Assembly (NCBI GenBank): GCA_014905825.1
Contig: JACGCN010000070.1
Location: 87,868 to 151,867, forward strand
DNA from: Lyophyllum atratum
Lineage: Eukaryota > Basidiomycota > Agaricomycetes > Agaricales > Lyophyllaceae
Direction: 5' to 3'
DNA: 64,000 nt
The first letter of the stretch is position 1; every line of letters starts with the position of its first letter. This document shows, piece by piece, positions 1-64,000 of this stretch. The notes under the pieces are model-generated. The model saw only the letters and a list, made by a program, of their open reading frames with translations. It searched no databases and was not told where the DNA came from. Position numbers and translations under genes: made by a program.

Positions 1-686
1 GAATCGCGCGAAGTCACAGAGCACGCATACAACCAGCCACGATGTGCCGCTGACAATTTCGGAGCCCAAAGCACATAAGGTTGGGTCGTCGTAACTCGTT
101 ATGATGATCTACATGCGAGGGTAAAACCTGCCTTTTGAGGAGCGAGGCGCAGGAATAAGAGGATCAGTAGATAAAAAACAGTGCAATGGATGACCATCCT
201 TGATATGACTATGACGGATCGCGATTCGCCACTCACGACGTGTTCGTGGCACCGTTGGTGATGAACTACGTGGGATAGGATGGTCGAAAGTAGAGCTCCG
301 ACACGACAAGTGGTACCATCGCTAGGGCGCCAGCATCTTTATCGACAGACACACAGTGACAGAGAACGTCCAATTCTCGGCCCAATATCAATTGATGTTG
401 CGTTCTTTAGCAGTTAGACTTGGAAGAGATGGATGCGTGAAAGTATGTTTAGGTGATTCGTGCCGTATGCAAGTCAGTAACCCAAACTTGCACGTAAAGG
501 AATTCTCCGGCCCAGTTGAATTTCAACAAAGCCATACAAAGACGCATAGGGGCGCCAGTTCGAGTTTAACTGGCAAGGGTCCGACTGGAACTACATAACT
601 TAGTAAACCTCCTCTTTCACAATCGCTGCTGCTCATAGGCCTCACCTTCTACACCTTGCTTCTACTTATAAAATCTATTTGCGATA
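1..686. other. 5' flank without a recognisable gene
   Basis: No open frame here has recognisable motifs or a credible exon chain. Short frames such as 109-309 (-) and 356-598 (+) look random. The last 100 bases are pyrimidine-rich and probably hold the promoter and 5' UTR of the gene at 687. Confidence 0.5.
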
Positions 687-1519
687 ATGCCTTCAACCAC
701 AAGGTCATCTTCATCCAACATGAAGCAGGCGACACTACCATTCGGGACTTCCAAAAGAACAGCCTCAACACAGAATGTCAAGCCCAAGGCGGCCCAGGCG
801 AAAAAGTCGCCAGCGGTACGGAAGGCGCCGAGTCGCGACAGCAGCGATGAAGACGAGCTTGATGTTGATGATATTCACCTCCCCTCCTCGGACGAAGAGT
901 CTGTCGATGAGAAACCAAGCATCAAAATCGAAAGGCGGGCTTCCTCGTCGAACAAGGCATCGAAAACCAAGAAAGCTGAGAAGCAAGTTGCTGTAGTCCC
1001 CGAGGCAACCATTCCACCCAAGGGCCGTACCGAGGACATCGAAGCTAAAGTCTTGGCTGAGCTAAACGAGAAGGATCCCAAGTGGCGAAGACATTATGCC
1101 GAAGTACGTGCGAAGATGGGCCACATGCACCCTAGTGAGTACAGTTCCTCCTTCACTGCTCTCTGCTGGATAATTGACTCTGTTGCCCAGTTCACGGGAA
1201 TGGTCAGACCAAAATTCACGAAATTCTACGGGTATTTGATATGTGAGAGTTCCCTGCCCTTATATGGATGCATACTGACATCACCTTAAATGACAGGTCT
1301 TTTGAGTATGGCCCTTGTGTTGGGATCAGCCGTCTTGACCGATGGGAGAGAGCAGAAGCACTAGGTCTCAAACCTCCAACTGAGGTATGTCAACGCTATC
1401 TTTGCAAATGTTCCACATACTGACCTGATATCGGTGCAAAGGTCAGAGACATATTGACCACTCGACAGGGAACGGAAGAGCGTGTGTTCTCCCAGTCGGT
1501 GTTGTCTGGAGAAGTTTAG
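687..1519 (+). CDS. DNA polymerase delta subunit 4 (POLD4/Cdm1-like)
   Basis: Smallest, accessory subunit of replicative DNA polymerase delta, acting in the nucleus. I read four exons (687..1134, 1191..1242, 1297..1384, 1442..1519) that join in frame to 221 aa; all introns are GT-AG and 50-60 nt. The C-terminal third carries the family signature: YGPC-VGISRLDRW-RAEALGLKPP-EV, close to the human YGPCTGITRLQRW...GLEPP pattern. Near the N-terminus MKQATLPFG resembles the PCNA-interacting peptide expected in this subunit, though it lacks the usual double aromatic. The middle is an acidic, Ser/Lys-rich linker with many SSDEE-type stretches. The ATG at 687 is chosen because it places the PIP-like motif at residues 12-20, as in fungal Cdm1. 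The protein is longer than animal POLD4 (about 107 aa) because of this N-terminal extension, which is usual in fungi. Confidence 0.88.
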
Positions 1520-2367
1520 TTTAACCCATGTCGTCTTCTTTGGCTGTTTACGAATCCTCTGTGAGCACACTTCTTTCTTGGTCACCTTCTCGTTTCCGAG
1601 TTTGCTTATGGATCCTCCAGATCATATTTATTTTGCTTTTTCCAAACCTATATCACTATCACTATCCATATGTTGTTGTTTCGCCCTGACTTTCGTGCTC
1701 TCTTCTTTGTGCGCATTTATACCTTTATCCTACCCCGTAAATAGTAAATTGTGGTGCCCTCCAGTTTGTTGCTCCGTTCCTGACTAAAATTAGATGCATT
1801 GATGCTTGACTGCGACCAACTTTGCGGCTTGACGCCAGAGCGCTCGCAAGTGGCCGTGATTGGTCGTCATGATCAGTGCGTCACAAATATTATATGGGCG
1901 TGGCAGACTAACCTCCTCGTAAGGTCATACAGCAGCATGCACCCCAACTTGTCGAATCAGTCATCACCTTCACCCCTTGTTGGCTGTCGGTTTCTACAGC
2001 ATATCAGGATGGCGTACATCAAAGGAATCCAATTATGTCCTATCATTCCCTATGCTTCCCTCCTGATCCCACGCTATCCCATGATCATTTCAGCATCCTT
2101 TCCTAATTAAGGGCTATTCGACCGTTTGGAAGCTCTTCTGCATCGTCAGATCATATCTTTCAGGCCGCGACGACATATTTCTAACTCCTCCACATCTAAA
2201 CATCCTAACCTGGGATGAAGATTACCAGGCCTTTCCGATCTTGGGGATAACACCCCTGATCGCTTATGATATGGTCGTCTCGAGTATAAATGGACCCAGC
2301 TCAGGTGTATATGATAGAAAGCCCCCTCACTGGCACTGGCATCTGAAGCTGCTCTATCAATTAATCA
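1520..2367. other. Intergenic region between tandem genes
   Basis: About 850 bases without a supportable gene. It contains the 3' flank of the POLD4-like gene and the promoter of the flavoprotein downstream. Frames 1482-1787 and 1799-2110 (+) show no conserved motif. Confidence 0.5.
2285..2291 (+). promoter_or_regulatory. Probable TATA box of the phenol hydroxylase-like gene
   Basis: TATAAAT lies 77 bases upstream of the ATG at 2368. That spacing fits a TATA-driven inducible fungal promoter. Assigned by sequence and position only. Confidence 0.4.
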
Positions 2368-4966
<2,599 letters not shown>

Positions 4967-5204
4967 TTTTGCCTCTCACCTTTTTTATAGTATATATATA
5001 TTCACGATACCCTCTGACGTATATAGACACAACGTGATTCCTACACGCATATATTCCGTTTCCTGGATGGGGTTCATAACAAAATCAGCGATTATTAATT
5101 TGTACAACAGAATGCGCAAAACAAGGCAGAGGAGGCATAAACTCAGGGGCGAAGAGAACATGTAGTACATAAGTCATAGGTAGAACGCGGTAGACACACT
5201 GTCT

Positions 5205-7949
5205 TCATCCCCTCCAGCCCTTTATTGCTGTGGGCGCTTCCTCGCTATCAATGAGAACTCTCCGAGGACCCCCCTTGCCAGGCAGGGGAAGTTTAGCAGT
5301 CAGCCGTGCCCTTGAAGTCGAAATAGCAGCCGCAGGTTTGGGAGGAGGTTTGGCGGCCTTCTTCATTTCAGGTGGGGATATCCTCGATGGAGCCGTGAAC
5401 ACCTTCCCTTCCGCCTTGGCACCACCATTCTCCTTCTCGACACTGGCAGAAGTCTTGACGCGTCCAGAAGGTGCATTTATGACAGGCGCAGCTTTCGCCT
5501 TGCCCTTCTCCTTCGCCGTGAATCGCGCGGGGTCAGGATGAAAGACCCTTCCCTTCGCTGTGGTCGTGACTGAAGGACGCTTAACTACGTTTGGCTCAAG
5601 CTTCTTCTCCTGCAGGGGCCTTTCCGGGGGCGACTCGGATACACCAAGCTCGGCAGCAAGTGACATCGGTGGGGAGGAGGGCAGAGGGATATCAGCAGGA
5701 ACTGCCAACGGGTTCTCAAAGCCTGGTATATGTTCTTCTTCCTCCATCACGGGTTGAAGGAGAGCAGATATATCCTCCAGTCCCGGGCCGATTAACTCAG
5801 GGCTATGCGGTGAATTTCCTAGCATAAGTATTCTGCTCAGAGGGCTGGGCTTCACAGGGGAGTAGGCATGGATCATGCGTTGAGCGAAAGGTTTTGCTAC
5901 CGGGAATGGGCGACGTGCCGCGGGAGGGGTGGATGGGGCGGCGGTCGGTTCTGGAGGTGTCAGAGATGGAGAAAGGGGGGTTGTGCTTTGTGGAGGGGAC
6001 TGCTGAAGAAGATCTAGCGCAGGGATGGCGGCGAGGAGAGCGGGCTGAGTGGGTAATGAGGCATGTGGAGAGGGAGGTGGGAGGACGAATGAGGTCGGTA
6101 AAAGGGATGTCGTGAGCGGCAAAGGCTTGACAGTGAATGCTGGTGCAGGTATGAGGGGCAGGACCTCCGTTTCATAGGCTGGTATGACCCTGGAAGGCGT
6201 TAAAAGGGAGGAGCGCCTTGACAGTCTTGTCGTCTTTCTCCCAGTACCCCCACCAGCCTTGCCCACACACACTTTAGCCGGGGACTTCCGAGATGGCTTT
6301 TTAGGCGATTGGCGCACGGTAGCTGCTCGCCGGGGTGATGCAACGGGTTGAGGTGTCGGAGGCAGCTCAGCAAGCATCATCTCCACCTGCCAAGACCGTT
6401 TTTCATCCAGCAATCTTATCCGCTCGGCCTGGAAAGACATCTTAGCAACATTCTGTAGGTGCGATGACGGAAGGCTCACTTCGAGCTCTGCTCTCTCCTT
6501 TCCTAATTTGATAGCCGCATCAGTGAATTTCTGGCGTTCCTGGTCGAGTTGTCTCTTGATATCGTCTAAGCGCTCCTTTTCAGCATCGCGGAACGGTGCA
6601 GACATCAACTCCATGCTCATTTCCCCGATCTCCCCTGTCACAATGCGGTGATCTTGCGCGAATTTATCGAACATCGCTTGAGTATCTGTTGCTTGCGTGG
6701 CGGCCTGTTTTCGGGATCGTTCTATTCGCAAGCGTTAGCATAGGTATGACGGAAATATGGGATACAAACCTAGTTCTTCCTTCAGTGTATTAATGATGCC
6801 TTGTAATCGTTCCATTTCCCCATCTGATACAAGAATAGTTGGTTTAGCCGTCGTAGGCGCGAGAGTCGGAGGCAGGGAGAGGGTCGTAAGAAGACTTCGC
6901 AAATCATTGAGCACGAGGTCCAATTTATCACTCGCATTATTGGAGGGATGCAAAGGGAAGAGCGTGGTGAGGGTGAATGGTGTTGGCTGATTACAATTCT
7001 CGTTAATCATGCATGCAAGTGGTAAAACGAGTGATAAATACCTCTTCAGAGGTCTCTGACGCAAGTGGCCGGGCCTGATATAAAATTGTTTGCACCTCGT
7101 TGACGGCTGTCAAAACCAACTTGCGCAGGACGAAGTTCTCTTCCGAAAGCTGACTCCTAGCCTTCTCAGCCTCCTCCAGAGCTATTTCTAGGAAGTTCTT
7201 GGTCTTCCCGATGAGCTCTGAGCCAGTCACCACGGCGGCATTTGCACAACGCATCCCGCTAGGAACTGCCATGAGTTTGGCTTGCGCGTCAGCGAGTTTC
7301 GACCACTTTTCAGACATGCGTTCGACATCTTTTTCCTTCTTTTTGATCTCGCTTTGGTGGGATGCCCTAACTCCCTGTAGTGTCGTTCGGGTGCGTTGAA
7401 GCTCGGCTGCAGTCTGCTTATGTGCTGCTTCGCTGGATTGGAGTGCGCGCGTTGCCCCGCTTTAGAAATGTGAGCTGCGAGTATGGAAGGCCATGAGACT
7501 GGCACACACGTTAATCGCGATTTGTGAACGTTCATCTCTCGTTCCGCATTTGCCGCCGTTTCTGTGACGTCCCTGTGTAACGACTTCAAGCGTTCGTGGT
7601 CATAGCTGAGGGTGCGTAATTTCGTTGTCAATTCCTCCGTCCTAGACATGTCTTCCTAAAAGTAGTTGTTTATAGACAGGATATTGGATGGTGAAACGGT
7701 ACCTACAACGCGTTGACTCAACATTCCCAGCAGGCATTTTGCAACGCGGTCCAGGTCAGAATTGGCAATTCCATCGAAAGAGAGGCCAGGAGATGGGGCG
7801 AACCCATGAGCCACCAGCTGAGAATTGATGTATTCCAGACTCGAGGTTGAAATCATGGACAGCATCGAGCCATCAACCATGGGAGAGGCCAGGCCAGACA
7901 GAGATATGTCGTTGATATCCCATTGCACGCCTTTCTTAGGTGTCTCCAT
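5205..7949 (-). CDS. Msd1/SSX2IP-like (ADIP domain) coiled-coil protein
   Basis: Probable spindle-pole/microtubule-anchoring protein. The N-terminus (near 7949) has SLEYINSQLVAHGF, then LLGMLSQR spliced directly to EDMSRTEELTTKLRTLSYDHERL, followed by long heptad-rich segments. This is the layout of the Afadin/alpha-actinin-binding (ADIP) family, which includes animal SSX2IP and fission-yeast Msd1. After about 350 residues the coiled coil gives way to a long basic Pro/Ser/Lys-rich tail (5205-6300) of low complexity ending IKGWRG. Four or more short introns interrupt the coding strand, for example between 7650 and 7700. Start ATG at 7949 is the first in frame with the conserved block. It is convergent with the phenol hydroxylase-like gene (238 bases apart) and divergent from the deubiquitinase gene. 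The assignment rests on the N-terminal pattern; the tail is not conserved. Confidence 0.7.
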
Positions 7950-8536
7950 CGCGAAGCGCGTCCTTGCGCTGTCCTTCAGAATGGTAGGCGGTGGAGGGTG
8001 CTAGTGTCAGTGGTCTGGCAAACGTGCAAGTTGGCGGAAAGTCGCGTCAAGTCACGTGCTCGTGTACAAGTCGAGAGCTGACCCCAAGCCGACCCTTCTC
8101 CGGCTGTTGTCCGCGTCCCCCAATATGAGAAGTCTTCCGAGGCCTTGAGGAGATTTTGTGACTAAGTACCTGCGTGCATGTCTTCTCGGACAGAAATATT
8201 TTCTCAGTTCCACTTCATGAGGTTGATGCCACTGGGTACCTAATCTTTGATGGACTTGACCCACCTGTATGGTCAACGCCTGACAGATGGATCGGCTTCA
8301 AATGAACAGTTCGCTGAGATTTACAACTTTTTGTGGAACTGGGGCAATCAAGGAGGAGTTAAGCTCGCTCAGTTGCGGCACAGCAGCTTGAACACAAGCC
8401 AATCCTTACATAATCTCACATCCATCCCTGACGCTGCTGATCACGAAATATCACAAACCAGACTAACCTCTTTTTCCGCTTTTTCCTCTCTCTCCTCTCC
8501 CCCTGGCTGCTCTGACTCTCGTAATTTCTTATATTA
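7950..8536. other. Divergent promoter region (ADIP gene / deubiquitinase gene)
   Basis: About 590 bases between two gene starts. A CT-rich stretch just before 8537 is typical of fungal core promoters. The frame 8247-8537 (+) has no recognisable domain and is probably 5' leader. Confidence 0.5.
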
Positions 8537-11500
8537 ATGCCCGGGGTCACAGTACTGCCCAACTCACCGGGTTTGGGAGGCTTTGGTTCACCACAGCTGG
8601 GTAAGAGGATGTCAACTCTCGGCATGAACGGGCAGCAAACAAGGGCCGTACCAGCGACACAGAACGGAGTCGGAAGACAATACGATGGCCTGAATGCTAT
8701 CGCTATCAAGGAGAAAGCGATAGACTCCGTCCAAAAGGAAACCCGAGGCTGTACACCCATGACATTAATCAAGACAGCACGGACACAATACAGCGCAGGA
8801 AGGGACAGCGAGAGTAAAGGCGACCTCCGGGCGTCTTTAGCTGCATACGTCAAGGCAGCCAGTCTAGCAAAAATAGCAATCGAATCTCCCGACAACCAGA
8901 AGGGTAGCCCTTTGTGGAAGGAAATTGGGGATTTTTGGAAGGTATGCCGACCTGTCAACCCTAATATCCCTGCCGTTAATCATCCTGTAGATTCACGCTG
9001 ACGATCTTGGTGCCCGCTTGAAAACTGTGGAGGAGAAGTTGAAGGCAATTGAGAAAGCTCATCCACCGTGCGCATTTCGCTCCGAGACTGACGCACGCCT
9101 CTTGCTAACAATTTCACAGCACTCCCGAGTCGCCAGATGGACCAATTAGCAAACCAGGAGGGAGTATTAGCGATCGTGTGAAAGCTCTTCAGGAGAACGG
9201 GCTGTCTGTGGCGACGACGAAACGGTTCTCGCAGACACTTTCGACGAAGATGACACCACCAAGTTCTCCAAAACAAGTTTCGACGCGTTTGTCGACGCCC
9301 CAAACCGCAATAGTAACTCTAGTGCCTTCCGCGACTACTTCTTCCACCCCATCCCCTCGCACATTGATTTCTCCAGCGTCATTTGGCCCTCCCTCCCCTG
9401 CTTCCACCCCCTCATCATCGCCCCAACTTAATGCCTTCGACGTGTCTGGATTTACGCAAGCTTTTCCTTCTATAGAGGAGCTTGATGAATCAGCGGCGTT
9501 CAACCTCCCGGCAGCGCCTACCAATGGAATGCCTATCAATGGAACCGGAAAACCTCCGCTAAAAGGTATCCGCAATGGAGAATCATCCTCATCATCACCA
9601 TCATCAGGATCGGCCAAGAACATGACTGCCCCAATTGAGAGACCATCTAGCACACCAATACCCCCGACTGTCAACTCATTTTCGAGTCGGCCTGGATCAC
9701 CGACGAAGCCGCCATTACCGCATAAACCTTCTCGTCTCTCTCTGCACTCGTCCACTATCCCAAGCCAGATCGGGCCGAGACCTATTATTCCAGTATCTGG
9801 GACCGCCACGCCGAGCGAACTATCGATGTATCTGCAACTGCACAAGGTTCTTCTTCTCGATGTGCGGAATCGGGCTGACTTTGAGCGAGAGCATATCCGC
9901 AGTGGGGCTGCGATCGCTTGCGTCGAGCCTTCTGTACTTCAGCGTAAAAGGTATGTTTGTTCCCTTCTGTAGGCTTCCATGACTCACGATGCTGAACAGT
10001 TTGACCCTCGACCGCCTCGAAGAGTCGATGTTTGTTGCGCCAATGAGTGATCAGAGTGTCTTCTCCAATCGTGACAAATTCGACCTTGTTGTGATTTATG
10101 ATGATGATTCGAAGAGTCTTGGTCCCAGCGATTCACCACTCTCTGTTCTACATCGTCTAATAGGCGAGCAATCGATACAGAAAATGTTGAAGAGACAACC
10201 GATGCTTCTAGTGGGTGGGCTCAACGCGTGGCGACGCGAGTTTGGTGCTCCTTTGCGACCGGAGCCGCAAAGCACTGGGTTTTCAGAACTTCAATCACCC
10301 TCAAGTCCGCCATCCATCCCACCGAGCACGAGTCCGAGAAATCCCTTCTTCATCAATGGAAGAGCTACCACGCCATCGTCTGTCTCGTCATCGATACCAG
10401 AGTCGCACTTCCATCGTTCAAATATTTCTGTGGATCAAAGCTCTGGTCATTCCAGGTTTGTATCAATCCCCTCCTCATCGTTGGCAGCTGTTGATTCTAT
10501 CTCAATTTAGGTCCCCTGCGGAGGCCGCATACCCAACTAACCTCCCGCCAACGAACGGAGGTCTCTCTCGGAGGCCCGCTCTCACACGACCTAGTTCGAG
10601 TTCAATATCCTATACCAGAAGCTTCGACAGTGTAATTCGATCATCATTTCTCAGTTGCCTATTTGCTGACGTTCCTCCGTAGATTGGCTCTCCATCTCAG
10701 ACCCTCAATAATATCCCTTCTTCAAGTCCATTTACATACCCGCAACTATCACGAAATATAACCCCCGCAACATCTGGATCTGGAACCCCATTATCCCCAG
10801 CCTCCCTTCCGCATCACGATATCACATCACCGCCTCAAGCATCCATCAATCCTTCTCAATTATCGCGCAGACGTAGTGATTATATTGATCAGTCCCAAGA
10901 AGCGGTATCTGGCCTTCATAACCGTACCGCGATCGACTACCCCGAACTTTCCACTCCGCAGGTCCTGCGGCCGCCACCCCTAGCCGCGTCATCGGCATTG
11001 GAGCGACAAGACAATCGTCCTCGACTACAGAATGTCCCTTCACCCTTCTCGCCGAATGCTCCTGAACTGCCTAGGATACAATCCGAATACCCGGCAACCT
11101 ACTGGTTTGATGCATACATTGGCGTTTCCGGTTTGCAGAACCTTGGAAATACGTGCTACATGAACGCGCCTATACAATGTCTAAGCGCGACAGTTCCGTT
11201 TGCGAGATTCTTCACAGGTCAGTCCTGGTATCATCGGAGGTGGACGACATATTGATACAGCCCTTGCGCAGAGGGCAAATGGAAGAATGCCATTAACCGC
11301 GTCAACCCGTTAGGTTCCAAGGGCAGACTTGTCACTTCTTTTTCCCAGCTCCTTGGCAAGATGTGGGACACTAGAGAATCATCGCTTTCGCCCCACGAGT
11401 TCAGAGTAAGAATTTCATCTCCGTATAGCACCTCCAATCTAATACACAACCCTAGCACATGATATGTTCGCTCAAGTCGCAATATAGGGGGTCGGACCAG

Positions 11501-12526
11501 CATGATTCACAGGAATTCCTCAGTTTCCTTCTGGATGGGATTCACGAGGACTTTAACCGTGTCCTAGCCAAAGACCCTTGGATACCTACCCCTGAACACG
11601 AAGCAGCGCTGGAAAGGCTGCCTGTGCAAATAGCGAGCGACCAGGAGTGGAACATCTGGCGAAAACGTAATGACAGCCTCATTGTCGACTTTTTCCAGGG
11701 GCAGTTCCGGAATCGGTTACAATGCTATACCTGCGAAACGGTGAGCAAACCCTTGACCGTTGTTGCCCTTGATGATTTATTCTTTATTTATCAAGACATC
11801 GACGACGTACAACGCCTTTTCAATCCTTCAGTTGCCTATACCGCGAGGGAAGAAAGGGCGGGTCGCTCTCAAGGACTGTTTGGACGCCTTCTTCGATGCT
11901 GAGGTGTTAGAGAACGACGATGCATGGTGAGTGTAATGCAAAAGGTATTTTAGGCTTGTTCTTATGACTCCATTCTAGGGATTGCCCCAGATGCAAAGTG
12001 AAGCGAAGGGCTTCGAAGACACTGTCTTTGGCTCGCCTTCCGCCCATTCTTCTTATCCACCTCAAACGCTTCGCAACGAATAGTACAAGTTCGAACAAGA
12101 TTGATACCTTTGTGGACTTCCCCATGAAATCCTTGGACCTCACGAACTACATGCCTGCTCCCTTGCCAATTGCGGTCGACAGGAGGGCTGCGGGGGTTCC
12201 AACATCCCTCGAGGATCCACGAACTCAGAGTCCGCCATATAGATATGATCTTTATGGTGTCACCAATCATTCCGGCACTCTCACTGGCGGTCATTGTAAG
12301 TCCTGATCTCGTCCAATCTTGTCAGGTCGCTGATTTATTGTAGATACCGCTTCCATTGCATCCCGCGGAGGTTGGGTGAATTGTGATGATAGCGTTATAA
12401 CACCCACAGACCCCAAGTCTGTCGTGGTACGTGCATGCCGTCGCATTCAGTCAGTCCAATTTGAAACTGACCATTCGGCAGAGCGAACGGGCGTATGTGC
12501 TATTTTATAAACGAACGAAAGCATAG
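8537..12526 (+). CDS. Doa4/USP8-type ubiquitin carboxyl-terminal hydrolase
   Basis: Cysteine-protease deubiquitinase expected to act on ubiquitinated cargo at endosomes/multivesicular bodies and in ubiquitin recycling. Domain order: an N-terminal MIT/USP8-dimer-like helical domain (about residues 70-150, TPMTLIKTARTQYSAG...); a long Ser/Pro-rich linker; a rhodanese-like domain (LLLDVRNRADFEREHIRSGA ... MLLVGGLNAWR); a second Ser/Pro linker; and the USP catalytic core. The Cys box is GLQNLGNTCYMNAPIQC and the QQD-type segment GSDQHDSQEFLSFLLDG. Zinc-ribbon cysteines are seen in CYTCET and CPRCK, and the His box ends GTLTGGHYTA, with a late GGWVNCDDS and the C-terminal YVLFYKR. About ten short introns join in frame to the TAG at 12524. 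The rhodanese module lacks the catalytic Cys loop, as in yeast Doa4 where it is a binding module. Convergent with the Snt2-type gene, only 121 bases between stops. Confidence 0.88.
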
Positions 12527-12647
12527 ATTATTACAACAGACTGTTTGCTATTTCATCGGCCAGATCTATCCGTGCCCTATTGTTGTTGCTATCACTGTAC
12601 TCTACACTTTGCATTACCTAGGATGTAACTTTATAACCTAATACCCG

Positions 12648-15600
12648 CTATGATACCATGCTCGTAGTCGAATTTGCTGTCCCGTTTGCCCTCCCAATAT
12701 CAAAATGGCATCTATGACACATGTACAGTTCGGGATTGTTAGAAGTTGAAGTAGGCGCGCCGTTGGTCAATGGCGATCGATAGAATGCAGGTGAATACTG
12801 AGAGTGACAGCGATGGCACTCAGGATCGGAAAGGGACGGCTGTTCTGGTGGGATGATAACGGAATCGCCGCGGACGTTGAGTATCTGATCCAGGCGTCGA
12901 GCCTTCCGCAGGAGAGCATGAGCTTGACCAACAGGAGCCTGTTTGTATGCTTGGCAGTACACTTGAAGAGCGGTCTGGTATATGGCTTAGTTTGAGAGGC
13001 TCCACAGAAGAGAAAAAGGGAATACCTCGCCGCCTTCATCAGTTTCACAAATATCATAGATATCACGCCTGGAGTGGTCGTGCTCTTGACATGAGACGAT
13101 CGCATTCATGCAACCAGATTCCCCTTTAAAAGTGGAGACAATCGTCGTGTCTCGTCGGCTACTCTTCACCTAGAATAGGTTGAAGACCGGCTCATTCGGT
13201 AGCACAAGTGAACACGTACAGGTTGGATTTCGAACCCAAATTTATGCCCTTGCTTCCAAGCACAGGAGGCATGATACTCCTTGTTGCAGTCGCTACAACG
13301 TATAACAGATCCTTCTTGCTTGCCACAAATGCTACATTTCTGCGCCAAAAGTTTAGACGACGTCTTTAGTCGAAGCTGAGAAGAAAAGGCTCACTGTGAC
13401 CCAGCGATGTCGAGATATAGTACTCAGGCCTTCTACCAGCCGTAGCCTCGAAGCGTCCGTAAACGTCAACTCGGTAGTAAAGACTGAGCAGAGCACATGT
13501 ACCCATCCCTGGCCCTCAGTTGGCTTACACGCGCGGAGGAAAGAATCAGGGGAAGAGTATGGTGTATTCTTCCTTTCCTCCGCAGATGCACGAGGGCATA
13601 AGAGACAATCCGGGTTCTAAGAACAATGAGCACAGATAAGGGTCAGCAGGATGGTGATATCTACCACGGAGGCTTCTAGAGTTTCCTGATTGCGACATAG
13701 CTCGCATGTCCAATCATCTAGGGCCGCCGGGTCTGCGAGAGCGCCACAGGAACCTACACCTCACATGAGCGCCAGATCGTTGGAAATTCTTGCAGGCATC
13801 ACTGACCAGCATGGACCCGAAGGTGGCAAGTTTTGCACTTGAGAACTTTCCCTATAGGACCATTCTTCAAGCATGCAAGACACCGGATATGGGGAACATT
13901 CACTACAGCCGGAGGAGGAGTGGAATGTGCAGATGCAGTGGTCTTTCACAAATGTATTAGCATATATACCCACCCGAACTCTTGAGAACTTACTCTAGCT
14001 CGTTTGGAAGAAGGCCCGGCAAGCGGAGTTCCCTCCCGTTTTTCCATCCTTGACTTTCCAGTTGTGATCGACTCTTCTCGGACGGGTCGCACAACCAAAT
14101 CAGCATACTTCCTCCAGCCAGTCCCGCAGCTATCACACATGATGTTCGTTGCAAGACCCTTCGGTGCCTTCCACCATGTGGGTGATTCTCTTGTTCTACA
14201 TGCCGCACAACTTGGCGATTTGGAAGGCTGCGCGATGATCGATCCCTCATCGTCAGAAAGACCGACTTTCTGGCCATCGCGGGCATGCTCTGGACTCGTG
14301 TATTGGCGATGTGGTGCTTTCTGGGGTGGACCTTCCTGCCGGAAGCGACGGTTCTCTTCGCCAACTTTGCCGCTTTAAGCATTATGTCAGTACAAGTGAA
14401 GAAATAAGCAGTGATGGAATTTCATGAACCTTTTCCAAAGGCCGTAGAAGCGCACCACTTCTGACATGGGTCTTGTAGCAACTTCCTCTCGAACAGCGCG
14501 AAGCTCAGCTCCGTGAGATATAATCGCGTCTTCAAACGCTGCGATCTCGTCTCTAGTCCATTCCCTGTCGGCGTATGCTGTCTCGTACTTCTTCCACTTC
14601 ACGGAAATCAGCATCCAGACATGCTTGGGCAATGGTAGTGGAGACGCATACCTTTTCCAGACGCAAAGGAGACTTCATGTTGACAGAGGTTAGTGGTTTG
14701 GCTGCCAGTGCTGCTTCAGAGAAGCGTCGAATGACTTCCGTGAGCCAATCAACACTGGACCGCAATGTATCATCGCTCGTCAAATCACGCTTGCACGCTT
14801 CCACTAGAGCATTAGAGCATAGTCAGCCCTGTGCCTTGTCTCAATTATGAGGGCGCCCTCACCTTCGGCAACTAGAGAAAGGCGTCAATGATTACATAAG
14901 CGTGGGAGCGGAAGTAAATCGCCCACTTTCTGCTTCCGTTAAGGTGTTGATGATTCCCAGATTCTCGATGGTATTATCGCCTCCTCTCTCGTCTGGTTCT
15001 ACATAACGTTGTGAAATAGGGTTACATCGAATTGAACTTTAGCATACCTGAAGGATTGATGTCAAGTTCAGGCGCAGGCGCCACGTTCGCTTGAAATTTC
15101 GGGCCATGGCGAGTGGCGGTACGTGGAAATATCAAGTCATCGGGATCTATTTCTAGCAGTCAAAACAAGTACGAGGTAAGAGGAAATCGTTGATTCATAC
15201 CAAGAGTATCTTCTGCGACAGTATGTTGTCTTTTTTACACCCGAGTTGTCAACGATGGCAAGGTGGTTAATAAAGTCCGGGATGGCTTACCCAAAATAAC
15301 GAAATGGCCACATCTTGAAATGCTTGACTGCCATATTTTCTTCCCTCTCCGCCTGCGATTTATCCTTGCGCGGACGGCCCCTACCTCTAACTGCTGGCGC
15401 ATTCGACTTCTTTGATATAACAAGAGGTGTGGCGTGCCGCACGTCGTGACTGTCCACCTCCTCCTCATGTTTCCGCGAACAGGGCGCACAGGTCCAGCCA
15501 TACCCCCTTGACGGTTTCGCCATTAACGGTGGTTGCACGCATCGCATGTGAAAGTATTTCTTGCACCGATCACATTGGACGGTATCAGGGCTGAATGTAT

Positions 15601-16315
15601 AGGTTAGTCAGGCTTCAAGAGAAGACGATGTCTTTCGCCTACGTCGGGCACCATTCTTGGCAGCCTTCGCAAAGTCGAATAGCGTCGGTAAGGTCTGGGA
15701 TAACCTCCTTTTCAGCTACGACGTATTCGTATCGGGAAGTTAGTGTTTCGCGGATGTTGTCGGGAACTATAAACAGATCAATGTTCTCCCATAATACAGA
15801 AAAACATGGCCGCTTACGATTTCTAACGTCTGTTGATGGAATGATTTCGAACTCTTTCTTGACATATGGATCGAACAGACGATTGAAGTAAAAGCGATCA
15901 GGGCGTTTCTTCCAACCAGACAAGTCGGATATTTTATCTCGATGGACCACGTGGCACTTGGCCCTCAGTTGATTGATGTCGCACACTTCCGAAAATATGG
16001 CCGCCAGAAGGAGGCGAGAATCTGCAACTGAACGCTCGCTCACATCCCCTGGACGATAATACCACGCCAGTCGAACACGGGTATATAGATAATTGTCGGC
16101 TTCCGGTCCTTTTGGAACGTCCTCGGGTGGCAGAAATTCCATTATCCGAGCAATTGAATAAGGCGTGCCGTCCCGAACTGCCCAACTCGGTGAACAGTAA
16201 ACATGGTCTGAAAAAAATGTGTCAACCACCTCCTGAAAGCTACGATCAGTCTGAATAGTTCTATACCATTTATCTTGATCTCTTCGCCGTTTTTGAGGAA
16301 GACTCGAGAAGGCAT
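12648..16315 (-). CDS. Snt2-type chromatin regulator (BAH, PHD, SANT, GATA-like zinc finger, ePHD)
   Basis: Large nuclear histone-reader protein. The start ATG at 16315 gives MPSRVFLKNGEEIKIN, spliced to DHVYCSPSWAVRDGTPYSIA: the opening of a BAH domain with intact fold motifs (VRLAWYYRPGDV, HVVHRDKISDL). It is followed by a PHD finger (CEGCQEW ... MRCVQPPL ... WTCAPC), an RGRGRPRKDK AT-hook-like basic patch, and a SANT domain (REWTRDEIAAFEDAIISHG). Next come a GATA-like CxxC...CxxC finger (CAACRTRESPTWW ... CDSCGTGWRKY) and an extended PHD (CLACLKNG..., CSICGKQEGSVIRCSDCNKEYHASCAW). The order matches budding-yeast Snt2, a subunit of the Snt2-Ecm5-Rpd3 complex, and its fission-yeast orthologue in the Lid2 complex. 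At least ten introns; the last exon join I favour gives GGETALQVYCQAYK. Stop at 12648. Confidence 0.85.
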
Positions 16316-17161
16316 GAGAGCTGAGATTGAAAACAATTATGAAGCAGGAAAAATAGCAAATGTTCACAGGACGTGAAAGCGACGAAATCTCGAGCAGTAA
16401 TGATTTGTTAGAGGGTAACCTGAGGAAGGAGCGGCTGCTGGTGCTGTTTCGAGTGAAGGTGAAGGAAAGAAACAAGAGGAGGTGGATTCACACTCCGACG
16501 CCGACTTGTTGGCTCTTGTTGGAAGGTTGCGATCTGCCTTGTTAGTGGCACTGTGCACAGCTGACAGAAGGCGCAGCGTTGAACATTTGGATCTGTTGCC
16601 TGAGTACGTTTTTATCTGGCCGCTGATCCACCCGAACACATCTGTTTCATGGTATAAACCGGGGGTAGCACTCTTCCGCACATTACCGTATTTTAGGTAT
16701 AGAGTCCACGGCGTTCCTCGACTTCTCCTCTCAACCTCCGTCACTTGTCGGTGATCAGGCCGCAGGCGGCTCAGCACTATCATCAGGGCGCAGACGAAAA
16801 TAACATTGACCTCAAGAGTTGATTGCAACGTACATAGCAAGAGTATTTAGATAAACTGTGTGGCGACCTACCCTAGTATTCCATCCCGCCAGTCAGGAAT
16901 TTATGCTGCTGATCGGTCACTTACTGACGTGCAGAACCCTTGGGAGAGTTCCCTGGACGATCCAGGCCCCAGGAGAACATTCCGGAATCCGAAGTCTGTT
17001 CAACTTGTTGTGATGTGTGAGGATGTGTGTGGGCGACTTTATCATTTCATATTCCTGGGTCACATCAAATCTCCTTTTGGTTGGTGCGTGATTCAGCCTC
17101 CGCGACAAGTCGTCACCTCTTCACTCCCTCAGGTCCTTGCCTTCCACAGGCTTGGGTTCTG
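16316..17161. other. Divergent intergenic region (Snt2 / histidine kinase)
   Basis: About 850 bases between two gene starts on opposite strands. Frames such as 16482-16754 (+) carry no recognisable motif. I see no conserved element beyond ordinary promoter-like sequence. Confidence 0.45.
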
Positions 17162-20100
17162 ATGCCTCTCTGGTCGACTCGTGTGCGGACCCCAGGGTAT
17201 AGCTCGTCTATGCGATGGACAGAGGAAGTGGACATGCCCTCCCTCAGACGGACTGGCGAGAAGAGTGGTCCTTCGCATGCGGTAATCCCCAGTCCTGCAA
17301 CTTTTACCGCTCTCGAGGACGGTTTACCTCTGCCGGTACTTCACAATACCGCATCACGTTCTTCAAGTCGTCGCAATAGGAAGTCCGCTCGTGTGGGTGG
17401 CCTAGCAGTCCACTGGGCGAGGTTCAAGCGTCGTGTAGGTACCGGGACAGCCCCCTCAAGTAGTTCTCTGGTTGGAGACAGTGCCGCGGAAAGCAGCAAT
17501 ACGCGCCCAGTGGAGGGCCCCGCGCAGAGTGATACCGATGAGGTCAACGAGGTGGTGGTGGATCGGATATGGTCTGAAGACATCACGAGTTCTATTACCC
17601 ATTCAGAACATGGTGGGAGTCCAGAAAAATCCGGAGGCAGTCACCCCGCTGGGGGTCCAAGCACAAGTGACCACGAAAGTCTGGGACCAGAGGGGTTTTG
17701 GAGTACCCTTACCCCTATAGTTCTTTTGCGTTGGCGAATCTGGCCCGCTATTGTCGAACTCTTCAGCTCCCGTTTCGCAGACGAAAAATCGGAGGTGCAT
17801 TATGCCCAGGTATGACAGCATGCTTTAGAAGCGCTTTGCTCTGATACTTTTCCCGACTTAGGAAAACTGGTTTATCAAAAAGTCCCTTGCACTGTGGTCA
17901 TCGCTCTGGCTTATTCTCAATTGGGTTCTTGGTTGTATCTTTGCCAGGCCTCTATTCCAGGTGTTTGACAAAGTCTTCTACTACGGAGTCAGACCATTCC
18001 CCTTGAAACTTCCGACAGCCCCATTGACCGCATTTTATAGATCGCCCCTGCATTCAGTCTACCTATCATGTACGGACATCCTTTCTTTTGCTGTCCGTAG
18101 CAGCTGATCGATGCTGTGACTTAGTTTCATGGTGATGTACGACTGGCCTCGTGACCGAAGCAATATCTATCAAATGTTTCTCACTATTTCCGTTTGGTGC
18201 TGGTAAGTCTTGGACATCATTTGCAGCCATAGTGCTAACAACGTGCAGGTCGTTTTACTCTATCCTTTTCATGTGAGATCAATTCAAGTTGTCAAGATAT
18301 CGCCTAACAGTTCCTCAGTTATCTATGTCCATTTTATTCAAACGGCCCCCATGTACATCTGAGCTGTCAAGGTCGAGATTTTCTAGGAACATTCTACTAT
18401 ACCACGGTTCCTATGTTTACCTCTCTTTGTTTGCAGACATTTTCTGACTTGACTTCTCCCTTCTCAGGCCTTACAGGCTATAGCTCTTTTTGGCCTCAAA
18501 TTGAACCGGCTACCAGCAGCCATCGGTGCTGGCACCTTCTTCGTCATGTAGGTTTTGAAATCGTATGTGCACCGGCCTTTCTCAACGAACGTGTCAGTAC
18601 ATGTTCTCTGATGATACCTTTGAAGAAAACCTGGGGCAGAAGTATGTACATTTCATTTCTCTAGATCTCGAGAGAAAGAGCTAATCATAGGTGATTTAAG
18701 GCATGATCAACTTCTTCGTATTTCACAGCTGTAAGCACCCTTCTGCTTTCTTAATAATCAAGGACTCTGACATCAGTCTAGTTCTTATCTATGTCCACTA
18801 CATGAGAGAGAGCGTGTGTATTACCAGCCGTCAAGCACGACTGCAGGATATAATTACTGATTCTTCCCCAGTCAGAACGACGCCTTTACACATTGCGGGA
18901 TCAGCTAAAAATACAATATAAGGTAATACCTATGGACAATGGTACGCTGTAGACATAGTATTCACGGCACCTAACACTTCAGGCAACCCAGAAGGCACAA
19001 GTGAACGAGCGGAAGGCGGCAGAGTCGAAGCGGCGGCTTACCTCGTAAGCTACCATTGTGATATCATTTCCCAATTATTCTGATGGTTGTTGCAGATATG
19101 TCTTCCATGATAAGTTTTAAATCCTTATAAAAATTGACCTCTTCCGACCTCCTCCGCCAATACAGGTGCGAGTGCCATTGAACACTGCCCGTGAGTCAAT
19201 ACCTCTGGGGCATGTACACTTCATTTATTGAACATTCTTTAGTCCTAGCAGTGCAAAATATGGAAGCGTCTGGAACTGTCGCCAAAGAGCAGGAAATTGA
19301 ATTTAATGCTCTTGAAGGCAGCCTTAGCATGATGTCGAAAGGTTGTTTTCTCTTTTTTGTGTGTGTGATGAGTATACTAATGTACCGAGAACACAGTTTT
19401 AAATGATGTCCTGGATTTGTAAGTTGACAATTTATGTGTCTTCGGTCACGTCGCTTAGTGTCCATATTTCTTCCAGCAATCGGATGGATAGTGGAAAATT
19501 CGAGTCCGCATTTAGAGTCAGCCTGCTTCACCATTGCTCGCCTGCATCGGTCTAATATTTCTTTGCTCACAGCCGTATGGATTTCATCAAGTCATGCGAT
19601 CGTTGTTCATCCCCCTCCGGCTGACTACCAATGCCCGTGGCCTCGAATTGGAGACCGATCTCGATCCTAGGATTGACCAGGTAGCGCGACGTGCGGCCTA
19701 CGAGGCTATGGGCGAAAGCCAGGAGGCGATCAATAAGCATATGTTTGATCACCCCGATGTTGAAGGTGTTGTAATTGGCGATGAGTCGAGGTTGAGGCAG
19801 ATAATCACCAATCTCGCTAGGTATGGCAATCCAAGTCTATTTCTATCACCTATTGAATTATCTGGCTCTAGTAATGCATGCAAATTTACACCTGCAGGCG
19901 GCAAGCTGACCATAAAGACCAAGCTGGTAATGCCAGCAAGCTTCAACACCCCAGGTGCGCCGTCAACCAGCGATTCCACGAACGGGAACCTCGTTGCCAA
20001 CGGGTACCCTCCGCTTTCTGCGACATATCTCCATCAACATAACAATGAGAGCAAACCAGCGTTAGCTATGGAATGGATTGTGGTTCGCATTGAAGTGACC

Positions 20101-21718
20101 GACACTGGATACGGGATCAAGCCTCGGGATCTCATCCAGAACAAATTGTTCTGTGAGCTCTACATTTGCATCTCTCGACACACGCGTGCTGATTATCCTT
20201 ATACAGCTGCATTCAATCAAACGGAGCAGGGAAGACAGCAAGGTTAGTAAACCATGTTTTCCTGTTGCTCTACCTGACACCTTTTTGTTATAGGCGGGAA
20301 AGGCACAGGCTTAGGTTTAGCATTAGTACGACAAATTGTTAAGCTTAGTGGCGGTCGGCTTGGCGTCCTTTCCAAGGTCAACGAAGGGTCTACGTTCTGG
20401 GTTGAGCTGCCCCTTGGAGTTGGGCGCAAAACTCTGGTTCATTCCAATCCAGACGAGAACTTCAACACGCAATCAGAAGGCGGCTCGCAGACTACAACGG
20501 ACATTGAAAAAGTCCGCATCGCTGCTGGAACGAAAAGTTCGGTGCCCGTATCGATGAGTAATAGCTTGACAATGGCAGTCGACGAGGCGGCACTCAGAGC
20601 GTCCCAGACGCCGTCACAGTCAGCTCGATCCAGCTCTGCTATGCAGACTCTCATGGAACAAGGTCGGGAAGCATTCTATATCAATAACCAGCTACTCAAT
20701 TGGCCCTTTAGGTGGCCGAGTGGAGTTGATTCTCCAGCGACACGGCTCTCACTCTCCTGTACTCACACCAGAATTGGATATCTTTGAACCTGACACGGCT
20801 TCACAGTCTACAAGTGGTAGCGTGGTACGGCCACCTACATTACATTCCGGGTCATCAGCATCTACCACTAGGCAACTGCCGCGTCCAACTTACGTCGCTC
20901 TACCCAGCCCGCGGTCATTCGCCATGGACGCAAATCCAACTTCGAATTCCACGAATTCCTACCGCTCCGACCAATCTTCATCGTGCTCTCCGCTGACACA
21001 GTTTGATTCTGCCTATACTCGGGGAAGTCCTTCATCTTCGACTCCGGCGATCAGCATAGAGCCAGGACTACCCGTCTTGGTGGTCGACGATGACCCCCTC
21101 ACACGAACGCTCATGAAACGTATTCTGACGCGGCTCGGTTGTCAAGTTTCGACTGCCGAGAATGGCGAAGTCGCTCTCGAAATGATTTTAGGGCCCAAAG
21201 GCTTGTATGCCCTTACACCCTCCAGTGAGGCTTCTGGGAACCTTGGTCCAATCCTGGAACAAGAAAGGGATGAGCAGGAATACACGGCGGAAGGGAAGTA
21301 TGCTGTTATATTCTTGGATAATCAGATGCCGGTGTTGTCTGGCCTCAAGGCAGTGGAGAAGTTGCGAGAACTTGGGAGGAAAGACCTCATTGTGGGCGTC
21401 ACAGGTTAGTTCTAGTTGGTCCCCCGCTGCCATTTTACTGACGTGAGGACTCGGACAGGTAACGCGCTGCTGACTGGTGAGTCCTGGGCCATCTCTACCC
21501 GTGCCTTCTTTTGACATTGCCACTTAGACCAACAAGAGTATCTTGAGGCTGGTGTTGATCGGTATATTTTCTGTCCATCATAGGATATCAACTTATATTG
21601 ACATTCTGACGTTCTGTCTAGTGTCTTGACGAAACCTGTTCTAGAACGGAGTCTCAGAGACATTCTAGTTCTGGCAGATGAACGAAGAAAATCATATCCG
21701 TTGGACTCACTTTCATAG
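17162..21718 (+). CDS. Membrane-anchored hybrid histidine kinase
   Basis: Two-component phosphorelay sensor. A hydrophilic Ser-rich N-terminus (about 200 aa) precedes several hydrophobic segments (e.g. SLWLILNWVLGCIFA, MFLTISVWCWSFYSILF, AIALFGLKLNRLPAAIGAG) with the feel of a multi-span membrane sensor. A coiled stretch with ATQKAQVNERKAAESKRR leads into the HisKA H-box SYVFHEVRVPLNTALLAV. HATPase motifs follow: N box NLASNACKFTPAGG, G1 DTGYGI, G2 GKGTGLGLAL. A low-complexity linker precedes a receiver domain with LVVDDDPLTRTLMKR, phospho-acceptor Asp in FLDNQMP, and the Lys in LTKP. More than fifteen short introns are needed. The H-box is split over exons of 14 nt (19096-19109) and 27 nt (19164-19190), separated by an AT-AC intron. 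Start is uncertain: ATGs at 17162, 17210 and 17234 are in frame and an earlier exon is possible. The specific hybrid-kinase group is not assigned. Confidence 0.85.
19096..19109 (+). other. 14-nt micro-exon of the histidine kinase H-box
   Basis: This exon encodes most of S-Y-V-F-H and the first base of the Glu codon. It is bounded by TTGCAG upstream and ATAAGT downstream. Reading phase enters after two bases of the Ser codon and leaves after one base of the Glu codon, giving the conserved SYVFHE. Confidence 0.75.
19110..19163 (+). other. Probable AT-AC intron (54 nt, U2-type) in the histidine kinase gene
   Basis: The intron begins ATAAGT and ends CAATAC. Removing exactly these 54 bases joins TTCCATG to AGGTGCGAGTG and restores the invariant HisKA sequence HEVRVPLNTA. 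The 5' site is a GTAAGT-like U2 site with A at position 1, not the U12 ATATCCTT type. TTGAC at 19134-19138 is a plausible branch site. The only GT nearby (19114) would give a frameshift and an immediate stop. Confidence 0.72.
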
Positions 21719-21991
21719 TGTACTATTTTTATTTCAGGGCTTTAGGGAACACGGACATCTATATACGTATCAGGGTCTTCCACCATACCCTTCATTGCAT
21801 GGTTTCTTTTTGGGTTGTAGAGGATGGACCGTTAGTTGTAGGAGAAGTAGTATAGCAACACATATATCTACCCATTGTATTCTTGCATTGTCTTCTGGCC
21901 AGCAGGCGAGGTGCTTATCCGAACGTCGGATATAGCCGAACATTGCGTTCCCTGAATAAGACCACCCTTTACAACTTACCACCCCAACGCT

Positions 21992-24091
21992 ATGACCGTA
22001 CCAGACGCGCCTTCTCAACTCCCAATGCCCCGCGAGAACTCCCCGCCTCCGAGCCCCCCGTCTCCCAACCCAGGTCCGTTTATTTCCTTGCCACGCTTGC
22101 CCACACACCCTGGTGTTTAGCTATCCGATCTAGATACTGTACTCTCTAGAAAACGAGAGCGAGAGGTCTCCGTTGAGCCAGTCAGCACTCCTAGATCATT
22201 AACGGTTCGTATTTTTCTGGTATGGTTCTTCTTGCCCCCAGCACTCAGACACCAGTGTCCTCACAGGACGCCGATGCACTGCGGGAACACAAGGAAACAC
22301 GCACCCCTGCAAAGAAGAATCGGACGCAATTAGGCACCACTGTAGAAGAAGACGACAGCGGCTCTCGTTCCAGATCGAATTCTGGATCCCCTCCTCAGAA
22401 CGCCTCGCCACCGCAGGAGATGAAGATGAGGGTGCGGCAAATTAGCCAGGGTGTTGAGGACATTAGTTGGCGGAACATGAGAGCAGTCACACCCGATAGG
22501 GATATTGAGGTTGATCCGGCCTCCACACCCATTGCTAGCAGGGACAGAAAGGAAGAGGCGGCCCCGACAAACGAGCCAGCGGACCATGAGGGTGAGTAAA
22601 TTCTAAGCATCTCGTGATTCCGTAACCTTACTTCAGGGCGTTACCAAAGCATTAATGTCTGCGGTCCCGCCAGAAACTGCGGACTTGGAGACTGGAGATA
22701 AGAACCTGAAGCGCAAGTTCCTGGAACGTGGAACCAGTCAAGGTCCACAAGATAGTAACGATGCTGCCTCAATGCCTTCGGAGCCTCTCAAGAGACTTCG
22801 AGATGATCCCGAGAAAGACGATAACCCGCGAGAAACCAAACGACCTTCGCCACCGCCTGAACCGAAGTCGCCCAAGTCATCGAAGAAGTCACCTCCGACC
22901 ACGACTCCGAAGCTTGTAAATATTGCACTTACACATCTCTTCCTATTACTAAATGACTCCACTTCTAGAGTGGATTTATGGCATACGCGTCGACGAGCTC
23001 TCCCTTCGCCTCTGTTAAAGGCCAAAACATCTTCTCATCCAATAAGGCGGCTTCGCCTCCTCCCCTTGCCAATCAAACGCCTACAGCACCTATTCCAACA
23101 TTTGGTTTCAGCTCAGCTGAAGCTTCGGGCTCTTCGTCTATGTCTATGTCTACGCCTGCTGTGAAGCGCTCCGGTTTCGAAGCGTTTGCTTCCTCTGCGT
23201 CGCCATTTGCGTCCGCCTCTCGTTCCAAGTCGCCTGTCTTGTCATCAGCTTCCAAACTCAGCCGCAACAAATCACCACCCCGGCGTGGCGGTTCGGCCAA
23301 CTCCAATGCCTTCTCGTCGTACGCTGCCGGGGTCCACAGCTTCGCTATTCCACCCCAGAAGCGGGTACGGGCGGGCTCACCTAGCAGCTCCTCCCGCAGC
23401 TCTGTGGAGCGGACCCCGGGTATCAGTGTCTTCGGCTCTAACGGAGCAGCGTCCGATAGCGGAGCTGAGGACGAGAAAGAGGATAGAGGCAGCTTCGGTG
23501 AAAGGCTGAGGGCTGGCAAGGATGACGAAGACGATGGGAAAAGTGACGAAGAGGCTAAGTATATGTTGACGGAACAAGATTGTAGGTCCCCTCAACGCAT
23601 ATGTGGGATGATACTGACGTTTTGCGTTAGTGCTCACCGGAGAGGAAGATGAACAAACTGTTCATCAAGTACGAGGGAAACTATTCTCCCTTGTCGGCGG
23701 AAATCAGTGGAAAGAACGAGGAACTGGGACATTGAAGCTAAATGTGAAGCGCTTAGACGGGAGTGGGGCCCGCTTAGGTATGTCGCCTACTCTATGCCAG
23801 CGGTGTGGTTTTTGACCTGGGTGAACCAGTAATGCGGAAAGAAGCAGTTTACACCTTGCTGCTGAATGTCACTCTATTCAACGGGATGCGTTGCTCGCTC
23901 GCTCAAGACCCTCGATATCTGAGATTTAGTGTCATCGAAGAGGGAACCACAACGCACTACAACTTGAGGGTTAGTTCATCTCCGTTTTTCTTCTGGAATT
24001 TCCATTCAAGTGTTCTTTCATACAGCTTGCGAGCGCAAAAATTGCGAAGGAACTGCTGGAGGAGATCAATGCCAATATACCCTCCGTTTGA
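21992..24091 (+). CDS. Ran-binding protein of the RanBP3/Yrb2/Hba1 type
   Basis: Nuclear Ran-GTP-binding cofactor, expected to assist exportin-1 cargo export. The C-terminal ~130 residues form a RanBD1 domain: LLTGEEDEQTVHQVRGKLF, SLVGGNQWKERGTGTLKLNV, then LLLNVTLFNGM and a late LRFSVIEEG. The first ~400 residues are low complexity, rich in Ser/Pro/Lys, with clusters of basic residues (e.g. RKRERE, LKRKF) that could be nuclear localisation signals. They also include FG-like and FAS repeats (PIPTFGFSS, SPFASAS) resembling Yrb2/RanBP3. Exon 1 begins at the ATG at 21992 and at least seven short introns follow; the last exon ends NIPSV then TGA at 24089. It lies 273 bases behind the histidine kinase on the same strand, which does not suggest a shared function. 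Confidence 0.85.
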
Positions 24092-24509
24092 AGTTCTGAA
24101 TGATGGTTACTTTCAACATTCGGTGTAACCGTTGTCGACTTGTCCTTATGCTCGACTAATACTTACTTACATTTTTACTTCATCTTCTTATGGTTTCTAA
24201 ATTGCATCATTATTGTACTTCCTATTGAGACCTGTGATTAGGTGCCGGAACATGGATGAAATACATTTCTTTTCCGGGGTCCACGTTCGCTTGAGGGCCG
24301 AGAAACGTTCTCACGGTTCAATGATTCTCCTTTCACCACGCCAGCGCATTCTCCGAGTCCCTTGCGCCCATCAAGCGGCAGGACGTCCTGCATACACATA
24401 CACGTTCTTTGCTTATGCTCAATGTGAGTAGAACTACTTGGTGGCGCCGCGTTGCTCAAGCTGACGTATTCAGCGGTCCCAGCTTGACCTGTAGCCCGTT
24501 GCTTAACTT
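24092..24509. other. Intergenic spacer
   Basis: About 420 bases between two genes on the same strand. AT-rich at the left (polyadenylation region of the Ran-binding gene) and otherwise without recognisable features. Confidence 0.5.
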
Positions 24510-25726
24510 ATGGACAACCCTTTCATCTACGGCGGCTTAGCACTATTCAGCGGAATCGCATTGTCCGTGAGTGCTCCGTTATCAAACATCTCATCGGCTC
24601 AGCCGCATCTTCCATGATGAGCACCCTTTCATCCTTGTTCTTCGAGTCACGGGCCACCTTCACAGGTGTGCGCTGTGACGAGGACGACACACTTGGGTCA
24701 GGGTTCATACCCCTGCACTGAACTCCATCTTTTCATTCACTTCCAGGACTTACAGATTGCTGATTACTCCCAGTTGTATCTAGCGTTGGTCTTCTGGTCA
24801 CCCTCGCCAATAATCACACACAGCTCGGAGAAAAAATACCGCTCACATGCCTCCCCGAAAACACCCCTTCCACTAACTCGCCTCACGGAACCTAGCTCCG
24901 TTGACCTCACCATAGTCGTCCCTGCGTACAATGAGACTGAGAGACTGCCGATCATGATGGCCTCCGCCGTCGCGCATCTGGCATCGCAGAAGAGCCGTAC
25001 TTTTGAAATTCTCATCGTGGATGACGGTTCCACGGACGGCACCTCCGCGACAGCACTCAAGCTTGCGGCCAAATACCCCAAATGTAATATCAAAGTCGTG
25101 ACGCTAGAGAAGAATATTGGGAAAGGAGGGGCCGTGCGACATGGAATGTTGTACTCGAGTGGAGAGCGCATGTTGATGGCTGATGCTGACGGCGCGAGTC
25201 GCGTCGAGGATTTGGAAGCCTTGTGGAAAACTATGGATGGCCTGGTGCCCAAGAACGAACCTGCGGTGGTTGTCGGAAGCCGCGCACATCTCGTCAAGTC
25301 GGAGGCAGTAGTCAAAGTACGTGAAGCACGGTCTTTCTCATCTCTCTATGCTCTGACGATCACTGGCAGCGCTCCTTCCTTCGCAACATCCTGATGTACG
25401 GTCTCCACACCATTCTCCGCATCGTTGGCGTCGGACACATCCGCGACACACAGTGCGGCTTCAAGCTGTTTTCACGAGCGGCGGCACAGCAAATATTTCC
25501 AGCACAACACCTTCCTACATGGATATTTGACGTCGAGCTCCTCCTTCTAGCTAAGCAGCTACACATTCCCGTTGCAGAGGTTCCTATTGAGTGGCACGAG
25601 GTGGCGGGAAGCAAACTGAACGTGATGACGGGTTCATTACAAATGCTACGGGACTTGTTGATCGTCAGGTCGAATCATCTGCTGGGCCGATGGACGGCTA
25701 CTCCGGCGAAGAGAAAGTCGGACTAG
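24510..25726 (+). CDS. ALG5: Dolichyl-phosphate beta-glucosyltransferase (Alg5)
   Basis: Makes dolichyl-phosphate-glucose from UDP-glucose and dolichyl phosphate on the cytosolic face of the ER, feeding the last steps of N-glycan precursor assembly. Three exons (24510..24566, 24774..25316, 25370..25726) join in frame to 318 aa, a normal size for the family. The N-terminus is a hydrophobic anchor split by the 207-nt first intron (IYGGLALFSGIALS / LYLALVFW). A GT2 catalytic domain follows: DLTIVVPAYNETERLP, DDGSTDGT, NIGKGGAVRHGM, DXD-type MADADGA, VVGSRAHL. The family block RDTQCGFKLFSRAAAQ and a late WHEVAGSKLNV are present. The frame is complete and the gene looks functional. The unusually long intron 1 contains further potential splice sites. 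Confidence 0.93.
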
Positions 25727-26152
25727 AGTGTACTTGGATTGGATGTACGTATCTTCATAATGGAATTAGACTATTTCCTCGCATTTTCAGGTCTGAAATG
25801 CACAAAAACGACTGCGTCCTTTCGCCTTCGAGTTACCATCTCGTCTGCAATATGGCGAAATAAGAGACGCCCGCGAGCTCCCTCAAGCCAGTACGAGATG
25901 GCGCTTGGTCTTGAATGTCTTATGGCGGACTGCCCTTTGCGAAATACTTATGCGGTCTCCTCTACCGAGGGTATTTACACATCCTCGCACTCGATGTTCG
26001 TCAGGAACACGATGATGTAATATTCTCAACCTCATATCCCTCAATCTATATCCCTGAAGGGCCTGATAACAACAGCAGCGTGATGTGGATGGTCAATACA
26101 ATTCAATATATCTTCCATCGTTGGGGACGGTCAAGACATGGATCCAGACCCC
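25727..26152. other. Convergent 3' spacer
   Basis: About 425 bases between the stops of ALG5 (+) and the unknown gene (-). I see no coding potential; short frames here are extensions of neighbouring sequence. Confidence 0.5.
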
Positions 26153-27033
26153 TTACACGTTAGTAAGAAATTTCCTCACTTTGTCCCTGCGGACGTGGAG
26201 CCCATCGCCTAGCAAAATACCGAAATCGTCGTTGTAGAAGAGGATGAGGTGATTGATCTCGTCGTTGCTATACTTCCCAGGGTGTGGGTTGAAGTTCGGG
26301 GGTGCATGTCCAATCAAAAGCCCGTCATTAAGGGAGGCTAAGGTAGCTTGTATGGCCGTTGTTTGAGCAATGGCTCGCGCAAGAGTAAGCCCATCACCCT
26401 TGATCTGCTCTCCGATAATGACATATAACGCATAAGACAGGAAACAGGGGATTCAATCTGAACGCACCGTTTTCAAGCGCGCATTGTATGCCTTCTCTGG
26501 CGTGTATTGACTGCTTAAGCTGTTTTGCCTGGTGATGCGGTCATTTTCCTGCTTTGCTTCCATGACGTTGACTCTATGGAACATTGCTTCCATCTGACCA
26601 GAAAATTCGAGGAGGCGTCGGTTGATGCTCGCCGCATAAAGATCGCCAGTAGATGGAAACGCCGCATTGGCGTCTGAGCTCAGATCAGTTAGGAGATAGT
26701 ATTCGAAGAATCTGATCAACGTACGAGCCATCTGAATCGCACGGACTCGTAGATCTGCGAACCTGACAACATCATCTGTGACTTGGGGTTCTGTTTCCCT
26801 AGCTAACGAATGATAAGTATGTTAATGGTCCAATGATATGATATTCGCGTACCTTTAATGGCTCTCAGCGCTGCTGCGACACTCTCCGCGTCTGATAGAT
26901 CACTAGCGCGTATAGGTGCACTGACTGGGATGCCTTCATTCAAGATGACGTGGCCAAGAGTATCTGGAAGCTCAGGGAACGTCTGTTTTATGCTTCTTAT
27001 CGCATGTACGTAGCGAGGAAGAGGAGCAGACAT
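26153..27033 (-). CDS. Unknown soluble 255-aa protein
   Basis: I do not recognise the family. Three exons on the minus strand (27033..26853, 26802..26468, 26404..26153) join in frame to 255 aa with clean GT-AG introns, so it is very likely real. The start is MSAPLPRYVHAIRSIKQTFP; the CTG/TTG further upstream is not an ATG. The middle has an amphipathic helical look (SINRRLLEFSGQMEAMFHRV, NVMEAKQENDRITRQNS). The C-terminus reads GLLIGHAPPNFNPHPGKYSN and HLILFYNDDFGILLGDGLHV before LTNV. No signal peptide, membrane span or metal-binding motif is visible. It sits at the edge of the accessory-looking 26-34 kb region, convergent with ALG5. Probably a lineage-restricted basidiomycete protein. Confidence 0.7.
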
Positions 27034-28924
27034 GTCGATGAAGATGTGTTTCAATTTGGGACTGGCATTTTATCTGGCTAGGTGACCCTTATCTGCAAGC
27101 CGAGACAGACTGAGATGCGCGGAGAGATCAACCATGTCTATCATGAAGAAATCCCGGTCCTGGCCTTGAAATGCTGTTTAACCTGTTTGTTCCAGTCGGG
27201 ACGCATTAGATGGCAGTTCGAACGTCGAAGAAACGTGTGCAAGGGCCGCTGCCTTCGGGTGCAACCTTTGCCACAGTTTACCTCTGTTACAAGGTATCGA
27301 CGATACTCGTGCCGCTATCGTCGCCTGATCATATCATATTATTGATGAGACACAACCTTCTATTGCTTGTCCAATTCTTCAAGTCCTAGATAGACGGTCT
27401 TGGAACACGAGAAAGGTTGTGTGGAGGATGAACGCAAATTTGACTGGGAACTTCCTGTCAACGGTCTAGACAAGTCTAGGGATTACTCGCATTTCTGGTA
27501 TCCGTGCCGTCAGATCGGCGGCGGTTACAAGAGAGAAACTCCCATGGATCCTCACCTTTAAGCCGATTGGCAAACTATTCGAGTAGGTAGGAGCAGAAGA
27601 TAACTCGGCTAATGATATTCTCGTTACGTCTTTTTGGAGATGATTTACAGGTTGCTTTCGGAATTGACTCTTTACTGGGATGCAAAGCTAGAGATTTATG
27701 AGGTCATTTATAGTAGGGATAGTATGACATGGGTATCACCGTACCATCAAAAGTATCAAGAGGCCATTCGTTATCTACGACCTTTCAGGGTCGTAAAGCG
27801 AAGAATTGGAAGAAGAAGGTGAAGTCCAGGGTGGCGAGAGATGTGGGGAGTGAGAAGTTGGGATCGTTGAACTTGATAGATGAAGGGGAGGGAGGCCTTG
27901 GCCGCTTCTTCAAACTTTCAACAGTGGCTATATAGTGGATGGCAAGGCTAAGCAAGGGCTGTCGAGATTCTGAATCCAGAAAGGTCTTAGCTATTAGAAG
28001 ATCAACAGCTGTGTCGGACTTGAGAACGACCGAACACGATGCAGCTGTGAAGTCTTGGAACTCCCATTCTCTCATGGCGATAGCCAACTTGATCTCTACC
28101 GTAAGCTCAGCGTGAGATGTTGACCTCGACTGACCAAAGTCAAGTGCACTGTCCTACACTCGCCTCCGGAGTTGGAGAGGGTTGGCTGTACAATGGGTCT
28201 GTTAACTAGTTCTGATAATTGATGTGGGGTCGGTCAAGTTAAGGTTAAGCGGCCATAAGTACCATGAATGGACAGGGTCCAGCTGCACATCACAAATGCT
28301 CGGGCGCGGATTGGCCAGAAAGACATGCCAAGGTAGCCCGTCAAATGAGAAGCAATCTGTACGAAGGAGTGACCTGTACCATCTAAGGAAGCGGTGGACC
28401 ATCTAATTCTAGGATTCGGCGGTGGGAAAGCACAGGGCTTACATACCTTTACATAGCGTGGCTGGCCTGTCCGGGTTATCTACGCTCTCGCGCCTGGATT
28501 TGCTGCAGAGGATTTTGGGAACATCTTCACATAGCTCGTACTAGGAGAAAAAGGCATAAAGTCATAAGCAATTTCTAACGGTGCTCAGAAGCGAACTAAT
28601 TCTCCGCCACGCTAAGATATATGTCGGGTGGTGCACCTGGAGAGCCTCCGGATGACGATGCCAAATGACTTCGCTAAAATTTATACAGGTTATGGAAGTC
28701 ATGAGAGCCTCCTGAGATCTCTGTTAACGGTATGAGTTTCAAAATGTCATCCGAAGATATTCCAGCGTGGCGAGGATAATAGGCATAGTCTGATCGCATG
28801 GTTACGCATCCGACGAAATGGCGAATGGTCGGTGATGCGGTTCGATGCGATGTAATTTTAGGATCCCCGAGGGTATATAAATAACAAGAACGATCTGAAA
28901 GACGTCTGCTCAATATTAGGAAGA
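27034..28924. other. Long intergenic region, no supportable gene
   Basis: About 1.9 kb, the second largest gene-poor stretch. Short frames exist on both strands (e.g. 27785-28087 -, 28224-28406 +) but none has motifs or a sensible exon chain. No terminal inverted repeats, transposase fragment or tRNA seen. The right end holds the promoter of the CBM1 gene. Confidence 0.45.
28874..28883 (+). promoter_or_regulatory. Probable TATA box of the CBM1 gene
   Basis: TATATAAATA lies 42-51 bases upstream of the ATG at 28925. A strong TATA close to the start fits a highly inducible secreted-protein gene. Assigned by sequence and position only. Confidence 0.5.
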
Positions 28925-29838
28925 ATGACTCTCCAAAAGACTTCGTACATACTCGCTTCTGCATGCCTATTGGCAGCTGGTGTGTCTGGCCAAGCGACAG
29001 CTCCACAATGGGGGCAGGTGGGTCAAACTCAGTCGCTCCCCGCATCTGTCTTATTGATTCTCCGGGTAGTGCGGTGGAATTGGCTGGTCTGGCGCAACAC
29101 TTTGTCCTTCAGGGTGGTATTGCAGTGTCCTAAACCCGTATTATTCGCAGTGCCTTCAAGGTACAGCGACGAGCGTTCCGACGACTACTACGACAGTAGG
29201 CGGAGGCGGAGGTGGAGGTACGACCACCACGACAGCATCAGGCGGTTCTTCGACGTTAGTTCCGGGATACTCTTTCATCCGAGCAGTGGTAAGAATCAAA
29301 AACCGTTAAGAAGTCGTAGGACGCCTCACATGTTATCATAATCGACAGGAGGACCCGAACTTCCACAAATACCTTCAGTCTGAAGTCCTGAACACCGCTT
29401 CAGATGCAGTCCTTGGCAGTCCAAGTACTGCGTCCCAGTTCCAGATTACAGGTGGCCAGCTAATTCAGAACGCTGGCGGAAGCCCACTTTATGCCGTCGT
29501 CGAGAGCCGGGCCAACTCAACCGTCATGAAGCTTAAAATGAGCTGGTCGAAGACTCCTGCGACTGCGGGGACCTTTGTCTTCAGCGGTGATACCGTCGAG
29601 TGGAGCATCCCCACTATCACAAGGCCCCAGAACAACGTAAGATCGAATGAAAAAAAATCGAGGCAAACATATGAAAACTGACGGGTGGGATATTTTCTAT
29701 CAGGCATGGCTGGTGTGCCCCGATGCTCAAGGACATGCCGATGTATACATCAACCTTGGACCATACTCATACCAAACTCCGGCTGGGTGTGCCGACGAGA
29801 CTATCCACGCATACACAGGTGCGACAGCTACGGCGTGA
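28925..29838 (+). CDS. Secreted protein with N-terminal CBM1 cellulose-binding module
   Basis: Four exons (28925..29017, 29070..29288, 29349..29636, 29704..29838) give 244 aa in frame. A signal peptide ([16 protein letters not shown]) is followed directly by a fungal-type CBM1: WGQ / [18 protein letters not shown], then NPYYSQCL. The four cysteines, the Trp and Tyr binding face and the WGQCGG start are all present; intron 1 falls exactly between WGQ and CGG. A Thr/Gly linker ([15 protein letters not shown]) separates it from a ~165-aa C-terminal domain I do not recognise. That domain begins [20 protein letters not shown], has [20 protein letters not shown], and ends with [20 protein letters not shown]. 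No glycosidase or LPMO catalytic motif is visible. Expected to bind crystalline cellulose outside the cell. Confidence 0.85.
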
Positions 29839-30111
29839 AGCAGTGCCATTCATGGGGAAGGACAGTGAGAGCGCAATTAGTTTTCGCCTCTGGGAAGTCA
29901 GTCAGCACACGATATAATGCAGTAGCACGAACCAGTCAACGCAACTTGGACTTCGCCTACATCCGAGATCTCTATGGGTTCGCTCATGCTGAAACAATGT
30001 TGTCTAGTGTGTCGAACTCTTTCTAAGTCCAACGTTGCCTTCAGGTTCTCGAGCGTTGACCGTGTAGTTTAAGGAAGAATTGCAACCACATTGATCGGCA
30101 CAGATCGTTGC

Positions 30112-30142
30112 GAGTGATAGTGATAGTGATAAGATAAGATAG
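30112..30142 (+). repeat. Short simple repeat (GATAGT/GATAA)n
   Basis: About three GATAGT units run into two GATAA units. It is a degenerate microsatellite in the 3' flank of the CBM1 gene. Confidence 0.7.
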
Positions 30143-30182
30143 GATTTAGAGATTTTTACATCTCAGTTATTGAGATATCATT

Positions 30183-30220
30183 GGCACCAGACCGTGAAGA
30201 CTGCATTAACTTCTGGTGCC
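30183..30220. repeat. 9-bp inverted repeat (potential hairpin)
   Basis: GGCACCAGA at 30183-30191 and TCTGGTGCC at 30212-30220 are perfect inverted copies separated by 20 bases. It could form a small hairpin in the 3' region of the CBM1 transcript. No function can be assigned. Confidence 0.6.
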
Positions 30221-30384
30221 TCTGTAGGCTGCTACGGATGAGAAAGAGTGTCCAGAATTCTCTGCAGTGCAAGTCCTGGAGGCAGACTATAGCCGGAGGG
30301 TAGTTTGGCCTACTAAGTATATTGATACTGCTATTCCATCTTCAATCGCAATGTGAACGTAAACGCAAACCAATAGAACCCCGA

Positions 30385-31985
30385 TCATACACCGAGGGAC
30401 ACTGGGAGACATATAAGTGCGTAAGATAAGTAGAGGCTGTTCTCCCTAGTGGCATCTGCTTCATTGCCAGTCCAATTAATCTCCTCCATCGAACGACTCC
30501 ACTTCACAGATGAGTTCTCGTTGTGGAGATGATAGAACAGGATATCCTTGACCCCCTTCCACTTCTCCATGGTTGTCTTGTTCTTCTTGCGTTCGAGAAT
30601 ATGGTCGATGATATCGGAGGAGAATGGGTGCACCGTCGTGATAATCTGGGCGGTGCAATCCTTTCTGGTGTCCTCTTGTGAGAAATTGTCGAAAGTAAAG
30701 GTTGTCGTCAAAATGGGGAGGACCTGGACAGTAATGTCCTGCCTAATTTTTGCATACGCGAAGACAAGTGCATCCATGCCGCTTAACACTGTTGTGCCAA
30801 GACAATATTTGCGGTCTAAAATCAACCCGAACGGTGCCTCCAAGCTAGAGACAAGCTTCTCCGTAGCGCAACGAAGAATCGGTGGTATCCCGCCTGTAGC
30901 CCGATGAACATCTTCCTCGGCGCTACTGTTATCCGGTGCTCGAAAGACCTTGAAAGCGAGGACAGCGCGGTGACCATCAGCGATCTCTGTGACTTCATGA
31001 GGGACATCAGGGTAGAAAGCTACCCAGGAACCTTCACATGCACCGAAGCTATCTCCGTCGACAATGAGATTCTTACTGCCTGTGGTGTCTCCCAATCCAA
31101 CGAGAAAAGTCCCAACAAGATCCTTTTGGGGAGTGTCTCGATGAGCTTTGAAGTGTCCCCCGGGGCCGTAGAGGTGGATCTTGTATGGTTCTACCCGAAC
31201 ACGACTAGGATAGAAGTGATCCTGCCAATGCTTCGAGATTGCATCGAGTAGCTTTGGCTCAACATTGAAGGCATCGGATCGGATTTCGCGAGCCATACGG
31301 ACTTTCGAGTCAACTTTTGTCACTTGGTTTCGCACGTCGCCAAACCCTGATATGTGGGAGTGGTCAAACCACGCCTTGAGACGACTAGAGACATCTGCGG
31401 TTCGCCATCTCCTCGTAGAATCCTGGACAGTGTCATTAAAGGTGTAGCCAGGCAGGAAAATACTGAGCTGGAAACCAGAATCGAGTTCACCGTTCTTGTA
31501 AGCCGGAAACTGTTTCTGGATTCTCAAAAAGTCGAGGACCTGTGTAATCACTGTTGAGTGACAATAAAACGCAGTAAAATGACAACACGTGCGAGTTGCC
31601 TGTCATTCTCTGGCACTTTTCGGGCGGGATCATCACGACCATGTCGCTCTTCTGTATCGCAACTCTGCCTCGAGTAGTATTCTATGGTTTCTTCAGGACG
31701 TTGCTCTCTCAAGGGGCATATCCCTATTTCAGGGATGCGGTAATGAAGCTCAGTAGCTCTTTGAATGTCCAGAGCGGTCCTGAGACCAGGCAGTTGACTG
31801 AGTTCTATGATATCCTGTGAATGACGCATAAGGTTACTGGCGAATGGGTAAAGCATGTCTCGTACATGATGATTGGTGGGCTGCGGGGGCGGTCCTTCTC
31901 CACGACACTTCTTTTTGGGCCCTTGAATGGGGTCATCAGTATTTGCGGAGGCACTTGAAGTGGTATCGGCGCGTTTGCGAATCAT
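30385..31985 (-). CDS. 2-oxoglutarate/Fe(II)-dependent dioxygenase-like protein
   Basis: The central domain has the jelly-roll 2OG-Fe(II) motifs: YGPGGHFKAHRDTPQ (first His and Asp ligands), VGTFLVGLGD, then FYPDVPHEVTEI (second His) and GHRAVLAFKV with the Arg that binds 2-oxoglutarate. This resembles prolyl-4-hydroxylase-type enzymes; substrate unknown. Start ATG at 31985 gives MIRKRADTTSSASA and a basic KKKCRGEG patch, so it is probably nuclear or cytosolic, not secreted. One intron near 31560-31610 (CAC|GTGTTG ... CAACAG|TG) is required to join the N-terminal helical region to ITQVLDFLRIQKQFP. The end reads WTGNEADATRENSLYLSYALICL, then the stop at 30385. The C-terminal ~150 residues after the dioxygenase fold are unassigned. 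I believe related proteins are frequent, multi-copy orphans in mushrooms. Confidence 0.75.
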
Positions 31986-32790
31986 GGGATGTTCTAGGGT
32001 GAGGATAAAGAGAGCAGGTCGACTTTTTATGCAAAGAGTTGGGGAAGCCGGCACCTGGAGTCATCCTACGTCAACCGAACGCGCAAATGAAATCATTGAA
32101 TTAGTGTGGGCAATCTCCCACGAAAATACAATGCAATAATCAGCCCAGTTGGCAGGAACCATTACTTGCCAGGGAGTTCGAGTTGCTGTCGACGCGCTTG
32201 CATATCATATTTCCACAGAATCGAATCACAATAGGATAACCGATGAGGATGAAGAAAAATCAACCTTCCGAGGACTTGCCACTTGACCCGGAGAGAGCTG
32301 TTGACTCATCAGGGTTCAAGTTGACTGAACGCTAGTACTAGTAGTCCTCCATGACGCCAAGCATCACGATCACATGGTCACGTAGTCACGGTGGACACAC
32401 CCAAGCAACGTAACGCACACTCATTTAGCTCTCATTAACTGGAAAGCGCGTCATGAGCGACGCGACGTGCATATTATGTCTTTGCTATCGATCGGCATGT
32501 CAGATTTCTGTGCGGTCAGGCTCAAAGAATCCGGGAGGGTGGAAACTAATTGGGCCCGGACCTTGGCTACGACGAGAAGCGGAGACGGATGGAGCCCGGT
32601 CAAGAACGTTGAACATTCACCAGCTAGATACCCAACTTGACGCCGACTTGCCTTATTCTTTCTTGCACATCAGTATATCATGTTCTCGGCGATATGGGAA
32701 TCAAGGGACGTTCTATCGCAGAAGAGGTGGTCCATGTCCCACCTCTGCCATTGGCTAGCTATCAAAGTTGTCTATCTCAGGCGCTAATGT
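31986..32790. other. Intergenic region, no supportable gene
   Basis: About 800 bases upstream of the dioxygenase gene and downstream of the small secreted gene. The frame 32453-32758 (+) contains several Cys but lacks a signal peptide and an exon chain, so I do not call it. Confidence 0.45.
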
Positions 32791-33162
32791 TCACTGCGTC
32801 TTTTGTTAGCTATCTGACAATACGACCTTGAGAGAGGACTAACCGGACACGCGCCGCAACCACAATATGCACAGCAGCTGCTGTAATCGCAAGCCGCGTC
32901 GTAGTTGCTACAGGCCCCGGCGAGGTCGGTCTGTCATTGTCGAAACATCGTCAGGAGTGGAAAAGGCGAAGTCGATGGTCGCCGAGCACTCACGTCGCAG
33001 TCTACAAACTGTATAAATCGATATCAACACCTCGTTGATGAATGAGAGACAGCAGTCAGTCAGTTGAGACTTGAGACGTACGCAGTCGCATTGGGGAGGC
33101 TTGTTCAGCTGGGCAGAGACAGCGACAATCAGAGCCATGATGTAGATCGCGGAAGCGCGCAT
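32791..33162 (-). CDS. Small secreted cysteine-rich protein (61 aa)
   Basis: Candidate secreted effector-like or structural peptide; function unknown. Exons on the minus strand: 33162..33082, a 15-nt micro-exon 33008..32994, and 32930..32844, then an intron with a CTAAC branch motif and a terminal TGA at 32791. Together they give 61 aa. The signal peptide is MRASAIYIMALIVAVSA, followed by QLNKPPQCDC / FVDCD / TDLAGAC. The tail is packed with cysteines in C-x5-C-x4-CC-x2-C-x-C-x2-C spacing. The mature part (about 44 aa) has ten Cys. It is not a hydrophobin: the C-CC-C-C-CC-C pattern is absent. If the last intron is not removed, the frame reads on 19 residues to a stop at 32784. A TATA box at 33213-33220 supports the start. 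No known toxin family is recognised. Confidence 0.62.
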
Positions 33163-33212
33163 TGGGGTTATGAGGTAGTTAATGATCGGCTTTGAGTGAA
33201 TGACATGGCCCG

Positions 33213-33220
33213 TATTTATA
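33213..33220 (-). promoter_or_regulatory. Probable TATA box of the small secreted gene
   Basis: On the minus strand the sequence reads TATAAATA, about 51-58 bases upstream of the ATG at 33162. Strong TATA boxes are typical of inducible secreted-protein genes. Confidence 0.5.
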
Positions 33221-34142
33221 CTCGGGAGCGACACCGTGGAATGCCTGAGTTGATAATCGTTGTTCCAGATGTTTACTAGGTCCGAATAAAATTGTGGCAT
33301 GCATTCATCCGAACGCGCCTGTGCTCATGACATGCCACGTAGAGGAAGGAGTGGAAGGAGCACATGCACCCACAACAAAGTGTATTCGCAGCCCTCCAAA
33401 TGGTCTCCTGAGCAGTTCCGAATGGTCCTGCTTCCACATCGTCGATCAATCAAATCGCGGCCGTAATTCTATACGAAGGATACCCATAGACTTTTTTTAG
33501 AATACGCACGCTGGCAGCCCAGATTGCCTTTCAGAACGGCGATTCACGGCATCTTCTCCGCTTTTTTCGTGAAGAACATGTGGCGAGGATTGCTTTTGGA
33601 GTCGGAGAATAACCCGGAGCGAAGGACGGAGAAAACTCTGATGCATTCGATTGAACCTTACACATGTACGCACTAAAAATTGTTGACGACCAAGTCTTGT
33701 GCACTGGAAAAACATATGTAGGATGGTCGTCAGTATCGTCTCAGATGTGACATGTGAGAGTCTCACACTATAGAACCGGTCAGAGGCTGAGTACTGAGTA
33801 CCAGACTGGATTCGCGGCTACGACCTGCCACAAAATCCTTGCAAAGCACATATCTTGGAGTCCATCCGTCCGTACACGACTTGTGGAAGGCGAAGATCAA
33901 CTACTAACATCGGCGCGGGGCATGCTAGTGACCACAAGAGCCTGGGATTGATTCCAGCATTTCTCAACACAGAGCACCGGAATCCTCCTGGCCACCGAAA
34001 TTCGAGAAGAGAGACTCCGAGAGAGGTCGGAGGTTGTCCGGAACTTCCGAATCCCGATGAGGTAAGCGGCATGTTTATTTCACCGGCTTCAGGCAAATAT
34101 CGTGCCGTTGATGCGGTTCGACCTTGACCAACACGAGACGCA
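33221..34142. other. Divergent intergenic region
   Basis: About 920 bases between the small secreted gene and the GPATCH1-like gene. Frames 33497-33766 (-) and 33818-34159 (-) have no motif and the second overlaps the next gene's start, so neither is called. Confidence 0.45.
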
Positions 34143-37100
34143 ATGAGTAGCCGTCTCAAGCGTAAATTGGGGGATTTAGGAGTGGATACGTCCAGCAGGA
34201 AGGTTAATGAATCGTTCTGTCTTGTGAAGTGACTTCTCTATGAAATTATCTGACTCTTACTAACATTCGGTATAGATTGGAACACCACTACCACCGCTCG
34301 AGAAGTCCAAGGATACAGGAGAGTTCGTGCCTATCTGGAAACAAGATGTACGTTACCTTCATTACTCTTCGGCTTTACCTGACATCCTGCTCAGGTTCGA
34401 GATGAAAAAGGCCGACGGCGACTGCATGGAGCGTTTACGGGAGGTTTCTCCGCTGGTTATTTCAACACAGTTGGGTCCAAGGAGGGTATGTCCTGCGATA
34501 ATTTCTGTCACACTCTCGATGTTCTAATATATATTAGGATGGGCGCCCTCTACATTCGTGTCGTCTCGGGGAGACAGAGCGAAACAGAAGGCTGCGCGTC
34601 CGGAAGACTTCATGGACGAGGAGGATCTGCAAGAGCTGAAGGATAGCCGACAGTTACTTGACACCACGGATGAGATGGATCTCACAGGCGGTAGTAAAGG
34701 AGACGTAGACGAGCCAGAAAAGGAGTGCGTACCTTGTTTCTCAAGCGTTTGAAAGCTCACAAACGTCGTATAGCTCCATTGTTTCTGCTCTCGAAGCTTC
34801 TCTGCTTCCCCCGCCTTCCGATTCTGCTGGCGCCCGCATTCTCAAGAAGATGGGATGGCGGCTAGGGCAAGGCGTCGGTCCTCGAGTATCACTGCGCAAA
34901 CGGAAGTTCCAAGACATGCAGCTATCATTTGGAGGGCGAGTTTCCAGTGACCTAGCCAATATCCCCAATGACGACGAAGAGGCGTCCAAACATACGTACG
35001 CCCCTCGGGATACTCCAATTCTCTTGGTGGACCGGAAAGATAACTCACATGGGCTGGGTTATAATCCTGGGATGGGGCTCCATGATAGCGTTGGCGGAAA
35101 GCGTGGTACCGATAGCTCAAAGGGGCCTCGCCTTGCGTGTATGTAAATCTGTTTGATCACTTTACGTTTTACTGATCATTTTGTAGCTGGCTTTGGCCTG
35201 GGAGCACTGAACGATGCAGACGAAGATGATCTGGACGTCTACGATGGTGGTCTCATAAGCAGCAGGCGTCGAGAGGCTTATGACACTACGGAACGTGATG
35301 ACGAGGACACAGTTGCGATCGGCGGGAGGTCAGAGAGGGGAAAGAAACAACCAGTCGTGAGTCAAGTTCCCTGCCTGACATCAGCACCTGTTTTTCACAT
35401 ACCCAAGCGACCAGCGTCTTTCGTGGCATTATTCCGCGACGGCCAACCTGTGTTAGCTGGGTTTATCCTATCAGATAAACCGGTCTCAGAAGATAGATGG
35501 TGTGTTCCCTCCATCTCTGCCCGTGGAATTGTTCTCAAACCAGCACAGGTTCCCCTTACCTGATATTCCCAAAGACTGGACACCTGATCCACGACGCGTC
35601 TTGGCTCAATACCAAGAGAAGGAACACATTTCAGCCCAGGCACAAGCACGTAACATTGCAGGTGGATGGGATTCAAAAATCACAGCGGACGACGTATGCT
35701 CCTATCCATTTCATCCATAGATGACTGTTAACACATATTACAGCGAGGAGCTATTCTCGGAGAAACACCCCTTCCATCCGCTCCCCGCTCAGTGTTCGAA
35801 TTCATGTCCAAGAAAGACCGTGAACGTCTCCAAAACATCGCTGCCACTCAAGGTCAACCCCCTCCCTCCCCCGGCCCTACCACACTCCCATCTGCCGCAC
35901 CCCCGCCCGAGACCATAAGAATCCCGCGCACGGAACCGCAGATCGCACAAGCCGCCCTCCGCGGGTTCCAGCCCTTCGCCGCAGACCCTGCGAAGCAGGC
36001 GCGCTACAACGCCTACCTACAGTCCCAAGTCGGCACAGACACGGCTGGACCGCCATTAAAGCCGTCCCCTACTCAGCGCATTGACGAATTCAATAAAGAG
36101 GTGGAGGACTATGCCAAAGCCGCGCTGTTATTTAAGCCCATGTCAAGTGCGATGGCGGGGCGGTTCACAAGTGCAGCAGTAGTGGAGCACGGCCCGAAGA
36201 TCCACGAGGGGCTGCATACACCGTCACACGAGGAGATAGAGCGGAAGGAGCAGGAGAAGCTGAAGGAGGAGGAGGAGAATCTGAGCCCAAAGGCCCACGC
36301 GGCCAGGATGGGCATGTATGGCCCCTTGACGCGTGAGGTGAAGCCGTGGCAGCCCGCTAAGCTTCTATGCAAACGGTTCGGGGTGAAGGACCCAAATCCC
36401 GAGCCGGAGGTTGTCGTGCCGCCTGCACCTGCAGAGCCTGGGTCGAATTGGCAGCAGCCCGAGTTCCCGACGGCGTCGACGGGTGGAACGGGAGAGGGAG
36501 AGGGAGAGGCGTCGGGTTTGGGCGGGGGACGGAAGGGCATCAAGGATATCTCGAATGTTGGCTTGGGGGAAGACGAGGCTCAAGGACGTGATACACTGAC
36601 GTATGAGAGGCCCACGATGGACGTATTCAAGGCAATATTCGCGAGTGACGACGAGGATAGCGACGACGAGGAGATCAAGGTGGAAGAAGAGGATATCCCG
36701 CCGCCTGTGGTGGCTGCTGTAACCATACCGAGCACCAGTTCGGCCCTAGAGCTCCCTTCAACGCCCGTACTCGTAGACACTGGACCAGTAGATCTCAGCT
36801 CATTCAAGCCGACCTTCATCCCACGTGAGGGAAAAGCAAAGAAGGACAAGGAGAAGGGCAAAGACAAAGACAAAGACAAAGATAAGAAGGAGAAGAAGAA
36901 GCGGGAGAAGGAGAAACGATCTGTGCTCTCATTTGCGATGGACGAGGAGGGCGGGGAGGAACCCGCACTGAGGCCGTCGCCTCACCGGCCGAAGAAGAAA
37001 AAGCAGCGGAAGGAGAAGCGGGAGGACGATGAGGATGACGGGATGTGGGTAGAGAAACCGGCGCCAGAAGCGGTGAAGGGGCTGATGTTGCCACCCCCGC

Positions 37101-37180
37101 CGCCGGTCACTGACACTGAGAACGTCCCAGATTCTGATGCCCCAGCGAGAGGGCGGAAAAGGGCGGTGGATTTCTTGTAA
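34143..37180 (+). CDS. G-patch domain protein 1 (GPATCH1-like splicing factor)
   Basis: Nuclear spliceosome-associated protein. It starts [15 protein letters not shown] (ATG at 34143). The N-terminal GPATCH1 block includes [20 protein letters not shown] and [17 protein letters not shown]. The G-patch itself reads [19 protein letters not shown], about 175 residues in. A second conserved region is PPDIP-type [17 protein letters not shown], and a third [17 protein letters not shown]. The last exon (from about 35755) carries RYNAYLQSQ and the acidic-then-lysine-rich tail with a KDKDKDK run. The tail includes [12 protein letters not shown] and ends GRKRAVDFL at 37180. About eight short introns lie in the first half; the final ~470 codons are uninterrupted. 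Family length and order fit animal GPATCH1 and its fungal relatives. Convergent with the Mak11-like gene. Confidence 0.87.
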
Positions 37181-37751
37181 TTTACTCACGAGTGGTGGGG
37201 AGGGAATAATGATTTTTTAACATGATCTGTATCGAAATACTCACGACGCGACAGGAGTCCTGCAGTTGTATTCTTACGTGTATCGGACGCATACTTTAAT
37301 CCCCTGCTCTACGCAGACAGATACATGATTTGCGCGGGCCCGGCGCACCCTGCTTGGACGCCGTTTTCAAAAGTGATCATGACGGAAGCTTAGATTCTGG
37401 AATTTGTAAAAATATAATGGAACTGCACAAAAAATATCTTTGCTAGATGCGCCAGGACTCGTCACCTAGCCGGGTACCGATTAGTCTAGAGACCCGCGGG
37501 GGGGCAACGCCTAACCGTCCGATCTAGGGTTTTACACCTAGCCGTCATAGACCCATGGCTTATGCACTTCTTTGCAAGGTGTTTCGGCGTGCGCAAGTAG
37601 GATTTTGCTTTTTGTTCAGCCCACGGGGCTGCATTAAATAATTCTTTGGGTTTTTCCGGGCCGTGGTCCGCGGCGGTGGCTGACTCGGATGGACATGGTA
37701 CTGTATGTGATTCAGATCATCAACTAAAGACCGTAAAAGACACCCTCACAG
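37181..37751. other. Convergent 3' spacer
   Basis: About 570 bases between two stops. CCTAGCCG/CCTAACCG-type short motifs recur around 37465-37550, but I see no terminal repeats, coding exon or RNA gene. Confidence 0.45.
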
Positions 37752-39648
37752 TCAGTCGCTCTCCATTTCAGCCTCCTCTTCATCCTCAGCCTCCTCTTCA
37801 TCTTCGTCCTCTTCTGGCCACTCATCTTCACCCTCATCCTTGTCTTCACTGTCCTCACCCTCCTCCTGACGTTTCCTCTTGGATCCAACCGGCGCGGTGT
37901 CGAGTTCTCCATCCGCAAGCGTCACACATGTCAGTCGCGTTCCCTTGGAATCATACACAGCAACAGGCAAGATCTCCACCTTCCCACCCGCCTCGGGTAT
38001 CATCGCAACGTCATACACGTGGATCTTCCCGTCGGAGGAGACGGTACACGCGATCGTTGTTGACGTCCGCTTGGAGGATGGAAGGGTGGGAAGTGCGATT
38101 TGGAGTGTCTGTATGGCCTTGACTCTGTGAACATAAAAAAAATGAGAATGCATGAGATATGCAAAGTAGGAGAAATGTGGATAGGACACACCGATTCTCG
38201 TGCCCTGTCATCAGCGCGACGATCGTTGGTATCTTGTCGAGGTCATCGGAGATGTCGTAGACGGAAAGCTGTTTATCCTCTGCTGCTGCGAGAAGGAGCT
38301 CTCCAGAGCCTGTTACGCGTTTACAGAAATGAACGTCGTGCAGCCGCGAGGGGTGTTTTATTGTGTGGATGAGGTCCATGTTCTGTTCACAGAGTTTCCT
38401 TGCATGTCAGGGAAAGCGGGGGAGAGAAAGTGGGGTGGAAGAAACGCACGGTTGTGTAGACGTCTATCGTCGAGCCAGCTTGTACAGCGAATAACGAGCC
38501 ATCCGTCGACCACCGCACGATCTCACCCTCTAACCGCCTCCCCGTCAAAAAACGAAATCACACGGAGGTACACCAACGCACCTTTCCCGAGCTTCGTGCT
38601 CGCACACCCCTTCCCACGCATAAGATCCCACATCCGCAACGTCTTATCACGCCCGACGCTCAGAGCGACCTTACCGGAGGGATGCACAGCGATGGCGTTG
38701 ACGCGGCCCTTGTGTCCCTTGAGCGCGCGCAGAACGCTCCAGTCGCGGGCGCGGAAGAGACAGAGGGTGCCGTCTTCCGATGCGGAGAGGAGGTGCGAGC
38801 GGGAGGGGAAGACGAGGTGCGTTATAGAGCCTGTAGGGGTGGAGGTTTAGCCTTCCCTTCCTCTAGGAGAATGGGGAGATGTAGTAGGGCGTACCCTCAT
38901 GGTGCATGAGCCCTCCGATCTCCTTCCGCCGGCGAAGGTCCCATACTTTTACGATCTCGTCTGCGCTGCCTGTTGCGAGCCACTTGCCGCCCTCGGGGGA
39001 TGCTGCGACTGCCTTGATGCAGGAGACGTGGGCGGGGAAGATGAAGAGAGGTTTGAGGGTGAATGTGTAGGGCGATTTTGCTAGTTCTGTGGATGCGTCC
39101 ACGGGTGAGTCTGAGTCTGAGTCTGGTGTCGGGGTGATGGTGCCCTCGAGCCCGTAGAGCAACTTTTCGTATGAACCTGCGACGATCTTGAAGGATGTGG
39201 GGAGGTGTACTTTTTTCGGTATCGTTTTCGTCAGGGGTTTGGAGCTCGTTTGTGAGCGGAGGGGAGTTTTGGATTTGTACGAGGCGCGTATGGCCTCTTG
39301 TTCCGCGTCGTCGTCTTCATCTTCTCCGTCTTCATCTTCATCTTCCTCCTCCTCCTCTTCATCGTCGTCCTCCTGTTCTTGTTTGCCCTTGCCCTTGATT
39401 TTGCTTTTATCCCGACTTTCCGCCCTCCCTTTCCCCTTCCCTTTCACATCCTCCTCAAGAGGTTTTGATCTGGACGCAGGCCGCGGCGATCCCTTCACCC
39501 GTAGACTGAACTTGGGCTTCGTAGTGTCCCTTTTACGCGCAGAGTCCGCCTTGGGTTTGGGAGCGGCTTTCTCGACCCGAGCCTTCTTGGCCGGTGGTCC
39601 AAGCGGTCGTCCTTGGGTACTCCCAACAGTTTGTTTCACTTTCGCCAT
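37752..39648 (-). CDS. Mak11/PAK1IP1-like WD40 protein (60S ribosome biogenesis)
   Basis: Nucleolar WD40 protein required for large ribosomal subunit maturation in yeast (Mak11); the animal orthologue PAK1IP1 also binds PAK kinases, and fission-yeast Skb15 is related. Start MAKVKQTVGS at 39648; the first ~120 residues are a basic/acidic low-complexity region (KGKGKGRAESRDKSK, then a long Glu/Asp run). The propeller begins at FKIVAGSYEKLLYGLEG, with repeats FPAHVSCIKAVAASPEGG, LATGSADEIVKVWDL, LKGHKGRVNAIAVHPSGK, SVGRDKTLRMWDL and GKIHVYDV. The signature VALSVGRDKTLRMWDLMRGK is well kept. The protein ends in an acidic tail (EEAEDEEEAEMESD). Four introns. Divergent from the GatA gene with only 198 bases between the ATGs, so a shared bidirectional promoter is likely. 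Confidence 0.86.
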
Positions 39649-39846
39649 CGTTGGGATCGGGCAGGCTGAGGGAGGGGGGGTATAGGAATTGGCCTGGTGC
39701 CTTCGGATGGGGCGGTCGCGATCCGGATATCGAAAAATGTGTGATGGTGCTTGTGGGTGTTTATTCGCCTGAGCCATGGTAAACATGTGTCCACTTCCCA
39801 ACTTGGTGGGCAGACTGAAAAGTTGGTGAGGAGAGACTAGGAGGAC

Positions 39847-41879
39847 ATGCGCGGTGTTAGGACATGGGCTAGCATTAAGCGCCAGGTCTCTCGGAATCTA
39901 TCCACGTCTTCTTTGGACCCCGTCTCGTGTCGCGCTCGTATAGCAGAGCATAACCCACACATCAACGCTTTCGTCCGGACCAGCCCTGGCCCGCCTCCAC
40001 ACAGCACTGGCACGACACAACAACCGCTTTCGGGGCGCCCGGTGGCGGTGAAGGACTCGATATGCACGAAGGACATGGGTACGGGGTGTGCATCTGAGAT
40101 GCTTCGTGGTATGTCTGGCTCTCGTATCTGCATGCGTGATGTAGCTTGAGCTGTGTTTGGTTTGTAGACTTCAGACCTCCTTACGACGCGACGGTCGTGC
40201 AGCTCCTGCGCGACGCGGGGGCAGATATAATCGGGAAGACGAATTGCGATGAATTTGGGATGGGGTGCGTATCCTACCTTGGGAGGGAGATGAGAGGCTT
40301 ATGGCGATGATTCCTTAGGTCGATGAATCTGCACTCTATACATGGGCCCGTGATCAACCCCTTTCGCTCGTCAGCCCAATATCCGATAGCATCCTCCTCC
40401 TCCTCGTCTGCCCCCTCGCCAGATAGGGCTGGGTATTGTTCGGCGGGTGGTAGTTCGGGCGGGAGTGCCGCCGCCGTTGCTGCGGGTATGTGCTACGCGT
40501 GAGCCCATGATGTGATCCTTCGTTTCGCGTTGGCATTGATAAGCTGTGATATGTGATATAGCGCGCTTGGTACGGATACGGGCGGCTCGACGCGTCTTCC
40601 GGCAGCATATTGCGGTGTGGTGGGGCTGAAGCCGTCGTATGGGCTTGTGAGCCGGTGAGTGCCCAGGTCCCTTCCTGATTCGGGGTGCAGAGGTTGATGA
40701 AGATATGTGGCAGGTGGGGTGTAGTATCTTTTGCGGATAGTCTTGATTGCGTGGGGATCATGGCGTCTAGTGTAGCGGATACTAAACGGGTTTTTGGTGC
40801 GTTTCGCTACGTACTTGCTTGTTGTTTAAACTCAAATTTCGTTGGTACAGACGTGCTGAATGTATACGACGAGAAGGACCCCACTGCTTCTTCGCCAGAG
40901 TCACGCTCGTTAGCAAGAGCTGCCTGTGAGCACCGTATAGAAGCATTGAAGCTGTCAGAGGGAAGGCTGGATGGGTTGAGGATTGGTATTCCACAGGTGT
41001 GTTGCCTCCATCTCTTCTTTCACAGACCCTCAGTTCGGCCCTGCAGGAATATTTCCCGGCGGAAATGACATCTGCGGTTCTACAGCCCTTACGACGCACC
41101 GTCGCGTGGCTTAGGAAGAAGGGCGCCGTCATTGTCCCAGTCTCGCTGCCTGCGACGAGTTACGCGTTGAGTGCGTACTATGTGTTGGCGAGTGCGGAGG
41201 CGAGCAGCTGCCTGGCGCGATTTGATGGGGTGGAGTATGGTGAATGATACTTTTTTGGGTTAGAGACATGCATCTTGACTAAATTTTGGTGCTTAGGACT
41301 TAGTGTTCCTCCGCCACCAGGTACGGATCTAGCGACAACGAGTTCGGCGCAGTTGTACGCGCATTCGCGGTCGGCTGGGTTTGGGAGGGAGGTGCAGAAG
41401 CGGATATTGCTGGGGACGTATGCGTTGAGTGCCGAGTACGTTGCATGCAGGGTCTCATTGGGATTTCAAACTGACGATCACTATTAAGTGCATTTGACAA
41501 CTACTTTTTGCAGGCCCAGCGTGTGCGCCAGCTGGTGAAGGACGACTTTAACCAAGTATTCAGTATTCCTGACCATCAGCATTTGGTGGAGGCGGACGCA
41601 GAGGCGAAGAAGACCGGGGTCGACGTACTCGTTCATCCGTCAGCGATACAGACTGCGCCGCGGCTTGATGGACAGGGGCTTGGGGGCTTGGAGACATACG
41701 TGCAGGATGTGCTGACGGTGCCTGCGTCGCTAGCGGGGCTTCCTGCGCTCAATGTACCTGTGCCCGGGGGTGAGGAAGGCGATGGGTGGCCAGTTGGAGT
41801 GAGCGTGGTGGGACAGTGGGGCTGCGAGGAGTTGGTGTTTGGGATAGGCAGGGCGGTCGAGGGCGGAATTAAGGGATGA
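39847..41879 (+). CDS. Glutamyl-tRNA(Gln) amidotransferase subunit A, mitochondrial (GatA/Her2)
   Basis: Catalytic amidase subunit of the mitochondrial GatFAB-type transamidase, which converts Glu-tRNA(Gln) to Gln-tRNA(Gln). The amidase-signature triad is visible: Lys in [14 protein letters not shown], cis-Ser in [14 protein letters not shown], nucleophile Ser in [14 protein letters not shown]. Also present are [37 protein letters not shown] and [17 protein letters not shown]. The end [11 protein letters not shown]...[10 protein letters not shown] is typical of GatA. Seven or so short introns join in frame. The first residues ([19 protein letters not shown]) are basic with Ser/Thr and could be a mitochondrial presequence. 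A Ser/Pro insertion ([15 protein letters not shown]) precedes the catalytic loop; its effect is unclear. Start ATG at 39847. Confidence 0.9.
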
Positions 41880-42101
41880 CAGGAATAGGCACGACCCGGG
41901 TTAGCGGACCGCCACGTGTGATTGATGTATGTAACGAGATCAATCTCGATCGTGTGATCGCCAACGGGTTCAGATTCGAATGAATTCTTTTTCCTCCTTG
42001 ACCAGAACCAGCAACAGCCTCGAGGTTCCTCGACGTCGTCCTACTTGTTGACCTCGCCGTCCCACTCGTTGACCTCGCTGTTGCTCGCGTCGACCCCCGT
42101 C

Positions 42102-45100
42102 ATGAACGTCGCTGACCTGCTGCAAGACTCGCCCTCAGACGATCACCGCCGACGTCAGCCTCCAGTGGCAGACACCCAGCTTCCCCCACCGGGACCGCCA
42201 GCACCAGCACCTCCTGGTCCTCCAGCACCGCAGACATCGTCACCGGCCTGGCACCGTCCCGCGTCCTCGTGGACTCAGCCACCCCCAAATCCTTATCCTC
42301 CGTCCTCCGGCCCCGCCCCTTACTCCACCTCAGAACGACCCCCGCCCGCCGGACCACCGTCGTCCACGGGTCCCGCGCGTCCACGTCCTCCGCCTCCATC
42401 CATGCCCTCCTCCGCTGGGTCCACGCCCATCTACCCTACCCCCGGCCCGCTCTTCCACGGCCCTGTCCCCCCGCCCCCACCAGTCAATGCCACCGCCCCC
42501 GCGCCAGCCGCCCCGCCATCGTCTTCCCCGCCGACGGCACCCGCAATGCACCATCGCCTCCCGGCGCCGCCGCCGTCGACACATCCCTCTCCAGCTATGG
42601 CGTCGCTTCGCCCGCTCGATGCCCAGATCGCGGGTGGCGGTGCTGGGGCTGTTGGTGGCTGTGTCTGGGGGCCGCCTCCGGGATCTGCCTTGGACCGTGA
42701 CCGCCACGACCGCATGGACTCATGGCCAGACCGTGAGCGCGAGCGCGACAGAGAACGAGAACGCGACCGCGAAAGGGAGAGGGATCGGAGAAAAGGTCTG
42801 CCCCTTTTTTAACCTTTTTTTAGGTGAGGTGATGCTGACATCTTTTACAGAGGTTGATCAACAAGTGCCACCACATCAGCAGCATAGTCAACAACAACAA
42901 CAACAACTGCACGCCAGACGTGATTCGAGTGGGAGCAGCGCTCAGGCCCTCCGTCGTCCGCGCAGCAACACCGCCAACAGCTCCGCTGCAAACACGGAAG
43001 TGGAGAAGGCAATGGATGATGGGATGAGAGAGCGCGAGCGTGAGAGGGAGAGGGAAGTGTTTGCTCGGGACAGGGAGAGGGAGTACCGCGATCGTGATCG
43101 TGATAGAGAGAGTCAGATGCAGCAGCAGCAGCAGCATGCCCTCATGCATCCCCGCCAACCCCTGCCACCTCACGTTCCCCGCGAACGTGAACGAGAGCGC
43201 GACCGAGAGAGGGACAGGCCACCCCCACCGCCACTTCCGCGTGACCCACGGGATGAGCTGGTGCGCCCGCGGGACAAGGATCGTGAGCGCGAACGAGAGC
43301 GGGAAAGAGAAAGGGAGCAGAGTAGGCAGGACATGGACGCCATCCGCGCCGTTCGTCAAAGCCAAAACCCCAACCCCAACATGGGCGCCACAAACCCAAC
43401 CCCCACCTCTGTTCTCCCAAGCGCAAGCCAGAGCCGCACGCATACACCCACACTCGCATCGACGACTCCGCGTATGCCACCCGTGCCGCCCGTGGGTTCA
43501 AATCTGGCCATGTCGCCGTCTGGCATGATGCCGGGCGCTGGCGCTGATGTGATACCGCCGGGCCCGGGTCCAGCCCCGCCGCCTCCCCAGCAGGAATTCC
43601 GCGGCCCGGGAGGGATAGGAATGGGGGGTGGTGGGTACCCTGTGGGTGGGAGAGGGACGCCTGCTGAGCGGGAGAGAGAAAGAGAAAGTCAAGGGGAGAG
43701 GGAGCGGGAGGCTCTGATAGGTAGGGAGAGGAGTCGAGATCTGGAATGGGAGCGGGAGCGCGAACGCGAGAGGGAGAAAGATAGAGGAAGGGATAGAGAG
43801 AGGATGTACCCTCCCTATGGTGACCGGCCTATAGGTGGACTCGCTCTCGACCGTGAAAGGGAGAGGGAAAAAGAAAGAGAACGCAAAAGGAGCGGGGGAC
43901 TGGGCCGGGAGGGAGATCGCGACAGGGAGAGGGACCGCGAACGCGAAAGGGAAAGGGAAAGGGAACGGGAACGAGACCGAGATCGTGACCTCCGAGGCAC
44001 TCCGATGGCACACACTTCATCCCTAGGCCCGCCCGCCCCGCCTCACCCCTCACAGCTTCATCCTCAGCACCCACACCAACAGCACCAATCCCTGCACGGT
44101 CACCCCCACCAGCACCCTCTCGGACACCCAGGCCCCGGCCCCGGCATGGGTCCAGGACATCCCCACCAACTCCAACAGCAACAGCAACACCTCCACCTCC
44201 ATGGGCCCCCGCCACCCCCACCCACTCAGGGGCCGGGTCTATACCACAAGCCCAGCTCCAGTCTGCACAGTCACCACCCACCGCCGCTCTACGGCTCCCC
44301 GCCATCTGGACCGATGATCCCGCCGTCTCAGGGCGCGGGACAGGCCCCACTTCCGCCGCCCATGGTTGGTCCTGGCTTACCGCCCGTTCCTCCTCCTCCA
44401 CAGCAACAGCAACAGCAACTACAGCAGGAGCACCAGCGGCGGGAACAGTTGCCGATTTTGTCGCTGGCGCCGCCTGCAGCTGTGCAGAGGCAGTATCAGA
44501 ATCAGTTCCATACGCAGTTTGTGCCGGGTTTGAATGCGGGTGGGAGTCGTGTTGGGTCGCCTGTGCCTGTGAAGGAGCGTGAGAGGGAGAGGGAAAGAGA
44601 TCTGGGCAGGGAGCGCGAGAGAGATAGGGAGAGAGAAAGAGAGCGGGAGCGGGATAGAGATCGGGAGAGGGAGCGGGATGGAGGCAGGGATCGCGAGCGC
44701 GAACGGGAGCGGGAGCGAGAAAGGGAGCGCATCGAGCGTGAGCGTGATCGGGAGCTTGCCCTAGGCCCAGGCGCACCCTCCCTACCCGCGAAGCGCACTA
44801 AGAGCGTCGCGGGCGGCAAGCCGAAGGAACAAGACCTCGAGCGCGAACGGGAGCAGCAGCAGCGGGAGAGGGAGCTTGAAGAAATGGGCCTGGGCCTGCA
44901 ACGCCCGGCCCCTGCCCCGAACCCATGGTGGACTGGGCCTGGGGCACCACCGCCCCCGCCTCCGCCTCCCGTGCAGCAGCCACCACACGTGGGACCCGGC
45001 CTGGGTCCTGGTGTAGGCCCTGGCGACTATCCGCCATATCACCCGTACGAACGGGTTGGGTACCCTCCTGCCGGTATGGGTGGGGATGGGTTCTTCGTTG

Positions 45101-47625
45101 GTGGTAGGCCCGAAGGGCCGGGTGTGGCTGTTGGTGAGAGGACATGGGACGGCTGGAGGGAGGAGTGGGAGGAGGAAGGAGAGGAGGAAGTGAAGGCGCG
45201 AGTGAGTGTGAATCTGGGGACGTTTGTGTACCCGAAGGTGCCATTTCCCTACTTCTTTGATGTTGGGCCCCGAGTTGGTGGTGGGGAGGCCAAGGGCATG
45301 GAAGGGGAGGGTGAGAAGAAGAGGGATGGTGGGAGCGTGAAGGATGAGAAGGCGGGGACTCCTGCCGCGAAGGAAGTTCCGTCGGGTGCAGACGCTATGG
45401 AGGTGGATGTTCCTGCGCCTGCGTCAGCCGTGGAGAGCGAAGCCGTTAAATCGGCGGCCCCCACAGCGGAGGGTGTGAAAGCGATGGATGTGGATAAACT
45501 CAATGACGAGGATGACGAGGAGAAGGTCAAGGAGCGCAAGGAGCGGGAAAAGGTTCAAGGCAAAAGCGCAACCCCTCCTCACGAGCAGGACAAGGATCGG
45601 GAGAGCGTCAAGAAGGAGAAATCCAATACTCCGAAGCCTGAGGAAAGGTCGGCTCCCGCCAACGCTACTTCTAGAGTGGAGGCGTTTACCGTCGATATCG
45701 AGACGCTTGCCACCGTCATCATTCCTAATAAGCACATCCCCCTCGAACGGCCCAAGCGTCTGCGCCTCTGGGGCGGCGGCGTCATTCCCCGGCCCAATCC
45801 CAACGCCCCACGCAGACGCCCACTGCCCTCGGGACCCCCATCCTCGGATAAGCCACGCCGGACACCTAGCCGACGTGTGAGGAGAGTGTACACGGACGAC
45901 TCGGATTTGTTCTTGTGTGCCGTGCACTCCGGGTGGGCCACCTGGAGCGGTGCGGCGGCGGCACGGAGTGAGGGTAAAGAGATGCGTGTGGAGATGAGGG
46001 TTTTGCGATGTGTGGGGGCGGAGGGCCCAGGGGCGGGGGCGGGAGTTGAGGTGTATCGCGGGAAGGAGGAAGTTGTGGGACGGTTCCTTGGGGGTCGAGG
46101 GGACAAGTATGTGGGACCTGGTGGAAGTGAGGCCGTCAGGAAGGATGCGGATGTGGTCATGCGGGAACAGGGAGATGGAGAGGAGGACGATGGAAGGGGG
46201 TTGGAGAGTGCAGCCTGGGGCGCTGGGCACGATGGCAGTGCCATCGAGATTGTCAATGTCCAGTTTGTCGAGGTGAGTCCCGTCTTTTTTTCGTGCGTTC
46301 GCGTTTCTAAACTTTTGGATTCTATAGAAGGCCTCTTCCACTGCTCTGCGCGGTTTACGCAATCGCTCACAGCGACTTCTGGAGTATCATGAACGCCGCT
46401 TGCACGTCGTCGGAGCACCACCCACATTCGAGCGACCTCCTACCTCGAGATTGGTGGGTCGCAAACGACGGAGAGGTTGGGACTGGCCAATGTACCAACC
46501 TCGCCGATTGCCGAATGCCACTGTACTGGACCCAATACGCGAGCAACTGGAAGAAGACGAGAACGCGGCGAAATACCACGGCGATCCGGACGAAAATGCT
46601 TCGATGAATGTACAGACTCTGGTATTTGGCGTCAGCCCTGCTGGGGACATCCAAGCTGGGTCAGTACACTGCTTATTGTCTTGGGAATGTGAAGATCCTG
46701 ATATTCCTACAGATTCAAATACGATCCAGAGGTCCTAACGGAGGTCCTGTTCCCGTCTTCTCTCACTGCGTTCGTACATCCACCCCCGAAGAAGCGTCGG
46801 CGCCTTAATCACGATGACGCTGAAATGGCAATGGACGTTGATGGCGACAGTGCACCTCCAATAATCCGGCAACTCATAATGGAAACTGCCAAGGAGAGTT
46901 ATTTATTGTCGCCCAGTGCCGGAAGCAGCATCCGGGAGTATGATATCTCTCTGATCCTGGAGGACGAGATCGACGACGCAGAAGGTCAACCCGTTGTGTT
47001 GGATTCCGTTCCTGATGGAACCCTGCGACCGACTACTGGTACTAATGGTTCTGAAGCCCCGTCGAGAGCCGCAGTCCTTCCGATTGATGTCCAGCGAGAG
47101 TCAATCAAGAATGCCCCACCAACCGTTCCCGAATCTGCTCCTCCAGGTCCTCGACCCTTAGAGTCGGGTCAATCTCCTCGCAATACTGCCGACGCGTCCA
47201 AGGATGTTAATCCCCCTACTCTCCTAGCCACCAATCCGAATCCTTTGAGTCCAGTCGTCGAACCTCCGCAACCACCTTCAGCGACAGGTGATCACGCAGC
47301 CAATGCGCCCCAAGACCCTGAGCGGCCTGAACCTGGTGAAACCGCAGACATTCTGCCAACTACAGATCTGAATCCACATACCGCCAATTCTCCCGTGAAC
47401 AACCCCCTCTCCCCATCCACTGTGCCCATCGAAGTGCTCGAGGACAAAGCAAAACCACTGCCGTTGCAGACGCTACAGCAGAACCTGGGAGCAGATATGT
47501 TCAGGTTCACGAAGGAAGGTGTGTACGTTGCAGATGGGCTGAACGAGGAGATGAATGTGAGGACCGAGTGGGTCGTGCAAGTGAAAAGGTGGAGATGGGG
47601 GCCGGAGGGGCAGGAGCTGAAGTAG
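42102..47625 (+). CDS. Rxt3-type subunit of the Rpd3L histone deacetylase complex, with giant Arg-Glu repeat region
   Basis: Four exons (42102..42795, 42851..46272, 46328..46659, 46713..47625) join perfectly to 1786 aa. Residues ~10-200 are Pro-rich; ~205-880 are dominated by RE/RD dipeptide runs, poly-Gln/His and Pro blocks. The conserved part lies around residues 1000-1450: VSVNLGTFVYPKVPFPYFF, ETLATVIIPNKHIPLERPK, DDSDLFLCAVHSGWATW, then EIVNVQFVE spliced to LLEYHERRLHVVG. This matches the fungal Rxt3 domain (histone-deacetylation protein). The last 300 residues are acidic/Pro-rich and close with a short folded-looking piece, ADMFRFTKEGVYVADGLNEE and EWVVQVKRWRWG. Start is the ATG at 42102 (an upstream in-frame TTG is not used). 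In yeast Rxt3 is a small Rpd3L subunit; this protein is several times longer. Sequence here is GC-rich and strongly repetitive. Confidence 0.82.
42718..44760 (+). repeat. Arg-Glu/Arg-Asp coding repeat tracts
   Basis: Several blocks (about 42728-42795, 43026-43110, 43175-43320, 43664-43990, 44573-44757) are built from CGNGAR/AGRGAR hexamers encoding RERE/RDRE. They are interspersed with CAG/CAA (Gln) and CAC (His) runs at 42885-42910, 43120-43135, 44035-44210 and 44400-44425. Long antisense open frames here are by-products of this composition. Confidence 0.85.
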
Positions 47626-47854
47626 CCTTAGCTTGTTGCCAATACTGGTGTAATATATTTCTTATATCGTGTTATATATATAATTCACGTCGTCTTATTC
47701 CACTTGCTCTCAATCTGACATCTTGGAATAAATGCGGTCATTCACAATGAATATATGGTCATCTATACCTCGAAGTCACAACAAAAGAATGTGCAAGGAC
47801 ATCTATATTAGTTTACGGAGTCCTTGGACAGGAGCCTGAGGTACCTCCTTACAT

Positions 47855-47938
47855 GGGCACATGGTGTAGTTGGTTATCACGCCCGCTTAGCATTCAGTTG
47901 CATGCGGGCGGTCCCCGGTTCAATTCCGGGTGTGTCCA
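47855..47938 (+). tRNA. tRNA-Ala (anticodon AGC) with a 10-nt intron
   Basis: Acceptor stem GGGCACA (47855-47861) pairs with TGTGTCC (47931-47937) and the discriminator is A at 47938. The anticodon stem CCCGC (47882-47886) pairs with GCGGG (47904-47908). The loop TTAGCA-T carries AGC at 47889-47891, interrupted one base 3' of the anticodon by a 10-nt intron (47893-47902), the canonical nuclear position. The T arm is CCCGG-TTCAATT-CCGGG. B-box GGTTCAATTCC is intact. Genomic DNA does not encode the CCA end, as expected. It stands alone between two protein genes. Confidence 0.93.
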
Positions 47939-48108
47939 ATTTTTTGTTTTTGTTTTGGGGACTTCGAATGAAACATGAGCGAAGGGCACCACCTCCGAAC
48001 ACATCGTGCGCAACGTTCACGCCCAGTTATCGATGTGAGGGGCCAGTAGACCGCAACATGATTCCAGGAGATACTTATAGGTACAGCAATACATCACATT
48101 TCTCGACC

Positions 48109-49243
48109 TCAAGCGGCGCCACCCCTGTGCCCGTTCGTGCCTCTGCCTCTTGGCTGCACATGAATGATCCCTGCACGGCCCCTCCCAGCACGTCCCAGAG
48201 GGGGTTGTAACACCGAAGGCACATGGGAATCGACGTCCATACCCAATTGCGGATGGGGCCCGCCTCTCCCTCGCCCCCAGCCTCCCCTTCCCCTCCCACG
48301 CCGGCCACGACCGCCATTGCCTCTGTCTCCATATCCTCCTCCTCGCTCCGCACTATGAAGGAAACCACCTTTCATACCCCCGCGCCCGAATCGAATCGAG
48401 GGTGGCACAAGGGTCAGCGAATCCATGGTATCTGCGAGCCCGTCGAGAGTGTCATCTATGCTTAGATCACGATCCGTTCCTAGTGTATGGTCCCGGTCTC
48501 CGTTTGTCTCTGGGCCGTTTTCGGAATCCACATCAATGGCAGCGTCTTCGGCGTGCTCGTCGTCGTCGTCGTCGTTATCGTCTTTCATCTCCCTGGCCTT
48601 CCACTCTCCTCGAATCAAAGTAGCTCCCTCACCCCATCGCTTCAACAGGCCACCAACGCCTTTATTCGTGACACCAAAGAAATATTCCTTGGGGTAAGCG
48701 TGCGCCTGAATCAAGTGGAGTCGCCGGGTCTTTGGTGTCGAGAAAAGCCGTTCACAAGAAGTGAGATGGCATGCAAACTAACATCGTGACGATAAGAATA
48801 GAATCAGTAAAATGTATGTGGTACAGAACACATACGATCTTATCTCCTCTGTCTTTCCGGACGGCAGCTAAAGGATCGTGACATTCCGTTTGATGCTGAA
48901 GTAGACATTAGAGAGATAAAGTGTCAGATCGACAGTGGATGAGGCATATCTGACTCGCACTTACCAGCTCCAATAGCCGCGCATCAGGGAATACAGCACC
49001 ACATCCACCTTGCTCGCACACATGCGCGTGGTATGTAGCATAGTGAGTCTCCAGATCCCGCGTGCTCGCCAAAGGCGTAGGCCGATGGTTGCATGTCGGA
49101 GGCAGCGTACATAGAAGCGGATGGCCATTGACGCCTGATCCAGTGCGAGACGACTTGCTCGGAGGAGACGCCTCCGCTGTGGACGTCGAAGACGACGAAG
49201 AGGTATGAGATGGTGCTCGATGCCGTTTGAAACTAGACGACAT
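48109..49243 (-). CDS. ZNF511-like C2H2 zinc-finger protein
   Basis: Probable nuclear protein of the conserved ZNF511 family (function poorly known). Start MSSSFKRHRAPSHTSSS at 49243. After a Ser-rich leader come the C2H2-like segments: CTLPPTCNHRP ... LETHYATYHAHVC, then CGAVFPDARLLELHQTECH, and FACHLTSCERLFSTPKTRRL ending HLIQAHAYP. The conserved block continues PKEYFFGVTNKGVGGLLKRW. Three exons join at clean GT-AG sites (introns near 48790-48835 and 48895-48960). The C-terminus is an acidic stretch followed by an RGG-like region (GRGRRGRGRGGWGRGRGG), which may bind RNA; such a tail is usual in fungal members. Stop at 48109. Tail-to-tail with the Rxt3 gene across the tRNA. Confidence 0.85.
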
Positions 49244-49501
49244 CGTGGGGTGTCGAAGAGCACTAGCGCCCTGCGTGGAATCGGATATCCATCACAAGGT
49301 GGCAGTAAAAGCGTGACGTATGTGTACAAACGCTTCTTGTTAACTGGAGTATTATATTTGGCGCTGCCAACAATGGGTCCTACATACACCCGCAAGGGGA
49401 GGGGAATAACATACGTTTTGAATGAAAAGGAAGAAAAGCATGAAGTAGCGAAACAATGACAATGCATCCAGGATAAATATTCTAAAGGTCCATGTTTGTG
49501 G

Positions 49502-52500
49502 TTATCTCCACGCCGACGGCTGCCGCGTCGTTTCTGGCGAGTTTGGTGGGGAGAAGTACGACTGAGGATAGTAGTTTTCTTGCTCTGTTGGTGACGAAAG
49601 AGGTCCTGGGGGATAAAGTGGGATGGTCGGAATGAGCTGAATCACATTCTGCGCAATAACCTTCGATCGGCTTCCGCCTTGCGGCGTTGTTTCCACCACA
49701 TTCATGACAGCATGCACCTGCGCTTCCTGCGCCATACTCTCGCCCATTTCCTTCGCCGGTGTCGCTGTGATACTAGCACCCACCCCCCTCCCATCCCAAA
49801 TGCACCGTACATCATGTCCAGGGATGATCTGCACCAACCTTCCAGTCCCGATGTCGCGGATCTCGATGAAGCGAGAGTCGAAGATCAGGACGTAGGGTGA
49901 ATGGAGAGCGACCTTCTCAGCAGTGCCTTCCCATTCGACAGTGCCCGCTTGTCGACTTGGATCTCCGTGCTTGTCAACGTAGAGGCCAAATTCTAAGAGA
50001 GAGATCCGTCAGAATACAGTCGTTGCTTGATTGTCGAGTGCGTACCATCATAGCACAGAAGGAACTCATCATCCTTCGACCTGAACATGCCCATCGGACG
50101 GCATGATTCACATCGCTTAGCCAACGCCGTTCTTGGGTCTTCCAGGAGAGGTATCGTGACGCTGTTGAAGCTGGAAAATCGCAGCAGACGATTAAGCAAA
50201 GGCGCCACCAAAGCCGAGTGATGACTTACTCGTTCAAATCCATGATCTCAAAGCCTTTGGCACAAAGGACGACGATCCGCGCCTTCAAGAAGATTAGATC
50301 GAAGGACTCCGTAGGCAAGAAGAAGTCCCTGTAGACGCGGAACCATTCCGACTTGGCCGACCGGAACCCGAGACGAGAGCCGAATCCAACAGGAGCTTTC
50401 ACTTTCTCAGTGATCTTGTCGCTAACTGGCTCAAGGACACGGAAAATGCTTTCCAGCTATATAACGATTTGCGTAAGCAAACAGTCAATGCATGTCGAGA
50501 TACACAACCCACCCCTTTCTTTTTCATGTAGATGATAAGCGTGCGCCCGTGTAGGGTACCCACGCTGAAGAAATGCACATCCTTGGTTCCGTTGAGTTTC
50601 TGAGGAACATGATTAGGCTGGCCATGTCCATGATGGTTCTGAGGCTGTGTTGGGACGAGGGCTTCAATGTGATATGCAAAGAGTGACTGAAGCACCAGCT
50701 TCAATTGAATGGATACAAAAGAATGATCAACCGCATACCTTGTCCGCCAGCACAAGGAAGATACCGAATTCTTCCAGCATAGCGCATTGTGTGACCATTT
50801 TCAAATGAAGAACACGTCGCATGGCTGTGCAGGGAGGCGTTAGGAAGCTTCAACCACGGATCTTTGCGACTTACATTTTGGGTCCTGTTGATATCCAATC
50901 CATACTCCTTCCGCGCAACCAACAGCCACGAGAGGACGGCCGTTCGAGGTCGCTGACGGCAATCAGTATCTACATCATCAAGGAACCTGGGGCACTCACT
51001 GAAAGGTACGGAGCACGTAACCTTGCCCGTGAAAGCATTGTCTTGATTCCAACCAGGCGATGTGGTATTGACCACCATCGACGGTATCAGGAACGTGTCG
51101 GCACTAAGCGTCTCGACTTCGAATACCTTGTTCGACTCTTGAACGACCTTACGCAACCCAAGTGCCTCCTCCAGCTTCATCTTCCACTCGTTACGAGCCT
51201 GCACGGACTCCGCGTAGAGCACGTACGGGCCACCCATTCGCCCGTTGTGGTGAAGGGTCAAAGGATAGACAGACCGCGAATCGGTAGCGCTCTCAGGCGA
51301 AACTCCGGGCATGGCCGAATTAGCACGGTCCGCATGCCGCTCTCCTCGAAGACCACCAAGGATACCTGTACTTCTCTGGGTTGGCGGGTCGGTGAAATTG
51401 ACAAGAGTAAGGAGGTCCAGAGGTATTGGCTGCATAAGAGGCTCAGATTGGTGCGATTGATATTTGTAGGATCATCGACATACCCTCCTGTTGACCTGAT
51501 ACTTGGTGACCCCATCCTTATCTTTGAGCTTCGTCATGACCACTGTATGTCCAAGTCAGTACTTGAGGGCACATAACGTACTCAAAGACTGACTGTAATT
51601 GTCAAAAACAAGGACAAAGAGTTCACTCCATCCATTCCACTCGAGACCACTCTCTGGTTGACGAAGAAGCTTGCCTGAATGAATCAACGACCGGTTCTTG
51701 TTCAAGAGATCCATGTCCTATTAAGATGATCAGCACCTGGACAGCGAGATCACAAACGTGACTCCACGTACAATTGATTCTCCTGGCTTGAAGACCAGAT
51801 TCGAGTTGTATCTCCACAACTCAACCTTCTGCTTCGCGGATGCGACACCAGGTTCAGTCTCCTTCCCAAGTGACTTGATCAAATCAATGACCCCAGGAAT
51901 GGCCTGGATGTCGCCATGCTCAGCGGGCGTTTCCTCGAGTATCCCCTTCAACAGCAACTCGTAACGGAGAAGCCGAGGATAGGACGGTTGATGAAGTTCT
52001 TCATGTCCAAACGATGGGCGTCTGGATGACGAACGCACGACTAAACGCAATAAAGTAAGAACCTAAAGCAAGCGTCGTTAAAAAGCGGCATACGTCGACA
52101 AATGTCTTGAACGCGAGGTTATTAGCCATCTCGTCGTCGATCCTATATGCCGCAATGGGGTAGTTGGGGATGTACTCCATATACGCATCCCTGAATGTCA
52201 GTGCCGCGTCCATTAGTGGCTCGATGACGCTGCTAATTGTCGGATGTTGGTCCCGCTGGATTTCAAGTAGTCTGTCCACAAGTGTACGATGATGGCTATA
52301 CAACTGCCCATAGTTGTGGAACACATCGTCAATGAATTCATCTAGCCGGTCGCGGGCGATAATTGGTGGTTCCAAATTACGCAGCGGGATGATGTACATC
52401 TGTCGAGCGAACGGTCAGCAATGCCTCTACATCACCGAACAACGGATGCGTTACATTCTCTATGTTCTCCAAATCCTTAACATACGCCATCTCACCTTTG

Positions 52501-55490
52501 ATCAATTCAAAGATAATTCTGGACACTTCGTTAGCCTTCCGCTCATCGCATGATGTCGAAAGGAACCTCACGATTGACGTTTGGCTTCGCCCTTCGGCAG
52601 AGCCTCCCTAACTTCAGCTGACACGAGATCATGCCACTCCCACTTTCCAGGAGCACCTTTACCCATGGCGGACTGGAAGGTCCGCAGCTGGGCAACGGAT
52701 TGCAGATTCTTGATAGCATCGATGGCGAGCACCAAGAACTCTTTATCTGCGTTTCCCGGGGCTGTCAATTCGAGGATACGCTCGAGCTGTCCGGGATACT
52801 TCTGCAGGTGCTCAGCGGGACGGTTCAGGAAGTGTTTCAAGTCGAGACGGAGTGAATCCCCTTGTCGAGTGGACTGGCGCAAGCACTTCTGAGGAATGGG
52901 TAGGATCGCATGATCAGGATTCGTAGTAACAGCAAGGAGAAAGTGATAAAACCTCGAGGAAAATCCTGAACTGCGGATTGCTCTCTATCTCATCCTTCAG
53001 CCTCTTTTCCGCAATGGGATGGTGGCCAATATATATAGGATACGCCAATCTGAACTCAGTCGCAGCGTCAAGAAAGATGTCGCCAATCGCCCCGATGACA
53101 TGACCCTCTTCACGTTGCCGAACATACATAACCTCGATAAGGCGCCGATTGCATTCCCGAAGATCCAGCATGTTTCCAAAGACGTCGTCGATGAACTCTT
53201 CAACGTTCGATAAGATGACAGGAGGGTTTGCATGTCTTAAGGGCTTGATGAAGTTCGATTCGACGATATCGAGGTCCTGCACGTATTGCTCCTCCTTCTC
53301 GATAAGGTGGTGGATGATGCTAGTTCAAGATATTCATTACATCTAATATGACGACGCAGAGAAAAAGGTACATACTTTTGTCGGCTGACTTCCGTTTCCG
53401 ACAGGTGCTTGGTGACCTCTGGCCGACTTTGACTTCCCACGTCTTGCTCACTACCAGCGTCTCCTCTGGCGATGAAACAGGCCCCATGATCGAGTTGCCC
53501 TGGATGACATGAACTCAGTTCTAGTGCCTGCGCAGTTTTCATGGTGATGTTCTACGTACCCTTCGAGGACAAAGATATGCATAACAAGGGGAGCCATCAC
53601 CGCAACTTGGGGCATAGCACCGCGTGAGCATAGTGACAACACCTGTAGGCAGTTCTTCCTGCTCAGGAGGACCATCGGATGCGCCATCTATGTCGCTCAG
53701 AACGTATACACATCCTCGACATTATCTTGAAGTGGTCGACTATCCCATTCGACTTCAACGAAGAATAGCTGGCTTTGGAGACTCCTCGCAACCTGAAGTG
53801 CAGCCCGCCGATCGTTGGTAGAGACACCGTGATTGATGGCCAGCTCTCGTTGGATTTGAGATTGAATCGTCGACTGAATAACCAGATTTCAGCATAACTC
53901 GAGATTTTAGTGGAATAATACGCACCACGACATCCTTCCCAGTGAATGCTCGTTCGTACCGGACGCCACCCTTCGTCTGGACACTACGAGGTACCTTATC
54001 TCGCAGTTGGACCGCCATGTGGGACAACAGAGAGAAGTTGATGAAGCGATTCTCATCCTCGTCATCCTCGTCCTGCCAGTATTCTTCTTCCTCAAGTTCG
54101 AGCTCAGTGTGCAGCTCCAAGGGTCCCGTTTGGTCGTAGTTCGCTAATGTCCTCAACATATCACTTGGATTTCGCTCAAGGTGCGCACCCGTGTTAGCGT
54201 ATAGACGCGTGTGATCTTGAGCGTCATGTTCAGCATAATGATGCGGGGGCGGCGGTGGCGGGAGGGGATATTCATAACTCGGATCCTGATCTTGTGAGCG
54301 AGTATAAATGTCGGGAGGCGGCGGTGGGGGCGGGGGCGGAGCGACATGAGTCATTGACGAGGTTGGACCAGTCGAATGACGGTCGTTGAAAGGCATGCTG
54401 GCGACAGAAGAGGAATTTGTTAAGTATCGCACTCGTGATGATCCTGATCCGTTCCGTTCCAGTCGAGGGTCGGTATCTGCTATGGGTATTAGTATAGAGT
54501 GATGTCGATTGTAGAATACGAACAGTATGAAGATGCATCATCAATGGAAGCTGTGAAGGACGACGCAGGAAGCACTGGACTAGCCAGTTGGTCACGCGGA
54601 TAAGAGACAGGGTAGCTCTGGGCGCTGGAAGACCGGGAGACTGAAGGGTTGTACTGGTAAGGGTCAGCAGGCTTTTGATAAGACCAATCCGAATTAATGC
54701 TTCGGTTGTCAATGTTGTCCCGGCCATATACAGGCGATGGAGGATAATCTGCATTGTACATGCCGGGGGCGGTTGGAGGAAGAGCGCCGGGAGGGCGATA
54801 CGACGATTCGCGAGATACGGGACTTGAGTATCCGCTAGAGCTGGACTCGTAGGAAGCATGGCTGAGCACTCGAGCGGGAGGACGAGGATTGGAAGGCAGG
54901 CCTGTAGCTGCAGGTCGTCCTGTGCTGTGAGCTGGGGCAGCAGGTAGTCGCCGTCCGTTGGCGTTTGCAGCAGTCGCTTTGCGAAGCAGGTCGTTGGAAG
55001 ATGTGGTAGACGAATACGAGTCAATGCTGTAATGTCCTGAGCGCTGGGGCGAAGAAGCGCCGGGATCGTGATATGGATCCGGTTCGGGCATCGAGAACGG
55101 CGTAGTAGGAGATGAAGAGGCCGAGGCGCCTCCAGGAGTTGGTGGCAAACGTCGCACAGTGTTCACTTTGGGTGATACTTCTGGCTGGTGCCGGGAACCC
55201 CCAGGTGATGTCCCTTGCACATCTGCAACAAAGAGCAACCAGACAGTGTTAACATCTGAAATCTACCCTGATGGAGGCCGTTACGCACAGCTATGAGATC
55301 CATTTGGCGTTGCAGCATATTTCTGGGTTGGCGACGTCAAATGATTGTTCTCTCCTCCATATGCACTGTATATCTCTTCCAGATGTCCGCTTGGTGGCGC
55401 AGCTGGGGTTTCATCTGCAAAGCTTGCCCAAACTTCGTTGTAGAGGTTCTGCAGGTCCTCATCCACAGGAGACACCGGGCGGTTTGGCAT
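49502..55490 (-). CDS. Rom2-type Rho1 guanine-nucleotide exchange factor with two tandem DH domains (one frameshift)
   Basis: Activates Rho1 in cell-wall integrity signalling at the plasma membrane. Order from the start at 55490 (MPNRPVSPVDEDLQNLYNEV): Ser/Pro/Tyr-rich N-terminus (55.5-54.2 kb); DEP-like domain (INFSLLSHMAVQLRDKVP ... about 54.1-53.7 kb); DH1 (IIHHLIEKEEQYVQDLD, FIDDVFGNMLDLRECNRRL, ending LKHFLNRPAEHLQKYP). Then a linker AQLRTFQSAMGKGAPGKWEW; DH2 (IIFELIKGEMAYVKDLENIE, FIDDVFHNYGQLYSHHRTL, PNYPIAAYRIDDEM); PH (51.7-51.0 kb); and a CNH domain to the stop at 49502. Many short introns. One defect: in DH2 the segment RLDMKNFINRP is followed by PRLLRYELLLKG in another frame (about 51977), a one-base deletion; without correction PH and CNH would be lost. 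Divergent from the UBXN1-like gene. Confidence 0.82.
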
Positions 55491-55921
55491 TGAATACTTC
55501 GAGGAACGGCAGTAAGATAATAGCGGCCTACGGATTGCCTAGTGATCCTTAGAGGCAGTAGGCAGGAGGAGTAGATGTAAGAGAATGTCTTCGTAACAAG
55601 TCGTCGTGGTCGTGTACAGAAGATCGGGTACATCAATTCAATCAACGCCCACCCGATGGTCACCTGCCGCTATCGCACGATTCCTCGAGCATTCATCCTT
55701 CCTCGATTGCAGCAGGTGCATGCGACATAGTGTTACATGCCTGAGCTATTCATTAAATTACAGTGATTTGCTCTACATACTAATAGCTTCTTGCGACTTT
55801 ATATGGTCGTCGATCCACCCGTACCTCAGTGGGTATTACGTAACGCCAGTATGGGCGCCTATTAATCAACGTCACCTAGTTTAATCATCGATCTCCGTTC
55901 TCCACCAATTTGTATTCCACA
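55491..55921. other. Divergent promoter region (Rom2 / UBXN1-like)
   Basis: About 430 bases between the two starts. No frame with motifs; the sequence holds presumed promoters for both directions. Confidence 0.5.
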
Positions 55922-57413
55922 ATGGCGGGCGACAAGGATACTCTGATAGGAATGGGTTTTGACAGCGCCCGCGTTGAATGTTCGCACAAACTTCATAGTC
56001 TTCACTGATCGTTAGACTCAATGTCGATTGTCCCACCACACCTACAGGGGCACTCAAAGCCACTGGAAACCGCGGCTTGCAGCCAGCAATGGACCATATC
56101 CTTGAACATGAGGGCCAGAATGTGCCCGATCTCGGTGGCGTGACTGAAGCAAAGTCAAGTGGCGCAAGAAGCGATGCAATGGATGTTGACGACGACGAAG
56201 ATGCGGACGCATTGAAGAGTCTCGGTGCCAGCGCTAGCAACGCAGTTGAAGCCAAGGTGCGCACGCAAGTTCTGATGACACTCAAACAAAGTGCTTATTG
56301 CCTGCCTATGTCGATCTCCAGAGTATCAAGTGTTCCGAGTGCGGCAAGATCTTCCGCAACACCGCGTTGGCAAACTTCCACGCTGAGAAGAGCGGCCATG
56401 ATCAGTTCGAGGAATCCACAGAAGAGGTCTCGAAAATGTCTAGTCTCTGCATTCCTTATTGATCGTGGCCCATTAGATCAAACCCTTGACCGAAGAGGAA
56501 AAGAAACAAAAGTTGGTGGAACTACGTGAAAAGATGGCTGCGAAACGCGCCTTGAAAGCTGTAGAAGATGCAAAGGAACAGAAGGCTACCGAGGCCATTC
56601 GCCGGAAGGCTGGAAAGGTCGGTCATCGCGACTATGAGTCCGAAGCGTCTGTTGACATTTCGTGAAGGATATGAATAAGGTCAAAGAAGATTTGAAACTC
56701 AAGCAGGCCCTGCAGGAGGCCGAGCAGAAGAAACGAGGTGAGTTTAGAACATGTTTATGCTCACAGGTGAAACATATGAAGACAACCACAGATAAAATCG
56801 AGGACGCCCGCGCCAAGGCAGCCATCAAAGCCCAAATTGAGGCCGACAAGAAAGCCAGAAAATGAAAAGTTTGCACGCGAAAAGGCTATCCGCGACGGTT
56901 TGCCGATACCGGGCGGAGAGTCTGCCCCGGCCCCAGCAGCAGCAGCAGCCGCTGCAGCCACCGCGTCTGCTTCCTCTGGGGTTGCAGGGAAGGATTATCA
57001 GGAAAACCCGGTTACAGATTCGCATGTCCACGGGAGGCCAGCCCTACACAACTACCTTGCCTAGTGGAGCGCGTGCGTCGCTCAAACCCCACTGTTCTAG
57101 TCTCAAATCTGACACTTGCTTCGCAGCACTTCGCGAAGTTGCGGAGTTCCTGGCCGGCCAGCTTCTCACAGTCGACGTCGAGACAGTCACCTTCGCTCAG
57201 CACTTCCCAAGGTGAGTAGACCTTTGATCTGTCAATTTCACTCCCTTAAACGTTGGTTTTGTCTCCTTTGCAGGAAAACATTTGCTCGATCAGACTTCGA
57301 GAAGACACTGAAAGACCTTGGTCTTACCCCGTCAGCGGTATTGCATGACTCTTTCCGCGCCACTAGCCACATCTAACGGTTGCAACTTCTAGGTTCTCAT
57401 CGCCACTCCTTAG
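55922..57413 (+). CDS. UBXN1/SAKS1-like UBA-UBX protein (two apparent +1 frameshifts)
   Basis: Cdc48/p97 cofactor that binds ubiquitin. It starts MAGDKDTLIGMGFDSARVE, spliced to WALKATGNRGLQPAMDHILE: a complete UBA domain. Then an acidic region (DAMDVDDDEDADAL), a C2H2-like finger (SIKCSECGKIFRNTALANFH), a long charged coiled coil (KPLTEEEKKQKLVELREKM ... KVKEDLKLKQALQEAEQKKR), and a C-terminal UBX domain (TRLQIRMSTGGQPYTTTLPSG, PLREVAEFLAGQ, KTFARSDFEKTLKDLGLTP) ending SAVLIATP at 57411. All introns are clean. Two single-base insertions break the frame, both in AAAA runs: near 56859-56862 (KKARN / EKFAREKAIRDG) and near 57001-57004 (DYQE / TRLQIR). Conserved residues on both sides are intact, so sequencing error is more likely than decay. 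Confidence 0.8.
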
Positions 57414-57555
57414 TCTTCATCATCTCCGTGTACATGTCCATTTATCGTGTATGTATATTATCGTTTCAAAGCTCAGGAATAAAACAAGTCAAGCAGTCCA
57501 GCTCCCAATGTACGACCAGCGATTTCTCTTACAGTATAGAAAACGTATCGCACCG

Positions 57556-59199
57556 TTAGGCATACTCATGGACTACAATAGAGCCATCAAGATACCCAAG
57601 GGCGATCCTTCCTTCCTCCTCATCCACCGCCACACGCGTCCATTCGTCATTCTCACAATAGCTAAAGACCGATGATTCCATCGAAGACTCAGTCTCCATC
57701 GAATCCTGGTCCTCGACCTTAGCCACCCCAGGCAGACTGCCCGCAAGCCTCTGCCCACAGTCCCCCCGGCCAAAAATATCTTCCGTATGGTTGTCGATCC
57801 AGACTGCCGTCCCACGAGAGCCCACCGCCATGTGGTAGTTCGAAAATAGGCGGACTGGGGAGCCAATTTGTCTCCGCAGGGACGGGGATGGCGTCGTAGG
57901 GCACATTACTCGCGGTAATGGGTTCTGATGAGTCGAATGAGAGGTTGGGGTGTAGCATGAAGTGGTGAATGAGGTTGACAGGCTAGGAATAATGCCGTTC
58001 GAAAATCACTTTGAGGCGAAAGACATGAGCACTCACCCATGGAAGGCGACTCCCAAAGCGAAGAAGAATGTTTTATCGGGAGGTATTCCCTTCATTCGGG
58101 ACCACGATGTTTGAGGCGCCATACTCACGCTGTCTAGGTTCCACTGCCATCGGTGTTGTGCAACGGGATAAATGGCCGATTTCTCTGTGGTCAGCCCAGC
58201 ATAGTGCGTATATTTCTAATCTCGTGAGTCGGATGACAATTATGGCGTCGCCTTGGATGAGCATTTCAAGTGTTTTTTCTGACTATTACAGCTGAATTAG
58301 ATCCTCTGCGCAGAAGATAAGGATACAGAGCACGTACCGTATTGTCGCAACTCTCATTTCCACGTGGTCACCGGGGTTTGTGCTCGTTGTGTTCCAGAGG
58401 TATAGGTGGCGATGCTCGTCCTGGCTTACTACCCATGCTCCCTGAAGAGCGACGAGGCGATCTGTTCTGTCTGGAAATCTCATCATGGTCACAAATCCCG
58501 AACTGGGATTTGTGGCGGAGAAGTCGATCCCAAGAAGCTCAGTCCTATGCACACCACACTGAGGCACGCATTTGCTGATGCTATAAAGGTATGACATACT
58601 CGGGCGACTGTATGGCCAGTAAGACTTGGCTTCCCTGTGTTCTGTTCACCATGAACCAACCGATCGACCGTACGTTTGGCGATGCATGTGGGCGGTGTCA
58701 CCTGTAGATCCCAGCACTGGAGATCGAAGACCAGGTCTAGGCTCCGCGTCTTTCTTAATGAGATCATATATCGCTGTCCCCTCCCTGGTAGAAATTCAAA
58801 AATCGGTGCCGAGCGTCCGTGCTGCATCGGTAACGAGTCGCATTTTATTGTGAGCTTGTTTGAGGGAATAGGAGAAAGTGATGTCCAATTACGATGCAGA
58901 GAGAGGGTTTTACGAGCTAGTTTCTCAGCTCGGAGGCAGACAGTGATAAGATGGGCGGTTGGCAAGACCCGGGATAGGTATATTTCTGCTCGACGAGGGT
59001 CGTTAGAAGCAATTCCAGACACATCGGTATGTGTAATTAGGTGAAGCTTCGACATGTCTGGGATTGAAGTGATTTGGAAGTCAATTGTGGATATTGTATA
59101 GTCCCCGAACGCACCTGCCTCATGCTCAAGACATCTGCAATAGAAGTGTATCGAAAGAGGCAGAGAATATGTCGACTGGGAGGCTGAGATGTGCGCCAT
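57556..59199 (-). CDS. Probable F-box-type hypothetical protein, frames partly disrupted, start unresolved
   Basis: Weakly recognised. The C-terminus reads AVGSRGTAVWIDNHTEDIFG and WTRVAVDEEEGRIALGYLDG, which I associate with mushroom F-box proteins having a C-terminal propeller-like domain. Upstream pieces: FGSRLPW spliced to PVNLIHHFMLHPNL; PVAQHRWQWNLDSVSMA; MMRFPDRTDRLVALQGAWVV; and QCWDLQVTPPTCI. One intron (about 58546-58591) is clean. At least two changes of frame are not explained by introns (near 58175-58185 and 58050-58060). The ATG at 59199 (MAHISASQSTYSLPL) starts the longest frame, but homologues normally begin with an F-box about 100 residues earlier, and 59200-59640 holds only scattered candidates (AISDDILRELCGRRFAD). 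Treat span and start as approximate. Confidence 0.45.
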
Positions 59200-60562
59200 G
59201 GGTACAACCGAGAGCTCTTCGGTCAGCCGACTCCCTCTGGTAAACGATCGCGGAACGAAGCCGAGGGTGTTAGTGGATTTCGTGACGCGAGTAGGAATAA
59301 TAGCAGGTAGACTTATACCACCCTTGTTGCGCAGGCTGTTTTGTATGACGACTCCGGGTCCCTGGTAAAGTATGTTGACCGAAGCGATCGAAGCCTGTAC
59401 TGGGCGCGTCTACGTGATCATGGAATAAGAGACCAAACAGTAATTCCATCTTATTCCATTTGAACAAGCTTGAACCTCCTTACTTTTACCTTTTCCTCCG
59501 CCTCTTGTCTGCAAATCTCCGGCCGCAAAGTTCACGGAGAATGTCATCACTGATGGCATCCGACGCCCACACGCAAAGACAGAAAGAAACGGATCGTGCA
59601 ACTCGGGCCGAAATATGTCGATGAAATCGCACTTTTGAGGGACGCGTGACTGATCCTCATGAATCCCTGGAACTCATGTTATGTAACTCTCGTATACAGT
59701 CAACAGGCAAAAGCGTGGAACAAGGCTTGAGGTACCCTCCCTGCAGGGTTGCAGCTGGGTGCGACAGAAGAAGCACAGAGTCATACACAAGACTCTAACT
59801 TTAAGGACAGTTTCTCAAGTCTTCTGACCATCAGACCATCTTTTCAACGATGACGGAACATACTGTGTGATATCATTGACAATTAGCGACTAGTCTGCCC
59901 TGGGTACACGTCCGGACGGCTGATCGAAGCAAGCTGACGCGGAGTGGGTCGACACACAGCTCAGAAGGTCCATCATGGTGCGTATCGAAGCGTACCCCAG
60001 AAGCAAGCGAATAATACACAGGATAAGATATCTCCCGAGTCCTCGTGGTTAATTTATCGACGGTAGTTCCCAGCAAGATGTGCCACCAAACCCGAAGACG
60101 GACTCCTCTCCGAGATCCCCAAAGATTATACAAAATCGTAGCCTTGGGTATTGCCGGGATGTTGAGTGCACGCGGACGTGATTGGCACTCGTAAACGCCC
60201 CAAGGGAAGGAACAGGTGTTTTGACAGCAGTTGGACAGCAGGCCGAAGTGATCATGACAGAGATGACGAAAGTATGTTTCAAGCGAGGCCCTCGAATACA
60301 AGCATGGACACACAACCCACATACGGGTCAAGCCGCGCCACCGCCACTGTTGTACATATTTGGAAACTGAAATCGACGAATTTCTTCCGACAAGAAGGAA
60401 TTCTTATTGGTTCAATGTGAGCGACTGAGGGAAGAAGTCTAGGACGCCTGGTCACAGAAATAAAAACACATCTACAACGCATAACATGAAAGCGTGTAAG
60501 CACGAGAAATTGAGATGACAACGACGAAAAATAGCAAAGTCCAGATCCACATCACAACAACC
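59200..60562. other. Intergenic or undeciphered region
   Basis: About 1.36 kb between the F-box-type gene and Bir1. The part next to 59200 probably contains its missing 5' exons. The frame 59873-60331 (-) is open for 152 codons but shows no motif, no exon partner and biased random-looking composition. No RNA gene or repeat seen. Confidence 0.4.
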
Positions 60563-63525
60563 TCACAACTGCTCAATCGCCCCCCTCACCTCCTCCGCCC
60601 TCTTCTTGAACCGCCCAAGCTCCCTCTCACCATCTCGCCGAATTTATCGTACTCCACCTCCATCTGGTACCGGATCCATTCCTCCACCGTCATGTCCAGC
60701 TCCGCGTCCGTGAGGTTCTGGAGCGGCGTAAACGGGAGCTTCGAAAGTGCAGGTATGGGTAATTTAACAGCGGCGGGAGCAGGCTCCGCGTGTCCGTTCA
60801 ATGAGAGTAGGGGTACCCTGACGTGGTGGTGTCCGTGGCGCCGAGTCCTCATGGGGCTAACGGGTTCTGCCTCTGCTTCCTTGCTGAGACTTCATGTTCT
60901 GCACTGTGCATCTCTACATCTCCTGACGCGTCGACGACTGAGGGAGGTGAGGGCTGGCGGGGGACTGCAACGTTCAGTTTCTCCGGCTTGGATGGCGGCG
61001 TAATCTCGATCAAGACCTGCGGACGCGTCTTCTCCGGCATCTCCTTGCTACCGATCGGGCAGTATCTTGTGCTTGTTTCGGCTCCTTTGCTTTCGGCCGC
61101 GTTGCTTTACCGCCATCGTCCTCCTGGTCACCCTCCTCGTCGGTGGAAATCTCAACGACCTTCAAGCTCGCTTTTCCCCTTTCCACTCGCCACTACTTCC
61201 TCTTTCTCCTCTCCTTCGTCGCCGATTTCTTCTCCTTCTCGATCGCCTGTGCGATGACGGCTTCCGTTCCTTCCCCGGCTTTTTTGTCACCTCATACTTC
61301 GCATGTACCTCCTCCATATCGACATCCACATCCAGAGCCCTCGCCGGGCTGGGTTTTACTTGCACCCCTTTTCGGAACAAACAGCGGCGCCATCTGTATG
61401 TCATCTCCTCCATGCCGGGCTCCTTCTCCTTCTGCTGCTTCTTGGGAATCGGTACTGGTGGCGGGGAACCTGGGCGTGAAACGAAGGCGTCCATCTCATC
61501 TTCATCAGCGGGCGCCTCGTCGTCCTGCGGAATCTCTTCTGCCTCCTGCTCTGTTTCTGTGCCTGAGGTGACGGAGCTTTTGGTCTTTCCTTCGTCTTAG
61601 CCGGCGGCGGGGCGGCTTTAGCTTTTGTCACAGCAGAGCTAGGTTTAGAAGACGAAGGGACGCGTTTCTTCTTCTCCACGACAGGCGGAGGAGCCACATC
61701 CTCGGGTTGATTATCTTCGTCCTCCACACTCTCTTCGGGCGCAGGCGGCCTTGGCTTTAGAGCGTGAAGGCTTGCGAGGACCTTGCTCCTGGACGGTGGT
61801 CTCGGTTTCTTCTCTTCCTCCTCCTCTTCAACTTCGGGTTCGGGCTCAGGTTCCGGCCTAGGAGCGGGTTCGGGTTCGACAGGCGTCTTAATCTTTTTCG
61901 TCCTGCTTGGCTTGCGCGGAATTGCGTCTTCGGGATCTTCGCCGCGTGAAGGCGGTTTTCCTCGGGTAGACTTTTCAGCACTTCACTACTCGTTCTTCAT
62001 CTGATCATCCTCTTGCGCGTGGTTGTGCCTTGCCTCTCGTAGATTTCTTCAATGCTTTCACGTCTTGCACTTCTTCCTCTTTAGGCTCTGCTGTCCGTGA
62101 CGGCGCTCTTCCCCTCGTCAGCTTCTTCAACACCTTGACCTCCTCTACTTCTTCCTCCTCGGGCTCTTCTAACCGCGCCGCGCCTTGCCTCTGGTAGACT
62201 TTTCAAGACTGTGACCTCCTCTTCCTCATCCACGGCTCCGTCGCCTTCGCCTTCCCTCTACTCCTCGACGTGGTCTTCGCCACTTCCTCTTCCGGTCATC
62301 ATCGGAAGGCTCAGCAGCAGTCGCGCAACACTCTTCGATCTCGACCTTGCTTTAGGTTCGCAGCCGCTCTTCTTCGCTTTGGCCTTCCCAGTCCGCGGGG
62401 TGGCGCCGTCATATCTTCTTGCTCCTCCTCTTCGTCTCCTGCACCTTCCTCGTCCTCAGCCACATTCTTTAGCCCCGACCGCGACTGACTTCGTGTACTT
62501 TTCCTTGATGCCTTAGTCCCTTGGTCGTGCCTGAGGTCGAACGTTCCCTGGTCGTCGAACGCCTGCTAGATGAGGCCGGCGGCGCGTCCGTTTCATCGCC
62601 GTCGCCGTCGTGCGTTTTCATGGGGAGGACGATATCCCTGTTTTCAGAGTTGATGTTGATCGTGGGTGCTTTGGACTTTGGATTTGGATGCGGGATTGGG
62701 TTTAGATTGTGAGGTGGAGCGCGAGGGGGGTTTACTTGGGGCATCCGAGAGGGCAAAAAATGGACAGGATTGTCCTGATTTGGTGGCGCGTTTGCGGTGC
62801 TCTTCTCTGATGGATGAGTGGTGAGCATACTCGGCTTGGCGAGGATTCAGTGGGAACTACGTGGGGTCATCATCTGCGTCCCAGCCACTGAGAGCAACAT
62901 GGCAGTATAGACAGGTGGCTAGATCGTCCCCGACGTGTTGAGGAGTGAATACGAAGCCTCCACGGGCCATCTGATGTGTGATTTAGTATCTTGATACTAG
63001 GAAATGATAGAAGACTAACCTTGCGAGAATTGGCGCTGTGGGTCTTGGCTTGATCATGTAGCCAACCGTCGCCTGCACTGAACGTCTCTAGTCTGGCCCG
63101 TTCCATGAGTTTCGACGCTGGTAGACGAGACTTGTCCGGGAATATAAACCTACATACGTGGTTAGATACGAATGCACGACTTACGCGATAACGCACCCGC
63201 CGTCCTGGTCGAGATCGACTCTTAGGCCGCATCGAACGATTGCCCAACAGCAGTTGTCCCCACATTTTCCCAATGTATATCAAATGGATCATCATCAACC
63301 TCCCAGTCTGAGAGCTGCTTCTCACACATGAAGCAAGTCACATTGTCGCGATCGTCGAAGCTAGGATTGAAGTAGAAGCCGGCCTCGGCGAGTGTTTCCG
63401 GTGTCGCGATGAACTTGGAAGCTGCGTGTGCGGCCACTTGATTGCGACAGAAGAAGAGGGTTTTGAAGGGTTTTTGACGCGTTTGACTTTCGAAACGAGT
63501 CGATCCTGTTCTGAAGGGATTCCAT
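60563..63525 (-). CDS. Bir1/survivin-like BIR-domain protein (multiple frameshifts)
   Basis: Probable chromosomal passenger complex subunit (Aurora B/INCENP partner) at centromeres and spindle. It starts MESLQNRIDSFRKS at 63525. The first BIR runs through FIATPETLAEAGFYFNP and NVTCFMCEKQLSDWEVDDDP, then H and C ligands around 63270; the second BIR includes ARGGFVFTPQHVGDDLATC and LSGWDADDDP, spliced to EEHRKRATKSGQSCPFF. A long Lys/Glu/Pro-rich middle contains four ~25-residue repeats. The C-terminal helix reads LTDAELDMTVEEWIRYQMEV ... LGRFKKRAEEVRGAIEQL, as in fungal Bir1 proteins. About ten single-base indels interrupt the frame (e.g. near 63479, 63445, 63271, 62690, 62190, 61970, 61520, 61270, 60860, 60645). 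No conserved residue is visibly substituted. Either a poorly sequenced intact gene or a recent pseudogene; I favour the former. Confidence 0.68.
61955..62225 (-). repeat. Four degenerate ~75-nt coding repeats in the Bir1-like gene
   Basis: On the plus strand CCTC-GTAGA-TTTTC-like units begin at about 61960, 62033, 62112 and 62188. On the coding strand each encodes a unit of the form EEEV-xx-VKxLKK-[ST]TRGKA. Observed spacings of 73, 79 and 76 bases are not multiples of three, matching the indels in this gene. Confidence 0.65.
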
Positions 63526-63666
63526 GGTGGTGTTGGTGCTGAACACGAGCGTCACGCGATTGGTCACGCTGTCACATATTTTATATTTCTGTTGCTACTA
63601 CCATCGGGCAGAGCGTGGAGCGCGTTGTTGGGAATGATGCCGACCAACCTCAGCACCTCACATACA

Positions 63667-64000
63667 ATGCGCGAACTTATGGTCGGAAATTATCAGCGAA
63701 GAGGAAACAGTCGATCGATACGGGTTCAGAACCCAGGAAGAGGAGAAAGTCATCTGAGGAGCCTGAAGAACGGGAAGCGTCGACGGATGTAGAGGAAGAC
63801 TCGTCTCGTCGTCGCCATTGCGCACCTATGGCACTCCTAAACGAAGACCGACAGCCCCGCTACTGGCGAAGGATCTGTCAGATATCTTTCAGTCCTTTTC
63901 GCCCAAGCCTTCGCCTCAAGCCACACCAACAAAGCTCGCGAGCCGTATGCTCACTCGGTCAAAGACAGATTCGTCGATTGACAGTACTTCAAGTCTCCTA
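63667..64000 (+). CDS. N-terminus of a nuclear protein, partial at window end (possible Wapl-like cohesin regulator)
   Basis: Only the first ~110 residues are visible. Readable pieces: ARTYGRKLSAKRKQSID, EPRKRRKSSEEPEEREAST, then in another frame SSPLRTYGTPKRRPTAPLL, KDLSDIFQSFSPKPSP and TPTKLASRMLTRSKTDSSID. The RTYG-R-K motifs, a basic nuclear-localisation-like stretch and the LSDIF / KLA-RML-RSKT pattern remind me of fungal Wapl-type cohesin regulators, but this is recall of a style, not a domain match; an Eco1-like or other nuclear protein is possible. At least one single-base frameshift (about 63803-63815) and an uncertain start. Divergent from Bir1, about 140 bases apart. Confidence 0.35.

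Follow-up and report, generated by a model that had tools for sequence, protein, structure and literature searches.

How does a gene encode a sensor kinase when the codon that follows its phospho-accepting histidine is cut by an intron without the usual GT and AG ends? The question arises from a 64,000-nucleotide window of the Lyophyllum atratum genome, by which we mean the whole stretch of DNA that was analysed. Here a hybrid histidine kinase gene carries, as its intron 13, an interval of the very rare fungal AT-AC kind that cuts the active site of the enzyme. We propose that intron 13, with its AT-AC ends, is spliceosomal, that the ordinary U2 spliceosome most likely removes it and that it is probably ancestral to several Agaricomycete orders, a reading that we regard as very probable on the strength of genomic and protein sequences. 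That it is spliced in L. atratum we infer from its sequence, the reading frame, a second copy of the gene, the quality of the donor site and the pattern among orthologous proteins, each of which is described below. For the wider question of how non-standard ends of introns survive, intron 13 provides a natural test case.

An earlier note on this DNA had called AT-AC introns rare in fungi, and published figures agree. In fungal annotations they are rarer than CT-AC introns (PMC7072748), and the accessible text of two further reports puts AT-AC at 0.0235% in Coriolopsis trogii (PMC13395996) and at 0.014%, or 13 introns, in Ganoderma lingzhi, where one such intron, in a zf-C4pol gene, was checked by Sanger sequencing (PMC11590231). 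The G. lingzhi introns likewise lie in an Agaricomycete and were likewise missed by gene finders (PMC11590231), but the Sanger-checked one belongs to a different gene, zf-C4pol rather than a kinase. Genes of the zf-C4pol kind were located in the L. atratum genome as well. The available main text of PMC11590231 nowhere mentions "histidine", and no report of intron 13 was found in the accessible literature on fungal or mushroom AT-AC introns or on AT-AC introns together with histidine kinases. As far as these texts extend, AT-AC splicing in mushrooms is already known, and intron 13 of the kinase appears to be unreported.

A Tco5-like kinase gene with one non-canonical intron

The gene, as modelled here, occupies 17210..21718 on the plus strand and reads as one open frame across 25 exons, with 24 introns and 3222 coding bases (stop codon included), for a protein of 1073 residues. 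Its start codon was chosen by us; the public L. atratum model, P0001, begins further upstream. All 24 introns are 46-61 nt long, and several exons measure only 14-32 nt. The ends are GT-AG in 23 of the 24 introns, intron 13 being the sole exception. A second odd intron at about 18070-18124, suggested by a phase mismatch, was dropped when orthologues revealed a canonical intron at 17988-18040. The 24-nt exon at 18249-18272 (SFYSILF) is also absent from P0001, which reads WCCYLCPFY there.

When intron 13 is removed as an AT-AC intron, the HisKA, HATPase_c and Response_reg domains each score above their Pfam cut-offs. HATPase_c and Response_reg do so with or without this splice, whereas HisKA does so only with it (35.8 bits, as against 21.6 in P0001; cut-off 26.9). 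We assign the protein to the Tco5-like kinases from the joint presence in one protein of a His-Glu HisKA, HATPase_c and Response_reg, whose order is the same as in Tco5-type fungal hybrid histidine kinases; the Tco5 name is also carried by deposited orthologues of Suillus, Pleurotus, Imleria and Leucogyrophana. Compared with these kinases, the L. atratum protein is ordinary, and the point of interest is intron 13.

The junction at the H-box

Intron 12, a GT-AG intron (19045..19095), lies directly upstream of a 14-nt exon, ATATGTCTTCCATG (19096..19109), which closes with the codon of the phospho-acceptor His and a single further base, the first of the Glu codon. Intron 13 follows at 19110..19163 (plus strand, 54 nt, phase 1) and reads ATAAGT...AATAC. 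Its 5' splice site, ATAAGT (19110..19115), is a U2-type site in which the first G is replaced by A, and its 3' end, AC (19162..19163), abuts the AG (19164-19165) with which the Glu codon closes. The next exon, of 27 nt (19164..19190), supplies the remainder of Glu and then VRVPLNTA. These features bear out the earlier observation that an ATAAGT...AC interval splits the H-box between the phospho-accepting histidine and the glutamate that follows. The accompanying claim that exact removal restores the phospho-acceptor block also stands: when the junctions of the stretch that keep the frame and avoid stops were enumerated, 341 in all, YVFHEVRVPLN resulted solely from removal of 19110-19163 or of the one-base slide 19111-19164, which has TA-CA ends and leaves an identical mRNA. 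A twin-intron (stwintron) arrangement was set aside on reasoning, as the exon to be joined would need its end at 19109 in that case too.

The earlier note was right about one canonical alternative and overlooked another. As it held, the GT at 19114 fails, since joining it to an AG gives no in-frame, stop-free product. The alternative that escaped it is a GT-AG interval at 19100..19165 on the plus strand (GTCTTC...ACAG). Taking it out keeps the frame at the cost of VFHE, and this is the form adopted in the public model, P0001 reading SYVRVPLN at the H-box. Were this the true intron, the protein would lack VFHE and with it the phospho-acceptor His, as an inactive or receiver-only isoform might. 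The interval is the sole GT-AG pair that keeps the frame, and P0001 and 14 others among the 199 listed proteins described below carry the VFHE deletion or a near-identical one. Against this, all 23 GT donors of the kinase gene outscore its GTCTTC donor, its removal would take away the most conserved catalytic block, and it leaves the His-Asp read-through models of relatives unexplained.

Transcript-like sequences speak against the deletion as well. We defined these as all rows with lgn or jgi as the sole source tag, which come from contigs no longer than 7.2 kb, show long uninterrupted frames and are presumably cDNA-derived. The H-box is intact in 23 of the 24 transcript-like clusters and unspliced in one (P0113), and VFHE is deleted in none. 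We therefore consider it quite improbable that 19100-19165 is the true intron, and retain the AT-AC junction.

Which spliceosome removes intron 13

The next point is whether the AT-AC interval resembles the other introns of the gene. With the terminal dinucleotide excluded from the score, the context of ATAAGT scores at least as well as 21 of the 23 GT donors of the kinase gene, from which donors the score matrix was itself derived. An AT donor context of this quality that coincides with AC at the 3' position imposed by the frame would be expected at about 1e-5 per forced junction, with both registers included. A candidate branch site, the pattern match TTGAC (19134..19138, plus strand), lies 26 nt from the intron end; branch-like matches elsewhere in the gene are mostly closer to the end, and the pattern is missing altogether from 4 of the 24 introns. 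By eye, intron 13 also contains a pyrimidine-rich stretch.

The terminal dinucleotides are shared with U12-type AT-AC introns, and a TCCTTA stretch near 19122 could recall a signal of that class. Minor-spliceosome components also have some precedent among fungi; Cutaneotrichosporon oleaginosum, which we take to be a basidiomycete, is the case in point. The accessible text of one survey reports U12-type snRNA genes for this one fungus (PMC7072748). In contrast to U12-type introns, however, intron 13 has an ATAAGT 5' site rather than ATATCCTT; over its full length the site reads ATAAGTTT, which departs from the U12-type RTATCCTT. TCCTTA does not show the branch A pattern and is remote from the 3' end, and inspection by eye of the last 30 bases of the intron found no U12-type branch site.

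The snRNA complement of the genome points the same way. Within a search set made up of U12, U6atac and U6, U12 had no genome match among 42 first-look candidates scored and U6atac had none over the cut-off among 46 (best 18.8 bits against 33), yet U6 had ten matches over the cut-off. Loss of U12 is moreover reported for Basidiomycota in the available text of PMC2846911. Removal of intron 13 as a U12-type intron by the minor spliceosome is accordingly a highly improbable reading. The earlier statements that U12 signals are absent and that the intron has U2 character are both upheld, by the lack of a U12 5' site, by the donor context and by the finding of U6 without U12 or U6atac. Judged from these signals, intron 13 reads as U2-type. 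It resembles known U2-type (type II) AT-AC introns in having an otherwise ordinary U2-type 5' site and no U12 5' site; it differs from them in splitting the active-site motif of a histidine kinase, in seeming to be common to several orders, and in being known here from sequence alone.

The ten U6 matches score equally and lie on contigs C63, C69, C86 and C87, several of them within tens of kilobases of one another (loci L014-L021).

A second copy with the same ends

The earlier note had named a GTAAGT/AG intron misread in the assembly as the alternative. A change of A to G at 19110 would create a GT donor, so that an error, or a recent mutation in a damaged gene, might have broken an ordinary GT-AG intron. 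The genome, however, holds a second copy of the kinase gene on contig C75 (95.75% identity over 8 kb), which keeps the ATAAGT and ATAC ends although 4 of the 54 bases of intron 13 are substituted. Because the same ends recur despite these four substitutions, a base error is very unlikely. In addition, an in-frame GT-AG intron at exactly this position would require changes at both ends, the remainder of the 1073-codon frame is open, and the His-Asp reading recurs in relatives. To an error or a recent mutation as the source of the AT-AC ends we therefore give almost no weight.

Across the gene, the C75 copy differs from the window at 73 of 1286 intron positions and 94 of 3223 exon positions, a single base beyond the stop being counted with the exons. 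A stretch lying 25 kb onward in the window also has a counterpart (89%) on C75, about 27 kb beyond the kinase copy and similarly oriented, which makes it most likely that C75 represents the other haplotype; on this sequence evidence we describe its kinase copy as probably the other haplotype. The stretch in question, at 44000-45200, matches not only the syntenic C75 (89%) but also contig C79, on the reverse strand, at 99%.

The H-box in related proteins

Relatives of the kinase were drawn from three protein searches, in which the best 120 of 3800 matches, the best 120 of 163 and all 66 were taken, together 199 distinct proteins. The queries of the 163- and 66-match searches contained read-through residues, and His-Asp forms are enriched among their matches; the 3800-match search is not biased in this way. 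Its query was a draft sequence, with a wrong short piece before residue 330 and, within the scored region (330-760), an alanine too many (SAAFNQ in place of SAFNQ). Among the 199 listed proteins the H-box is intact in 148 (three Amanita proteins with PLH were classed here), reads His-Asp in 26 (P0185 is included; P0055, whose motif match lies elsewhere in the protein, is not), lacks VFHE or nearly so in 15 and is otherwise broken in 10. The corresponding counts in the best 120 of 3800 are 89 intact, 9 His-Asp, 14 VFHE-deleted and 8 other.

The residues that follow the histidine in read-through models are informative about the first intron bases. Asp follows His in all 26 read-throughs, and Gly in none of the 199 proteins. 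Reading on from CATG into AT encodes Asp, as AC would too, whereas GT would give Gly. The residue after His-Asp is K in 16 models, E in four, M and T in two each, and N and I in one each, and these fit mainly ATAAG, ATGAG and ATATG, which are normal U2 donors with G1 replaced by A. The HDK, HDM and HDE models thus suggest ATAAG, ATATG and ATGAG intron starts, respectively, in which case the rest of the 5' site would evolve normally while the first base stays A. At the other end, Gln directly precedes VRVPLN in 8 of the 32 non-intact rows containing that motif, which implies C as the last intron base provided that the Gln codon shares its final AG with the Glu codon; the preceding residue in the remaining 24 rows apparently comes from an annotated junction. 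Where the reading is continuous, the predicted intron length is 60 nt (P0078), 57 nt (P0113) or 48 nt (P0125).

His-Asp models occur in five Agaricomycete orders: Agaricales (Hypsizygus, Termitomyces, Mycena, Amanita), Polyporales (Fibroporia, Trametes), Boletales (Leucogyrophana, Suillus, Imleria), Russulales (Artomyces, Heterobasidion) and Hymenochaetales (Sanghuangporus, Coniferiporia). Taxonomy was confirmed for one species per order, in Agaricales for L. atratum itself, and the remaining genera are placed in the orders to which we take them to belong. This breadth suggests an old, shared and often misannotated intron; judged from the protein models, the AT-AC intron looks old and common to several orders rather than local. 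The search directed at early branches (66 matches) added one His-Asp protein, from a Mycena, and found no Asp read-through among the newly listed Cantharellales and Phallomycetidae-type relatives. Since the newly listed proteins of Ceratobasidium, Botryobasidium, Ramaria, Hysterangium and Sistotremastrum have an intact H-box, intron 13 may be missing from early branches. More generally, relatives annotated as intact may have a GT-AG intron at this site, or none at all. In the leaf order of a tree of 165 of the 199 proteins, the only aspect of it considered, intact forms are interspersed with His-Asp and deleted ones. No relatives came up in a scan of viral contigs.

Apparent misannotation of the active site

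A comparison covered every one of the 24 junctions in 104 orthologue models, namely the best 120 of 3800 minus 14 transcript-like rows and minus two whose lengths fall outside 800-1400. Disruption affects junction 12 in 24 and junction 13 in 26 of the 104 models, and each of the remaining 22 junctions in 0 to 6. One could attribute this to the 14-nt exon alone, most relatives having an ordinary GT-AG intron here: gene finders have difficulty with so short an exon, and the adjoining junction 12 is disrupted almost as often. Yet the junctions that flank the 18-, 22- and 24-nt exons of the kinase are disrupted in 0 to 6 of the 104 models, so exon size alone does not explain the misannotation, and a GT intron read past the histidine would yield Gly rather than the Asp of all 26 read-throughs. 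The short exon as the only cause is for these reasons a distinctly improbable account, and we attribute the frequent removal or garbling of the active site by gene-prediction software to the AT-AC intron.

The consequences may reach beyond one gene. If the pattern holds, the catalytic histidine is wrongly missing or garbled in public protein records of this kinase for a good part of the mushrooms. The H-box is non-intact in 31 of the best 120 of 3800 matches, and these, if misannotated, would mislead counts and studies of sensor kinases.

Persistence of the AT-AC ends

The ends of intron 13 match those of an ordinary intron except that A stands for the first G and C for the last. In yeast, according to the accessible text of PMC8283771, the G-G ends of an intron can be replaced only by A-C, and the A-C combination in intron 13 would be this one accepted substitute for the G-G contact. 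Its removal would join the phospho-acceptor His to Glu and complete the HisKA domain. An ancestor shared by several Agaricomycete orders probably already had the intron.

A return to GT-AG would demand that the A and C ends change jointly. If A1 alone reverted to G, a good donor would face AC|AG, and the AG two bases on would be favoured; the product would be out of frame with an early stop, the same mRNA as from an AT-AG splice. If the last C alone changed, the A-C pairing would be broken. The AT-AC ends may have persisted because each single step back fails in this way. The age of intron 13, its U2 dependence and this reason for its persistence are points that we infer. Such a frame lock would make the persistence explicable without a regulatory role.

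The suggestion in the earlier note that the intron could serve as a splicing switch finds no support. Retention of intron 13 introduces a stop in the L. atratum gene and an open insertion in P0078, P0113 and P0125, a difference which argues that the retention product is not conserved. Retention itself is seen in one contig, P0113, a partly spliced, cDNA-like sequence in which, by eye, introns 12 and 13 are kept and introns 14-21 are gone. It is conceivable, though unlikely, that intron 13 is an ancient, selected control point whose slow or conditional removal, together with the 14-nt exon, sets the amount of active kinase while the AG of the Glu codon keeps the AT-AC ends locked for very long periods.

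Neighbouring genes

Downstream of the kinase, a plus-strand frame at 23618-23815 resembles a RanBP1 domain by eye. PF00638 is also present in the kinase models P0093 (Amanita) and P0128 (Sanghuangporus), which on this account look like fusions with a neighbouring gene and hint at conserved gene order. Further along, open frames at 24621-25726 look, by eye, like a dolichyl-phosphate glucosyltransferase (family 2 glycosyltransferase).
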